Positions 1 through 64,000 of a stretch of DNA of 64,000 nucleotides are shown one piece after another. Every line of letters starts with the position of its first letter. Position 1 is the stretch's first letter. Below the pieces are notes generated by a model, which ran no database searches, was not told the DNA's origin, and saw only the letters and a list, made by a program, of their open reading frames with translations. Origin of the DNA: Cafeteria roenbergensis (lineage: Eukaryota > Sar > Bigyra > Bicosoecida > Cafeteriaceae); NCBI GenBank assembly GCA_008330645.1, contig VLTN01000026.1:372001-436000 (forward strand), given 5' to 3'. The position numbers were made by a program, and so were the translations under genes.

Positions 1-3000
1 GCCAGCGGCTGGGCGAGGATGGGGGGGCAGGTGGGGTCCAGCCCGCGCTCCTTGATGGCCATGGCGCCGGCCAGCGCCATCATGACGCGGCCGTGCTCGT
101 TGGAGCGGATGGCGGCAGTGGCCAGGTTGTCCCAGGCGCGCCAGTTGCGGCGGCCGGCGTCGGAGCGCATGCCGCGCTCCATGGCCACGGAGGCGGCGCG
201 CCAGCGGCCCAGGCGGGCGAGGATCGCGCCGAGGTTCGCCCAGGAGTCGCTCCGCGAATCGTCGCAACGGACGCTCTCGGTGAAACCGCGCGCGGAGAGC
301 TCGAGGGTTTGCTGCGGGGTCATTGCTGCGAGAGTGGCAGCCTTCCTCCGCACGCTCATGGGCGCGTCGTCGATCCTGATGAGCTGGGGGGCGGGAGCCG
401 GGGCACCGGTCGCGGTGCCGCTTGCAGGCTCGCCGGCAGCGGAGTCGGCGGCCGCGGCGGCGTCCGCCTTGGCCTTCTCCTCCCTTGCCACAGCATAGTC
501 GTGCAGGCGCATGGCGCAGGCGCCGAGCACGGCCCACTCCAGGGCGTGGTCCGGGCTGACGGCGAGGCCCTCCTGCAGCGCCGCGGCGCTCTCCGCCCAG
601 GCGTGCTTGTCGAAGTAGCGCTTGCCCAGCGCGAGGCGGGCGGGGCCGTACCGGCGCCCGCTCTCCTCCCAGGCGCGCACGTACGGCGCGTGCGTGTCGG
701 ACACGGCGCCCATGACGCACCAAAGGCGGGGCGTCGGGTCGGCGACGAGGAGGCGGTCGAGGAGGCGGCGCGCGCGCATCGGCTTGTCCATGATGACGTA
801 GCAGTCGGCGACGTCGCCCCAGAGGCCCAGGTCCTCGTAGAGGGCGGCGGCGGAGGCAGCCACGCCCATGGAGCTGTAGCGGTCGGCGAGGAGGCGCTTG
901 AGGCCCCAGCGCGAGGGCCAAGGGAGGCAGGCGAGCCAGCGGAGGCGCTCCGTGGCGGAGGACTCGTCCACGGAGTCGGCCTCCGCCGCCGCCTTGGCCA
1001 GGCCGGCGCCGGTTCCGGCGCGGCGGCCCCGCATGGCCGTGAGCCTGTCCGAGTGCTGGTCGACCAGCACCTGCATCTGAAGCACCGCCCTGTCCATGAC
1101 CTTATGGTCCGCGAACTCGAGGTCGCAGCGGCCGAGGAGCGCGGCGGAGTGGACGAGCCAGTTGCGGGGGTCGGACATCACGCGGCGGATGTACGGCTTC
1201 ATCTCCGCGCGCGTGAGGCCATCGAGCGGGGAAGAGTTCTGCACGTCCAGGCAGAGCGCCAGGAGCAGACCCTGCTGCATGGTGGAGAGGGGGCCGTCCG
1301 CGAGGGACGCCGGGGCGGCCGCGGCTGCCGCTGCCTCCGCGGCGTCGGCTGCGGCGGCGCGAGCGGCCTCGGCCTCTGCTGCCGCTGCCGCCTCCGGCGT
1401 GCCCTCCAGCGGCATACCGACCCCGGAGCCGAACTTGGCAGCCCACTCCTGTTGGGTCGCGAACGAGCTCTTCCAGTGCGCGGTGCGTCGGGCCATGCCC
1501 CCGGCCGACGTCTCGTCTGCCTCGGTCGCCGTCAGCACGGGCTCCTCCATCCGGATCTGGTCCGAGTGAATGTCGTCCAGGCGCACCTCGCCCACCCCGA
1601 ACCGACCCTTCCGGACGGCGATGCCGATCGTCTCCGTCAGCTCCTTGATGACCTCCCCGCCCTCCGGCACATCGGAACCGGCCCCAGACGCGGCGCTCGC
1701 GCCGGAATCGGCCGCCGCCCCCGCGCCGCCTGCGGCCGCTGCCCCCTCGGGCGACGCCTCGTCGGCCATGGCTGCCACGCGCGCGTCACCGTCCGCCCGG
1801 TCCGACACCGCCCGCCCCGAGGCGGCCTTGAGGACAAGGATCGGCGCCTCCCACACCTGGTGCTTGGTGCGGCGGCCCAGAGCGCCCGTCAGCTGGGTGC
1901 GCAGCTCTGCCGCCCCCTTGGCGAGGAAGAAGGCCGTCTTGGCCGCCGCGCGGCGCTCGAACAGGTGCAGGGCCAGGCCCCACTCCAGCAGAAGCCGCGC
2001 CACCAGGTCGCGCTGACCGGCAGACATGCCCGCCCAGCGCGCACCCTCCCCCTCGCCCGCGGCGGCGGCGGCCAGGCCGGCTGCGGCCGCTCCCTCCGCC
2101 GCGGCGATGGCGGCGGCCGCCGCCCCGGCCGACCTGGCCTTGGCTCGAATGGCGCCGTCCTCCTCGCGCCGGGCGGCCGCGAAGCGAGCGTCGCCCGCCC
2201 CGGCCAGCTCCTCTCGGACCAGCGAAGCGCGGAAGATGTCCTCGGCGGACCACACGCCCGCGGGCACGGCGGGGCTGTGCTCGGGGCCGAGCAGCGAAGC
2301 AGACGCGAACGCGAAACCGCGGCGGGCGGCAAGCAGCAGCGCCGGGGACACGGCGCCGGCAGTCTTGGAGCCGAGACCCTTCCTTCCGGCAGAGCCGCTG
2401 CCCTTGCCGTCGCCCTGGGCCGGCGCCGCCATGACGCTCGGGTCCACGGTGGCCACGTCCATCGCGCCGGCCTCCTCCATGGAACTGTGATGCGACACCG
2501 CCGCCCGAGCCGCCCACCAGAAGCAGGAGGGCGCGCCGCTGGCCGCCGCCGCCCATGCCTCCCGCACCAGCGGCGACGTCAGCGCCGAGCGGAGGGCGGC
2601 GTCTGCGGCAGAGCCGCTCGGGGCATCAGGCCCTGCGCCGTCGGGGCCTCCCTCCGAGCGCTTCGCACGCTTGGGCTCTGCCGGCAGAGCCGCCGTGGCC
2701 GGCCCGGCGTCCTCCGTGATGCCGGTGAGACCGTCGAGAAGCGACCTCGCGATGAGCAGCAGCGCCGGCAGAGCCTGCCTGCGGTAGGGGTTGGCGATGC
2801 CGGCGACGAGGCCCTCGAGGCATGCCTTGTGGAAGACTGGGAGGGCAAGGCCCTCGTCGATGAGAGACGCCTCGTCGTTCGTGCCGCCGCCGCTTGCAGC
2901 AGCGTCGGCGTCTGCTGCTGCTGCTGCTGCTGCTGCGTCATCGGTTGCTGCTGCTGCTGGGTCGGCGTCCCCGGCCGCAGCTGCGTCGGCTGGCTTGCCC

Positions 3001-4088
3001 GTCAGCTTCTCGGCAGCTTCCTTCGCGCGCTGAGCGGCGCCTGCGCCCAGGCCGGCCACCAGCACGCGCTCCCGCTCCAGCCTGACGCGGCGCAGCTCTG
3101 CCAGCGAGGGGCGAACGCCCGCGATGCCAGCCGCCGCCTCCGAGGGCGCCGCCCTGCGCAGCCACGGTGCCAGCACGGCGGGGGGGTACACCGCCTCAAG
3201 CTCCTCGGCGGCGGGCTCGGGCCCCGTGAAGTTGCTCTGCATCCACAGCTGCAGAGCCGATGCGGCGACCCATGCAACACAGGCCGCGCGCATAGCGGAC
3301 GGGGCCACGGCGGGAGGACCGGCGGCGCCCTGCGCTGCGTCCTGGCACGCGGCCTCGGCCTCAGCGGCCTCGGCCTCTGCGGGCGCCGCCTCAGCGGGGC
3401 TGTCGCCGTCGTAGTCGCCGGCTGTCGGGTCGCGAAGCAGCCTCACCACGCCGCCCTTTGCCCCGGCGCTCCTGCCCGTTCCGGCTACAACTGCCGCTGC
3501 CTCCGCCCCAGAGCCGACGTCGTCGCCGTCGTCGTCGTCAGCTGCCTCGTCGGGAAGGCAGGCCCTGGCGCCCGACACAACGACGTCAGCGGCACGGCGC
3601 GCCATGACTCGGGTCAGATCGGGACGCGATGCCGGGGTCACCTCCCCGGCCTCCTCCTCTGCCGCGCTGGGCTCGCGAAGGAGGGCTCTGCCGGTCGGGC
3701 TGAGAGCAAGCGCCTCGACGAAGCGGCCGGAGGCGACGGCGAGGCCCAGAGCCATGGTCTCGCGGCAGAGGCGGACCCAGGCGCGGTGCTGGGAGGGGAT
3801 GGCCGCGTCCGCCACCCCGGCATCGCCGGCTGCGCCGGGGGCAGCGGCGGGCGCGCCGACCGGCCAGGTTCCCTGCGGCCACGCGCCCGCGACGGGCACG
3901 GCGCCTGCATCGGTGCCGCAAACGAGGGCGATGCGGGCCTCCGCCTCTTCGCACACGCGGCGGGCGGCGTCGGGCAGCCCGGCGGCGACCGCCACCTCGA
4001 GGGCGCGCAAGTCCAGCAGCTGGGGGCGCGGCGGGGAGCGAAGCTCGGCCAGGTCGGCCTCGTCGAGCACGTCGTCAAAGATGGCCAT
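1..4088 (-). CDS. TTC27: TTC27 (Emw1)-like tetratricopeptide repeat protein, 3' end outside window
   Basis: One uninterrupted frame starts at ATG 4088-4086 (MAIFDDVLDE) and runs off the left edge with no stop, giving at least 1362 residues and no intron. The recognisable part is C-terminal: around residues 1080-1130 are the stretches LYEDLGLWGDVADCYVIMD and TPRLWCVMGAV, followed by TPR helices (KRYFDKHAWAESAAALQEG, then WANLGAILARLGRWRAAS). These match the conserved core of TTC27/Emw1. Family members are TPR proteins linked in yeast to cell-wall integrity and in animals to an unsettled cellular role. The human protein is about 840 residues, so the long alanine- and acid-rich N-terminal part here, including a poly-Ala run from a GCA/GCT tract near 2910-2940, is an expansion. 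It is divergently arranged with NME7. Homology of the C-terminal core is fairly sure; the N-terminal half is unassigned. Confidence 0.8.
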   Translation of the reverse strand, partial: MAIFDDVLDEADLAELRSPPRPQLLDLRALEVAVAAGLPDAARRVCEEAEARIALVCGTDAGAVPVAGAWPQGTWPVGAPAAAPGAAGDAGVADAAIPSQHRAWVRLCRETMALGLAVASGRFVEALALSPTGRALLREPSAAEEEAGEVTPASRPDLTRVMARRAADVVVSGARACLPDEAADDDDGDDVGSGAEAAAVVAGTGRSAGAKGGVVRLLRDPTAGDYDGDSPAEAAPAEAEAAEAEAACQDAAQGAAGPPAVAPSAMRAACVAWVAASALQLWMQSNFTGPEPAAEELEAVYPPAVLAPWLRRAAPSEAAAGIAGVRPSLAELRRVRLERERVLVAGLGAGAAQRAKEAAEKLTGKPADAAAAGDADPAAAATDDAAAAAAAADADAAASGGGTNDEASLIDEGLALPVFHKACLEGLVAGIANPYRRQALPALLLIARSLLDGLTGITEDAGPATAALPAEPKRAKRSEGGPDGAGPDAPSGSAADAALRSALTSPLVREAWAAAASGAPSCFWWAARAAVSHHSSMEEAGAMDVATVDPSVMAAPAQGDGKGSGSAGRKGLGSKTAGAVSPALLLAARRGFAFASASLLGPEHSPAVPAGVWSAEDIFRASLVREELAGAGDARFAAARREEDGAIRAKARSAGAAAAAIAAAEGAAAAGLAAAAAGEGEGARWAGMSAGQRDLVARLLLEWGLALHLFERRAAAKTAFFLAKGAAELRTQLTGALGRRTKHQVWEAPILVLKAASGRAVSDRADGDARVAAMADEASPEGAAAAGGAGAAADSGASAASGAGSDVPEGGEVIKELTETIGIAVRKGRFGVGEVRLDDIHSDQIRMEEPVLTATEADETSAGGMARRTAHWKSSFATQQEWAAKFGSGVGMPLEGTPEAAAAAEAEAARAAAADAAEAAAAAAAPASLADGPLSTMQQGLLLALCLDVQNSSPLDGLTRAEMKPYIRRVMSDPRNWLVHSAALLGRCDLEFADHKVMDRAVLQMQVLVDQHSDRLTAMRGRRAGTGAGLAKAAAEADSVDESSATERLRWLACLPWPSRWGLKRLLADRYSSMGVAASAAALYEDLGLWGDVADCYVIMDKPMRARRLLDRLLVADPTPRLWCVMGAVSDTHAPYVRAWEESGRRYGPARLALGKRYFDKHAWAESAAALQEGLAVSPDHALEWAVLGACAMRLHDYAVAREEKAKADAAAAADSAAGEPASGTATGAPAPAPQLIRIDDAPMSVRRKAATLAAMTPQQTLELSARGFTESVRCDDSRSDSWANLGAILARLGRWRAASVAMERGMRSDAGRRNWRAWDNLATAAIRSNEHGRVMMALAGAMAIKERGLDPTCPPILAQPL

Positions 4089-4440
4089 CGCACAGACGGG
4101 TGCCTCTGGTGCAGGGTCGGCGCTCGAGCGCGAGCTGACTCGGGCGGGGGCGCTGCTTCGGGAAGCGGCGCCGAAGTCTATGTGCGCCTGCACGGGAGCG
4201 CAGGCGACCGCAGGGGCTTGCTTGACGGCAGCCCACGAGCGCGGGGAGTGATGTGCGGGTCGCTCGTGCCGGAGCGAACCTGTGCCAGCTGCCGGCTGCC
4301 ACCGGGGCGGGCGGGAACACGTCGTTTGCAGTCCTCGTCCCGTTTGGCGGCTCTGCTTGGTCGCGCGCGGCTCTGCCGGGCCGTTCGGCCCCAAAATGGC
4401 TTGTCGGCAACCGGCGGCCAGGGTCACGCCGCCTGCCGCC
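4089..4440. promoter_or_regulatory. Divergent intergenic region between TTC27-like gene and NME7
   Basis: This 352 bp stretch separates two start codons pointing away from each other and so must hold the 5' UTRs and promoters of both. No TATA-like or other recognised motif was seen. That it is a shared bidirectional promoter is inferred from geometry only. Confidence 0.5.
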
Positions 4441-6006
4441 ATGGACCGCGCGCGGTACGCGTTTCGGGTGGAGTGGCTGGACACCGCCGCGTCGTTAAGG
4501 CGCGAGTTCGTGCTCATCTACTTCGAGCGCCGCGACGGCAAGGACGAGGTCGAGATGGTGAGGCCGGCCGCAAACGGGTCTGCAGCGCAGGGGGGCAACC
4601 CCGCCCTGGCGTGCCTGCTGCGCCTCCGAGCGAGGGTGGCGGCCGGTCGCGGCGCCGGAATCGTGCCCTTGTGGCTCGCTCGGGCATGTCACTCCCTCCC
4701 CTCCCCCGCCCGAGCGTTGCCGTGGCCCTTGCACGAGTGCAGTTTGACCTCAAGAACCGCCGCGCGTTCCTGAAGCGCACCAAGGCCGCCCCGCTTGCCC
4801 TTCACGAGCTCACTATCGGGGCCAAGGTGACCTTGTGAGTCTGTTGCAGTGTCTGCCGTGCCCTCGTGGCCCGAGGGAGAAGTCGGACGTCCCTCCGCCA
4901 AGCCTGTCAGCAAGCAGCTTGGCCGAGCCTGCGCCTGCCCTTGCGCGCCCTCGCTCGGGGCCGCGCGCCATGGTTTCCCTGCTCCCTGATGGGTCCCCGC
5001 TCACCCGCGCAGCCTGGGCCGTCAGCTGACCATCGTGGACTACCAGGACGCGCCCACGCGCGCAGCGCTGGCTGCCGACCATTTGCAGTGCTTCGGGTGG
5101 CTGCCCGTGGCGGGGGTTGGCCGGCTGGGGGCCCTCATCGAGGCGTGCGCGGCGCGCCGGCTGCGGCTGTCCAACTGCCGCTCTGTGGACCTCTCGCCCG
5201 ACGACGCCGAAGCGTTCCTGGGGTCGGCCGACGCGGCGGGGTTCGGCCTTGCACTCCGCCTTCAGGGGTCGGACGCCAGAGACGCGTGGGCGGACGTTGC
5301 CGCCGACCCCCCCAGCGGCATCCCCCGCGGCGCGCTGTGGGTTGCGGCCACGGAGCGGCAGGATGAGGCTGCGATCGAGGCCTTCTTCGAGCCGGCGCTC
5401 CGCGGGTCGGCCACGGCGCCCGCCGCCGCCCCCGCGGCAGCGACAGGGGCGGGTGGGGCCGGCACCATGGCCAGCACGTCGCAGGCCGCCGCGGCCGAGG
5501 CGGCGGCTGCGGCCTGGGGCGACACCTCGGCGCCCACCAAGCTCTGCCCGTCTGCCCGCCGATCCACCGCACAGCTCTGCAACTGCACTGCCGCCCTTGT
5601 CCTGCCCCACGTGATGGCGGGTGGCGGCGCGGGGGAGGTGGTCCAGGCTACGCTCGACGGGGCGACTTCCAGGGGGCTGCGAGTCACCGCGGCGTCCATG
5701 ATCGATCTCGACCCAGTCACAGCGGAGGAGCTCCTTGAAGTGTACAAGGGCGTGGAGCCGGCCTACGCGAAGATGGTCACTTCCTTCGCGCAGGGCCCCT
5801 GCTTGGCGCTGGAGCTGAGCGGCGACGGCGCAGTGCGCAAGATGCGCGAAGTGGCCGGCCCGAGAGACGTGGACGTGGCTCGCAAGGTGCGACCGGACAC
5901 GATCCGGGCGATCCACGGCGAAGACACGTCTCGCTGCGCGATCCACGTCACGGACCTCGAGGAGGACGGCCCGCTGGACTGCGAGTACCTCTTCTCGCTC
6001 CTCTGA
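4441..6006 (+). CDS. NME7: NME7-type nucleoside diphosphate kinase with DM10 domain (3 exons)
   Basis: Exons 4441-4557, 4743-4834 and 5013-6006 join in frame to 400 residues (human NME7 has 376). Donors are GTGAGG and GTGAGT. The N-terminal DM10 module reads YAFRVEWLDTAASLRREFVL then FDLKNRRAFLKRTK and GRQLTIVDY. Two NDK-like domains follow. The second (from about residue 255) is well conserved: LCNCTAALVLPHVM, EVYKGVEPAYAKMVTSF, GPCLALELSG, and the active-site region AIHVTDLEEDG with the phosphorylated His. The first NDK domain is strongly diverged and has no His at the matching place (ALWVAATER). NME7 is a gamma-tubulin ring complex and axonemal microtubule inner protein that supports flagella, so it agrees with a flagellated cell. 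The gene is convergent with guanylate kinase downstream. Exon joins are supported by phase and by homology across each junction. Confidence 0.93.
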
Positions 6007-6150
6007 GTGCCCCCGCCGCGGCGCAGTGCCGAGCGGGAAGGAGCGGGCGCGGGCGCGGGCGCGGGGGGGCGGGGGAGCGGGGGGGAGAGCCACCGAGCCA
6101 AGGCGGCCCTGGGTGGCGCGGGGTGGGGGTGGAAGAATGGGCTTCGGGCC

Positions 6151-6200
6151 GCGGTCGCGGGCGTGCTTGCGCGGTCGCGGGCGTGCTTGCGCGGTCGCGG
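6151..6200. repeat. 20-bp tandem repeat, 2.5 copies
   Basis: The unit GCGGTCGCGGGCGTGCTTGC occurs twice and then a half copy, in the 3' spacer downstream of NME7. Confidence 0.85.
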
Positions 6201-6343
6201 GTTAGGTTGCCCGTGCTTTGGTGCTGGTGCGTGGGCAGGTTCGTGTGAGTGCATGTGAGCTGTGGGAGTGCAACGCCCGCTGCAGGCCGTGTGACCCGGA
6301 GTCAGGGTGGCTGCCGCGTGCGGGTGGCCGCGCCGGACGCAAA

Positions 6344-6466
6344 GCAGCAACGGATCTTGCGCAGCAACAGATCTTGCGCAGCAACAGATCTTGCGCAGCA
6401 ACAGATCTTGCGCAGCAACAGATCTTGCGCAGCAACAGATCTTGCGCAGCGACAGATCTTGCGCAG
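6344..6466. repeat. 17-bp tandem repeat, seven copies, each with AGATCT
   Basis: The unit GCAGCAACAGATCTTGC is repeated seven times without gaps (first copy with CGG for CAG, seventh with GCGAC), followed by a 4-bp partial. Each copy carries the palindrome AGATCT. The near-perfect identity suggests recent expansion. Confidence 0.95.
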
Positions 6467-6572
6467 TCGCCCCGCCAGCCAGACGCGTGCAGGAGCTCGC
6501 TCGTGCTGAGTCGGGTGGGGTGTTGGCTGCGCTCCACACAAGCACCGTTCGCGGGCGCGCGCCAGCAAGCCA

Positions 6573-6630
6573 GTCAACCAGCCGGTCAACCAGCCGGTCA
6601 ACCAGCCAGCCAGCCAGCCAGCCGGCCGGC
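6573..6630. repeat. 12-bp tandem repeat running into a (CCAG)n tract
   Basis: Three copies of GTCAACCAGCCG, the last varied, run into CCAGCCAGCCAG and a GGCCGGC end. It is a simple-sequence expansion in the same spacer as the 17-bp array. Confidence 0.85.
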
Positions 6631-6694
6631 TGACGCAGCTCTCAGCCCAGCCGCAACGCAACGCACGCATGCCACGTCTTGCCGGCCGACGCGC

Positions 6695-7915
6695 TCAGCT
6701 GCGCTCGGCAGCGGCCGCCCGGGCTGCGCGGCACTCCTCCACCAGAGGCATGAGCGTCTCGCGAAACCGCCCGTACGCGACGTCAACGTCGTCGTTGACG
6801 ATCCACGCGTCCCAGGAGAGGGTGGTCGCGCCGTCGATCTCGCCCTTGGCGTTGCCGAGGCGCTTGGCAAGCGACTCGGGAGTTTCGGTGCCGCGGCCCT
6901 CGAGGCGGGTGCGCAGCGTGTCGAGGCTGGGCGGCGCGATGAAGATGTGGCGGCCGACCTCGAGCCCGACGTCGCGGCAGATGCGGCTGCCCTGGATGTC
7001 GATGTCGAGGAGGCACACGCGGTTCGCGTCCAGCACGTCGTTCACAGCGCGCTGCGCAGGGCGGGTGGGGGCAGAGGGTGGGAGGAGGGAGCGCAGGGCG
7101 GGGCGCGTGGGGAGGGTGACGGGCCGCCGGCGCGGAGACGGCAAGGCCACGGGCGCGTGATGCCACGGGTGGTGGGCTGCAGCCGGCGAGCCGGCGCGCT
7201 GCGCGGCGGCAGGGCAGGCGGCCAGCGGCGCGCTTCGCGGCGGCAGGGCAGGCGGCCAGCGGCGCGCTGCGCGGCGGCAGGGCAGGCGGCCAGCGGCGCG
7301 CTGCGCGGCGGCAGGGCAGGCGGCCAGCGGCGCGCTGCGCGGCGGCAGGGCTGCCGTCCTCTCTGTGCGACACTGAACGCCCTGGAACCGCATCAGACCA
7401 GAACGCACCTTGGATGTCCCGTAGATGTTGCCGTGCACCTCAGCGTACTCGACGAAGCTGCCGCGCTTGATCTCAGCGCGCACGGCGTCGATGTTGGCAA
7501 AGTGGTAGTCAACGCCGTCCTTCTCGCCCGCGCGCGGCTTCCTGGTCGTGTGCGACACGCTGAAGCCAAAGTCCTCGCCGAACTCGGCCTGCAGCCGCTT
7601 CAGAAGGGTGCTCTTGCCCACCCCCGACGGGCCGACGACTGCGGGGACGGCAAATCTTGGAGCTCGGCGCCGGCGCACAGCAGTTCACAGGCACGACGCC
7701 CACCGCCACCCCGGAGCTGCAGGGACAGTCGCAGCGAACGCAGGCACCCACAATCGCCACTCGCCGCCGAGAGGCTCACTGACGGCAGGGCGGCACCTCG
7801 GCGTCACGCTCGCCGCTCCGGCTGCCGATGCCGCATACGCGGCCCCAGCCACCCCCACAGCGTGCACGGCCCTCGAGCTGCTCATGTCGGTCCCGCTGCT
7901 CGCGCAAGTGCCCAT
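6695..7915 (-). CDS. GUK1: Guanylate kinase (3 exons)
   Basis: Exons on the minus strand are 7915-7780, 7638-7409 and 7051-6695, joined with phases 1 and 0 to 240 residues. Guanylate kinase phosphorylates GMP to GDP with ATP. The P-loop [15 protein letters not shown] begins at exon 2, and the join RPAV-IVGPSG restores the usual family start. Next come [20 protein letters not shown] (GMP binding), [24 protein letters not shown] and [19 protein letters not shown]. The N-terminal 45 residues are Ala-rich and could be a targeting segment; a start at 7885 ([10 protein letters not shown]) is equally possible. Intron 2 has the unusual donor GTGCGT, a length of 357 nt (a multiple of three), no in-frame stop, and an internal 34-bp tandem repeat, so a retained-intron product would stay in frame. 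Confidence 0.92.
7190..7350. repeat. 34-bp tandem repeat within guanylate kinase intron 2
   Basis: About 4.8 copies of a 34-bp GC-rich unit (containing GGCAGGCGGCCAGCGGCGCG) recur at exact 34-bp spacing, with the CAGGGCAGG marker near 7210, 7244, 7278 and 7312. It lies fully inside the intron. Confidence 0.9.
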
Positions 7916-8955
7916 ACGGCAAACCCGGATCACGCAATGGAGCGGTCGGCTCGGCTCCGGGTGCCTTACGCGGGGCCGCAGCTCTGCCAGGGCGCGCCGG
8001 CACAAGGATCAACACAACATTTGCGGCGCTGCCGATGTGCGGCCCGGCCGCTTCTGCCCCGTGTGTCGTTTTCGTGGCGGCGCACTTTGCGAAATGCGGC
8101 CGTTGGGACCAGTTGCTGGTGCAGCTGTCCTGGTCAGCGCGCAGCCACTCAACTCGGCTGACATTGCGCGTGGCTCTGGTCCCGCTTGGAACGAGCGTGC
8201 AGCTTGCCCCTGTCAGAAAACAATTGTGCAACGGGGGGAGTGGTATGGAACCATCTCACAACTCACGCGTGAGCGAGTCGGCGCATCCGCAGCTCCTCTC
8301 TCGCCGTCTGCTCGTGTGGCCCCGACACTCTCAAAGCACTGAATCTCTAGCCGTAGCCTGCCTATGTATCCTGTGGCAATGGGAAGCCAAAATGAAATCG
8401 TTTGCTGTGGCATTTTCTTCACAGCTAGGCACAACTGGATCAGACGCTGCTCTTGGCGCTGGCTTTGATGATTTGCTTCACGGCACATTGAGTGGCAATG
8501 CAGTGAACCGAAAGAGTTGTTTCTCGCAAAACCCTCAGGATTGTAGGACTGGCGAAGCGGCTGTTTTAAAACGTGCCCACGGAATCAGTCTTGTGACTCC
8601 TTGGCAACAGATGCCACGTCTGGAGCTCCAGGTTACATCGAGGACAGGGTCTCTTTGGTTGATTGAGAGCCTGGAATCTCGAAAAGCGTACACGGCAGCC
8701 TGCCACTCGCCAGGCGCGCCGGGCCATGCTACGCAAGCCACGACTTGTTTCTTGCTGTTGTTGCCAAAGGGCGCTGTTCCTGTGGAGGTCAGTGGCAAAG
8801 GCGGCGGCACGCCGTGTTCGCCCCGGCCAGCAGAGCTCCAGAGCGGCGTTGGAATCGACTCCAGCAAACAACGTGGAGGGCGCGCCAGCCGCCCGTGCTC
8901 CCCACCACTTCTTCAGCGCCCCCCCCCCAACAACCCGCCCCGAGATCTTTGCACC
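7916..8955. promoter_or_regulatory. Divergent intergenic region with a lower-GC stretch
   Basis: About 1 kb separates the start codons of guanylate kinase (minus) and GDP-mannose pyrophosphorylase (plus). The part from about 8200 to 8700 is clearly less GC-rich than the surroundings and contains AAAATGAAATCG-like AT-rich words. No convincing exon was found in either direction. It presumably holds both promoters. Confidence 0.45.
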
Positions 8956-11006
8956 ATGAAGGCCTTGATTCTTGTCGGCGGCTTCGGCACCCGGCTGCGG
9001 CCTCTCACCCTGAGCAAACCCAAGCCGCTGGTCGATTTCGCCAACAAGCCGATCGTGCAACACCAGATCCAGGCCCTTGCCGATGTGAGACCCATCGCGG
9101 CCGTTTTGCGCCCGGAAGCCGCACCAGGGGATCGGAGTGGCGCCGCCTCGCGCGCAAATCGTCCCGGCTGGGGCCAGGAAGGCTCGCAGTGCGGGCCAAG
9201 AGCGCACGCAGGTCCAGGAACGGCGCGCTGCCCGCCCTTTTCGGCGCGCTTGCCAGGCGCCCTGTGCGGCGTGCACGGCGCTTCTGGTTCGGCGCATGGG
9301 GCACGCTTCCGCAAACAATCTGTGCCGAGGGGCTCGTCGGCCGAGCGGGGCGGAGGACATGTCCTTGGCGGCCCGGCGAGGCTGCGCGTGTGGCGGCAGA
9401 GAGCGCACCTTTGCACGCGCTCGGAACGATCGCCGCGACGCCCAGGCTGAACCGCCGCGTCGCCTGAGCCGACCCTCATCCTCGGTGAAAGTTCGCGATT
9501 TGCCGTGGCGCAGGTGGGCGTGACTGAGGTGGTGCTGGCCATCAACTACCAGCCGGACGTGATGAGGGAGGCCCTGGATGCCATCGCCGCGGAGGTCGGC
9601 GTCAAGATCACCTGCAGCCAGGAGACGGAGCCCATGGGCACGGCTGGCCCCCTCGCGCTCGCGAGGGAGCACCTGAGCGACGGGGAGCCGTTCTTCGTGT
9701 TCAACTCCGACGTGACCTGCGAGTACCCGCTCAAGGAGCTGCTCGCTTTCCACAAGTCCCACGGCGCCGAGGGCACCATTTTCGTCACCAAGGTGGCGGA
9801 GCCGTCCAAGTACGGCGTGGTGGTCCACGGCGACGACGGCGCCATCGAGCACTTTGTGGAGAAGCCGCAGACCTTCGTGGGCAACCACATCAACGCCGGC
9901 CTCTACATCTTCAACCCCTCTGTGCTCGACCGCATCCCCCTGGAGCCCACCTCCATCGAGAAGGAGATTTTCCCCAAGGTGAGCGCGGCGCCGCAGTGCC
10001 GGCGCCAGCTGGCGATGCGAGTGCAGGCGGCGGGTCGCCCCCGCCCTGCGCGCGGGGCCCAGAGCTTGCTGCAGATTTGGACAGCGTTTGCCGCCCCGCG
10101 CCCCAACCACGCGACCGCTCTAACTCCGCCGTCCGTGGCATTCGTCCTCCGCGCAGATGGCCGAGGAGCGCCAGCTCTACGCAATGGTGCTGCCCGGGTT
10201 CTGGATGGACATCGGCCAGCCCCCCGACTACCTCGTCGGCATGCGCCTCTACCTCGCTTCCAGGGCGGCGCGCGCTGGTGCCGAGCTCACGACCGGGGAG
10301 AACACCCGCGGCGCTGTCATCGTTGTGAGCCCGCACGCTTGCCTCGCGCGCGGGCTCTGTTCGTCACGTTCGTGGCCCGAGCCGGGTGGGGTGCCGATGC
10401 AGCATCCCCGGCGCATGCCCACTCCGCCCGCCGACGGGCAGCGCGCCCGCTTGTTCGCACGCGATGCCCTCGCGCCCTGAGCCCCGCCCCGCCCCCTCCT
10501 CCCGTGCCGCAGCACCCGACCGCAACTGTCGACCCTACTGCGGTGCTCGGTCCCAACGTGGTCGTTGGTCCTGGCTGCGTCGTGGACGCCGGCGCGCGCG
10601 TGGTGGGAAGCGCGCTGCTCGAGGGCACGCGTGTGGGCGCCCACTCGCTCGTGGCTGACAGCATCATCGGGTGGAACTCCGTTATTGGCAAGTGGGTGAG
10701 TGTGCCGCAAGTGCCCTGGGACCGTAGAAAGGTCACAAGGGTCGCGGATCTTCGGGGCGCGCTCGCCCTTGCGCTTGTGTCCAACTGCAGCCGCCTTTCC
10801 CAGCACCCCCTTCTCTGTGTCGTGCGCTCAGCCCCGCCCCACCTCGTCCATCGCCTTTGCTCGCGCCGCAGTGCCGCGTGGAAGGGCGCGCAGTGCTCGG
10901 CGAGGACGTGGCCATCGCCGATGAGATCTGCATCAACGGCGGCATCATCTTGCCGCACAAGGGCATCAAGGCTTCCATCTACACGCCCGGCACAATTGTG
11001 ATGTAG
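8956..11006 (+). CDS. GMPPB: GDP-mannose pyrophosphorylase, beta-type (5 exons)
   Basis: Exons 8956-9084, 9514-9978, 10157-10324, 10513-10695 and 10872-11006 all join in phase 0 to 359 residues, against 360 in human GMPPB. The enzyme makes GDP-mannose from mannose-1-phosphate and GTP for glycosylation and GPI anchors in the cytosol. The nucleotidyltransferase signature is [20 protein letters not shown] then [12 protein letters not shown]. Later come [46 protein letters not shown] and GFWMDIGQP. The C-terminal left-handed beta-helix ([20 protein letters not shown] onward) spans exons 4 and 5 and ends [11 protein letters not shown]. All donors are GTGAG and all acceptors GCAG. It lies upstream of alpha-tubulin in the same direction. 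Confidence 0.96.
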
Positions 11007-11384
11007 GGGTCATGCCGCCGCTTGGCGCCCACCGGAGCGGCCTCTGCCGGCTCGCAAACGCTCGCTTGCTTCACAACTGTGTGCGCTCTTGAGGGGAAAA
11101 CGCTGTGGCTGCTGCGACGGGCAGGTGTGCCACGAACGCTTTGCCCGCGCGCGCCTGAGTCCCGAGGTGCTGCGCGCGAGTGCCGCACACACTGAGGCGC
11201 GCAAACCCAGCTGGCCAGCTGTTGGCCATGCGTTTCGCCAGCTCTGCAGCGACGTCGGGGCACGCCGTTGGCCTCGCGGCCTCGGCCGCCTCTGGCACTC
11301 AGCTTTTCGCCGGTTCCTCAAAGACCGTTGAAAGGTTCTCCCGTGCACCTTCGCACTCCTCTCAAACTCCCTTAGTTCTCTACC
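11007..11384. promoter_or_regulatory. Intergenic region upstream of alpha-tubulin
   Basis: This 378 bp region contains the 3' end of the pyrophosphorylase transcript and the promoter and 5' UTR of alpha-tubulin. A CTCAAACTCCCTTAGTTCTC pyrimidine-rich stretch immediately precedes the split start codon. No other motif was recognised. Confidence 0.5.
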
Positions 11385-13361
<1,977 letters not shown>

Positions 13362-13774
13362 GCTTTTTGAGGCTCTGGCAGCCTCCTGCCGCCCGTGCAG
13401 TTGCGATTGCGTGCGCGAGAGTCGTGTGCCGAGTGGTCCACTTGGGCTTTCATGGGCCCGCCCGCAATCTGCAATAGCACTGCCTTTCCATCCACAAGCT
13501 CACGCATGCTCAACTCCTAGCCCAGCCGCAAGGGGGGCAAATTTGTGCTTGTCAGCGGGTGCGTGTGCCAGAAGCCGGAACAAGTAAGGCGACCTTGCAT
13601 TCAGTTGGAACAGGCACACTCGCGAGCGCGAGCGCGCACGCACGCCGCGAGGCAATAGAAAGGGCTCCACTGGAAATCACATCTCAGAAGGTTCTACAGC
13701 ATTCGGGCCACTGATAAGGGATCTTGAACGGGACGGACGACAATCACGGGGCGGGGCAGAGCTGGGGGGGGCGC
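13362..13774. other. Convergent 3' spacer between alpha-tubulin and zinc-finger gene
   Basis: This 413 bp stretch lies between two stop codons. It has a few AT-richer words (AATAGAAAGGG near 13653) and a short GC-alternating run at 13621-13650. No gene is visible. Confidence 0.5.
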
Positions 13775-16663
13775 CTAAAGGCGGGAGGGGAGCACAGGGA
13801 CGCAGATGGATGGCGCCACAGCGTGTGCCGCTTGAGGCCGGCCGAAGATACTGCTGTCCACTGTGGGGGGTGTGCTGTCGTCCAGCGCGGCGCCAGGGTT
13901 GCGCAGCGCCACGACTGCGGCCGCCTCTGGCTCGGGTTTTGCTGCCTCGGCGGCCGTGGCAGCAGCGGTCCTGTCAGCCGCGTGGCTGGGCAGCTCACTT
14001 CCAGCAAGCCGCCCCCCTGCGCGAGGGGACGGGTCGGCAAAGGCGCCCGGGGCGTCCGTGCTTGGGCTCGCCGAGTCGCAGCCGTTTCGGCGAGGCCGTT
14101 GGTGAAACTCCGGCTGAGTCCGGTTGCGCCCGCGCGACTGCTTGAGCTTGCGCAGCGCCGCGACCCCATGCTGCTTGCGCACATGCCTGTAGAGGTTGCT
14201 GGGGGTGGTGAATGCCGCCGGGCACTGGGGGCATTGGAAGTCCCGGATTCCCTGGTGGGCGAACCGGAAGTGGCGCCGCAAGTAGGCTTCACTGGCAAAA
14301 GTTCGCTCGCATTCGGGGCACTCCCACCGATGCTCGCCTGCCGTGCTCGAGTCATCGCAGCCAGCTGTCCCTTCGGCGGCTGGCGCGCGGCCAGACATGC
14401 GAGCCGCCTCGTTCCTGTCCAGCGCGAGCGCCGGCATGCCGCTGCGCCACGGTCCGTGGCCAGGTGCGACCGCGGGGCCGCCGGCCGCGCCGCCTGCGGC
14501 CGAGGCTGCGCCCCAGGGTCCGGCCACAGGCGGCGCGCTTCCGTGTGCTTCCCCGTGAAGCTCCAACGCTTGCATTTGGTGCCACTCTGCTCTGGCGTGA
14601 GCAGCAGGCGCTGCGACAGGCATGGCACGCATAGCGTGCGAGGCCGACAAGTCGCATTGGCCCGCTGCATAGTCCGCGAATCCTCGGCTGCTGCCGCCCG
14701 GTCCTCCAGGGTGCGTCGGGAGCAGCACCTGCCTCCCGTCCATGCCAACGAAGGCTTCTAGCGGGCCCCAGGAGGCGTGCTGGCCGGCGTAGGCGCGATG
14801 GGGCGGGTAGCCGCCCGGGCTGACGAAGAAGCGACTGGCCGGGGATTGTTGGGAAGCGGACCCGTCGCTTCCAAAGATTCCATCGGAGGCCAGCGCGGCA
14901 TGGCCCGCGCGCAAGTACGCAGAGCTGTCCACGTGCGGGTGCTCCGCGGCCGACGCGGCCACGGAGCCAGGCGGCATCGGACTTGCTTGCTGCGGCGCCC
15001 AGCCGCTCCCGCCGTACCCTCTGGCTGCGACGTTGCAGAAATCCCACGCGCGAGGCATCGTTGCGGGCCAAGGCGCAGCGGCGCCGAGCGATCCGGCGTG
15101 CTGGAACCATCCGCTCCGGCTGTCCATGAACACGTGCGGGGCGCCTGCAGCCTCGGGAGCTGCGACGCCTCCGGGGTGAAGCCAGCCAGCCACCTCAAAG
15201 TGATGCTGGGGCGCCAGCCCCGTGGAGTCTGGCAACGTCGCCACGGCCACTTGCGCCGCGAGCCCTGCCCAAGGATGGCCGTCCTGGCCGCCCCACACCC
15301 GCCCCTGCTGGCCCGCTGGCCACTGGGCCTGGTCCGCCTGGCCGCAGGCTTGCTGACGAGCCTCTTGCTGGCAGCGACTGCGCGCGTCGTCGTGTGTCCC
15401 GTCGCCTGCGCGCGCCGAGGGCGGTGCGCGCGGCCTGCGTCCTGGCCGCTGCCGGCTGCCGAGCTCGCCCTCCGGGATGATGGGGTCGTGCGACAGGGCT
15501 TGCGGGGTGATGTGCGACGCTTCCGCCCATCCGGTAACCGCTGCGGGGGCGCTTTGCCGCTTTTGTTGGCCTGTCGTTTCCACAGCGAGCCCTACTTGAG
15601 CTTCCGTTGCGTCAGCGACAGCGGCTCCAGGCCGCAGCAGGCCACCAGCGCCACCTCGCGAGGGGCAGGCTGGGCTGTCGGGCGAGCGGTCGCTCGCCCT
15701 GGCGGACTCCCGTCGGGCATGACCTGTCGGCGGAGCCGGAGCTGGCTGTCCTGCAACAAGGCGCTCGTCATTCACGTGGCTGGCGTCGGGGGCCGGGCCA
15801 CACATGCCCGCCTCCGGAAAGCCCCCCGCGGGCCCCCGCTTCGGGGCGGAGAGCCTCGCAGGAGCATGGGCAGGGCGATTCTGCGGTCCGGCTGGAGCGA
15901 CGGGCGTGGAAGCTTCTCGCTTGGCTCCGCCAATCCCGCATGCGCGGTGACGCGTCGCCGCGAGGGACTCGCTCGCACCCGACCCGCCTTGCTCCATCGA
16001 CCAGCCGTCCCTCGCCGGGGCGTGGTCCGCGGCTCCCGGGTGGCGGCCCGGAGGGGGGAGAAGTGCCCGGTCAAGTGCTGGGGGTTGGTGGTTGGCAGAA
16101 TGAGCGACGTGGCCTGAGCTGACCCGCGTTGCTGACACTGCCCAGGCGGTTGCGTCCAGAGCCGCATCCGGCCCAGGCGGGCCGGCCTGGCCCTCGGCGC
16201 GCGCCCGGCCTGGCCAGTTCATGGCTGCGCCCATCGGCGCAAACGCGCAGCTGCCGGGGGTGCTGGCTTCAAGTTGCCGACTCTGCTTCCCGACGGTCTC
16301 CGTTGCTCCGTTGCTGGCCGGCCCGAACGGCGGCCTTGCGCGGGCGGCCTGGCGCCAGCCCCCCGCCGGCGGCGTGCCGCTGTCGGGGACCAGGCGGCTG
16401 CCCGCCAGCTGCCCCAGGGCCAGCGCGGCTCGGTCGCGGGATTTGGGACTCGCAGCGTTGCCAGCGACACCGATCGCAGCCGATGTAGGCGCACCGCGCC
16501 GCGCCAAGCTCGAAGTGTCCGGAAAGCCCCGCCCCGAGTGCTGCGCCGCGCAGCGGGGGGCGGCACTGCAGCTCGGTCCAGTCTGCCGGCCAGGCCCGGG
16601 GAAGGGGCTGGGGCCACGGGGTCCGCCGGCTGGGGCAGCTCGGAGCGGCACGAGGCCAGACAT
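13775..16663 (-). CDS. C2H2 zinc-finger protein, probable transcription factor
   Basis: A single 962-residue frame starts at ATG 16663 (MSGLVPLRAAPAGG). The frame stays open a further 37 codons upstream without an ATG, so an upstream exon is possible. Two tandem C2H2 fingers lie near residues 780-831: CPECERTFASEAYLRRHFRFAH and CPQCPAAFTTPSNLYRHVRKQH, each with a C-x2-C-x12-H-x4-H layout, separated by a short linker. A basic patch (LRKLKQSRGRNR) follows. The preceding roughly 780 residues are Pro-, Ala-, Gly- and His-rich without a recognised domain, as is common for disordered activation regions. DNA binding and gene regulation are inferred from the finger pair; the target is unknown. It is convergent with alpha-tubulin. 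Confidence 0.75.
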   Translation of the reverse strand: MSGLVPLRAAPAGGPRGPSPFPGPGRQTGPSCSAAPRCAAQHSGRGFPDTSSLARRGAPTSAAIGVAGNAASPKSRDRAALALGQLAGSRLVPDSGTPPAGGWRQAARARPPFGPASNGATETVGKQSRQLEASTPGSCAFAPMGAAMNWPGRARAEGQAGPPGPDAALDATAWAVSATRVSSGHVAHSANHQPPALDRALLPPPGRHPGAADHAPARDGWSMEQGGSGASESLAATRHRACGIGGAKREASTPVAPAGPQNRPAHAPARLSAPKRGPAGGFPEAGMCGPAPDASHVNDERLVAGQPAPAPPTGHARRESARASDRSPDSPACPSRGGAGGLLRPGAAVADATEAQVGLAVETTGQQKRQSAPAAVTGWAEASHITPQALSHDPIIPEGELGSRQRPGRRPRAPPSARAGDGTHDDARSRCQQEARQQACGQADQAQWPAGQQGRVWGGQDGHPWAGLAAQVAVATLPDSTGLAPQHHFEVAGWLHPGGVAAPEAAGAPHVFMDSRSGWFQHAGSLGAAAPWPATMPRAWDFCNVAARGYGGSGWAPQQASPMPPGSVAASAAEHPHVDSSAYLRAGHAALASDGIFGSDGSASQQSPASRFFVSPGGYPPHRAYAGQHASWGPLEAFVGMDGRQVLLPTHPGGPGGSSRGFADYAAGQCDLSASHAMRAMPVAAPAAHARAEWHQMQALELHGEAHGSAPPVAGPWGAASAAGGAAGGPAVAPGHGPWRSGMPALALDRNEAARMSGRAPAAEGTAGCDDSSTAGEHRWECPECERTFASEAYLRRHFRFAHQGIRDFQCPQCPAAFTTPSNLYRHVRKQHGVAALRKLKQSRGRNRTQPEFHQRPRRNGCDSASPSTDAPGAFADPSPRAGGRLAGSELPSHAADRTAAATAAEAAKPEPEAAAVVALRNPGAALDDSTPPTVDSSIFGRPQAAHAVAPSICVPVLPSRL

Positions 16664-17427
16664 GGGAAGGATGCGTGGGTTGCCGGACTTGGTTGCTCGC
16701 TCGGAAGCGAAACCGAGGATCTGCGTGCTTCGCGTCTGGAGGGCCAGGGGCGTTGCCGAATCCCTTCTGCGCAATCAGAGGCGCTCGCGAGGCATCCGCA
16801 CACATTGATTCCCACAGGCAAGGTTTGGGCGGGCTGCGACGGCGACAGCCGCTGCTTGCAAAAAACAAAGTCATCGGTCCCCCTCCCGGCTGACCCCGGC
16901 GGTGGCGAGCCTCGACGGCCGGCCAGCCCGTCTCGCTGCCGCGGCCTGCTGCTCCTCACATGTGGGACGACCCGGGGTGCGTCTCGGCGCGCGCTCGTGC
17001 CGGACAAGTGCCTGAGGAGCCGGTCGAGCTCGCGAGACAGAGCGCAGATCAGCCCGCCATCACTCCAGTCCAAGCCAAGTCTCGACGGATGGCTTCCCTT
17101 TCTGACAGGGCGAAAAGGCATCCCGCTCCGAGTCCCCCCCGCGTCGCTTTTCGCCCAGGCCTCGGGGGCGCACTAGCCGAGGCGCTGCTGCAGATTCTCG
17201 CTGCGCGCCGGTCGCAGAAGAATCGGAGCAAGCGAGCTTGCGAGATATTTTGGGCTCGAGCTGCCGACGTCGGGCGGCCGCTGCCGGAACACAAGCGCCA
17301 GCGACCCGACGCTGAGGCCACCCAGGCCCTGACATCGTGCGCCGAGCACTCCAGCGCACAAACCGTCCGAGGGCGGGCAGGGGGAGCGCGAGCGAGCTCG
17401 GATCGGCCGAAGCCAGTGCACGCAACC
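16664..17427. other. Intergenic region upstream of the zinc-finger gene
   Basis: This is the 5' flank of the minus-strand zinc-finger gene. Open frames on both strands are long but Arg/Pro-rich and show no family resemblance. No exon with a GTGAG donor and GCAG acceptor that joins to a neighbour could be established. Confidence 0.35.
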
Positions 17428-18200
17428 ATGGTTTCTGGGGCAGTCGTCGCGTCTGGAAGAGCGGCGGGGCTGCTCGCGCTTGCTGCGCTGGCGGCCGGCG
17501 CCGAGTTGTGAGCCCGACCGCCTCAAGCGCCACGTCGTGGCCGCGTGTCTTGGGGCGCGCTGCCTGCTCGGTGGGTCACGGGGTTCGACGCTTGCCGGTT
17601 TGGCCCAGGTCAGGCACGGCGCTGCACAGATTGGCAAGCTTTGCGCCTGCGACTGCCCGGCCCCTTTGCCCTTGCCAGGAACGCCGCTGCAGCCCCGCGA
17701 CCGCCCCGCGGAGCCGATCGCTTGCCTGACACAGGTGGGACCACGGGGAGATCGCACGGCGCGCGCAGGTGCCCGGCTTCGAGGAGCTTGCAAGTCGGCC
17801 GATTGCCGAGCTGGCCACGACGTGCGACAAGGCCGCGCAGATCGCCTGCTCGACGGCCCCAGGCCACGCCCAGCTGTCGGCAAGCGCAGTTGCATGCCTC
17901 TCTTGGGAGGAGGGCGATGTGGGCCCTCCAAGCAGCGCGCGGGCCGATCGGGACGGCTACGTGCGACGCGTGACCGTGTTTGCTTGCGACAGCGCTGCCC
18001 AAAGGATGGCCAGACCCCTGCCCGGCGAGCCCATGGGCTGCGCCGGAAGCGCCGCACGTGGCTCCATGCTTTGCGTGGAGACGGCCCCGGGCCTGGGGAT
18101 GGCAGGGCTCGGAAGCCCGCGCTGCAGCTGCTGGTCAAGGCACTCGGCAAGCAACGGTCCGGCCTGGGGCCAGGACAGGGCTTGGCAGACGGGCCCCTGA
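17428..18200 (+). CDS. Possible secreted Cys-containing protein, structure unresolved
   Basis: An ATG at 17428 opens a signal-peptide-like segment (MVSGAVVASGRAAGLLALAA, then LAAGAEL) that meets a GTGAGC donor at 17508. A second open stretch at 17769-18200 follows a GCGCGCAG acceptor, reads VPGFEELASRPIAELATTC onward and has several Cys before a TGA. Joining them needs an intermediate exon (about 17614-17734) with an atypical GTCAG acceptor and a 34-nt intron, far shorter than the other introns in this window. The frame is less Arg/Pro-rich than its antisense, which favours real coding, but no family is recognised. The call rests on composition and a signal-peptide-like start only. Confidence 0.25.
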
Positions 18201-19040
18201 ACCCAGACGCCACATGGTCGACCAGTGCACGCAGCTCTGGTCTCTGGGGGCGGCGATCTCGCGGAGTTCCCTGGACGCGCAGCGTGGCTGGGCGCGTCTG
18301 CACCCGCGGCTGTGGCGGCGCAGCGTTGGCGATGCTTTAGGCCGCCCGCCGGCCCGAGAGGCAGCCCTGCGCCGTTGCAGCGATGGGGCCTGCGGCTTGC
18401 CTTCTCCTCTGGCCCTCGGGGTGCCTGCACGCATGGCCCAAGCAGCGCTCGCGCGCCGGTGTTTGTAGTTGTCGTCGCTCCCTGTTCCGAACCCAAGTCC
18501 TGTCGGGCGTTGCTGCCGCGAGTGCGACTCCGCTCCTGGCGAACGCCTCTCTCAGGCCAAAGGCAGCGGGTGGCCGTTGCGCAGCGACCGCCCTCGGCGC
18601 CAACGACGGGCCACCCTGCGCGGCGCCCAGGGCGCGAGCAGCGGGACGGGGCAGCGAGCCTCCCGCCCCCGACTGGCCCGTTCTCTGCTGGGCAACCGAT
18701 GAAGCCGCAGGTGGGCTGTGGCACTGCGCGCCGTTCGCACCCTGCCGGGCAGCTGCGTTGCGCCCTGGCAGTGGAAGCCGCGCGGCAAGGCTGTGGTGCT
18801 GGGTGGCAGCTGCGTGCCCCGCACGAGGTGCGGCTGCGGCCACAGCCGCAAGTTTGGTCGTTTGGTTTGCTGCAGTCTGAGCGGCTGGATTGAACGAAGA
18901 AAAAATAACGCGCGAGCCGCCCCACACTCGCACATCAATGCCCGTTCGCCCTTCTCGCAACGCTACCAGTGAGGCACGCGCGCCAGCGCTGGCCGGGACG
19001 ATCGCAAGGATGGCGCTCGGCGTACTCAGCGGGAAGTCGC
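18201..19040. other. Intergenic region without recognisable gene
   Basis: A long minus-strand frame (about 18337-19722) overlaps here but is Arg/Ala/Pro-rich and changes character sharply outside the short exon described at 19330-19443. An A-rich patch (GAAGAAAAAATAACG) lies at 18895-18909. Nothing else is supported. Confidence 0.35.
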
Positions 19041-20033
19041 TCAGCGCCGGAACCGCGGGTCGTTGACGCCCTCGTTCCGCCCGCCCTGCGCAGACCGGGT
19101 CACAGAACGCGCCCGAGCAAAACGACTCATGGACTGCAGCCGGTGCATGCTCCAGCCACGCGCGAGCACTGGGCTCGTGGAGGCCGCACGGGGCCGGGGC
19201 TGGCGCCCAAGCCCGCCCGTGGTGCCGGGACTGCAAGCCACTTGGGGAGGCCGTGGCCAGGCGGAGGGAGCCTGCGCCGCGCAGCGGGCATCGAACGAGC
19301 GGTTTGCCAGCAGGCCAAGGGGCTCTCACAGACATCTCCGCAAAGGACGCCGCCGGGTACAGGAAGCGGCGCTTGGGGTTGGCAACCTCTGCAGCGATGC
19401 TGGCCTTCATTGGGTTCGACTGGCTGGGCGCGATGACGATCTCCTGCGACGCGAGGGGGCAGAGGTCCAAACATACGCGAGCACAAGACTCCGGCGGGGT
19501 GAGGGGGCACGGGCCGCAAAGAGGCGGACGGGCGGCTCGTGCGAGGCGCAGACACAAGCTGCAGGCGAGCCGAGCGCGCGTTCGCGTCTCGCGGCCGGGG
19601 CTGCGCGACACCCGCCCCCGGAAGCGCGCCGAAAGTCCACCCCAAGTCCGAGGCAGGTTGCGCGCGTGGGGCGGCTGTGGGAAGGCTACAGGCGGCGCCG
19701 CCCTCGGAAGCGCCGAGCGCAAGCGTCAAGCGCGGGGACCGCCTGAGCAGGCGCCGAGCGCCCGGGGAGCTGTGGGGCCTGCCCGGCGCCACCACGACCC
19801 AGCGGAGCCGCGCTCGTCGCAGCACCCCGCCACCCCAGCCCGGGGGCCGTGCGGACCCCGCCCCGGCTGCCAGCGAGCGCGGTCTGGCGAGCGCTCACCT
19901 CCACGGTCTCCGCGGCCCGCACGGCCTCGAGCTGCCGCTGGGCGATGCGGGGCCGGACCGCAAACAGGAAAACGGAGACTGCAGTGGCACTGGCCAGGAA
20001 CACGGGCAGCGCCCGCACCGGCGTCTGAGCCAT
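19041..20033 (-). CDS. Small single-span membrane protein (3 exons), SMIM20-like at best
   Basis: Minus-strand exons 20033-19899, 19443-19330 and 19085-19041 join in phase 0 to 97 residues. Both introns (455 and 244 nt) use GTGAG donors and GCAG acceptors, like the well-established genes nearby. The protein starts MAQTPVRALPVFLASATAVS with one hydrophobic segment at about residues 8-26, then RPRIAQRQLEAVRAAETVE. Exon 2 encodes EIVIAPSQSNPMKASIAAEV and a polar stretch, and the tail is GGRNEGVNDPRFRR. The layout (short N-terminus, one span, Arg-Pro just after it, DP-x-x-R-K/R end) resembles the mitochondrial complex IV assembly factor SMIM20/MITRAC7, but similarity is too weak to name it. Existence of the gene is supported by the consistent phases; function is not. 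Confidence 0.55.
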
Positions 20034-21341
20034 GGTCGCGATGGTGCGCCCGCCGCCAGCAGCGAGTCTGCCTCGTCGGGGAGCGGCCCTTGGTCGATCG
20101 CTCCCGCAGGATATTGGAGCGCACAAACATTCTCGCGCGGCCGCCGCCGCCTCCGCGGGCATTGCGAGTGCAATCGACGTCACTCGCTGCCTGCGCCCGC
20201 AGCAGCGCCGGCCCGCCGGGAATCCCCACGCCCTCCATCCGGTGAGTGCCGTCGTTGGTGAATGCGCGCTCCCACTGCTGGGGGGTCGTTGAGCAGACCT
20301 CGCGACAATCGCTTCCGGCTCCATTTCAGAGGAGGCGACGGCTGCCTGTGCACTTGGTGTGATGTGGCGGCGCCACTGCCTGGGGCAGCCGCCGCCGCCG
20401 ACCAAAGCGACATGCCAGGGGTAGCAGGGGAAGATGGTCGGGGCGGGCGCCTCCCGGGGGGTCTGTGGCGGGGCCTGGCGCGTGGCGAGGAGGGGTGTGT
20501 GATGCACTCAAGTGTGCCAGCAACCTGCTTGCGCACCAGCTGCAGTGCCGCAGACGCGTCATCCCCTGCAGCGGGGCCAGCGTCGGCCCCCGCCCCGTTG
20601 GACCGGCGAACCGGTTTGCGTCCCCCGGGAGCTCGCGGGCAGTCGGCTGGCCGTGCAGCGCGCCTTGTCGAGCGCCTGCTCGCTGCTGGCGCTGCCCTTG
20701 AACGCATCGCCCCCCCGGTTCTCGGCTCGGCACGCGATTCCCGCAGCGCCCGGAGAAGCCCGCTCTCGCCCTCCCAGCGAGGCAACGCTCGGGAGTGGAC
20801 CGGCATCCCTGTGCTCGCTCGCAGCCGCAACCCTCTCTGGTGAGTGGGGTCAGCGGAGCTTGGGGGATTCGCAGTGCGTCTTCCTCGGCCTTGCGAACAG
20901 CCTGCTTCACTACACGTCGAGCCCGCCCCTCGCGCTCCCCGCTGCCACGCGGGGCGGACCAGGCGCGCTCGGGGTCTTTGTCGCGGGGAGCTCCGCGTCT
21001 GTGCGCCAGCGCCGTGGTGCTAATGCCGCGGCTCCCGCGTGCTGGGGGGGACCGGCGGGGCCAGAAATCGTCAGCAACGCATGCCAGGCGTCAGTCAAGG
21101 CTGCGTTGCAGACTTGCGTTCGACATGTCCCAAGGACCCGCGGCCGCGGCCGGGCGACCACCCCAACTCCGGTGGCCGGTGCGCGGGTGGCTTGCGCAAG
21201 CAGTGGGGCGCGCACTGCGCTTGCGCGACACAGCGGCCCGCTGCAAGCATCGGCTGTCATGAGCACAACATCTGCCCAGCCCGCCTCGACCGCATTCGAA
21301 ATCTGCGCAGGACTTGCGCCCCAGCCCCAGGCCGCGTTGCA
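20034..21341. other. Long intergenic region between small membrane-protein gene and hypothetical protein
   Basis: About 1.3 kb separates two divergent start codons. Plus-strand frames cover much of it and the large downstream frame is open from 21039, but the translations are Arg/Pro/Cys-rich and lack domains. A GTGAGTG donor-like site occurs at 20841. No exon could be supported. Confidence 0.35.
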
Positions 21342-24300
21342 ATGGCCGCTCTTGATGCCGCGACGGTGGACCCGTGCGAGGCGAGCGGCTCCGCTCGGAG
21401 CGCCGACTGCCCACAGCAGCGGCAGGAACGGTCCGACTGCCGCTTCCCTGATGCCCCAGTTTCCGCGTTGCGACTTCCGACCGCGGACAGTGTGCGCACA
21501 GGCGCCACGCTGTCTCGCACGACTGCCTCGAAGGACTCTACCGAGGGCGACGAAGACGAGACAAGCTCGTCCATCGCTCACCAAAACGGCTGCAGCGTGC
21601 CGTCGTCTGTGACTCGCTCCTTCTCTGTCGCCGGTGAGGACGCCCAGGTTCGAGACAACACGCCCAGGCCCGCTGCCACTCGCCTCAACCAAGGCGTTCA
21701 GCCCCCCACGGCAGAGGAGGCCGCCGAGCTCACCGCCCGGCTCCGAGCAGCACAGAGCGATGTGGTCCGTCTCGAGGAGACCGTGGCCGCGCTCAAGCAC
21801 GCCCTCGACGCGGTGAGCGCCACCCGCTCGGAGGACCCAGCCCCTGATCAGGCCTTGCCAGCGCAGCCGCTGGCGGGCAAGCAGCGGGCGCCCAAGCGCC
21901 TCCGGGCGCCCGTTTCCGCCACCGGCTCCTCCTCCTCCTCCGCCTCCTCCTCCTCCAACGGCGCGTTCTCCCAATCATCAGCCTCCCCCGCCGACTCAAC
22001 ACCCACGCTGGAGGCGACCGGGGACCCCGCCATCCCGCCTGCCAAGCGCCTTTCCGTCGACGCGTCGGCCCCGGGAGGGCCGCTGCCCGCCTCCTCGTCG
22101 GCACGCTCGCTGGACCGCTCCCGCGCCCCCCTTGCGCCGTCGGCGTCCTTCAGCGCGAGTCCCCCTCGCTGCTTGGAACCGTCTCGCGAGGGCGCATACA
22201 CCCGGCCCGCCCCCGCTCCCGCTGTGGGGGCCGCGCTGCCCGCAACCGCGATCTGGCGCGCCCAGCCCCAAGCGGCGTCTGTGCGCCCCGCCCCCGCCCC
22301 CGCCCCGGCCCCCGCCCCGGCCCCCTCCTCGGGCGGCCCCAGGCCGGACCCAGACGGCGCCCCCGGTGACTGGCTCATCGACGTGGCAGTCTGCGCCCCT
22401 CGCCAGGGCGGGCCCTCCGAAGCCGAGGTCGTGGCCCTCCCGTGGGGCCCAAACAGCCCAGCCTTTGTCCTGGCGGGGGGCTCGACCGCCCTCCCCCTCC
22501 CCAGGTGGCGCCGTGTCCTGCGCGTCTACCGGGGCGTGAAGGTCGGCCCGGCCGTCCCGCGCGCCCAGACGTGGCGGCGCTGGTCTGAGGCCGCGCAGTC
22601 TGTCCTCGTGCGCTTTGCGGTGGACGGCGTCGACGCGTCGCTCGTGCTGGCCGTGTGGGAGGTGCTCTCCGTCGCTGGGGGCTGCATTGCGGACGCCTGC
22701 GCCATGCTGGCCGACGGGCAGTCGTCGTCCTCCTCATCCTCCTCCTCCTCCTCCGCGAACTCTTGCCCCGGCGAGCCTCCAGCGACAGGGACGCCGCGCA
22801 CCGACGCCAAGGACGAGGGATCCGCAGCCAGCACCGCGTCGGGCTCGCCGCGCCACGGTGGCGGCGCCGGCACGGCTGGCCCAGCCTCTGCCGACGACGA
22901 GGCAGGTGCCAGCAGCGAAACCGCTGACCCCCCCTCCCCGCACCAAGCGAGGGCCACCAGCGCTGCCGGGCGCCGCTCCCGAAGGGCAACGCCGCTCACC
23001 CGCGGGGCGTCGTCCGCAGCGGCCGGCGCTGCCGTCGCGGCCGAGCCCCTCGGCTGGCTTGGCGGCAGCAAGTGCGTCAAGGGCAAGCTGCAGGCCTGGG
23101 AGCGCCAGCTGACCGTGCTCTTTGCCCAGGGGGTGGTGGGGGGCCGCATCTCGGTGTGCCGCGGCGAGCTCGCGCGCGACCTCCGCGCCGCCGTGAACCC
23201 CTCCAGGACGAAGGAGTTCTTTGAGAAGCTCGTCTCCCGCCGCGGGTTCAACCAGCGCCTCCAGGACTTCCTGGCGCCCCGCCGAATCAGGGGCATGTCC
23301 GCCCTGGGCGACGTCCGCCTCCGCGGTCTCCGAGTCGTCACCGCGGCCGCGGCCCCCGTTGGACTTGAGGCCGCCGGGGACCCGCCGTCCGTCGCGGCGC
23401 GCAGCTCCGTGGCCAGCGGCACCGCGCAGGTGCCCCGGCCCCCTCGCAGCCCCACTGACGCGAGGGATGCCTCTGCGGCCCTGGACAACGGCCACACGGC
23501 CTTCACGCCGACGCCCTCGGCCGGGACCTCGCCCACGTCGTCGGCAGCGAGCGCCGCGGACGCAGGCCCCGCAGCGAGCGAGCCGCCGCCCGCGGCAGCG
23601 GCGCCGGTGGGCAGCGCCCTCGCTGTGCCCCGGTCCGCTGCCTCGTGGCGGCCGGCTCCCGTCTCAGGCCCTCGCTCGGCGTTGCCGGTGTGCGGGCCTG
23701 GCCTGCCGCAGCGCGTGGGGGCGACGTGCAGCGCGCCGGCCGGCGGACCTACCCCGCCCGCGCAGGCCCCCGTTGCGCCCCCCAGCTCCGGCCGTCCCGC
23801 CCTCCAGGGCCGCGACTGGGCTGCCTGCGCCACCTCGGCGCCCCTCCATAAGCCAGGCCGCATTGGCGCGCCTCCGCCTGCCTCGGCAGTCGCCTTGCTT
23901 GCACGGCCGGCCGCTGCAATGCCGCTCTTGCGCAGCCAGGAGTGGTCTGGCTGGGGGCCGGAGGCGGCGGCGGCAGCAGCCGTCACGTCAGCCGCCGGAT
24001 ATCCAGCATCGTCGGCGACGTCGGCCTGGCAGACCCACGCACAGCCGCCCTCCTCGCTGCCGCCAGCGCTCCCGCAGGCAGGCGCCGCGGCACCCGCTGC
24101 AACGCAGTCGACCTGGGCGGGGGCTCCCGCCCTCGCCCCCAGCAGCCCGCCGCGACACGCAGGCGTATGGCAGAGCGTGCCACACTCGGCGCTGTTCGTC
24201 CCGGCCTCTGCAGACCTCCCCCCCGCCAGCACCCCAGCCTCGTGGGCTGCGTTCCACAGCCAGCAGCAGCTGTACCCGCACCATCCACACCACCATGCCG

Positions 24301-24935
24301 CCCTCTTGGGCTCTGCTTGGGGTGTCAGTCCCCACTCGTCGTTCGGGCCATCGACGGCAGAAGAACCCTCCCAGCGGCACCATCCGCCGGCCGCTGCCGG
24401 TCCGGCCAGTTTCGCGGGCCAGGGCTACGTCGCCTCCCCGCCACACGGCTCGGCGGGGATCCCGCTCGAGGGCTCTGGCGTTTGGGTAGGCTATGGCCCA
24501 AGGCACACTTCGGCCTGTCCGTCTCGCGTGGCCTCGGAGCAGCAGCCGCTCTATCGGCAGCACCTCTCCGCCCAGCAGCAGTTCTATTACCACCAGGGCC
24601 AGGGCCAGGGCCAGGACGCGTTGATCCAGCAACACGCAGGTCACAGTGGGGCTCATCCGCCGTTCTCAGGCCAAGCGAGCCTGCATCCGGCCTGGCGGGC
24701 GCATGGGCTGCAGCATGCAGGAGCTGGCGGTGGCGCAGGTCCAAGCGGCGCACTGTACCGTGGTGAGATTGCCGTCCCTGGGGCGCCAGGAGGCGTCGCC
24801 CCTCGCGCTGAGCCTCCGGTGCGGCAATTGGAACGCCCGGCAGCCAGCGCCGGGGCTCGAGCGACCGCCCAGGCGCCCGCCCCCGCGGGCGCCGCGGCCA
24901 TACAAACACTCATCGACGCGGCCAACCTGCTCTAG
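21342..24935 (+). CDS. Hypothetical low-complexity protein with two conserved-looking segments
   Basis: The frame from ATG 21342 (MAALDAATVDPCEASG) to TAG 24935 encodes 1197 residues. The frame is open 101 codons further upstream but those codons look non-coding. Residues about 110-160 form a short coiled coil (AAELTARLRAAQSDVVRLEE). Residues about 340-455 (DWLIDVAVCAPRQGG to VLAVWEVLSVAGGCIADACA) and about 567-668 (CVKGKLQAWERQLTVLFAQG to RRIRGMSALGDVRLRGL) have normal globular composition. Between and around them are Ser, Ala and Pro runs. The C-terminal third is Gln/His/Ser/Gly-rich, prion-like in composition. I recognise no family. The layout suggests a disordered scaffold or nucleic-acid-associated protein, but that is inference only. 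Confidence 0.6.
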   Translation: MAALDAATVDPCEASGSARSADCPQQRQERSDCRFPDAPVSALRLPTADSVRTGATLSRTTASKDSTEGDEDETSSSIAHQNGCSVPSSVTRSFSVAGEDAQVRDNTPRPAATRLNQGVQPPTAEEAAELTARLRAAQSDVVRLEETVAALKHALDAVSATRSEDPAPDQALPAQPLAGKQRAPKRLRAPVSATGSSSSSASSSSNGAFSQSSASPADSTPTLEATGDPAIPPAKRLSVDASAPGGPLPASSSARSLDRSRAPLAPSASFSASPPRCLEPSREGAYTRPAPAPAVGAALPATAIWRAQPQAASVRPAPAPAPAPAPAPSSGGPRPDPDGAPGDWLIDVAVCAPRQGGPSEAEVVALPWGPNSPAFVLAGGSTALPLPRWRRVLRVYRGVKVGPAVPRAQTWRRWSEAAQSVLVRFAVDGVDASLVLAVWEVLSVAGGCIADACAMLADGQSSSSSSSSSSSANSCPGEPPATGTPRTDAKDEGSAASTASGSPRHGGGAGTAGPASADDEAGASSETADPPSPHQARATSAAGRRSRRATPLTRGASSAAAGAAVAAEPLGWLGGSKCVKGKLQAWERQLTVLFAQGVVGGRISVCRGELARDLRAAVNPSRTKEFFEKLVSRRGFNQRLQDFLAPRRIRGMSALGDVRLRGLRVVTAAAAPVGLEAAGDPPSVAARSSVASGTAQVPRPPRSPTDARDASAALDNGHTAFTPTPSAGTSPTSSAASAADAGPAASEPPPAAAAPVGSALAVPRSAASWRPAPVSGPRSALPVCGPGLPQRVGATCSAPAGGPTPPAQAPVAPPSSGRPALQGRDWAACATSAPLHKPGRIGAPPPASAVALLARPAAAMPLLRSQEWSGWGPEAAAAAAVTSAAGYPASSATSAWQTHAQPPSSLPPALPQAGAAAPAATQSTWAGAPALAPSSPPRHAGVWQSVPHSALFVPASADLPPASTPASWAAFHSQQQLYPHHPHHHAALLGSAWGVSPHSSFGPSTAEEPSQRHHPPAAAGPASFAGQGYVASPPHGSAGIPLEGSGVWVGYGPRHTSACPSRVASEQQPLYRQHLSAQQQFYYHQGQGQGQDALIQQHAGHSGAHPPFSGQASLHPAWRAHGLQHAGAGGGAGPSGALYRGEIAVPGAPGGVAPRAEPPVRQLERPAASAGARATAQAPAPAGAAAIQTLIDAANLL

Positions 24936-25262
24936 CGCGATAGTCGGGCCTTGGGGCATGGGCCACAGGCCACGTGCTGGTTTTAACTCGGGTCGGGCTC
25001 CCCAACACACCTCGTTTGGCAATGCGTTTGAGGTCCGGCAATTGAGACTCTTTCAGCGATGCGCGCAGTTCGTCCTTTGCTCGAGCGGCCCGTGAAGTCA
25101 ACTGGCCTGCTTGCCTTTTTGCGTGCGCCGGCGTGGCTGCAAACTGCTGCGCTCAATGTGCTGCGCTCTGCCGGCGGGCGCAGAGCAGAGAATTGGCAGC
25201 CGCATGCCGGCACCGAGCGGCGCACACGCAAGCTTCTCCGCACGCTTCGTGCCGGCCAAAGC

Positions 25263-27587
25263 ATGGCAGCTTGCGGGGCGCCTGACGCATCTGCTGCCAC
25301 CAGCGCGTGTGCCGTGGAGAAGCCGTTCGTCCTGCTGACAACCGGGCCGGACTCGGACGGCAAGCTTTTTGTTCCGGCCTCCACCCTGCAGCTCCTCGCG
25401 ACCTTGCCCACCGACGAGATGGCCATCGTGTCCTTTATTGGGCCGAAGGGCAGTGGCAAGAGCAAGGCTGCCAACTTGACAGTGCAGTGCCTGGCTCGGG
25501 AGTGTTGCAGCGATTCTGGGAGTGACGAGCCCGCTGCTGCGCCCGAAGCTTTCGCCGCTGTTTTCAAGAAGACAGCCTCGCGCGAGGGAGCGAACCACGG
25601 CGTGTGGGCGTGCGTGGTCCGCCGAACGAGTCAGCCGCCCGTGCTTGTCATTGACTGCCCGGGGGGGGCCGATTTCGTGCCGGGCTTTGAGCCGTGGACC
25701 TCTGCAGTCGTTTCCTGCATTAGCTCCCTCGTCGTCCTGAGCCACCCGCTGAAGAGCTCGGCCGCCGCCCTGGCCGACTCTGTTGCAGAGGTGACTGGGG
25801 CGGCGACACGCCTGGCGGAGTATGCGGCGTCGCAGGACGCGCTCAGCGGGAGCGCAACAACGCTCGCCCCAGCCCGCCTCCTGGTTTTGCTGCGAGACTG
25901 TGCAAGCTGCGCTGTGGACGCAGAGGCAGCTCACGCGATGCTCTCACGGCGCTCGCACCGGGAAGCAGCGGCCGGGGCAGCAAGCTGCGAGCTTGCGCGG
26001 GCACTGCCACGCGAGCCCAACGTGGTGCGTCTGCCTCCACCCGGCCAAGCACCTGCATCGGGACTTGGGGGAGCTTTCGAAGATGCATTCCGGGCCAGCG
26101 TCTTGCCACTGGTACTGACTTCCCTGGCAAGGCCGGCTCAGGGAGGCGGCACGAGACGGGCGCCACTGCCAGACGCGCTTGGCGTGCAGCTGCTACGGCT
26201 GTGCCATCTGGCGGAGTTTACCCTCCCGTCGCGTATCAGGGTCCCTGACCCCGTCTCCCAAGTTCACAGCCTTCTGGTAAAGGAAGGGGTGGCCGCTGTC
26301 AAGGCGGTGTTGTCGTTTCACACGACGCGACTCCAGAGCTGGATTGGCTGGAACCGCGGGGTTCCGCCTGCAGCCACCGCAGCCGCCATTCGGAATGTGC
26401 GCAGCTGGGTACACGAGGCCGTGACACAAGCAGCCAGCGGGAGCGAGACCGTCCTGACGGAGGTGCTCCAAGGCATCGCGTCCGATGTGTCCGAGCAGCT
26501 GGATGACATTGAGAAGCGAGCTGCCCTCTTGATGCGCAATGCCCGGGCAAGGCTTGCAGACCTGCTCAACACTAAGCTGCGCGCGGAAGTCGAGCGGGAA
26601 GCTGCGGAGCTCATGTCCGCACCAGAGTCACCGCAGCTCCGTGGGACCGACACGCGTCGCTCCCGGGGCTCCTCGGTGCCCGCAATCCAGGCCGCAGGCG
26701 AAGGCATCGCGCGCCAGGCGTGGAACAATGTCGTTCGCGCCCCTCTTGAGGAGGCAGCAGCCGCCGACTGTGCGTCAATGTTTGGCTTCACCGAGCGCGA
26801 GTTTTGGCCTTGCGAACCGGAGGACAGCGAGCCCATCGACGAGGCGCCGGGCGCGAGTGGTGCAGGCGGTAGCGAAGGCCAGGTCGAAGCCGCGCAAGGC
26901 GACTCCTGCAATGCAGAGGAGGAGCTTGACGCTACGTTCTGGTTCTTGAGGACCGATGGGGCTGTTCCGGACGAGGTGATGAATTTCGCCGCAGTGTCTC
27001 GATTCGCGATGGCCCGACTCACGTCTGATGCCCTCCGCATGGCTCCTCCGGCGCTGGCCACCAGCGCGCATCGCGCGCTCGGGGCGGCCAGTGGGCGTCT
27101 TCTTGCCTCCGACGGTGCGGGCGCCCCTGTGCCCGCTCTGGACGGAGTTTCCCAGCCCCGAGACTGCGGCCCCGCACCTGGCTGGCGAGATAACGGCATC
27201 CAGCGCATCGCATCCGCGTACGTGGAGGACCAGCTGCATGTTTGCCGTCGCCTCGGCGGAGAGTCCCCGGAGAACGTGCGGCGGTGGCGAGCATGCGCCG
27301 AGGAGGCTGTGCGCAACCTCGCGAAGCTTCGCATTGAGGAGGTCCAACGCGAGCTTGCCTCGAGCTTGGCCCAGATTGCAGCTGTCGAGTCGCGAAACGC
27401 GGACCTCCTGGCCAGCCGACCAGGCGCTCCGGGAACGAGCCCCCATGCCGGAGCGCAGCCAGCGACGCATGGCCGCACCGAAGCAGCAGCGACTGCCGTC
27501 CGGGCAGGGAGTCATGAAGAGGCTGCATCTGCTGCCTACGAGGCTCCACCTCCATGCCCGGCTGCTAGGATTCAGCCGAGCGGGTAA
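25263..27587 (+). CDS. GBP/atlastin-superfamily large GTPase-like protein
   Basis: Translation from ATG 25263 (MAACGAPDAS, good start context AGCATGG) gives 774 residues; an in-frame ATG at 25059 would add 68 Arg/Leu-rich residues. The N-terminal part follows the guanylate-binding-protein plan: KPFVLLTTGPDSDGKLFVPA, then the P-loop GPKGSGKS near residue 60, HGVWACVV near 112 (the GBP T-x-GIW-x-W region), DCPGG near 130 (D-x-x-G of G3, where GBPs have DTEGL), and LLVLLRDC near 209 (the RD motif replacing NKxD). A long alpha-helical region follows. No transmembrane pair or prenylation box is seen, so it is unlike atlastin or Sey1 in anchoring. Family members remodel membranes or act in defence; the role here is unknown. 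Confidence 0.7.
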   Translation: MAACGAPDASAATSACAVEKPFVLLTTGPDSDGKLFVPASTLQLLATLPTDEMAIVSFIGPKGSGKSKAANLTVQCLARECCSDSGSDEPAAAPEAFAAVFKKTASREGANHGVWACVVRRTSQPPVLVIDCPGGADFVPGFEPWTSAVVSCISSLVVLSHPLKSSAAALADSVAEVTGAATRLAEYAASQDALSGSATTLAPARLLVLLRDCASCAVDAEAAHAMLSRRSHREAAAGAASCELARALPREPNVVRLPPPGQAPASGLGGAFEDAFRASVLPLVLTSLARPAQGGGTRRAPLPDALGVQLLRLCHLAEFTLPSRIRVPDPVSQVHSLLVKEGVAAVKAVLSFHTTRLQSWIGWNRGVPPAATAAAIRNVRSWVHEAVTQAASGSETVLTEVLQGIASDVSEQLDDIEKRAALLMRNARARLADLLNTKLRAEVEREAAELMSAPESPQLRGTDTRRSRGSSVPAIQAAGEGIARQAWNNVVRAPLEEAAAADCASMFGFTEREFWPCEPEDSEPIDEAPGASGAGGSEGQVEAAQGDSCNAEEELDATFWFLRTDGAVPDEVMNFAAVSRFAMARLTSDALRMAPPALATSAHRALGAASGRLLASDGAGAPVPALDGVSQPRDCGPAPGWRDNGIQRIASAYVEDQLHVCRRLGGESPENVRRWRACAEEAVRNLAKLRIEEVQRELASSLAQIAAVESRNADLLASRPGAPGTSPHAGAQPATHGRTEAAATAVRAGSHEEAASAAYEAPPPCPAARIQPSG

Positions 27588-28192
27588 GCCAGCTCGGCTC
27601 AAGTGATCCCCGAGCTGAGTCGCGAGTAAGCACGTCGCAAAGCAGGCATGCAGGGCCGTGGGAAGGCAACAAGGCGCTGAGCGATGCCGTGCCATGGTGG
27701 CTGAGTGGGGGCAGGGCGGCGTGGGCGCCTGGCGCTGCGTCGTGATTCGCATGCGCAAGTGGCCTTTGTGCGCTCGGCGAGAGGTGCTGGCGAAGGTCGT
27801 CCGCACGCAGGCCAGCGCAGCATTGGAGTCGTCGGCCGGAGGCGCGTTTGTGGTTGCTACGCGGCGGTTTGCGATCGAGTGTGACCTGTGTCCGAGGCCT
27901 GTGACTGCCGAACGCTCGGCGGAGGCAAGAATGTGTCAGTTTCCGCGCGGCTCTGCAAGCGCGCTCGGCAGCCATTGCTGCATTGCTCCGGCCCGCGCAC
28001 GCCCGCGACCGCAGCCGGGCCAGGCGCTGACACGGCCGCTCTTGCCGGGCACCGGCCACTCGCTTTGGGCAGCCCAGCGGAAAACAGGCGCGCCCCGGTC
28101 GCCGGGAGCTGCGTCTCTCGCTGCGTTCGCTGCCAGCAGCAGACGATTGCTCCCCGTTCCCGGTAAGGCGCGGACAGTCCCAGGAGCACGCC
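27588..28192. other. Intergenic region upstream of BTB-pentapeptide gene
   Basis: This 605 bp stretch lies between two plus-strand genes. Frames are short or Arg-rich and no exon is supported. It presumably holds the promoter of the downstream gene. Confidence 0.4.
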
Positions 28193-30856
28193 ATGGATGA
28201 GGGCGCAGGGGCCCACCGCATTGCGTTTGCGGACGCCCATGAGCGCGGGGCCGCTTCGGCGCAGCCAGCGGACCGGCTGCCCCCTCAGCAGCCAAAGATG
28301 CAACGCTCGGGAAGCCGCTCTGCGCTTCTCAGGGCTGGTGAGACGGCGATGGGCGGTCAACGCCTGGATCCCATTGGCCTGTCGTCCCCAGGCGCGGCGA
28401 GCGCACACGCCAGGCGCCCTTTGCCGTCGCTCGAGGGGCACGGTTTGGCAGCGCCCCACGGCGAGCAGCTCAGCCACCCGCGCGCGCCCGCTGTCCAGTC
28501 CCCGGCCGGGCACGCCATCACTATGTCAGCGCCGCATCGCATGGCGGCAGGGTTCGCTGCGGCCGCGTCGCGAGCTGCATCCGACGGGCCCGTGGGTGCC
28601 GCCGGCACGCGGCGCGCGAGCGTCACGCCGCCCCGGACGGCGAGCCGTGGCTCCGGCGCCGCCCCGTCCCCGCCGCCGTCAGAGGCCCACACGTCTGCGA
28701 GCGTGTCTCGCCCCAGCGGCTCCGGGCGCGGCAGCGCGGGGCGGGCCTCGCCCGCGCCCTCAGCACAGGAGAGGCCCTCTCGGCCACAGGGCGGCGGAGC
28801 GACCAGGGGTTCGGAGGCCCGTGCGGACGCGACGGCCTCACGGCACCCCGCGCCCGCCGTCGTGGCCTCCCTCTCGTCCTCGTCCTCGCCGCCTGCAGCG
28901 GCTGCGGCTGTGGAAGCAGATGCAGCGCCCCGCGGTCGGGCCGCGGCGGCGGCTGCGCCCCGCAGCGCCCAGAGCTCGCATCAGCCGCCCCGACGATCCG
29001 CAAGAGCGGGCCGCCGCGCCCCCTCGCTGGCAGCGAGCGACGGCGGCGGCGGCGGCTCTGCCGGACCAGTCGCCCCGCGCGGCCGCCGGGCCGAGGGAGG
29101 CCCTTCCACGGCTGAGGCCACGGGCGGCGGCAGGGCCGCCGCCGCGCCCTCCTCCCCCGTGCTGGCGGCGTCGGAGAGCGGGGACATGTGGAGCGGCGCC
29201 GCCTCCGCCGCGGGCACGGCCGACCCCTCGCCGGCCGGATACCCGCCAAGCACAGGTGGCGCCGGGGACGGGCCGGGGGCAGTGGGGCGCAGACGGCCCC
29301 GCGGAGGGCGGGGGGGGCCTCGCGCGGTCCCTGGGGCGGCGGCGGACGGGGGCGCGCCCGAACCGAGCGGCTTGAGCGAACGGGACGACGCGTCGCCTCC
29401 GCGGCCCGACGCCGGTGAGATCGTGACTCTCAACGTGGGCGGCACGGCCTTCACGACGACGCGGTCCACGCTCGCCGCCGTGCCCGGCTCTCTCCTGTCT
29501 CGGCTGGCCGACGGGGCGCCCGTTTTCCCGCTTCGTGACTCGCACGGCGCCTTCTTCATAGACCGCGACCCGTCGCAGTTTCACGTGGTCCTCGACTTCT
29601 TGCGGGCCGGCCGCCAGGCCTGCCTGCTGCCGGACAGCCGGCCAGCGCTGGTGCGGCTGGCGGCAGAGGCGCGATACTACGAGCTGCCTTCGCTCGCCGA
29701 CGAGGCGGACGCGGAGGTCTTGCGGCTCGCGGCCAAGCCCATCTCGCGCGGGCTGGTGCTGCAGCTGCTGCACTCGAGCAGCGACGGCAGGCTGCAGCTG
29801 CCAGCCACCAAGCTGTGCGGGCTGGTGCTGAGCTTCCTGCGGCTGGTGGACTCGACCTTCACGGGCTGCGACTTTGCCGGCGCGGACCTGAGCGGCTCGG
29901 ACCTGGGGCGCTGCCAAGCCACCTTCGCGTCCTTTGCGGGGGCGAATCTGACGTCGGCCACGCTGGCGGAGGCTCGGCTGGAGCGCAGCGTGTTCCGCTC
30001 GGCCACGATGGTGCGGGCCAACCTCGCCGGCGCGGACCTCCGATCAGCTGACTTCACGCGGTGCGACCTGCGTCGCGCGAACCTCACGGCGGCCTCGGTA
30101 AAGGGTGCGCTGTGGGGGGGGGCGACGCTGGAGAAGGCCGTCGTCATCGGCGTGGACCTTCGAGGGGCCGACATGCAGGGGCTGGTGCTTCGGGAGGCCA
30201 ACTTCGAGGGCTCGGACCTGAGCGGCGCGGTGCTGCGCGGCAGTGACCTCTCCCGGGCCAACCTGTGGGGCTGTCAGGGGCTGGAGTCGGCCGACCTGGA
30301 GGGCTGCCTGCTCGCCGGGGCGATTCTGCCCCCGGGGGTGCGCGAGGAGACGAGGCGCGGTTCCACGCTGGCCGCCGGCGCGGGACCGGGGGCCGCGGAC
30401 GCTGAGGGCGCGTCGGGGAGCTGGACGGCGCAGGTCCCGGCGCGGTCCCGAGCGACGTCGACATCGGCGTTCCGGGGCCGGGAGGACGGGCCGGCGCCGC
30501 GCCAGGGCACCGCGCCTCAGCCCAGGCAGCGGCAGCGAGTGAGCGGCGGGGCGGGCGGCGGCGGGGCGCCGGCGCGGCCTTCGCAGGGCACGGCCGGCGC
30601 GCCGGCGCAGCAGCCCCGGAGGCAGGGTCTCGCGGGCGCTGGGGCCGCGTCGCTCGCGCGCCCTGCGCCCAACACCGGACGCGACGTCACCATGGCGGGG
30701 CTCGCCTCAGCCAGCGCGGCAGGCGCGAGCTTGTGGGCCAGCGACCGCGTCTGGACCGGCTCCGGCGTGTCCGCGCAGGAGCCTGAGATGCCCTCGCCCC
30801 TGTCCGCGATGCGGGACGACCCGCCCACAAGAGCCCGCGACTTTGGGGGCAAGTAG
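28193..30856 (+). CDS. BTB/POZ (KCTD-type) and pentapeptide-repeat protein, KCTD9-like
   Basis: A single frame of 887 residues starts at ATG 28193 (MDEGAGAHRI). Residues 1-400 are Ser/Ala/Pro/Arg-rich and appear disordered. A T1/KCTD-type BTB domain spans about 408-510: IVTLNVGGTAFTTTRSTLAA, FFIDRDPSQFHVVLDFLRAG, AEARYYELPSLADEA. From about 550 to 715 come pentapeptide repeats of the A(D/N)Lxx type (CDFAGADLSGSDLGRC, ANLAGADLRSADFTRCDLRR, GSDLSRANL), predicted to form a right-handed quadrilateral beta-helix. A low-complexity tail ends the protein. BTB followed by pentapeptide repeats is the KCTD9 arrangement; KCTD9 is proposed to be a cullin-3 substrate adaptor. The long N-terminus replaces the shorter N-terminal domain of animal KCTD9. 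Confidence 0.8.
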   Translation: MDEGAGAHRIAFADAHERGAASAQPADRLPPQQPKMQRSGSRSALLRAGETAMGGQRLDPIGLSSPGAASAHARRPLPSLEGHGLAAPHGEQLSHPRAPAVQSPAGHAITMSAPHRMAAGFAAAASRAASDGPVGAAGTRRASVTPPRTASRGSGAAPSPPPSEAHTSASVSRPSGSGRGSAGRASPAPSAQERPSRPQGGGATRGSEARADATASRHPAPAVVASLSSSSSPPAAAAAVEADAAPRGRAAAAAAPRSAQSSHQPPRRSARAGRRAPSLAASDGGGGGSAGPVAPRGRRAEGGPSTAEATGGGRAAAAPSSPVLAASESGDMWSGAASAAGTADPSPAGYPPSTGGAGDGPGAVGRRRPRGGRGGPRAVPGAAADGGAPEPSGLSERDDASPPRPDAGEIVTLNVGGTAFTTTRSTLAAVPGSLLSRLADGAPVFPLRDSHGAFFIDRDPSQFHVVLDFLRAGRQACLLPDSRPALVRLAAEARYYELPSLADEADAEVLRLAAKPISRGLVLQLLHSSSDGRLQLPATKLCGLVLSFLRLVDSTFTGCDFAGADLSGSDLGRCQATFASFAGANLTSATLAEARLERSVFRSATMVRANLAGADLRSADFTRCDLRRANLTAASVKGALWGGATLEKAVVIGVDLRGADMQGLVLREANFEGSDLSGAVLRGSDLSRANLWGCQGLESADLEGCLLAGAILPPGVREETRRGSTLAAGAGPGAADAEGASGSWTAQVPARSRATSTSAFRGREDGPAPRQGTAPQPRQRQRVSGGAGGGGAPARPSQGTAGAPAQQPRRQGLAGAGAASLARPAPNTGRDVTMAGLASASAAGASLWASDRVWTGSGVSAQEPEMPSPLSAMRDDPPTRARDFGGK

Positions 30857-31129
30857 CCCCCCGGGGCCTGCGCGCTTGCGGGGCGGCCGACGCCGCTGTC
30901 CGGCGACTTGGGGCCAGTCGGGCAAGGCGCGCCTCGGCGTGCCGCTTGCCCAAGACGCAGACGCAAGAGCTTCTCATGACTGTGCCGCCCGCCTCACCCG
31001 CGAGCGCAACTCACACACGCGCTCATTGCTCAGTTGAATTGCGGGTCAGCAGCCAGAGTCGCTTCCGTTGCCCCAGCCCGAAAATCATCGGCTCTCCCGG
31101 GCACCCGGTCGCGGTGGCACAGTGCCGCC

Positions 31130-33207
31130 ATGGCAACTCGCCGCGCTGCCAGGCTCGTGGCGATGGCCGCTGCCATGCTTGCGACTGTGCGCTGCGGCGC
31201 CGCGAGGGGGTTGTCCGGGTCCAGGCCCAACGTGAGAGGCAGTTGCAGTGGGCCGATCCGAAGCGCAGCCTCGCGCCGCCCAGCTTCCGAACCACCGACT
31301 TCGCCCCTCGCTAACCCGCGCCGTGTCGCATCGCAGATTGTATGGATCATGGTGAGTACGTTCGGTGCGGGCCCGGGCCTGCGTTGGGGGCCAGGCTGAG
31401 TGCTTGACCGCACGGTCGCCTAGTCGCCGCCCTCACCTCGCCGCGCAGGCCGACGACCTGGGGTACGGCGAGCCCTCGTACATGGCGACCGACTCGCCTC
31501 ACGGCCGCATCAGCACGCCGAACATCGACCGGCTCTCGTCGGAGGGCCTGCGGTTCACGTCGGCGTACACCGGCGAGGCCGTGTGCTCGCCGTCTCGCGG
31601 CTCCCTCATGACGGGCTACCACACGGGCCACGCGTACATCCGGGGCAACTACCCCTACGACGGACACGACCTCCCCCTGCGCGACACCGACGGTGAGATC
31701 GCTCCTCCTCTCAGCCCACCCCCCCCCCCTCCCCCCCTGCTGCGCGCGCGCTGTCCCCGTTGCAACTGTTTCACTGCGCTGAGAGCCAACCCCCGCCACC
31801 CCGCGCCCGCTACCGTGCCGCAGTGACGTACGCGGAGGTCCTGCGCGGCGCCGGGTACCGCACTCTGTGGGTCGGCAAGTCCGGCCTGGGCTGGGTGGAC
31901 AACTCCGGGGCACCGTGGCGGCTGGGGTTCGATTACTTCTACGGGGAGCCAGACCAGGCAGGGTGCCACGACATGTACCCCGTGGGCTACAACGGGACCG
32001 ACCCCGCAGCGGCGGGCAGGCCGACCGTGTTCGACAACACCACCGCGCTGTACCTGCCGCAGAACGTGGGCGCGTCGCGCGAGCGGTGCATGCAGCAGGG
32101 CGGTGGCGGCTGCTGGTACACCCACGACGCCTGGACCAACAAGTCGCTTGAGCTGATCGAGCAGGAGGCGGCGCGCCAGCGGGCCGAGCTGGCGGCGGGA
32201 GCGCAGGAGGCAGCACCCTTCGCGCTGCTCGTCGCCTACACGGACCCGCACGCGGGCGGGTGGTCCGGGGAGCAGGAGACGGGCGCCCCCGTGCCGTCAG
32301 ACGGCCAGTACGGCAAGGAGGCGTGGCCGGACGTGGAGCGCGACCACGCCTCTGTCATCTCCAACTACCTCGACCGCGACGTGGGTCGCATCGTGCAAGC
32401 GCTGCAGCAGCAGGGGCTACAGGAGGACACGGTCGTCTTCTTCGCCTCGGACAACGGTGAGCGGGGTGCGCAGCGCGGTGGTTAGCGCGCGGGGGGCAGG
32501 GTGTGCCCCCGTCGAGCCGCTGCAGCGGCTGCGCTCCTCGCGAACGCTGCGCTCCACGCGAACGCGCACGCAGCGCCCGGCGACCCGCCCCCGGATCCTC
32601 GCGCCTGGGTGCATGCCGCATGCCGTCCCACCCCCCGCGCACCGCAGGCGCGCACAACGAGGGCGGGCACGACGTGCACTTCTTCAACTCCAGCGGCCCC
32701 CTCCGGGGATACAAGCGCGCGCTCTTCGAGGGCGGCGTGCGCTCCCCCTCCTGGATCCGCTGGCCGGGCAAGGTTGCGCCGGGGACGTCCGACCAGCCGT
32801 GGGCCTTCTGGGACGTGCTGCCCACGTTCGCGGACCTGGCCGGCGCCAACCGCTCGGCCTTCCCGGCGGACATTGACGGCCGCAGCATCGTGCCCCTCAT
32901 CGACGGGAGCGGCGCGTACAACGCTTCAGAGAGGCTCTTCTACTTTGAGTTCTGCACCGACATCCAGCCGTGGGTGGGGGGCTCCAACCGCAAGGGCTGG
33001 ACGCACTCGCTGCGGCAGGGGGATTGGAAAATCGTGGCTTTCGAGCTGGACGGCGAGTACATGCTCTTTAACCTCGCGGACGACCTCGGGGAGAAGAACA
33101 ACCTGGCGAGCAGCCACCCAGACATCGTCCAACGAATGGCCGCGCTGGCTAAGGGTCAACACACGGAGTCCGCGCTCTTTCCGTCGCACGACTGTCGCCC
33201 CAGCTGA
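31130..33207 (+). CDS. Type I sulfatase (5 exons, one of 15 nt)
   Basis: Exons 31130-31231, 31337-31351, 31449-31692, 31824-32456 and 32648-33207 join to 517 residues. Exon 1 encodes a signal peptide (MATRRAARLVAMAAAMLA). The second exon is a 15-nt microexon encoding IVWIM and completes the canonical start RPN-IVWIM-ADDLGYGEPS. The sulfatase signature VCSPSRGSLMTG carries the C-x-P-S-R motif whose Cys is converted to formylglycine, and later motifs are TPNIDRLSSEGLRF, YRTLWVGKSGLG and FFASDNG-AHNEGG. The metal and substrate residues DD, C-x-P-S-R, K, H and DN are in the expected order. The enzyme should hydrolyse sulfate esters, probably in the lysosome or outside the cell; the substrate is unknown. 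A formylglycine-generating enzyme must be encoded elsewhere. Confidence 0.92.
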
Positions 33208-33633
33208 GCGCGCTGCGGCCGCGGCGACGAGTGCGCCTTCACCGGGTTCCCTCTGGCGCCTGGGCCTTGGCCGTCGCGCAGTGGCTCTTGCTGCCGTGGG
33301 GGCCGTGTGCAGCTGGATGGGTCCGCAGTGTGGCGGAACGTGTGGCTGGTGCGTGGTCGCACAGGCGCCAATGCTGAGCCGCAGCACGTCGCGCGCGCTT
33401 GCCCCGCACCTGAGGGCAAACCCACAGGAGCCCACTCACAGGATTCCGCGCACAGTCGCATGCAAAGCGCGCCGCTCGCGCCCGTGCGGGCCACAGTGCT
33501 CGGGACCGGCGGCGGAGAAATCGCGGCAGAGTCGCTTGCGCCAGCGACGGCGCCCTCAGCCGTGGCGGCACTGCCAGGCCGCCGAGCGCGCCCCGGGTGT
33601 CCAGGGCCGCCCCTGTGTTCAGCGCCTGGGAGC
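33208..33633. other. Intergenic region between sulfatase and methyltransferase-TPR gene
   Basis: This 426 bp stretch lies between tandem plus-strand genes. No exon was found. It should contain the sulfatase 3' UTR and the next promoter. Confidence 0.4.
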
Positions 33634-36600
33634 ATGTCGCGGCGCGTTATGTCCCAGCCTGGCGAGCTCGCGGAGGACGAACCCTGGCAGGTGCCCGCCT
33701 CCCATGTCGAGCTCGGCAAGGATCAAGCGCTTCCCGACTCGGCCCTGTGGGCGCTGCAGGACTCGTTTTACAAGGAAATGGGGGCCAAGAGCTGGAGCCA
33801 GGCCGTGGTGCCCAACTTTGTCACGTCCAATTGCCACATTGCGCGGTGCTACGCCAACATGTTCATGGCCTCGGCCACTGACTGGGCGAGGTGAGACCGA
33901 GGCCGCAGCGAGGCCGCCCCTCGCCCGACCCCCCGTCACGGAGCCCCGCCCCGCGGCCGCGACAGCGCACGGGCAGGCGGCGAGGCAGGCGGCGAGTCTG
34001 GTCGGCCCCGCTCGGGCCGTGGACCCCGAGCCCTCGGCCCGGATCAAAGGCGGGCGCTGCCGAGCGCTAGCGCGCAGACCACCGCGTTGCCGCCGAGGGC
34101 AGACCTGTGCCAAGCCTGCGACTGCACTGATGCCCGCGTGACTGTTTTGCTCTGGCTGCGGCCGGTCTCGCAGGACCAACCCCCAGGCCCCCGGGGAGCC
34201 AGGGGATGTGGCGCCCGTTGTCATCGTCGAGGTGGGGTGCGGCCACGGCCGCCTCGGCTTCATGATCGTGCGCCACCTGCTCGCGATGCGCGCGTCCTGG
34301 CCCCCCTCGTGGGACGCCTGCGCGCTCGCCGGCGGCCGTCCGTTCCTGTACGTGCTGGCGGATCTGGCGGAACGAAACGTCCGCTTCATCGAGCGCTTCG
34401 CGCCGCTGCGCGCCATGATCGACGCCGGGTGGGTGGACTCCGCAGTCTTTGGTGAGAGGCTGCGCCCGCTCGCGGGCCCGCCCCCCACGGCCGCGTCGCC
34501 GCCTCTTGCTCGCCCGGTACCCGCAGATGCCGTCGCCTCGCCAGCGGCAAGCCAGCAGCGCCCCCCCCCCCCGCCCCCTTCACCATCACCCCCCCGCCGA
34601 CTCGGCCGCCGTTGCGCACGCCGCTTGCCGTCTGCTGCCCACCCCTCCCCCTTCCGTGGCCGCGTCGCGCCGCTTTCCACGCCACGCGCAGACGCCGAGA
34701 ACGACCGAACCCTCCGCCTGCGCGCCTCAGGCCGCACGCTCTCCGCCCGAGACTTCTCCGGGGGCTCCGGCCGCGGCCGCCTCCTCGTCGCGGTGGCGAA
34801 CTACGTGGTCGACACGCTGGCCCAGGACGCGTACCGCGTGCGGGACGGGGCCCTCGAGCGAGCCCACCTCAGCATCGCCGCGCCTCTGGACGCCGACGGC
34901 TCCGACCCCCTCTTGCGCGCCTCTGAGAAGCCCGGCAGAGCCGCCGCGCGCCTCCTCGCCTCCTCGCGGACCGTGTCGCGCCTCTCGTGGCAGTGGCGCT
35001 GGACCCCCACCAGCCCCGCCGCCGCCGCCGCCGCGCTCGCCGCCGACGGCCACCCCCTCTCCGCCGACGTCCTCCTCGCCTACGCGGCCCTCTTCGGCGG
35101 CCGCGCGCTGGGGGGCACCGGGTCTCCGCGCGACGCCTCCTTCCTCGTGCCGCTGGGCGGCCTGCGGCTGCTCGACAGCCTGCGCACGCTCGGCAGCGGG
35201 CGCTGCGTGTTCTTGCTCGGGGACAAGGCCTACTCCGAGGAGGCGGAGCTGGTGGGGCTGCGCACGCCGCACATCGCGCTGCATGGCTCCTTCAGCTTCA
35301 TGGCAAACCTTCACGGCATGATGCTCGGCGCCCGGGCGCTGGGCGGCGAGGCCCTCGCAACCCCGCTCCGCGACGGCTTCAAGTGCGCGTGCCTGCTCGT
35401 CGGAACGGCAGAGCCAGTGGCAGCGGCCGCCGGCCCCGCCGCGGACCCGGCCGGCGCCGGGGCAGCCAGCGGCGCGGGTGACGCCGGCGGCGCCTCCGGG
35501 GCGGAGGACGCTGCAGTGGCCGCCTCCGCACCCGTGGGTGACGCCGCCTCCGCCTCGTCCGACGCCCGCCAGGCGTGGCGTTGCTGGTTCGGGTCCTACT
35601 GCCCCGAGGCCTTCTCCACCCTCCAGCGGGCCGTGTACGAGTGCGACACCACCGACACGTGCAGCCTGCGCACGGCCGTGGCCGTTCTCCGCCTCAGCGG
35701 CTGGGAGCCCGACGTGGCCCACAAGTTCCGCATCACCCTCGTGACCAGGGCCGAGACAGCCTCCCCGCGCATGCGCCGGGACCTGGCCGCGGACATCGTG
35801 CGCTGCGGCGGCGCCATCTTCCCCCTGCAGCCGGCCAAGGACATCCTCTTCGAGCTTGGCAGGGCCCTCGTGAACATCGGCCGCTACGGCGCGGCCACCG
35901 TGTTCTTCGAGGAGTCCCGCTGGTGGTGCGGCGAACACCACGTCGCCTGGTACAACATGGGCCTCTGCCACCACCGCTCGGGCCGCTTCCGTCAGGCGGC
36001 CGCGTGCCACCGCCGCTCGCTCGAGCTCGACCCCACCTACGGCCTCGCCAGGGAGTGGCTGCGCCACGCCACGGCGCGCATCCGCGACAGGCGCGCTGTA
36101 GAGCAGCGCCTCGCCTCCGCCCCCGACGACGACGCCGCGCCGCTCGCGGCCTCAGGGGGCGCGTCGCTCGCCGAGCGGGCCGCTGCGGCCGTGCGTCGAT
36201 CGGCAGAGCTCGCCAGGTCCAAGGGAGTGCTGCCCGGCGAAGCCGCCCTGCCGGACGTCGACGCGGACGGAACAGTCGCGGCGCTGCCAGGCACGTCCGC
36301 CCAGCAGGCGGCGGAGGGGGGCGCGGCCGGTGCCGGTGCCGGTGCCGGTGCCGGTGACGAGGACGACGAAGACGATGAGGACGAGGCCGCGACCGGCGCT
36401 GCATCCGGGGTTGGCGACGCCGCTGCCGCTGCCGCCGGCGTGGGGGGGAGCGAGCCGGTGCCCGGAGCGGCGGACGCCGGCGCGTTGACGTCCTCTGCGG
36501 CCGCAATGCACACCACCGTCACGGTCGCGTGCGTGGGCGCCTTTGGCGCAGGGGACGTGCCTGCGGCCGGCGTGGCGGCCGACCCGTTCTCGTCCGGCCT

Positions 36601-37513
36601 GGTGGACAGCGACGATGAGGACGAGGCCGCCGTGGCGCGGGCTGCGGCGGCAGGCCCCAGCGGCGAAGGCGCCGCTGGGCCCGCCGCCGCCGAGGCCGCC
36701 GCCCTGGCCGCCGCCCGCCGCGGCGCCACGTCCAACGGGGAGGCGCTGGCTGCGTGGGGCGCGGGCGTGCGGCACCCCTCTGGCATTGGCGCGGCGTGGG
36801 CCGCCGGGCGGGAGGTGGCGGTGTGCCACGTGCGGGTTCGGCGCGGGGCGTCACTCCGGCAGGTTTTGGGCAAGGCGCGGGAGGCTGCCGTTGAAGCCCG
36901 CCTGGCGGTGGTGCGGGCGGCCCGCGACGCCGCTGTGGCTGCGCTGGAGCAGGCGGACGCGACCCTTTCCGCGCCCTCGGGCAGGATGGCCATCGCAGAG
37001 GCGCAGCAGGACGCTGTGGTGCGCGCGGTCGAGGCGGCGGAGCAGGCTGGCGCCGATACTGCCGCCGCCGCGGACGAGGCGAAGCAGCGCGTTCTGGACA
37101 TGGCGCGCGATGAGGCGGACGCCGCCGCCGCAGACAAGGCCATGGCAGCGCGGTTCGAGACTGCCGACGCCACGGCGCCCCGCGGGGAGGGGCCCGATCA
37201 GAGCGGGCTCCTGCTGCGGGCGGCGGACGCGGCGCTGTCCGGGGCGGCCGGCTGCCGCGTCATTCTGGCTTACGCCGAGGCGGTGCCGTACGTGTCGGCG
37301 GTGCTCGCCGCCGCGGACGGGGAGGGGCCGGGCCGCGCAACTGTGATCCGGCCCGGCGTGGAGGAGGACGCCATGGACGCGAGCGGACGAGTGCTGCGCG
37401 TGGACCCGGCGGTGCCGGGGGCGATGGACCAGCCTGCTCCGATGGCCGGTGCTTCCGGCGACCTGCGCGAGAGGCTGGCGCGCGGCTGCGTGGTGACTGT
37501 GGTGCTGGACTGA
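33634..37513 (+). CDS. Putative SAM-dependent methyltransferase with TPR region (3 exons)
   Basis: Exons 33634-33890, 34174-34451 and 34692-37513 join to 1118 residues, with ATG 33634 or, five codons later, 33649 as start. Near residue 100 is a class I methyltransferase motif I (VVIVEVGCGHGRLGFMIV) followed by FLYVLADLAERNVRFIERFA. The preceding segment (LQDSFYKEMGAKSWSQAVVP, NFVTSNCHIARCYANMF) and the following GRGRLLVAVANYVVDTLAQD resemble bacterial methyltransferase-like proteins with TPRs. A TPR pair lies near residues 560-640 (ALVNIGRYGAATVFFEESRW, YNMGLCHHRSGRFRQAAACH). The C-terminal part is Ala-rich with an acidic run (GDEDDEDDEDEA) and a probable coiled coil near 880-1000. Methyl transfer is inferred from motif I; the substrate is unknown. 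An alternative acceptor near 34525 would also keep the frame open. Confidence 0.7.
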
Positions 37514-37790
37514 GCAGGTGCCTCGCCGCGCCCTGTGTCGAAGCTAGCTGCATAGCGAAGCGTGCGCGGTGCGACCCTCAGTCTCGGCGGCAAGCGCGAA
37601 CCCGTGAAGCAACAAGGACAAACATACACACGCGCGAGCGCGCAGTCTCAAGCGCAGGCCGGCCTGGGCAGCGCGCGCCCGCAAAGGCAGCTGCCGCCCC
37701 CCCGCGCCGCCGAAGCGACCCAGCCCGCCGCCACACTGCGGCCCAGCCTTCCGAGCAGCGGCACCGCCGCCCGACCCCGCAGCCTGCCCG
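37514..37790. other. Convergent 3' spacer between methyltransferase-TPR gene and kinesin
   Basis: This 277 bp stretch lies between two stop codons and includes the A-rich words AAGCAACAAGGACAAACATA. No gene is seen. Confidence 0.45.
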
Positions 37791-40402
37791 TCAGGAGGTC
37801 CGGCCGCGCTGATACGCCCGCACAATGTCTGGGAACTCCTCCGCCAGCGCCGCGGCGTCGAACCACTCGTCCGACTCTGGCGCGTCGCCCTCCCAGCGGA
37901 GGCGGTACTGCAGCCGGCCCTGCTCGTCCACCCTGTGCGCCACGATGCGGTCCGGCTGCGGCGAGCCGTCCGACAGCTCGGAGCCGTCCGAGGACGCCTC
38001 CCAGGCGGTGCTGCCGTCCTGCGCGCCCCCGCCCCCCATGAGCTTGGCGTTGGTCTCCAGCAGGTAGCGCAGGAGGAGCGTCTGGTGGATGCCCTCCTCG
38101 CTCTCTGCGGCGCCGTCGGCGGCTCTCACCAGCTGCTGCTGCCCGCCTCCGCTGCCGGCCATCGAGTCGGCGCTCCACTCCTCCCCGGCGGGGCCCGAGG
38201 AGGCGCCCGTCCCCGCCCCGGCTCCTCTTCGGAGCAGCGGCTCGATTGCCCTGGCTGCCGTGTCCAGCATGCTCGAGACGCCGTCGAAGTCGACCGCCCC
38301 GCCCTTTTGCTTGCCCAGCGGCCGCTCCACCTGCAGCGCGGAGATGATCCGCTCGGCGAGCCCGGAGGCCTTGCGGGCCAGCTCCATGTTGTGGCCCACC
38401 GCCGAGGCGGACATGACGGCGGCCAGGCGCGCCTCGTACTCCTGCCGCAGCCGCTCGGCCTGCTGCCGCCACCGAGACTCCGCCTCCGCCACCGCCCGCC
38501 TCGCGGCTTCCTCGGCCATTCCCTGCGCCTGTGCCGACCCGGCCGCCAGGGCGGTGACGGTTCGCACGGGCGCCGCCGCCACGCGCATGCAGCGCTCGGC
38601 GAACTTGAGCGTTGACACCGTCTCGCTCGCGTCAACGGCCATGGGGCCGATGGTAGCCACAACGCAGGTCTCGGCGTTGCCGCCCAGGCTCCGGGAGAGC
38701 AGCTTGGTCAGCTTCGAGTCGCGGAACGGCACGTGCCGCTCCGAAGCCTTGCCGCGAAACCGCGCCACGTCGGAGAGCTTCGCGATGACGTTGCCGAGAG
38801 CGGCGAGCGAGGAGTTGATGGCCCGGGCCTCGTCCAGACGGGCGCCGCTGCGGGGGCGGCGATCCAGCGAGTGCAGGGAGAGGCAGAGCAGGGCGGGGGG
38901 GAGCGCGAGATTGGGTTGCCAGGGCGGGGGGGTGCCGGGCGCGCGCGGGTTGCGGAGGCAATTTGGGCGGTGGCAGACGCAGCCTGGCAGCAGGAGGGCT
39001 AGCACGTTGCAGCAAGGCCAGCGCGGCTCGCAGTGGCCTCGCGGAGCGGAGAGGGGGCGGCGCAGTGTCGGGGGCGGCGCAGTGTCGGGGGCGGCGCAGT
39101 GTCGGGGGCGGCGCAGCGTCGGGGGCGGCGCTGTGTCGGGGGCGGCGCAGTGGAGAGGGGAGCTCACGTGCTGGATGTGCGCGCTACGCGCTCGCTGCCC
39201 GCGAGGTCGACCAGGGTGAGGCGGCCCATGGTGGCGGGGCCGCCGGCCGCCCTGGCCTGCCTGACGGTCACCATGAGGAGGGTGTGACTCCTGGATGACG
39301 TGGCGTTCATGCGGGTGGCGCCGAGCACGCGACGCTCGAGGCCGTCGTTGATGGCGGCCACAGCCTCCGCGTAGCCGTTCACGGTCCATTCCCCCGCGTC
39401 GGGCGCGTAGAACCCGCGCCCGGGAGACTCTCTGACGGCCAGCGGACGCAGGCTGTCGTCTCCGGCGGGCGGCAGCAGGTCGTACACGGCTTCGAGATAT
39501 ACCTGCAAAAACTGCACGCTGACGCTGAAGGCGCTGTCCGGGTGCCGCGCAGCGTGGCCGAAGCAGTGCGATAGCGCCCGCGGGATGAGCCCCGCGCTCT
39601 CGGACTCCACCCGTGAGAGAATGCCCATCGTGTGACTCTTGCCGGTCCCCGTCTGCCCGTACGCCAGCACGGCGCCGTTGAACCCGTCCAGCACCCGGTC
39701 CACCACCGGCCCGGCCACCACGTCGTACACGTCGTCCTGCGTCGCCTGCGGGCCGAAAGCCGCGTCAAAGAGCCAGCGGTTGCCGGCGCCGCCGGCGCTC
39801 GGGTCCGCCACCACGACGGACTGCAGCGCCCCCCCGCCACGGACACCGGCGTCCGCGGGCTGCTCCGCCGGAACGCGCACCGCAATGCCCACCGGCCGCG
39901 GCTTCCAGCCCCGCGGAGGGCGCGCGGGCAGCGCCCCGGACGAGTCACCCTCGCGCGCGTGGGAGACGGAGGACCACGGAGAGTCGGCGGTCGCGGCGCC
40001 GGCGCGGGCCGCGCTGGGCGGCTCCAAGGGCCTCGGCGTTCGCAGGGGGCCCACGGACTCGCGCAGGCCCGAGTCTGCGACAGACCTGCCCAGCCATTTC
40101 CGCTGCATTTCCGCCTCGCGCGCGTCCCGGCGCAGCTCGTCCGCCAAGGGCGGCCGGCAGCGCACTGCCACGCGCACACGGCGCGTGGACGACGGGGCAA
40201 GCCGCGCGGGCTCCGACGCCGCCGGCCGGGGACCTGGCGAGACTGCGGCAACGGCCGGGGCCGGCGGCGCGTCAGCGGCGCGCCGGCGCACCAGCGAGGC
40301 TCGGTACACCGCCGTGCCGCCGGACCGGCTCGGCGCCACCTCACCGCTTCCCAGCCGTGCCGCGCTCGGCGGCCCGCCCGGGCCTGGTCCCGCGGCGGCC
40401 AT
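37791..40402 (-). CDS. Kinesin motor protein with C-terminal chromodomain-like module (2 exons)
   Basis: Minus-strand exons 40402-39168 and 38847-37791 join in phase 2 to 763 residues. The motor starts with VRVAVRCRPPLADEL near residue 75, has an unusually long insert before the P-loop (AYGQTGTGKSHTMG near 247), then switch I NATSSRSH and switch II LVDLAGSERVARTSSTGARL; the exon junction restores SST-GARLDEARAINSSLAALG. KFAERCMRVAAAPVR ends the motor core. A short coiled coil follows (AVAEAESRWRQQAERLRQEY). The last 53 residues read DRIVAHRVDEQGRLQYRLRW, EGDAPESDEWFDAAALAEEF and PDIVRAY, matching a chromodomain: I-V-x-x-R near the start, G-x-x-x-Y-x-L-x-W-x-G, then E-W and a C-terminal helix. 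The intron (38848-39167) holds a 17-bp tandem repeat. Motor identity is certain; the chromo call is by pattern. Confidence 0.9.
39053..39150. repeat. 17-bp tandem repeat in the kinesin intron, about 5.8 copies
   Basis: The unit GGGGGCGGCGCAGTGTC repeats from 39053, the fourth copy with GCGTC and the fifth with CTGTGTC, ending in a partial copy. It lies within the single kinesin intron. Confidence 0.93.
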
Positions 40403-40737
40403 GGCGGCCGAACCCGCAATTCCGCGCCGCTGACGCGCCTGCGAAGCTGCGCCGGGGGCACACGGGCGCGTCAAGGGCAGCGCCGCCACTTCAAACCCGG
40501 GAGGCCCGGGTCTGCGGCGGCAGGGCCTCGAGGTGCTCGCCGGCAGCCGGGTCGCGATGCTCGGCCGCAAGCGTCGAAAACAGCCAACTGCCCGCGCGCC
40601 GGGCAAGGCTCTGCCGGGAGCGCTCGTCATCCCGACGGCTCGACAAGCGCGTGTTCCGGGCCCAGATCCTCGGCCGCAGCGTCGGGCGGCGGGGGCGGCA
40701 CTCCGCCCCGCTGGTGCCCCGGCTTCGCGTGCTGCAG
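40403..40737. promoter_or_regulatory. Divergent intergenic region between kinesin and BCKDH E2
   Basis: This 335 bp stretch separates two start codons facing away from each other. Both frames stay open upstream of the chosen ATGs (minus to 40630, plus to 40357), but those codons lack features. No promoter motif was recognised. Confidence 0.45.
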
Positions 40738-42246
40738 ATGGCCAGTATCTCCCGCAGGTTCGCCCCCAGGCTGTCCCGCGCGCTCGCCGCCGGGCGGCCC
40801 GCCCACGCCGAGGTGCGGCGCGCTGGCGTTGCCGCCACGCGGACCGGAGTCATGCGCGCTGCCGGCCGGCTCGCCGCGGTGCGCGGCTTCCACGTGTCGT
40901 CCGTGGCGCGGAAGCTGACGCCGTTCCCGCTGAGCGACATTGGGGAGGGCATCGCCGAGGTTGAGGTAATGCGCGTGTTCGTCAAGGTCGGCGACACCAT
41001 CGACGAGTTCGACCCCGTGTTTGAGGTTCAGAGCGACAAGGCAACTGTCGAGATCACCTCGCGGTACGCGGGCGTGGTCAAGGCCGTCCACTACGCGGAG
41101 GGCGACATTGTTCCGACGGGGAGCGTCCTGATCGACATCGAGACTGAAGGCGGTGACGACGCGACTGCCGAGGAGCCTGCGGCCGCCCCCAAGGCGGCCG
41201 CCCCGAGCGCCCCCCCGGCCGCGGACGCGGCTGCGACCGCCGGCTCGGTGTCGGCCGCTGGCCAGGCCGCGCTGACTCTTGCGGCGCCTGCTGTGCGGCG
41301 CATTGCTCGCGAGCACAACGTGGACTTGTCGCTGGTGCCCGGCACCGGCAAGGACGGCCGCGTGCTCAAGGGGGACATTCTGGCCTTCGTGGAGAACGGA
41401 GGCAAGGCGCCCGCCGCGGCGGCAGCCCCCAAGGCCGCTGAGACCGCGCGCGCCCCCGCCGCCGCCGCTGCGCCCGCCCCGGCGGCGCCCTCCGCCTCTG
41501 CCGTGCCCGAGCGCCTGCCCGCGCCCGCCGGGTTTGCGGCCGCCGATGTGGACGAGCCCCTGCGCGGCCTGCGGCGCGCGATGGCCAAGTCCATGACGGC
41601 GGCTTGGGCGGTGCCCCACTTCGGCTACTGCGACGAGGTGGAGATGGACGCCGCTGCCGCGCTGCGCGCCCAGCTAAAGCCCCTCGCTGCCGAGCGCGGC
41701 GTCAAGTTCAGCTTCATGCCCATCCTCCTCAAGGCCATCTCCATCGCCCTGCTGGACGCGCCTGGTCTCAACGCCTGGGTGAACGAGGACTGCTCCACGC
41801 TCACCCTCAAGGGGTCCCACAACATCGGCGTGGCCATGGACACCCCCCGCGGCCTCATCGTGCCCAACGTCAAGGACGTTCAGGCCCGCTCTCTCATGGA
41901 GGTTGCCTCCGAGCTGACCCGGCTGCAGGCGCTGGCGGCCGCTGGCCAGCTGGGCGAGGAGGACCTGCGCGACGGCACATTTGCCCTCAGCAACATCGGC
42001 GCCATCGGCGGCACGTACGCCTCCCCCGTGATCATGCAGCCCCAGGTGGCCATCGGCGCCATCGGCAAGACCCAGCGCCTCCCGCGCTACGCCGCCGACG
42101 GCGAGACCATCGTGCCCACAAGCATCATGCGCGTGTCGTGGAGCGCCGACCACCGCGTCGTCGACGGAGCCACTATGGCCCGCTTCAGCAACCGCGTCAA
42201 GCTGCTCATCGAGAACCCCACGGCCATGCTCTCCGCCCTCCGCTGA
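40738..42246 (+). CDS. DBT: Branched-chain alpha-keto acid dehydrogenase E2 (dihydrolipoyl transacylase)
   Basis: A single exon from ATG 40738 encodes 502 residues. An Arg/Ala-rich mitochondrial presequence (MASISRRFAPRLSRALAA, ending about GFHVSSVARK) leads to the lipoyl domain (TPFPLSDIGEGIAEVEVMR; the lipoyl Lys in FEVQSDKATVEITS near residue 101). After an Ala/Pro linker comes the E1/E3-binding domain (APAVRRIAREHNVDLSLVPG to LKGDILAFVE), then a second Ala/Pro linker and the acyltransferase core, with GLRRAMAKSMTAAWAVPHF and the catalytic SADHRVVDGA near residue 472. The DIGEGIAEVE start and the core fit the branched-chain E2 better than the pyruvate or oxoglutarate E2s. The protein forms the core of the mitochondrial complex that oxidatively decarboxylates Leu, Ile and Val keto acids. 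The E1-beta gene lies 12 kb downstream. Confidence 0.95.
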   Translation: MASISRRFAPRLSRALAAGRPAHAEVRRAGVAATRTGVMRAAGRLAAVRGFHVSSVARKLTPFPLSDIGEGIAEVEVMRVFVKVGDTIDEFDPVFEVQSDKATVEITSRYAGVVKAVHYAEGDIVPTGSVLIDIETEGGDDATAEEPAAAPKAAAPSAPPAADAAATAGSVSAAGQAALTLAAPAVRRIAREHNVDLSLVPGTGKDGRVLKGDILAFVENGGKAPAAAAAPKAAETARAPAAAAAPAPAAPSASAVPERLPAPAGFAAADVDEPLRGLRRAMAKSMTAAWAVPHFGYCDEVEMDAAAALRAQLKPLAAERGVKFSFMPILLKAISIALLDAPGLNAWVNEDCSTLTLKGSHNIGVAMDTPRGLIVPNVKDVQARSLMEVASELTRLQALAAAGQLGEEDLRDGTFALSNIGAIGGTYASPVIMQPQVAIGAIGKTQRLPRYAADGETIVPTSIMRVSWSADHRVVDGATMARFSNRVKLLIENPTAMLSALR

Positions 42247-42741
42247 GTCCGCGCGCCCCCCGCGCAGCATCGGCGGCACTCGGGATCGTGCACCCTTCAG
42301 CACGGTGCTTCCCCCCATCCCGCCCCCCTCCCGGCCCCTCCCGGCCCCCTTCCCGCCCCCCTCCCGGCCCTCCGCCCCCGTTCGTTCTCCTCGGCGCCGT
42401 CGCGTGGCGGCTGCCCCGGCCCCGCGTTCAGCGAAGCCCCCCCCACCCCCCTCCCCCCTCCTCCTCCAACCAAAACTGCGAATGCCTGTGACGCCTATGC
42501 GCGCGCCGCACAATCCAGCCGCGCGCGCGAAGCGTTGCCGCCCACACACCGCGCACTCGCGCGGCATGGCCCCATTCAAGCAGTTGCCGCCCCTGCTCGA
42601 ACGGCTGCAAGCGCAGTCGCCCAGCGGCTCGGGGGGGGGGCGCTGTTGCGGAATTGTGCACGTTGATGCGCTGGAACCGCGCCCTCACACAGCGTCACAA
42701 GCGGGCAGCGGCACTCCGACGGCGGGCCCGCGCACTGGCGC
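42247..42741. other. Convergent 3' spacer, C-rich with simple repeats
   Basis: This 495 bp stretch lies between the DBT stop and the transporter stop. It contains a CCCTCCCGGCC-type repeat block (listed separately), another C-rich tract at 42430-42470 and a nine-G run near 42632. No gene is visible. Confidence 0.5.
42311..42380. repeat. C-rich (CCCTCCCGGCC)n simple repeat
   Basis: Imperfect copies of a 10-14 bp C-rich unit (CCCCTCCCGGCC) are arranged head to tail on the plus strand, just after the DBT stop codon. Confidence 0.8.
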
Positions 42742-43860
42742 TCACGCCACCTTTGGCTTGGCCGGGAGGTCGTGCGCCACCACCAAGTCCATTGCTGCCG
42801 CGGCTGGTCGGACAAGCGGCAGCGCCACGGCAGCTAGAGCCGCGTTGAACAGCACGTGTGCCGCCGAGCACGCCACCGCCACTCCGGCCGCCTCGTTTGC
42901 GGGTCCCGTGAGGCTCGCTGCCCACTGCGAAGCCTCGACAAAGCTCCCGAACGCCGGCAGGACGGCCGCTGCCGCGAGGAGCTTGTAGCCCGTGTACGCA
43001 AGGGCAAATCGCCACGCGGAGCGGGACCCCGCCCAGCCGGCGGCCAGGGTAGTCGCGCAGGTGCCCACGTTCGCCCCCACGGCCACGGCCACGGCGAGGG
43101 GGAGGGGCATGGCGCCGGAGGCGGCGAGCTCTGCCGCGATGGCGATGGCTGCGGTTGAAGACTGCACGAGCAGGGTGAGGAGGAGGCCGGCCGCCACGCC
43201 GAGGACTGGGCTGCCTGAGAGCTCGAGCAGCGCGTCTCTCAGCGGGGGGAGCGACTTGACGGGAGCGAGCGCGGCGGAGAGCAGGTCCATTCCCGCCAGC
43301 AGCATGCCCAGCCCCATGCAGGAGGTGAGCAGGCGGAAGGCGAGGCCACTGCTCGACGGCCCCGGCTTGGAGGTGGCGCTGCGGGCGAAGAAGCACACCC
43401 CGATGATCGGGAGGCCGGCCTTGGCGATGGGAAGCGCCCGGCTGATGAGCGGCGCCGCGGTCGAGCCCACGTTGATGCCTAGCGCCACCGCCAGCGAGTC
43501 GCTGAAGGTCATGACGCCAGCGTCCACGAAGTCAACAACCATCATCGAGGTGGCGGTGGCGGACGTGAGCGCGGCAGTGGCCGCGGCGCCGGTCGCAAAT
43601 GCGGTCACGGAGTGGCCGCACGACAGCTTGATGGCGCCCGCCAACTCGTCGCCGAGGGCCGCCTGCAGGTTCGAAGAGAGGGTCGAGATCCCATAGAGCT
43701 GCAGCGCCAGGGCGCCCGCCGCCTGGAGCACGATGAGGAGGAAATCGGGGCCTTGCGGGCTTGTCGGCGGGGCGACGTATTTCTCAGCCGCCGCGCAACT
43801 GAGGAGCGCCGCGGCCAGCACAAGGCACGCGGCCCAGTCCCGGGCCCAGCCGGGCGACAT
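42742..43860 (-). CDS. Na+/phosphate cotransporter-family (PF02690-like) membrane protein
   Basis: The single frame from ATG 43860 (MSPGWARDWAACLVLAAALL, a signal peptide ending about CAAAE) encodes 372 residues. Two inverted-type repeats typical of the family are visible. The first reads LALQLYGISTLSSNLQAALG, then TAALTSATATSMMVVDFVDA and ALGINVGSTAAPLISRALP. The second reads GVAAGLLLTLLVQSSTAAIA and AVAVAVGANVGTCATTLAAG. The QSS motif is kept in the second repeat but replaced by TSAT in the first. Around eight hydrophobic segments are apparent. Family members carry phosphate with sodium across the plasma membrane or are bacterial NptA/YjbB-type transporters; the substrate here is not certain. 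The frame extends upstream to a non-ATG codon. It is divergent from ATP synthase epsilon. Confidence 0.8.
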   Translation of the reverse strand: MSPGWARDWAACLVLAAALLSCAAAEKYVAPPTSPQGPDFLLIVLQAAGALALQLYGISTLSSNLQAALGDELAGAIKLSCGHSVTAFATGAAATAALTSATATSMMVVDFVDAGVMTFSDSLAVALGINVGSTAAPLISRALPIAKAGLPIIGVCFFARSATSKPGPSSSGLAFRLLTSCMGLGMLLAGMDLLSAALAPVKSLPPLRDALLELSGSPVLGVAAGLLLTLLVQSSTAAIAIAAELAASGAMPLPLAVAVAVGANVGTCATTLAAGWAGSRSAWRFALAYTGYKLLAAAAVLPAFGSFVEASQWAASLTGPANEAAGVAVACSAAHVLFNAALAAVALPLVRPAAAAMDLVVAHDLPAKPKVA

Positions 43861-44467
43861 GGGCGACCCCCGGCGCCGCTGCAGCTCCCAGGCGCGTGGC
43901 GGCCCGCCGAGCAAGGAGTGTCGGCGCCACGCGTCGGCAGAGCCGCCCGCCCGTTCCCGTCTCGCGGCAAGCCGATCGCTCCGCCGCTGCAGCCGGGCGC
44001 AGCGAGCAGCCGCCGCGCAAGGCCACGGCCCACTCCGCTCTCCACCGGACGTCGAAGGTGAGGCGCGCTGCCCACGCTGGCGCCTGGGCCTGCTGCCGGA
44101 GCCCCCCTCCCCTCCCGCGCGGCGCGGCGCGGCGCGCTACGGGCTCGCAAGGCCACGCGCAGCGAGCGCTCGAAGACCGCAGATGCCGGCGCGCGCCAGC
44201 GCCCCCGCAAGCCGGCTCTCCCGCGCCCGCAAGGGCCGGAAGGAGGGACCTCGCGCGTTGCGTGGGGTGGGATGGGGGGGCCGGGCGCCGCGCTCCGCCC
44301 TCGGGCGCCCTGGCGGCCCCGAGCTCGGAGCTCGGAGCAAAGCCGCCGGCAGATCGACTCGGACTTCCGTCGCGCGCGCCCGCCGCGCAGCCCGAGCGCA
44401 GCGTGCCCCTGTTCACCCGCACCCCGCCGCTTCCGTACCGCTGGCTGCGTGCCGCCGTGCGCAGACA
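43861..44467. promoter_or_regulatory. Divergent intergenic region between transporter and ATP synthase epsilon
   Basis: This 607 bp GC-rich stretch contains a GCGCGGCGCGGCGCGGCGCG tract near 44119-44136. It should hold both promoters. No exon is supported. Confidence 0.45.
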
Positions 44468-44869
44468 ATGTCGGGCGCCCCCTCCCGCTTCAGCAGCTTC
44501 TGGCGCCGCTCGGGCCTCAACTACCTTGAGATGATCACCGTGGCCTCGACGTCCATGCGCCAGTGCCTCAAGGAGCCCCTGCGCACCGAGGCCCTCGGCC
44601 GCACCTCCTACGCCTTCAGGGAGTTCAAGTTCGAGAACGGCGTCGAGCAGCCCCCTGGTGAGACCAGTCGGCGCCGCCCGCGCGGGGTTCGAGCAGTTGG
44701 CCAGGTCGTTCGCCGGTCTTTCCCGCCCCGCCCTCGCGCCAAGGTCCTGGACGGGAAGATGCAGACGCGCCGTGAATCTGCGCCCCGCTGTCAAACTGCG
44801 AGCCCCCTTTTGTCACCGCCCACCTTTGCAGAGACGGTGTCGAACATGCCCGATGCGGAGCGCGACTGA
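44468..44869 (+). CDS. ATP5F1E: Mitochondrial F1-ATP synthase epsilon subunit (2 exons)
   Basis: Exons 44468-44657 and 44832-44869 join in phase 1 to 75 residues. The segment FWRRSGLNYLEMITVASTSM followed by RQCLKEPLR matches the eukaryotic mitochondrial epsilon family (W-R-x-A-G-L-x-Y, then a helix with R-x-x-L-K), a 50-70 residue protein sitting at the foot of the F1 central stalk and without a bacterial counterpart. The C-terminal half (TSYAFREFKFENGVEQPP-ETVSNMPDAERD) is longer than in animals, as in several protists. The intron (174 nt) has a GTGAGA donor and a TTTGCAG acceptor. No cleavable presequence is apparent, as is usual for this subunit. Confidence 0.88.
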   Translation: MSGAPSRFSSFWRRSGLNYLEMITVASTSMRQCLKEPLRTEALGRTSYAFREFKFENGVEQPPGETSRRRPRGVRAVGQVVRRSFPPRPRAKVLDGKMQTRRESAPRCQTASPLLSPPTFAETVSNMPDAERD

Positions 44870-45099
44870 GACTGGCGGAAAGTCGCGCCAGCCAGGCCAG
44901 CAATGCCCGCAAGCGGCGGATTTCCTCTCCCTGATGGTTCTTCCGAGGCCGCCTGCAAGCGGTGCGGCTGGGGTCTTGCGTGGGCCACGCGGGCCAATGG
45001 TCCAACCACTGTGACGCTTTTTTTCTTTCTCTCTGTCAGCGTCTTGAGGGCCAGCTCACGCATCACACGCTCGCGACACACGCCCGCGCTCGCACTCTC
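44870..45099. other. Convergent 3' spacer between ATP synthase epsilon and AMPK gamma
   Basis: This 230 bp stretch includes a T-rich patch (CGCTTTTTTTCTTTCTCTCT near 45014) that would be an A-rich element on the minus strand. No gene is seen. Confidence 0.45.
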
Positions 45100-46001
45100 T
45101 CACCCCATGTCCACGTTGTCATCATCGTCCTCGTCGACATCGCCGTCGTCGTCCTGGTCCCGCCCTGGACTGTCCTGGCCCTCATCGCTTGCAGCAGCCA
45201 GGCCGATGCTCTCGCCCGCAGGGCCCCCCGCAGCGGCTCCTGCACCCTGGGGGAGCCAAAACCCGCGGCCGGCGCCCGCTGCCTCGCTTGCGGCGCCATC
45301 ACCCGCGCCGATCGCGTCCGTGAAGTACTGGAACACGTCGGCAAGCGTCACCACGCCCACAGGTCTGCCCTCCGCGTCCACGCCCACGAGCCGAGATACA
45401 CGCGTCGCAGCGAAGGTGTCCACGACGCGCCGCACGCTGTCCTGCGCGCAACAGGTCCTGACGCTGTGCACGCCATCGGAGGCCCCCAGCTGGGCCCTGC
45501 GCGTTGCCCCCACCGGCGCGGACAGGGCCCCCAGCGACGGGTCTGTGGCGAGGAAGAGCACGTCCTCGCGACCCCATACGTCCACCAGGCGCCCCGCGGG
45601 GCCCGCCTCCACCAGCGGCACGCAGGACACGCGGTGTGCCGCCAGCAGGCCCAGCACGTCCGCCAGGGGGGTGTCCACTCTGGCCGTAACCAGCTGCCGC
45701 CCGGCCGCCGCCCACGTGCCCATGCCCGCGGCAGCCACGGACTCGCTCAGCACCCCCGCGTCGCTCCCCGGCGCGGCGCGCCCCCCGCCCCCCGCCCACA
45801 CAGCGTCTGTGTCGAGGGAGAAGCGCTCCACCATGGCGTGCAGGAGCGACCGGTGAGTCAGCACGCCCAGCACGGTGGCGGCGGCGGGCGTGTCCTCCAA
45901 GCGGCCCTCGCGCCGGGACAGCGCCACCCGCCGACCAGCTGCTGCTGGGAGCGACACGGCGGCGCCGGAGCCAGCGGCGGCGGTGCCGGTGCCAGCGCCA
46001 G

Positions 46002-46032
<31 letters not shown>

Positions 46033-47269
46033 GCCGCCGCCGCCGCCGCCGCTTGCGTTGTTGCTGCTGCTGATGCCGGCGGCGGGCGCCGGCGCGGAGG
46101 CCGGCTTGGGCGGCCGGACCATGCCCGCTGCGAGCAGCAGCCGCACCCCGGGGTCGGGCTCCGCCTCCCACGGCTCCGGGGACTGGGAAACTACGCTACC
46201 AGTGCCGCTGGCACCACCTCCGCCGAGCACTGCCGCGTGATGCCGGGGGCCAAGCGAGGCAGCAGCCGCCGCTGCGGCCGTCGCTTTGGCCGCCGCGCCG
46301 GAAGCTGCGCGCTCCGCCTGCCTGGTCTCCGCAGCGCGCTTGAGGGCGGCGTCGTGCTTCGCCATCGGATCGCCCCGCACTTTTGAGGTGGCCGCCGCCG
46401 CATCGCACACGGCGGAGGCGTCCCCTCGCGCCCAGTCCGTCTCCCGCGGCACCACAGCCACGCGGTGGATGCGGTGCCGGCGCAGGAGGAGGCATGCCTC
46501 CAGCAGCGACGCGTCCGGGCGAACCTGCACAAGCCCGGCCGGGAAGGGGAAGGGCGCCGCGGCGCTGCCGCCGATGCCCGCAGCCGTCACCTCAAGGGGC
46601 ACCGCTCCCGCCACCGCAGCGTCGCGCGCGGCCGGCCCCGACGGGGGCCGCTGCGTGTGCTCCGCGAGCCGGCGGGCCTGTTCGGCCTTCCACGCGGCAA
46701 GCGTGTTCCCGGACAGCGCGTCCGCCGCGGCGCCGGCCCGGTGGTACTGGAGCATCATCTGAATGAAGTCCGTCACGGTCACCATGCCGGCGAAGCAGCC
46801 TCGGGCACTGTCCCACAGCGGCGCCGCCGTGCACTCGTGCTCCACAAGCGCGAAAAAAGCCAGACGCACGGGAAGTCCGACGTCAAACACGACGACCTGC
46901 GGCTCAGCGGCGAGCGGGAAGGCGGCAGGGCAGCAGCGTTGGCAGCCGGCTGAACACCCGCCCCACGAGCCGGGTCTGGCATGGACATAGGCGCGCAGGC
47001 CAGTAGTCAGGCGCGCACGCCGAAGTGCGCGTGCAGGCGGTCCCGGCAAGCCCGACGGCCAGCATGCGGGACGGGGCGCAGGGAATTGCGTCGCCTGTGC
47101 TGCATGAGCGCGCCCCCGCACCCAGTCGAGCTGCTGGCGGGAGCAGGCCCGTCCGCTGCACCACCCAAGCGACACTGACCTTGCCGGAGTGGGGAAGCGC
47201 GTCGTAGCACGTCGTGCTCCTCAGGAGCTCGGCGACCAGCTCTCTGGGAGTCGCGCGGACGGCGGCCAT
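45100..47269 (-). CDS. PRKAG: AMPK gamma (SNF4) subunit with expanded linkers (2 exons)
   Basis: Minus-strand exons 47269-47180 and 46896-45100 join in phase 0 to 628 residues. Exon 1 ends TTCYDALPHSGK, the usual lead-in to the first CBS motif, and exon 2 begins VVVFDVGLPVRLAFFALVEH followed by AAPLWDSARGCFAGMVTVTD. Three further CBS-like segments follow: VQVRPDASLLEACLLLRRHR, then TARVDTPLADVLGLLAAHRV and VPLVEAGPAGRLVDVWGRED, and last DSVRRVVDTFAATRVSRLVG with VGVVTLADVFQYF. The four CBS repeats bind adenine nucleotides and regulate the AMP-activated kinase. Linkers between repeats are enlarged by Ala-, Ser- and Gly-runs (poly-Ser from a CTG/CTG tract near 46000-46035), and the tail is acidic (DDDGDVDEDDDDNVDMG). 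The donor is GTCAGT, one of two non-GTGAG donors here. Confidence 0.93.
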
Positions 47270-47563
47270 GCCGCGCTTGCCAGGGCTGCGAGCGCCCGCC
47301 TCCGGAAGGTCGCCCTCACGAGCCGGGGCCTGGAGCCCGGTATCCAGGAGCAGATGCGTACCTCGGGGCTGGGGCTCTGGTTCCCGTCCAGACGGGCCGG
47401 CGTGCGCAGGCGCCCTGCTGCAGGGCGGCCAAAGCTTGATTTCTGGCTTTTCTTTTGCACGGGTCACTGGCTCGCTTGCTCTGCCGGCAGCACCCTCCAC
47501 AGGCGGCGCGGTCCCTGCTCCGAGCACTCGAGACACGGGACACCGACACTTTTCGGAACCCCT
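47270..47563. promoter_or_regulatory. Shared divergent promoter region, AMPK gamma and protein kinase
   Basis: Only 294 bp separate the two start codons, so the transcripts probably share promoter elements. A TTCTGGCTTTTCTTTTGCAC stretch lies near 47441-47460. No known motif was identified. Confidence 0.5.
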
Positions 47564-50395
47564 ATGGCTACCTTTGTGCTGGTTGTGCACCCGAGCCTGA
47601 CGGCCGATCCTGCCTTGGTCCAGGGTCAGGAAACAACGGTGGAAAACTTCACGACGCCTTTGCAGCTTGTATCCGACCTTATCAGCCGCGGGAGGGTGGC
47701 GCCAGGGACAGCCCGCCTGGTCATGCGAGTGGATATAGGCAATGGCGCGATAGAGGTTCCGGAGCCAGCAAAGGAGCGGCCCCTGCTTGAGCCGATTGGC
47801 CGGGCAGACTGGGCAAGAGTGATGATCGTTCCTGAAGACTCGCCTGCCCCGGCGGGCCCAGCGGCCTGCGCCTCGTCCGGGCTTGTTCGCGTGAAAGGAG
47901 CGCATGAGTTCTCCACCTTCTATTCGGATGTGCACACTGTGTCAGGTTCCGCTGTGAGTCTCACGGGGACCAGCGTCAGATTTGAGACTATCAAGCAGCT
48001 CAGCGAAGTTATCCCAGGTGGGAGCGACAGCCTCGCGAGCGGTGGCCTGCCGTACTTTGGCACGGTGCTGCCATGTGACGCGGTGGGGGCGTCTAGCTCG
48101 GGAGCGCTTTCAGCTGGCGCTCCGGCGGCGGCAGCAGCGGCAGCGACATCCGCGGCGGCGGCAGCGACATCCGCGGCGGCGGCAGCGACATCCGCGGCGG
48201 CGGCTGCGGCGGCCCGAGGTCCGGCTCCCTGCGAGTCCCAAGGGGTTTCAGCTCCGCATGCCGGTCTGCTGGTGAAGAAAACTCCCATACAGTGCGTGAC
48301 GCGGCGGAGCAAGCGTGACCCTGAAACGGGGTGCTGGAACCCGGTCAGCGAGGACGCTGTGCTTGACACGCTCGTTCACCGGTACCTGACCGACTCCATG
48401 GCGCACGAGGGGATGGAGGCGTTCGCGCGCCCGGTGCCCCGGCTGCTGAGTTCCAGCGTCGACGCAAGGGACTGGCACGCGCTCCAGACAAGCCCCCTTG
48501 AGGCGCGGAACGACCTCATTGTGGCGTCGGAATTCTCGGCCGGCGGAGACCTGTTCGACGCGGTGAACGACCTGGCCGCAGTAAGGGCCAACGGCCTGCT
48601 CCGCACCATGAGCCCGTTTGCGCTGCGGGACCTGACTGCAGACCTTCTTGCAGCCGTGGCCACGCTTCACCGCTGGGGCATCGCTCACAGAGACATATCG
48701 CCGGAGAACGTCCTGCTGTCCGTGCCCCTGCCTGAGGTCGCCGGTTTGTCGGTCGTCTGGAGCCTCGCTGACACGTTCGGCGCTCGAGCGCAAGCGGCTG
48801 ACATCGTGGCGCTCAGCCTGCAACTGTCCCACGGCCACCACGGCGGCGACGCGCTGGCGGACCCACTGGCGCCGTTTGGGGCCGTAACGGCTGCAGTGGA
48901 GGCTGTGTTCTCCGTCGCCAGCTGTCGCAGCACCGGCGCGCCAGCGGGAGGGGCGGGCGGCTTCGCTCAGTTGTGGGCGCAGGAGCGACTGGCCGCCGAT
49001 CGCGCTGCTGCCGCGGCGGCGGCAAATGCGGACTCGACCATCCGCGAAGTATGGGGCTCGTTGCGCAAGGTGTTCGCCGGATCCCCTGCCGCAGGCCGCG
49101 CCGCCGCCATGGCTGCGGCGGTGTGCGCCGCTCGTGCCGCCGTAGCGCGCCGCTCCACCTGGATGAGCTGGTCGCTGCCCGATGACGACGCCGCGGCGGA
49201 GGGCCTTCCGGCGTCCAAGCCGGTAGGCAGGCGGTGCCCGGAAATGGAGCGCGTTCTGGGCGAGCGGGCAGCGCGAGCTGCTGCGGCGGCTGTTGCGAGC
49301 AGCATTCCCAATGTCCAGAGCGAAGGCTGGGCCACGGAAGCTGCGGTGGTGCGGGTCGCATCGCTTCTCTTCGACGCTGCGGACCGCGCGGCCGTGAGCA
49401 TGTGCGACGGGCAAGCGGTGCCAGGTGTGGCCGACGAGCTGCCTCGGGCGCAGCTTGCGCGAGTCCTGACCCAAGCCGTCCAGGGCGTGATCGACGCAAG
49501 CCGGAGCAGTCCTGACGCAGCGCCCCCTCGCGAGCTGCTCATGCTGATGGCCGGGCTTGCGGCGTCCGGCGCATGCGCTGGTCGGATCCAGTTCCGTCTG
49601 TGCGACTTTGGCATGGCGGGCGACATGTGGGCCGTGGACACTGAGGCCGCGCTGCCCGCAGAGACGAGGGAGTTTGGAAAGCCGTGGTTCGCGCCGAGGG
49701 AGCTGCGAGACATGTCGACGCACACGGCGCTGGTGGACGAGTACGGGGTTGGAACAACCGTGGTATGGGCAGCGGCCGGTGGGGGCAATGCCCCACCGGC
49801 GGTATGCGAACGGAGCGACGAAGTGTCGCCGCGTGCCTACGGCGCGGCGCATCTTGCGCACCGGGCCAGATACGTGCCGTGGGAAGCCACGGCGTGGACG
49901 ACCAAGGGGGGAATCTGGGACGTGCTGTGCGGCCTCGTAGAGGTGCGAGAGAGCCACCGGCTCCATGCCTGTCTGGCCCTCGGTCACCCAGCCTTGCTGA
50001 CCGCGGACGTCTTCGGCGGCGGCGCTTGCTCCCATGAGGACCTGTCGGGGTCCTTCTTCTCGGCCGGCTGCCCTGCAAGCGCTTCCGAGCGCGCCTTGCT
50101 CGCCGCCGAGCACATTCGGCACATCGAGAGAGGGTTGCAGCGCGCGGCGGCCAAGCCGTCGCCTGGCGAGTCAGCCATGGATGCAATTCGCGCCGCAGCC
50201 GCGGCCCAGCCCGGCGGCGCCGAGCTGCTCCAGCCGTCGACCGGTGCGTTCCGGTGCGGGCACGACTGCCCTGCATCGGCGGCAAGCACACTGGTGCAGC
50301 TGCAGGGTGCGATTGAATCCAACCACCGCCGCGCGTTTTACCTTCGCGAGCTCCCCTTGACGGCGCCAGGCGCGTGGTGGGGCGCAAAGGCGTAG
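47564..50395 (+). CDS. Divergent protein kinase with large insert between HRD and DFG
   Basis: The single frame from ATG 47564 (MATFVLVVHPSLTADP) encodes 943 residues. Kinase motifs are split. A catalytic loop HRDISPENVLLS lies near residue 374, preceded by a helix (LRDLTADLLAAVATLHRWGI) and an ASEFSAGGDLFDAV hinge-like stretch. The Mg-binding loop CDFGMAG appears only near residue 680, followed by KPWFAPRELRDM (APE-like) and EYGVGTTVVWAAAG (an F-helix-like D/E-x-x-x-x-G). About 300 residues, rich in Ala and helical, sit between. The N-lobe is hard to recognise: no clear glycine-rich loop, with VKKTPIQCVTRR a candidate VAxK region. A poly-Ala/Thr-Ser tract from a 21-bp repeat lies near residues 190-215. 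No family can be named; activity is probable but not certain. Confidence 0.72.
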   Translation: MATFVLVVHPSLTADPALVQGQETTVENFTTPLQLVSDLISRGRVAPGTARLVMRVDIGNGAIEVPEPAKERPLLEPIGRADWARVMIVPEDSPAPAGPAACASSGLVRVKGAHEFSTFYSDVHTVSGSAVSLTGTSVRFETIKQLSEVIPGGSDSLASGGLPYFGTVLPCDAVGASSSGALSAGAPAAAAAAATSAAAAATSAAAAATSAAAAAAARGPAPCESQGVSAPHAGLLVKKTPIQCVTRRSKRDPETGCWNPVSEDAVLDTLVHRYLTDSMAHEGMEAFARPVPRLLSSSVDARDWHALQTSPLEARNDLIVASEFSAGGDLFDAVNDLAAVRANGLLRTMSPFALRDLTADLLAAVATLHRWGIAHRDISPENVLLSVPLPEVAGLSVVWSLADTFGARAQAADIVALSLQLSHGHHGGDALADPLAPFGAVTAAVEAVFSVASCRSTGAPAGGAGGFAQLWAQERLAADRAAAAAAANADSTIREVWGSLRKVFAGSPAAGRAAAMAAAVCAARAAVARRSTWMSWSLPDDDAAAEGLPASKPVGRRCPEMERVLGERAARAAAAAVASSIPNVQSEGWATEAAVVRVASLLFDAADRAAVSMCDGQAVPGVADELPRAQLARVLTQAVQGVIDASRSSPDAAPPRELLMLMAGLAASGACAGRIQFRLCDFGMAGDMWAVDTEAALPAETREFGKPWFAPRELRDMSTHTALVDEYGVGTTVVWAAAGGGNAPPAVCERSDEVSPRAYGAAHLAHRARYVPWEATAWTTKGGIWDVLCGLVEVRESHRLHACLALGHPALLTADVFGGGACSHEDLSGSFFSAGCPASASERALLAAEHIRHIERGLQRAAAKPSPGESAMDAIRAAAAAQPGGAELLQPSTGAFRCGHDCPASAASTLVQLQGAIESNHRRAFYLRELPLTAPGAWWGAKA
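48130..48205. repeat. In-frame 21-bp repeat, three copies, in the kinase gene
   Basis: The unit GCGACATCCGCGGCGGCGGCA recurs three times and encodes ATSAAAA repeats in the N-terminal region of the kinase-like protein. Confidence 0.85.
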
Positions 50396-50847
50396 CCTGC
50401 GGCGTTTCTCCCCTCCCCGTGGCACGGCTTCGAGCGACAGGTTTCCCAGTGTGCTGCGTGTGGGCGGTGGCCAGGGCTCCTCCTCGGCGCTCAGGAGCCC
50501 GGCCCGTGTCGTGCATGTGCGGCAGCAAATCGTGATTCGATTGAATTGCAGTCGCGCCTCCTTGCCGGCGGCCCTCGAAGATCCAAGCGAATGAAAATGA
50601 CCCGGCGGCGTGCGCAGCTCGCCTTGGAAGAGGCGCAGCGAAAGGTCCATTCGCACGAACTGCACTCGTGGACCGGTTTCGCGCCGTCGGCGTCCGCAGA
50701 GGGCGCCGAATCCCGGCCCCGAGACGCGGCTCGACTCGCGAGACCTGGCGCGGCAGAGCGGGGTGGCGCATTTCGCACGCACGCGGACGGCGCGCCACCT
50801 CCCCACCGCCGGCTGCCGCGTCCGGGGCCCGACACTCCGCAGAAGGC
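50396..50847. promoter_or_regulatory. Intergenic region upstream of glucosylceramidase
   Basis: This 452 bp stretch lies between tandem plus-strand genes. It includes a moderately AT-rich patch (CAAATCGTGATTCGATTGAA near 50525). The frame is open upstream of the glucosylceramidase ATG to 50668 but those codons are Arg-rich. No exon is supported. Confidence 0.4.
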
Positions 50848-52572
50848 ATGACCAAGACCGCGCCCGCATGGAGGTGGCCGACCGCCTTGGCGCTGCTGGC
50901 GCTCGCGGCGGTTGCAGTCGCATCGCTGCCCGCAGTTCCCCCGCGCGAACCAATCGCCGCCCCAGGCGCCGCCCCGCCCCAGGGGCTGATGCTGGTCACC
51001 CAGACGGCGGCGAACACGTCGCAGCGGCTCACGCCGATGCCCCCGCGTGCCTTCGTGAAGGGGGGCGCCGCGCCTGGCGTGGCCACGCTCACAGTGGACA
51101 GATCTGCGACCGCGCAGACCATTGTCGGGTTCGGCGGCGCGTTCACCGGGTCGTCGGCCTGGCTCTATGCGCAGATGAACGCGACGATGAAGGCCCAGTT
51201 CATCAGCATGTACTTCGGGCGGGCGCAGGGAATCGGCTACACGCTCGGGCGCGTGCCCATGGGGAGCGCCGATTTTGCAGTGCAGCCGAGCGTGAGCTAC
51301 GCCATGGTGGCCAACGACACCGACCTGGAGTTCTTCTCCATCGACGTGGAGCGCGCCTGGAAGCTCCCCCTCATCGCCGACGCGTCGGCGGCCGTGCAGG
51401 CCGCGTCGGCAAGCAGCGGCCGCGTGCGCGGAGGCGCCTCCGGGCAGGCTCTGGGCCTGGTGGCCTCGCCGTGGTCCCCGCCCGCCTGGATGAAGACGAA
51501 CAAGCAGATGATCTGCGACCTGTGGTCCATCGTGACGGGCTGCCAGATCGAGGACAGCGACGCGGTCAAGGCAGTCTACGCCAATTACTTTGTCAAGACG
51601 GCGCAGGCCTACCGGCAGGCGGGCGCCCCCATCCGCTGGTTCACCCCCCAGAACGAGCCGGGTGTGAAGCCCTTCACGTACGAGGGCTCGGAGATGAACG
51701 CGGAGCAGCAGACCGACTTCATCGAGCGGCACCTCGGCCCCGCCCTGGCGACGCTTCCCGCCGCCGAGCGACCCGGAATCCTCGTCTATGACTGGAACAA
51801 GAACAGCGACTACGTGCAGTTCGCCGGCACCGTCTACAACAACTCGGCCGCCAGCCAGTACGTGGAGGGGTCCGCCGTGCACTGGTACGACGGCGACCAC
51901 TTCGACTCCCTCAGCCAGGTGCACGCGCTCGCGCCCGGCAAGATCATCCTCGCCACCGAGGCCACGGCGCGGAACGACGTCGACAAGGCCTGGGAGGGGG
52001 GCTCGTGGTCCATCGGCGAGCACTACCTGCACGACCTGCTGGGGGACCTCAACAACCACGTCACCGGCTTCATCCACTGGAACCTAGCTCTCAAGGACGA
52101 CGGCGGGCCGCTTCACGTGGGCCCCATTGTGGGGCTTCCCATCTTCGGCTCCGATGCGCCCGTCATCGTGGACGTGCCGGGCAGCCCGCCGCTGCAGGCG
52201 GACGTCTCCGCGGAGCAGGCCGACGCCGTGCTCGCCCGGGCTGGGCAGCCGCCGCTGCCCGGCCGCGGCCGCGGCCGCGCCCCCCGCTCGGCGGGAGAGC
52301 AGCGTATCATGGCCCAGGTGTCCTACTGGTACGTCGGCCACGTGTCCCGGTACGCGCTCCCCGGCTCCGTGGTGCTGGGCACCGCGCTCAGCTCTGTTCC
52401 GGACGGCGTGGAGGCCACGGCGGTCGAGCTGCCAGGGGGCGCCGGCGTCGTCGTCGTCGTTCTCAACACCACCCCCGCGCCTGTCGTTCTGGACGTCGTG
52501 GATGCCGCCAACGGCATGCACGGCAACGTCACCGTGCCGGGCAACGCAGCCCAGACTCTTCGCTTCGCATGA
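50848..52572 (+). CDS. GBA: Glucosylceramidase, glycoside hydrolase family 30
   Basis: A single exon from ATG 50848 encodes 574 residues. A signal peptide or anchor (ALALLALAAVAVASLPAVPP) precedes the catalytic (beta/alpha)8 domain. Recognisable family motifs are VGFGGAFTGSSAWLYAQM, YTLGRVPMGSADFA, ASPWSPPAWMKTN, the acid/base Glu in WFTPQNEPGVK (near residue 268), WYDGDHFDSL, and the nucleophile Glu in IILATEATAR (near residue 369). SWSIGEHYLHDLLGDLNNHV and FIHWNLALKDDGGP follow, and a beta-sandwich tail carries YWYVGHVSRYALPGS. The enzyme should release glucose from glucosylceramide in a lysosome-like compartment. Full catalytic residues and a family-typical length suggest an active enzyme. 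Confidence 0.94.
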   Translation: MTKTAPAWRWPTALALLALAAVAVASLPAVPPREPIAAPGAAPPQGLMLVTQTAANTSQRLTPMPPRAFVKGGAAPGVATLTVDRSATAQTIVGFGGAFTGSSAWLYAQMNATMKAQFISMYFGRAQGIGYTLGRVPMGSADFAVQPSVSYAMVANDTDLEFFSIDVERAWKLPLIADASAAVQAASASSGRVRGGASGQALGLVASPWSPPAWMKTNKQMICDLWSIVTGCQIEDSDAVKAVYANYFVKTAQAYRQAGAPIRWFTPQNEPGVKPFTYEGSEMNAEQQTDFIERHLGPALATLPAAERPGILVYDWNKNSDYVQFAGTVYNNSAASQYVEGSAVHWYDGDHFDSLSQVHALAPGKIILATEATARNDVDKAWEGGSWSIGEHYLHDLLGDLNNHVTGFIHWNLALKDDGGPLHVGPIVGLPIFGSDAPVIVDVPGSPPLQADVSAEQADAVLARAGQPPLPGRGRGRAPRSAGEQRIMAQVSYWYVGHVSRYALPGSVVLGTALSSVPDGVEATAVELPGGAGVVVVVLNTTPAPVVLDVVDAANGMHGNVTVPGNAAQTLRFA

Positions 52573-53037
52573 GCGGGGTTGCGTCGGCGGCGCAACAGCC
52601 TTCACCGCGGCCCGCGTGCCGGGCGGCCGGCCGCACTGTACCGGCGCCGCTCGGTCCACATCGCCCTGCCGACGCCCTCCACCGCCCACCGCCAGCGCCG
52701 CTGGCTCTGCCCCGCGTCATGTGTGCCGCTGGCTGCGTGTCGCTGGCTGCGTGTCACTGGATGTGTGTCACTGGATGTGTGTCGCAGGCTGTGTGGCACT
52801 CGAGCCCAACCCCCGCCCTTGCATGTGGCATCACGGCGCCTGTGGCAACACGGCTTCCAAGGCAACAAGCAGCAACAGCGGCATCACGCAAGGCACGCAA
52901 ACACGCGACGGGGAGTCAGCCACGCGCTGTACAGCGCGCGCTCGCGGCGCAGCCTGGGGCCCCGCGCACGGCGTCCCAGCCCGCACTTCGCACGCGAGAG
53001 CTCAACAGCGGGCCCGCAAGCGCGCGGCCTGAGGGCT
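52573..53037. other. Convergent 3' spacer with 14-bp tandem repeat
   Basis: This 465 bp stretch lies between the glucosylceramidase stop and the dynactin-like stop. Apart from the repeat listed separately there is an A-rich patch (GCAACAAGCAGCAACAGC near 52863). No gene is seen. Confidence 0.5.
52725..52794. repeat. 14-bp tandem repeat, five copies
   Basis: The consensus unit GTCRCTGGMTGYGT repeats five times (the first begins GCCGCTGG and the last is GTCGCAGGCTGTGT), downstream of glucosylceramidase. Confidence 0.9.
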
Positions 53038-53887
53038 TCAGACGGCGGAGATGGTCTCGACCCCCGGGTGCGTTCCGATGTGCCCGTCCCTGCCCACGAC
53101 CGCAAACGGGGCGACGAGACTGCCGGCCGCGACTCTCGCGCCAGGCCCCACGACGGCGTGGTCGTGCACCACAGCCGACGCCCCAACGGACGCCCCGGCG
53201 CCGACGCGCACGTGGCTCCCCACCGACTTGGCCGACACGGACGCCCCCGCCCCCACGACGGAGCCGTCCCCGACCGACGCGCCAGCAGCGCCGGTCCCGG
53301 CAGCGCAGGCCACTGCCGCTCCCCGCAGCACTGACACCCCGCGGCCGATGGAGACGGGGCCCTCGGTGGCGTCGAGCTTGGCGTGCGGCGCCACAAAGGT
53401 CTGCGAGGGGGGATGGCGGGGCGGGATTTGGGTTCCGGTGCCGCGCGTGGGCGCAGCGCAGCGGGCCAGCGCCGCCCAGCGTCCGCGGCTCCGGCTGCAG
53501 CGGCGGCGGCAACGACACGCTCGTGCCCGCACCCTGGCCTGGGTAGCTCGCACAGGGGCGCCTCTCGCGGGGGCGGGGTCCCGCCAAACGCTCTGGCGCT
53601 CGGCTGGGCGCCATCGTGCCGAGCAGCAACCGCCTCACGTTGCCCTGGATGAAAATCCGCTCCGACGCCACAAGCTCAGTGCTCGTCCCGATGACATTGC
53701 CTTGCCTCATTTGCCGAAGGGGCTCGTCCTCCTCGCCCGAGCCCGCGGCGGCTGCGCCAGCTTGCGCGGCCTCGGGCGGCGCTGCGGCGGTCCTGGCTCG
53801 CAGGACGGCCATGGCCCACGGCGACAGCCGAGCGTCCCGCGAGACGGACGCCCCCGCGAGTGCCTTGTCCCAGTCCTCGTCGGACAT
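53038..53887 (-). CDS. Dynactin p25/p27-like left-handed beta-helix protein (2 exons)
   Basis: Minus-strand exons 53887-53639 and 53400-53038 join in phase 0 to 203 residues (donor GTGAGG, acceptor TCGCAG). Residues 1-60 are an Ala-rich acidic segment (MSDEDWDKALAGAS to EEDEPLRQMRQG). Then VIGTSTELVASERIFIQGN joins to TFVAPHAKLDATEGPVSIGR and GVSVLRGAAV, and later GDGSVVGAGASVSAKSVGSH, VRVGAGASVGASAVVHDHAV and GSLVAPFAVVGRDG. The hexapeptide-repeat pattern predicts a left-handed beta-helix. The match to ARIIAEAGPIVIGEG of DCTN6 and to the PPFTVFSG end of DCTN5 makes a dynactin pointed-end subunit most likely. Such subunits link the dynein-dynactin motor to endosomes. A gamma-carbonic-anhydrase-like protein is the alternative, but metal-binding His triads are not evident. 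Confidence 0.6.
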
Positions 53888-54028
53888 GGGGCCGGGGCGG
53901 CCCCTGCGGTGGCACGGGGCGCTTGCTGCGCGGCGGCGACATGCCGGGGCAGAGCCGGAACGCTGGTGGAAGCGGCAACGAGCCGGCACTCGCGCAAGGC
54001 TTCGCTCAGTCCGCCTGAGACCAGACCA
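53888..54028. promoter_or_regulatory. Short divergent promoter region, dynactin-like gene and BCKDHB
   Basis: Only 141 bp separate the two start codons, which leaves no room for independent promoters. No motif was recognised. Confidence 0.5.
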
Positions 54029-55301
54029 ATGGCCCTTCGTCGCGCCCTGGCGCGCGTCAGCGGAGCGCAGTCCTCGGGCCGCGCCCTTGCGGCGGCTGGC
54101 GCCCGCGCCCTCAGCAGCGAGGCAGCCGTCGAGGTGCCGCGCCTCGGCCAGGTGGATGCGATTCCGTCGGGCCCGGCCACCCGCATGAACCTGTTCACGG
54201 CCATCAACCAGGGCATGCGCGCGGCGATGCAGACGGACGACGACTGCGTGAGGGCGCCGGGCCCTGCCCTCGCAGACGCGACTGCTGCTCTCGCTGGTTG
54301 ATCGCGCGCTGCGCGTCGTCAGAGGCCGGGCGCACCTTTGGCTGCGCCGACAACGCCGGAGTGCTCCGCCGCCCGCCCGTCGCCCGCACTCGCAGATTTT
54401 GTTTGGCGAGGATGTGGCCTTTGGCGGCGTGTTCCGCTGCAGCATGGGGCTGCGCGAGGAGTTCGGCGGCGAGCGCGTGTTCAACACGCCCCTTTGCGAG
54501 CAGGGCATCGCCGGGTTTGCCATCGGGTACGCCGCGACGGGCCGCAGCTGCATCGCCGAGCTGCAGTTCGCCGACTACATCTTCCCCGCGTTCGACCAGA
54601 TCGTGAACGAGGCGGCCAAGTTCCGCTACCGCTCCGGCGGCCAGTTCGACTGCGGGGGCGTGACGTTCCGCTCCCCCTGCGGCGCCGTGGGCCACGGCGG
54701 GCTGTACCACTCGCAGTCGCCGGAGGCCTACTTTGCGCACACGCCGGGCCTCAAGGTGGTGATGCCGCGCTCGCCCGCGCAGGCCAAGGGGCTGCTCCTC
54801 TCCTGCATCCGCGACCCCAACCCCTGCCTCTTCTTCGAGCCCAAGGCGCTCTACCGCGCGTCCGTGGAGGACGTCCCCGACGCGGACTACGAGATCCCCA
54901 TCGGCAAGGCCGAGGTCGTGACGGCCGGCGACGACGTGACGCTGGTGGCGTGGGGCGCGCAGGTGCACGTGATGGAGAAGGCTGCTGCCATGGCCCGCGA
55001 CAAGCTCGGCGTCAGCTGCGAGGTCATCGACCTGCGCTCGATCCTCCCCTGGGACGCAGAGACCGTCGCGGCCTCGGTGAACAAGACTGGGCGCGTCGTC
55101 ATCGCGCACGAGGCCCCCAAGACGGGCGGTTTCGCGGCCGAGGTGGCGTCCGAGATCCAGGAGCGCTGCTTCCTCAGGCTGGAGGCCCCCATCCAGCGCG
55201 TGACCGGCTACGACACGCCCTTCCCCCTCGCCTTCGAGCGCCACTACGTGCCCGACGCCCTCAAGGTGTTCGAGGCAGTCAAGGCCGCCACCAGCTTCTG
55301 A
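54029..55301 (+). CDS. BCKDHB: Branched-chain alpha-keto acid dehydrogenase E1 beta (2 exons)
   Basis: Exons 54029-54247 and 54396-55301 join in phase 0 to 374 residues. A mitochondrial presequence ([20 protein letters not shown], ending about [10 protein letters not shown]) precedes [17 protein letters not shown]. The junction gives [19 protein letters not shown], and family motifs follow: [75 protein letters not shown] and [13 protein letters not shown]. The QSPEAYFAH context and the CRVDLRT-like segment distinguish it from pyruvate dehydrogenase E1-beta. It pairs with an E1-alpha (not in this window) and docks on the E2 encoded at 40.7 kb. Convergent with HMG-CoA lyase, a later step of leucine breakdown. 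Confidence 0.96.
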
Positions 55302-55710
55302 CCGCGCCGCGGAGGAGCGCCGCCTGCGCCCGCCCGCCGGCTCTGCTATGCTTGCATCGTGCTGCGCGCCTGCGCGGAGCGGGCCCGCTGCTGGCCGGCC
55401 CGCTGCCCCGTTGAGTGTCTTCCGATGTCCGCGCCGCGTGCGCGAGCCACCAACACATGCAATGCCACCGAGCGGAGCGCGGCGGGGCCCCGGGGCCTGT
55501 GGGCAGCAGGGCCCCGGGGCCTGTGCGCGGCGGGGCCCCGGGGCCTGTGGGCGGCTTCAACAGTCTCTCCATGTTCGAATCGCGACCCGGGCCACGTGCA
55601 TCACGCGCAGCGGCAACGCAGAACACACACGCATAGATACGCCGGCGTGGGCGAGGGGGCGGGCCCGCCGGCTGGCAGGCGCCCCCAGACGGGGCGCGCG
55701 GCGGCCTGCG
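55302..55710. other. Convergent 3' spacer between BCKDHB and HMG-CoA lyase
   Basis: This 409 bp stretch between two stop codons contains a 24-bp GC-palindromic repeat block listed separately. No gene is visible. Confidence 0.5.
55481..55552. repeat. 24-bp tandem repeat with GGGGCCCC palindrome, three copies
   Basis: The unit GGCGGGGCCCCGGGGCCTGT followed by GGGC occurs three times (the middle copy starts AGCAGGGC and ends GCGC). The nested palindromes GGGGCCCC and GGCCCCGGGGCC could form strong hairpins in the converging transcripts. Confidence 0.9.
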
Positions 55711-57206
55711 CTATTGCCTGGCCGCCACGGCTTGGGCGTGGCACGCCCGGGAGGCGGTCCCGCTGGGGAGGGGCTGCTGCGCCGGCGCGGCCGCCCGCTC
55801 CTGCTGGCGCCTCGCCTTGGCATCCTGCTCCGCCTCGGCGGCTGCGCGCTCGGCGTCGTGCTTGGCGATGAGGGCCTTGGCGGCCTTGGAGGCCGGCTCG
55901 CGGCCCAGCGCGTGGCTGATGAGCCGGCTGGCCGCGAGCAGCGCGTCCATGTCCACGCCCGTCTCCACGCCCATGCCGTGGCACATGTAGACGACGTCCT
56001 CCGTGGCCACGTTCCCGCTGGCGCCCTTGGCGTACGGGCAGCCGCCCAGGCCGCCCACGGCCGAGTCCACCACGCTGACGCCCATCTGCATGGCGGCAAG
56101 GATGTTGGCCAGCGCGGTGCCGTACGTGTCGTGGCAGTGCACGGCGACGGCGGAGAGCGGCACGCCGTGGCCCTCGTCCGAGCACACGGCGTGGATCACG
56201 CGCTGCATCTGCATGGGGTTCCCCACGCCGATGGTGTCGCCCAGGGAGATCTCCCTGCACCCCATGTCCAGCAGGCGCCGGGCCACCCAGCCGACGGCCT
56301 CGGGATCCACCTCGCCCGCGTACGGGCAGCCCATCACCGTCGACACGTACCCGCGCACGGGGATGCCGGCCTTGGCAGCGGCCTCGCACACCGGTTGGAA
56401 GCGCTCCATGCTCTCAATCACGGTGCAGTTGATGTTCCGGAGCGAAAACGCGTCGGACGCGGCGCCGAACACGGCCACCTCGTCGGCGCCAGCCTCGATG
56501 GCCGCCTCGAGCCCCCGCATGTTGGGGGTCAGCGCGCTGTACACCACGCCAGGCCGGCGCACCCCGTCTCCGTTGATGGCCGCAAAAACCTCCTTGTTGT
56601 CGCCCATTTGGGGCACCCACTTGGGCGACACGAAGCTGGTTGCCTCGATGTAGTCGAGCCCGGAGTCCCCCAGCGCCGAGATGAGGGCCACCTTGGTCGC
56701 CGTCTCGACGACCCCCGGTTCGTTCTGCAGGCGGGCGGGGGCGGGCGGGCGGGCGGGGGGCAGGGCGGGCCGGGGAGCAGCGGTTGCCGGGACGAGCGCG
56801 GCGCCGGGCGCTCCCTTGTCTCGCAGTCACCGCGCCCGCGCCCCTGGCGGGAGCCCGGCGCGCGCCAGGCTCGCGACCAGAGCGCAGGGCGACCTGCTGC
56901 AGCGGCCAGCTTGCGGGGCCCGGGGAGGGGCGCGGGCCCCGCCCGGGCCGGCGGCCGGCGAGCAGCGGCGGCCCGTCATGATGGCGGCCAACTGCGCGGC
57001 AACTCTGCCCGAGCTGGCAACGCGGAAGCCGCTCGCGGGAAGCGCCGGCTCGCGGCCCCCTGGCTCACCTGCAAGCCGTCCCGGGGCCCGACCTCAACGA
57101 TGCGAACGTGGCTGGGGAGGTTGCCCGCCAGCCTGGGCTCCGCGGACGAGAGCATCCGCGCCCCGGGAAAGCGACGCAACAGCTTCTCGCTGACGCGCAG
57201 CGCCAT
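55711..57206 (-). CDS. HMGCL: Hydroxymethylglutaryl-CoA lyase (2 exons)
   Basis: Minus-strand exons 57206-57069 and 56724-55711 join in phase 0 to 383 residues. The first exon has a short presequence-like N-terminus (MALRVSEKLLRRFPGARMLS) and ends VRIVEVGPRDGLQ. Exon 2 starts NEPGVVETATKVALISALGD and continues YIEATSFVSPKWVPQMGDN, RNINCTVIESMERF, GYVSTVMGCPYAGEVDP, EISLGDTIGVGNP and VAVHCHDTYGTALAN. The lyase signature with the catalytic Cys is VGGLGGCPYAKGASGNVATE. Metal ligands D (GPRDG) and the HCHD pair are present. The enzyme splits HMG-CoA to acetyl-CoA and acetoacetate, the last step of leucine degradation in mitochondria. A charged Ala/Glu/Gln-rich C-terminal extension of about 50 residues lacks the CKL-type peroxisomal signal of animals. 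Confidence 0.95.
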
Positions 57207-57320
57207 TGTTCCTTCCGCAAGTGATTGGCCGACTCGCGCCGCCGAACCTGCCGAATGTGCCGGCAGAGCCGCTCCTCAGTTCTGGCGGAACTCTGCAAAC
57301 CGTGGCCGCCGCGATGAAGC
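57207..57320. promoter_or_regulatory. Very short divergent promoter, HMGCL and mitochondrial DnaJ
   Basis: The two start codons are 114 bp apart, implying a shared bidirectional promoter. No motif was recognised. Confidence 0.5.
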
Positions 57321-59138
57321 ATGCGCGCGCGCGCCGCGCTGGCACTCGCCGCCCGCCGGACGCGCGCGCGCACCCGACGCTCATTGAGCATGTCCCTCGC
57401 AGCCCGGGCCGCTCGAGTTGCGGCGGGGGCCACGCGCCCCGGCGCTCCAGCCTCGGCTGCCCGAAGTGCAGCCCGCCTCTCTGACGCCACGCGTCGCGCA
57501 TGCAGCAGCTACTGCGCTCGCCGCGCCCTGGCCAGCCTGGCGTCCCCAGCGCGCGGCGGGCCGGCTCGTGCGTGGCCTTCGGCAGAGGGGCCGGCGGCGG
57601 GCACGCCCGCGCAGCGGGGCGTCCGGGGCTTCCGCTCGTCGGCGGCAAGCCTGGCGCAGCGGGACTACTACGAGGTGCTCAACGTGCCCAAGGGCGCGGA
57701 CAAGGCCGAGATCAAGAAGGGCTACTACAAGCTTGCCAAGAAGCTGCACCCCGACGCGAACAAGACGGACCCCAAGGCCGCGGAGAAGTTCTCGGAGCTC
57801 CAAAAGGCGTACGAGGTGCTCTCGGACGAGAAGAAGCGCAGCATGTACGACCGCTTCGGCCACGACGGCGCAGACATCGACCCGGACTCCATGGGCGGCA
57901 TGGGCGGCATGGGGGGCATGGGCGGCATGGGCGGCCCGGGGGGGATCGACCCGGAGGAGATTCTGAACCACTTCTTCGGGGGCGGGGCCAGGGGCGGACG
58001 CCAGGGCGGCGCCCAGCGCTCGCGGGGCCGCGACATCCAGGCGACCGTGCGCCTGACCTTTATGGAGGCGGCGCTGGGCGTGCGCAAGGACGTGTCCGTC
58101 ACGGTCAAGGCGGAGTGCGACACTTGCAGCGGCACCGGCAGCGCCGACGGGCGGCCCCCCGTCACCTGCGGCTCCTGCAACGGCACCGGGGAGCAGATCA
58201 TGCGCAACGGGTTCTTCGAGGTGCGCGCCACCTGCCGCGCCTGCAGCGGCAGCGGCACTGTCATCGCCAACAAGTGCGGCAGCTGCGGCGGCGCCGGCGT
58301 GCGGTCCACTCGCAAGTCGGTCGAGGTTGTTGTGCCCGCCGGCGTGGACGACGACACCACGCTGCGCCTCGCCGGCCAGGGCGACAAGGGCGAGCAGGGC
58401 GGCCCCTCCGGCCACCTCTATGTGCAGCTGCGGGTGGAGAAGCACCGCGTCTTCGAGCGGGAGGGCGCCCACATCCACGTGCGCGTCCCCGTAAGCATGA
58501 CGCAGGCTGTCCTCGGCGACAGCGTCACCGTGCCGACCGTCCGCGGGGACGTCGACCTGAAGATCCCCCCCGGCACGCAGCCCGACGACAAGCTGGTCAT
58601 GCGCGGCAGGGGCATCGAGCGCCTCAACGGCGGCGCGCGCGGCTCCCAGTACGTCCACGTGTCCGTGCGCCTGCCCGACCCCACCACGCTCACCGCCGAG
58701 CAGAGGGCTCTCCTGGAGCGATTCCGCGACATCGAGCTGGGCCGCGCCTCGCCCGCCTCGGGCGGGGCCGCGGACGGCGCGGCGGGTGCCGCTGCTGCGG
58801 CTGCAGGCGGCGCGGCGGCGGCCAGCGGCGCCTCGGGCGACGCCTCCGCCGCAAGCAAGGGCGAAGCCAGCGCTGCCAGCGGCTCCGCGGAGGCAGCCAG
58901 CGGCGCCAGCAGCGCCAGCGGGCCGGCAGAGCATGATGACGAGAGCGGGTTCCTCGGGGAGGCGCTGCGCCGCCTTCGCAAGGCGGTGAGCTCGGACAAG
59001 AAGCAGGGGGGCTCCTCCTGCGCCGACGGGATGCCGGACCCGCAGCGCCCCACGCGCGGCCGCAAGCGCCGCAGCGTGATGGACGCCTCCGACTCGAGCA
59101 GCAGCAGCGAGGACGAGCAGTGGGACCGCTTGCGCTGA
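57321..59138 (+). CDS. DNAJA3: Mitochondrial type I DnaJ (Hsp40, Mdj1/DNAJA3-like)
   Basis: A single exon from ATG 57321 encodes 605 residues; an in-frame Met at 57390 is an alternative. The first 110 residues are Arg/Ala/Ser-rich, a typical matrix presequence ending about [11 protein letters not shown]. The J domain ([20 protein letters not shown], with the HPD motif in KLHPDANK) spans about 114-178. Instead of a Gly/Phe region there is a run of GGM repeats. The zinc region has the four C-x2-C-x-G-x-G motifs [24 protein letters not shown] and CGSCGGAG, and is followed by the C-terminal substrate-binding domains ([40 protein letters not shown]). A Ser/Ala-rich tail adds about 100 residues. 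It should stimulate mitochondrial Hsp70 in protein folding. Confidence 0.92.
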
Positions 59139-59466
59139 GCGGCACGGGCCAGCGGCAGGGCGGCTCCAGCCTCTGTGATCGTGCGTGTGTGTATGTGTGT
59201 GAGTGCGACGGCGTGACTGCGCGGTCAGAGGAGTCGCAAACGGAATCGCGGCTTGTCCCGCCATGGTCCGCGTGCCGCGCTTGCACCCCCCCCACCAGGC
59301 CATGCCCACAGCGCCAAGCACCGCAGTTCACGTACTCGCGGGGCGCGAGGAACCACGCGCAGCGAGCAGCCCACAACAAGCAATCGCGGCCCGCGCGAGC
59401 ATCGAGGGCGCGGCAGGCTGCTGCCGGCACAAGCCGCGCGCGGCAAGACCCCTGCAACTTGGCAGC
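59139..59466. other. Convergent 3' spacer between DnaJ and acidic protein gene
   Basis: This 328 bp stretch includes a short GT-repeat (GTGTGTGTATGTGTGTGAG near 59184-59202). No gene is visible. Confidence 0.5.
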
Positions 59467-62400
59467 TCAAACGCCCCTTCGACGGTGGCCCTGGCCGCGG
59501 GCGGCCGCACTCCGCTCAAACTCCCAGCCGCCCGTGCCGGAGGACGCCCCGTCCTCCCCATTGGACTCGGAGCCGGAGTCGGAGGCGTGCGTGGCAGCCG
59601 ACCCCGCCAGCGAGTCTAGCAGCGCCGCGAGGCGGGCGGTGGCCGCCATCACGCTCTCGCCCCCAGGAGCAGTGTCGCCGTCCGGGGCGCCGCTACCGCG
59701 ACCGCCAGAGCGCCTCATGGCCGACTGCACGCTGGCGAAGCTGGATGCGAGCTCGGCCGCGGCCTGCCGCGCCTCGCCCTCCTCCTCGCCGTCGTCGCCC
59801 TCGCCGGACAGCGAGGACAGCGCCAGGCCCGCCCCCGGCGACGACGGCGCTGCCGCCCCGGCACGACACCAGGCGTCTGACTCGTCCCGCAGCCAGCCCG
59901 CCTCTGGGCGCGGCGGCGCCGGCTCTGGCGTGCCTGCAGCCGCGGGCCTCCGGCTGGCGCGAGAGGGACGAGCTGCCCCGCCGCCTCCAGTCGATGCAGC
60001 CAGGCCGGTATCGCCGCGCCGCCGGCTCCCCCAGGAAGCCAGCTGCGCAGAGGACGACGCGTGGCCGCCGGACGAGCGGCTGGTCGCGCCCCCCTGAATC
60101 GGACCGCGACTGGGCGCGGCGGCCGTTGGCGCGGAGGCGGCGCCTCGCCAGCGGGGCTCGGCGTCGCCCCACAGCGAGCCCCCGTCGTCATCGCTGTCCG
60201 ACGCCCCCGCGCCGCTGTCTGAGTCGCGGTCGTAGCCCGGGTCCACCACCCACCCGACGCGCTCGTGAGGCGGCGCCACAGGCACGGCGCTCGACACGCC
60301 CGAGCTCCACGGCACCGCGACCGTCGCCGAGCCGTCCGCCTCGCTGGCGGGCCGCGCTGCTCCATTCAAGCTCGCAGCGCTGCTGGTGCCAGCGCCCCTG
60401 ACTGGAAGGCGCTCTGCCCCCACCACGGGCGCTGGGTTGGCTGCACCGGAGCCAGCGACCTTGCCGGAGGGTGCAGCTGACCGCGAGACAGCCGCGGGGC
60501 GATCGGCGCTGCCAGCCGCTTCAGCCGCCTCAGCCAGCCGGCCGGCGGTGGCGGCGTCTAGCAGCGCAGTCGCCACCTCGACGGCCACGGCGTCGACGTC
60601 TTGCTTGACTCTGCGCGCGTCCTGCGCCAGAAGGGCCTCCCTCTCTGTCCCGCACCACGCCGCCAGGCGCTTCGACAGTCGCTCGCGCAGGAGGGGGCCC
60701 AAGCGCGAAGCAGCAGCTGCTGCAGCAGCAGCAGCAGTGGAGGCGGTCGACGCCTCGTCGTCCGCCTCCGTCCCGCCCCGACGCGCGGAGGCGCTCCACC
60801 GGCCCCTGCCCCCGCCCCCAGCGTGGCCGCCGCGGAGCGCTTCCGCCACTGCTTGCCCGCACATCAGGTCAGCCAGCGTCGCTCCTGCCTGGCAGAGCTG
60901 GGCCACGGTGCCCGGCTCCACCCGCGAGTTCGACGCCGCGGCGGCCCCTCCTCGCGGCCCGGCGATTGCCGCAGTGAAGAGCGGCAGCAGCCTGTCCGAG
61001 AGAAGGCCTGCCAAGAGGTGAGCGCGCGCTGCCGCCGGCCGGGCCGCCACGCCGAGCGAGGCGCGACGCGGGGCGCCGTCTGCCGGTCCGCTCTCCGCCG
61101 GGACCTTGGCAGAGCCCGCCGGACCAACGATCGCGCCCAGGGGGGCGTGGGCGGCGGTGGCTCGCTCCAGCGCCGCTGTGGCCGCGGCGGACCGAGCATC
61201 TGCCTGCCGGCGGGCGTCAGACTGGCGGCGACCCGGGGAAACGCCCTCGCCTCCGCCGCCGGCGATGTGAGTGTGGGCGGGCGCTGCAGGCGGCGCGGCG
61301 GCCCTCGCCCCTCTCGGCACTGCTGCAGACGATCGACTAGCGGCAGAGCCACCCGCCGCGGGCGCGTCGGCAGGCGGCCCCGATCGGCTCGGCCGCCGCG
61401 AAGGCCCGAGACGCGGTTCGCGGTCGACGTCCGTGTCCCAGCCCGTGAGCCATGCTGCCTCCTGGCCGGGCTGGGGGTTCGCCCCGTCGGAGAGGTCCAC
61501 GGCCGCGGCGGGCCTGGCCCTGGCCGCGGGCGAGCGAGGTCCTGCCAGCCCGCCGCCGCCGCCCGGGCCGAACGGGGGCATGCTCGCGGCCTCCGCCAGC
61601 GCAACGGCGGCGTCGCTCTCCAGCGACCGCTGCAGGGCCCGAGGCGTGCTCGCGGCCTCCGCCGGCGCGGGCGCCGCTGTCCTTCCCGCTCGAGCCGGGG
61701 CCTGTCTGGTGGGCTCGCGGGCGCTCGACCGCCGCTCCGGCTCCAGCGACGACGTCATCGGGGAGAGGCGGCCGAAGCCCCAGCCCGGCGCCTCGTTGCC
61801 CGCAGGAGCGGGTGACCGCTGCGGGGGCGGGGAGCCGGCGTCTGAGGCAGCGACGCGCGAGTGGAACAGCGTATCGTCTCCGCAGTCGCTCGCGCCGGCC
61901 GTCACGGGCGTGCGCTCGTCGGAGCCGCAATCGGCGGTGTCGGCTCGCCACCCGCGGTCGGCCCGCCCGTCCTCGCCAGCCCCGGTGGGCCCCCACCGCC
62001 CTCCCGCCCCGTGCGCAAGAGACCCGTCGGCGCGCGCGCTCGCGGCCTCCTCGCCCCAGTCCCAGCCAGAGGGGCGGCCGGCAACGCCGATACGACCGTC
62101 GAGGGGCGCGCGGTCGGCTGCCTGAGCGGCCGCCTGCGCCGCCACGGCCGTGATTGCACCCTCCACCCGCTCCCGGAAGCCGTAGGAGCAGAGGGCAGCC
62201 GTCGGGGTGCGGCGCAGCGCGTTGAGAGCGCTGAGGGCCACGGCCGCGGCCGCCGGCGCCACCGCGGCAAGCGCCTCCAGCGCAGCGTGAGCGGCAGCCT
62301 CGGCGCTGCTCACGCCGTCACGCCGGCCCGGCCCTGCCGCAGCAGAGGCGCCCTGGCGGGGGCGGGGCCGGAGCCGCGATGAGGCGTGCGATGCTTCGCC

Positions 62401-64000
62401 CCCGCCAGGGGCCGCCGCAGCCGATCGGCCCCGCGTTGACGAGCTCTGAGCGAGCGTTTGGACCCCAACAGACGGGCTTTGTTGCGCGGGGGGCGCAGCC
62501 AGCGCGGCTGGATCGCGACTCCAGAGGTCCGTGTGCCCCTGCTGGGCGGCTGCCGCGTCGGGCGAGGGCGGGAGGTAGTCGGTCCACTCCTCGGGCGACG
62601 GCCTCGCGACTCGACGGGACGTCTTCGGCCTCGCGGCCTCCGTGGCACGGGCGGCAGCGGCGGCGCCGTCACGCGGATACGCCACCTCCTCCTCCACCTC
62701 CTCCTCTTCCTCCTCCTCTTCCTCCTCCTCCTCCTCCTCCTCCTCCTCCTCCTCCTCGGCAACGTCAGGTGAGGCGAGCGCCACCCCGCCAGCGTCAGAC
62801 GCGCCATGATCCGCGGATAGGTGCGCCTGCACGCGCTCGCCCGCTGCCCCGGAGCCGGAAAAAAGCGTGGAAGCAATGCTGCGCGCCAGTGCCGCCCGGT
62901 CCAGCGACCCGTCCCGCGACCGCGCCGCAGCCACCAGTGGCATCAGGGGCGCCAGCCCCATCCGCAGCGCCTCTGCGCGTCGCTCGGACTCCTCCAGCGC
63001 GCCAGCGGCCGCGACACCACGGGCGGCCTCGTCCCCCGTGCGGCCGGCCTGCACGCTGCTGCTGAGGTGAGCGTAGAGCGCAGCCAGGCCGCTGCGGGCC
63101 GCCCGCAGCCCCGGCTCCTCGGTGCGGTCCAGCGAGTCGCCCCGGGGGCGCGCAGCCGCGTCGGGCTCGGACCCGTCGCTGTGCGGGTGGCCGCGAAGAA
63201 CCGTCCCGACGCCCTCGCCCTCCTGCTCCTCGTCTGCGAAGCCGCCCTCCCCCTCCTGCTCCTCGTCTGCGAAGCCGCCCTCCCCCTCCTGCTCCTCGTC
63301 AGACTCCTCATCCTCGGCCGCGTCGTCAGCACCACAGTCGCCCTCGCTCGAGTCGCGCGTGGTCGGGGGCGGCCCGTCGGCCGCTGCCCAGTCCTCCGCG
63401 TCCGCCCCCGCCTCCCCCTCTGCGATGAGCGCGCTCTCCGGCGAGAGGCTCTCCTCGTCGTCGCAGTCGGCCAGGTCTGCGTCCGATTTGTCGCTGCAGC
63501 TCGCGGACCCGGCAGCCGCTCGGCTGCTCGGCAGCCGGCCACCGGCACCCGCGCTCGCCCCTGACGCGCCTGGCCCCGCCTCCGGCGCTGCCGCCCCCGG
63601 GATGGTTCCCCCGCGCTCCTGCCCCAGCGCTTCAAAGGCGGCGTCCACCTGCTGCTGGGGGTGCGCCGCGATGGACGCGAGGGCGGCGCGCTCGATGCCA
63701 GCCAGGCGAGCGTCAAGGGCTGTCATGTGGTCGTCGGAACCGTGGTCAGCGATGCCCGTTGCGGCTCTGGCGGCCGCCACGGCCTCCGCCTCCTTCCGCA
63801 CCGACCGCACCTGCACCAGCAGAGCCACAGCCCGTTCCAACGGGATCATATCTCCGTCACCAGGGCCATCCGCGCCACCCGCACCGCTCCCGCCGCCCGT
63901 GTCCCGCGCCGCCCCCGCCGCCGTCGCCCCAGCCTCAGGCTCCTCCTCGCCCTCGCCGCATCCTGTCTCCCCCTGCGGCGCCCCGCGCTCGCCGGAGGAC
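59467..64000 (-). CDS. Large acidic low-complexity protein, 5' end outside window
   Basis: One frame is open from the right window edge to the stop at 59467, giving at least 1510 residues. An ATG at 63849 (MIPLERAVALLVQVRSV) exists, but the frame continues upstream for 50 more codons (SSGERGAPQGETGCGEGEEE) to the edge, so the true start is unknown. The protein is rich in Ala, Gly, Ser, Asp, Glu and Arg, with an 11-residue tandem repeat (DEEQEGEGGFA, 63211-63300) and a run of about 25 Glu from a CTC tract. Short helical stretches with more normal composition occur, for example LLSDRLLPLFTAAIAGP and AALEALAAVAPAAAAVALSA. I recognise no domain. The length, lack of stops and much lower Arg/Pro content than the antisense frame support real coding. 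Function unknown. Confidence 0.6.
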   Translation of the reverse strand, partial: SSGERGAPQGETGCGEGEEEPEAGATAAGAARDTGGGSGAGGADGPGDGDMIPLERAVALLVQVRSVRKEAEAVAAARAATGIADHGSDDHMTALDARLAGIERAALASIAAHPQQQVDAAFEALGQERGGTIPGAAAPEAGPGASGASAGAGGRLPSSRAAAGSASCSDKSDADLADCDDEESLSPESALIAEGEAGADAEDWAAADGPPPTTRDSSEGDCGADDAAEDEESDEEQEGEGGFADEEQEGEGGFADEEQEGEGVGTVLRGHPHSDGSEPDAAARPRGDSLDRTEEPGLRAARSGLAALYAHLSSSVQAGRTGDEAARGVAAAGALEESERRAEALRMGLAPLMPLVAAARSRDGSLDRAALARSIASTLFSGSGAAGERVQAHLSADHGASDAGGVALASPDVAEEEEEEEEEEEEEEEEEEEEVEEEVAYPRDGAAAAARATEAARPKTSRRVARPSPEEWTDYLPPSPDAAAAQQGHTDLWSRDPAALAAPPAQQSPSVGVQTLAQSSSTRGRSAAAAPGGGEASHASSRLRPRPRQGASAAAGPGRRDGVSSAEAAAHAALEALAAVAPAAAAVALSALNALRRTPTAALCSYGFRERVEGAITAVAAQAAAQAADRAPLDGRIGVAGRPSGWDWGEEAASARADGSLAHGAGGRWGPTGAGEDGRADRGWRADTADCGSDERTPVTAGASDCGDDTLFHSRVAASDAGSPPPQRSPAPAGNEAPGWGFGRLSPMTSSLEPERRSSAREPTRQAPARAGRTAAPAPAEAASTPRALQRSLESDAAVALAEAASMPPFGPGGGGGLAGPRSPAARARPAAAVDLSDGANPQPGQEAAWLTGWDTDVDREPRLGPSRRPSRSGPPADAPAAGGSAASRSSAAVPRGARAAAPPAAPAHTHIAGGGGEGVSPGRRQSDARRQADARSAAATAALERATAAHAPLGAIVGPAGSAKVPAESGPADGAPRRASLGVAARPAAARAHLLAGLLSDRLLPLFTAAIAGPRGGAAAASNSRVEPGTVAQLCQAGATLADLMCGQAVAEALRGGHAGGGGRGRWSASARRGGTEADDEASTASTAAAAAAAAASRLGPLLRERLSKRLAAWCGTEREALLAQDARRVKQDVDAVAVEVATALLDAATAGRLAEAAEAAGSADRPAAVSRSAAPSGKVAGSGAANPAPVVGAERLPVRGAGTSSAASLNGAARPASEADGSATVAVPWSSGVSSAVPVAPPHERVGWVVDPGYDRDSDSGAGASDSDDDGGSLWGDAEPRWRGAASAPTAAAPSRGPIQGGATSRSSGGHASSSAQLASWGSRRRGDTGLAASTGGGGAARPSRASRRPAAAGTPEPAPPRPEAGWLRDESDAWCRAGAAAPSSPGAGLALSSLSGEGDDGEEEGEARQAAAELASSFASVQSAMRRSGGRGSGAPDGDTAPGGESVMAATARLAALLDSLAGSAATHASDSGSESNGEDGASSGTGGWEFERSAAARGQGHRRRGV
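62685..62758. repeat. CTC/CCT microsatellite encoding poly-Glu
   Basis: Nearly uninterrupted CTC triplets on the plus strand translate to about 25 Glu with single Val interruptions on the minus strand, inside the acidic protein. Confidence 0.93.
63211..63300. repeat. 33-bp in-frame tandem repeat in the acidic protein gene
   Basis: Just under three copies of a 33-bp unit (GCCGCCCTCCCCCTCCTGCT followed by CCTCGTCTGCGAA) encode the 11-residue repeat DEEQEGEGGFA on the minus strand. The copies are almost identical, indicating recent duplication. Confidence 0.92.

Follow-up and report, generated by a model that had tools for sequence, protein, structure and literature searches.

A predicted kinesin of Cafeteria roenbergensis with a chromodomain at its C-terminus

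The kinesin locus

The window, a 64,000-nucleotide stretch of contig VLTN01000026.1 of the unicellular marine bicosoecid flagellate C. roenbergensis, carries on its minus strand a kinesin gene that predicted splicing and translation resolve into two exons (40402-39168 and 38847-37791) encoding 763 residues. Exon 1 (39168-40402, minus strand) supplies residues 1-411 and two bases of codon 412; from the translation, Pfam and motif positions it comprises an N-terminal extension, strand β1 of the motor (residues 75-85), a long insertion and then motor sequence as far as LVDLAGSERVARTSS. The insertion, residues 86-207, separates β1 from residue 208, where the Pfam motor match begins; it is about 120 residues long and rich in proline, alanine and arginine. 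Removal of the predicted 320-base intron (38848-39167, minus strand; GTGAGC...CCGCAG) joins ...RTSST to GARLDEARAIN... and restores the motor reading. The intron contains 5.9 copies of a 17-bp GC-rich tandem repeat (39053-39152). Exon 2 (37791-38847, minus strand; translation and coding bias) encodes the end of the motor, a helical neck, an acidic linker and a chromodomain, with the stop codon at 37791-37793. The neighbor at 34142-37513 (plus strand) is convergent with the kinesin gene, 277 bases lying between its end and the kinesin stop; it encodes a TPR repeat as well as extended acidic and alanine-rich stretches. Also on the plus strand, positions 28034-30853 encode a BTB/POZ domain followed by pentapeptide repeats.

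No in-frame stop separates the motor from the chromodomain in the translation. The GC content of positions 36001-40000 is 74-77%, and long open frames are common there. Because open frames come cheaply in a GC-rich genome, frame continuity alone is weak evidence, and coding bias was therefore tested. With a model trained on 680 codons from one neighbor gene and one kinesin, the kinesin frame scores best of six in all eight 60-codon segments from 38846 down to 37827, and is no longer best in two further segments, one of which spans the stop codon while the other lies beyond it. GC at third codon positions is 0.82-1.00 throughout exon 2. The proposal of an earlier note, that the chromodomain shares its exon and frame with the end of the motor, is thus borne out by the exon 2 translation and by the continuous coding bias. 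The gene model could still be wrong: the chromodomain might come from a small gene of its own, or the mRNA might end earlier. At this GC content a long open frame arises easily, and methionines in the linker (e.g., residue 682) make a short downstream gene conceivable. Against this stand the coding bias and third-position GC, which run unbroken in the same frame through the linker, and the stop-free stretch from motor to domain, and we consider such an error very improbable.

The motor domain

Pfam identifies the kinesin motor (PF00225) at residues 208-500 (E = 1e-88, 297.9 bits against a cut-off of 29.3). The characteristic motifs are present as GQTGTGKS (249-256), NATSSRSH (366-373) and LVDLAGSE (397-404), which we take to be the P-loop, switch I and switch II, respectively. 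Judged by its sequence, the motor is intact and belongs to the kinesin superfamily.

The top PDB matches of the motor are KIF3B and OSM-3, and KIF3B scores higher than KIF4 (226 versus 190.6 bits). A motor tree was calculated from the protein and 23 motors of the same genome, reference motors of named families standing outside it; 30 paralog loci had been fetched, seven with short motor pieces were dropped, and further kinesin pieces of the genome lie outside the sample. Two in-frame stops in one member (L025) were set to X. The tree groups the kinesin with L021 and L027 at 61% support and joins it firmly to none of the own-genome motors included. L021, the weak neighbor, scores similarly against PDB kinesins of many families. 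Membership in kinesin-2, which the KIF3B and OSM-3 matches suggested, is not supported, as two motors of the genome that look kinesin-2-like (L009 and L010) are not its sisters in the tree. The best reading is a kinesin of no clear family.

The motor is followed by a long helix, residues 504-559 (38406-38573, minus strand), which is likely a coiled coil according to a single-sequence model (block pLDDT 47-74). The same model gives a low-confidence stretch over residues 556-704. The second half of the linker is acidic (residues 621-703, pI 4.1).

The C-terminal chromodomain

The protein ends in a segment (residues 709-758; 37809-37958, minus strand) that matches positions 2-51 of the 53 in the Pfam Chromo profile (PF00385) with E = 1.4e-7 and 31.7 bits, above the curated cut-off of 25.1. 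Chromodomains mostly occur in proteins of chromatin. The last 60 residues alone score 38.0 bits (1.5e-9), and a six-frame profile search of the genome finds the same site at 36.9 bits. None of nine control sequences derived from these 60 residues (eight shuffles and one reversal) matches any Pfam family at E ≤ 10. The fold models agree with the profile, and the earlier note's suggestion that this kinesin ends in a chromodomain-like module, for which it had set a profile search of the C-terminal residues as the test, is upheld.

Two single-sequence AlphaFold2 runs both yield a chromodomain fold with two long strands, a third strand of just two residues and two short helices. The chromodomain fold is recovered, but the models do not show the distinct three-stranded sheet with a single helix for which the earlier note had looked. 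In structure comparison the nearest folds are HP1 chromo shadow domains and Chd1. The match to Chd1 covers 54 residues within its residues 286-344, which we take to be the second chromodomain, at 1.7-1.9 Å and 24-26% identity. At the sequence level, RI(I/V)AH and later similarity are common to the kinesin domain and the C-terminal chromodomain of CHD1; the kinesin domain differs in forming the end of a motor protein by itself, with neither a partner chromodomain nor a helicase. The CDYL/CDY1 chromodomain is the best PDB sequence match (E 0.0035) and the first Foldseek row (E 0.013). The CDYL match spans mainly the strands (query 7-41), and the tyrosine that follows WKG in CDYL is an aspartate in the kinesin.

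Pfam assigns the tail to Chromo; Chromo_shadow (PF01393) gives no match at E ≤ 1 in hmmscan of either the whole protein or the fragment. Of the HP1-β shadow residues I161 and W170, which act in dimerization and peptide binding, respectively, according to the portion of the source cited here (PMC7465937), the first corresponds to an arginine and the second falls at the chain end in an alignment made by eye. The kinesin chromodomain is itself acidic (pI 4.6), and for this reason DNA binding looks unlikely. On the evidence of the sequence, motor and chromodomain lie in one coding frame, and we regard the fusion gene as genuine.

The methyl-lysine cage

The HP1 cage residues Y24, W45 and Y48 align with P708, W730 and D733 of the kinesin chromodomain, so that one of the three is kept. 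The alignment contains the kinesin domain and 13 other chromodomains of the genome (19 translated matches less six close copies), with eight others of the genome's 28 chromodomain matches outside it. All three cage columns are aromatic in seven of the 13. The third aromatic is absent from the other six, four of which are gapped at the first column and cannot be judged there. In a Pfam scan of ten of the aligned ORFs, four combine the chromodomain with an SNF2 domain (C28, C50, C19 and C18b), all without the third aromatic, and an rve integrase domain occurs in four (C55, C115, C2 and C56), all with three aromatics, the rve match of C55 and the Chromo matches of C2 and C56 being below the cut-off. 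The remaining two have no clear partner domain; C18 has the three aromatics and C70 does not. Since the SNF2-type chromodomains lack the third aromatic, its loss from the kinesin is of the remodeler kind. One remodeler-like ORF (L041, C50:46658-46774) has a bromodomain, a chromodomain, SNF2 and helicase C in one frame.

The earlier note had pictured a motor that reads histone methylation or a methyl-like mark on another protein. On such a reading the chromodomain would bind histone H3 in its methylated form, or some other protein so modified, and would tie chromosomes to microtubules. A chromodomain confirmed by Pfam and the retained W730 agree with such a role. In addition, 13 SET-domain matches in the genome exceed the cut-off, so the marks may exist, and the seven chromodomains with full aromatic columns may be readers. 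The alignment to HP1 speaks against the proposal, as a proline and an aspartate occupy two of the three cage positions. In SUV39H1, H3K9me binding was no longer detectable once the first cage aromatic alone was missing, as reported in the excerpt available (PMC3532415). Methyl reading by this chromodomain is therefore possible but disfavored on sequence grounds, and a methyl-reading motor seems improbable to us. The available portion of another source states that most shadow domains retain W45 alone of the cage, and that group II chromodomains of plant retrotransposons are without Y24 and usually without Y48 (PMC3350952). The kinesin domain resembles the latter in both losses; group II chromodomains end integrases, whereas this one ends a host kinesin.

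The chromodomain could instead tether the motor to chromatin independently of the cage. It would then bind nucleosomes, a histone tail free of modification or some protein of chromatin, in the way that Chd1 chromodomains and shadow domains sit on their partners. The nearest folds are of just these kinds, and the third cage column is non-aromatic as in the SNF2-type remodelers of the genome. In phmmer, the domain aligns with the later of the two tandem chromodomains of CHD1, a weak match (E 0.0039 for the whole chain and 7.5 for the stretch alone). The acidity of both domain and linker counts against this tether, which we rate as rather unlikely.

Occurrence in the genome and the literature

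Within the 36,303,456-base, 167-contig assembly, this is the one chromodomain found inside a kinesin gene (by eye and position) among at least 28 chromodomain and at least 88 kinesin matches, both counts being lower bounds. The kinesin tail is single-copy. Recent capture from a mobile element is not supported: tblastn with residues 701-763 against 26 locus records, covering 20 of the 28 chromodomain matches, returns a single match below E = 0.1, a chromodomain on C18 (34% over 50 residues, E 8e-4), and six further rows at E 0.68 to 8.9. The eight matches outside this search are the kinesin itself and seven others, several of them, by score, copies of ones compared. The kinesin chromodomain has no close copy among those compared. 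Copied sets do occur elsewhere in the genome. Seven matches (C115, C130, C4, C8, C69, C94 and C114) have equal scores; C115, C130 and C4, which were translated, are identical in their domain letters, and an rve integrase domain is present in C115. C58, C29 and C149 form another set. These copied chromodomains look like parts of integrases of virophage- or transposon-type elements.

Relatives of the fusion were found neither in viral contigs nor in prokaryotic genome contigs, neither of which is a eukaryote collection. The earlier note knew of no described kinesin-chromodomain architecture, and none is described among the matches listed from the open-access literature, at the level of titles and abstract beginnings. 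In the text available, a 2010 survey covering 1624 kinesins of 45 eukaryotes distinguishes 105 architectures, the majority confined to a single organism, and the word chromo does not occur in its main text (PMC2867816). Because one-species kinesin architectures are common, the surprise is tempered. Automatic domain tables for the public assembly may already list the fusion.

Proposed function

We favor, with somewhat better than even confidence, a real fusion in which a dimeric motor walks on microtubules and a cage-less chromodomain binds a peptide or protein partner. The motor would dimerize through the helix that follows it, the length of this element (residues 504-559) being what suggests a dimer, and would then move along microtubules. 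The chromodomain would engage its partner with a sheet or helix face and without a cage, as in its cage-less relatives. This partner would be a cargo or an anchor, and may be chromosomal or cytoplasmic. Attachment to chromatin in particular, through an unusual methyl mark or a cage-independent contact, with chromatin state directing the motor, is a tentative and rather unlikely extension.

The obvious comparison is with the chromokinesins, KIF4 of kinesin-4 and Kid of kinesin-10, in which a kinesin motor is likewise joined to a tail of possible chromosome-binding activity. To our knowledge, chromokinesin tails bind DNA through other regions and have no chromodomain, and KIF4 is not the closest motor by score.

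The 2010 survey, in the portion cited, counts 1300 of 1624 kinesins in which no domain could be identified beyond the motor (PMC2867816), so cargo choice by tails is mostly unexplained. Here the tail is a small, foldable and assayable interaction domain, which makes the question of cargo choice directly testable. If its partner were chromatin, the protein would represent a novel type of chromokinesin.
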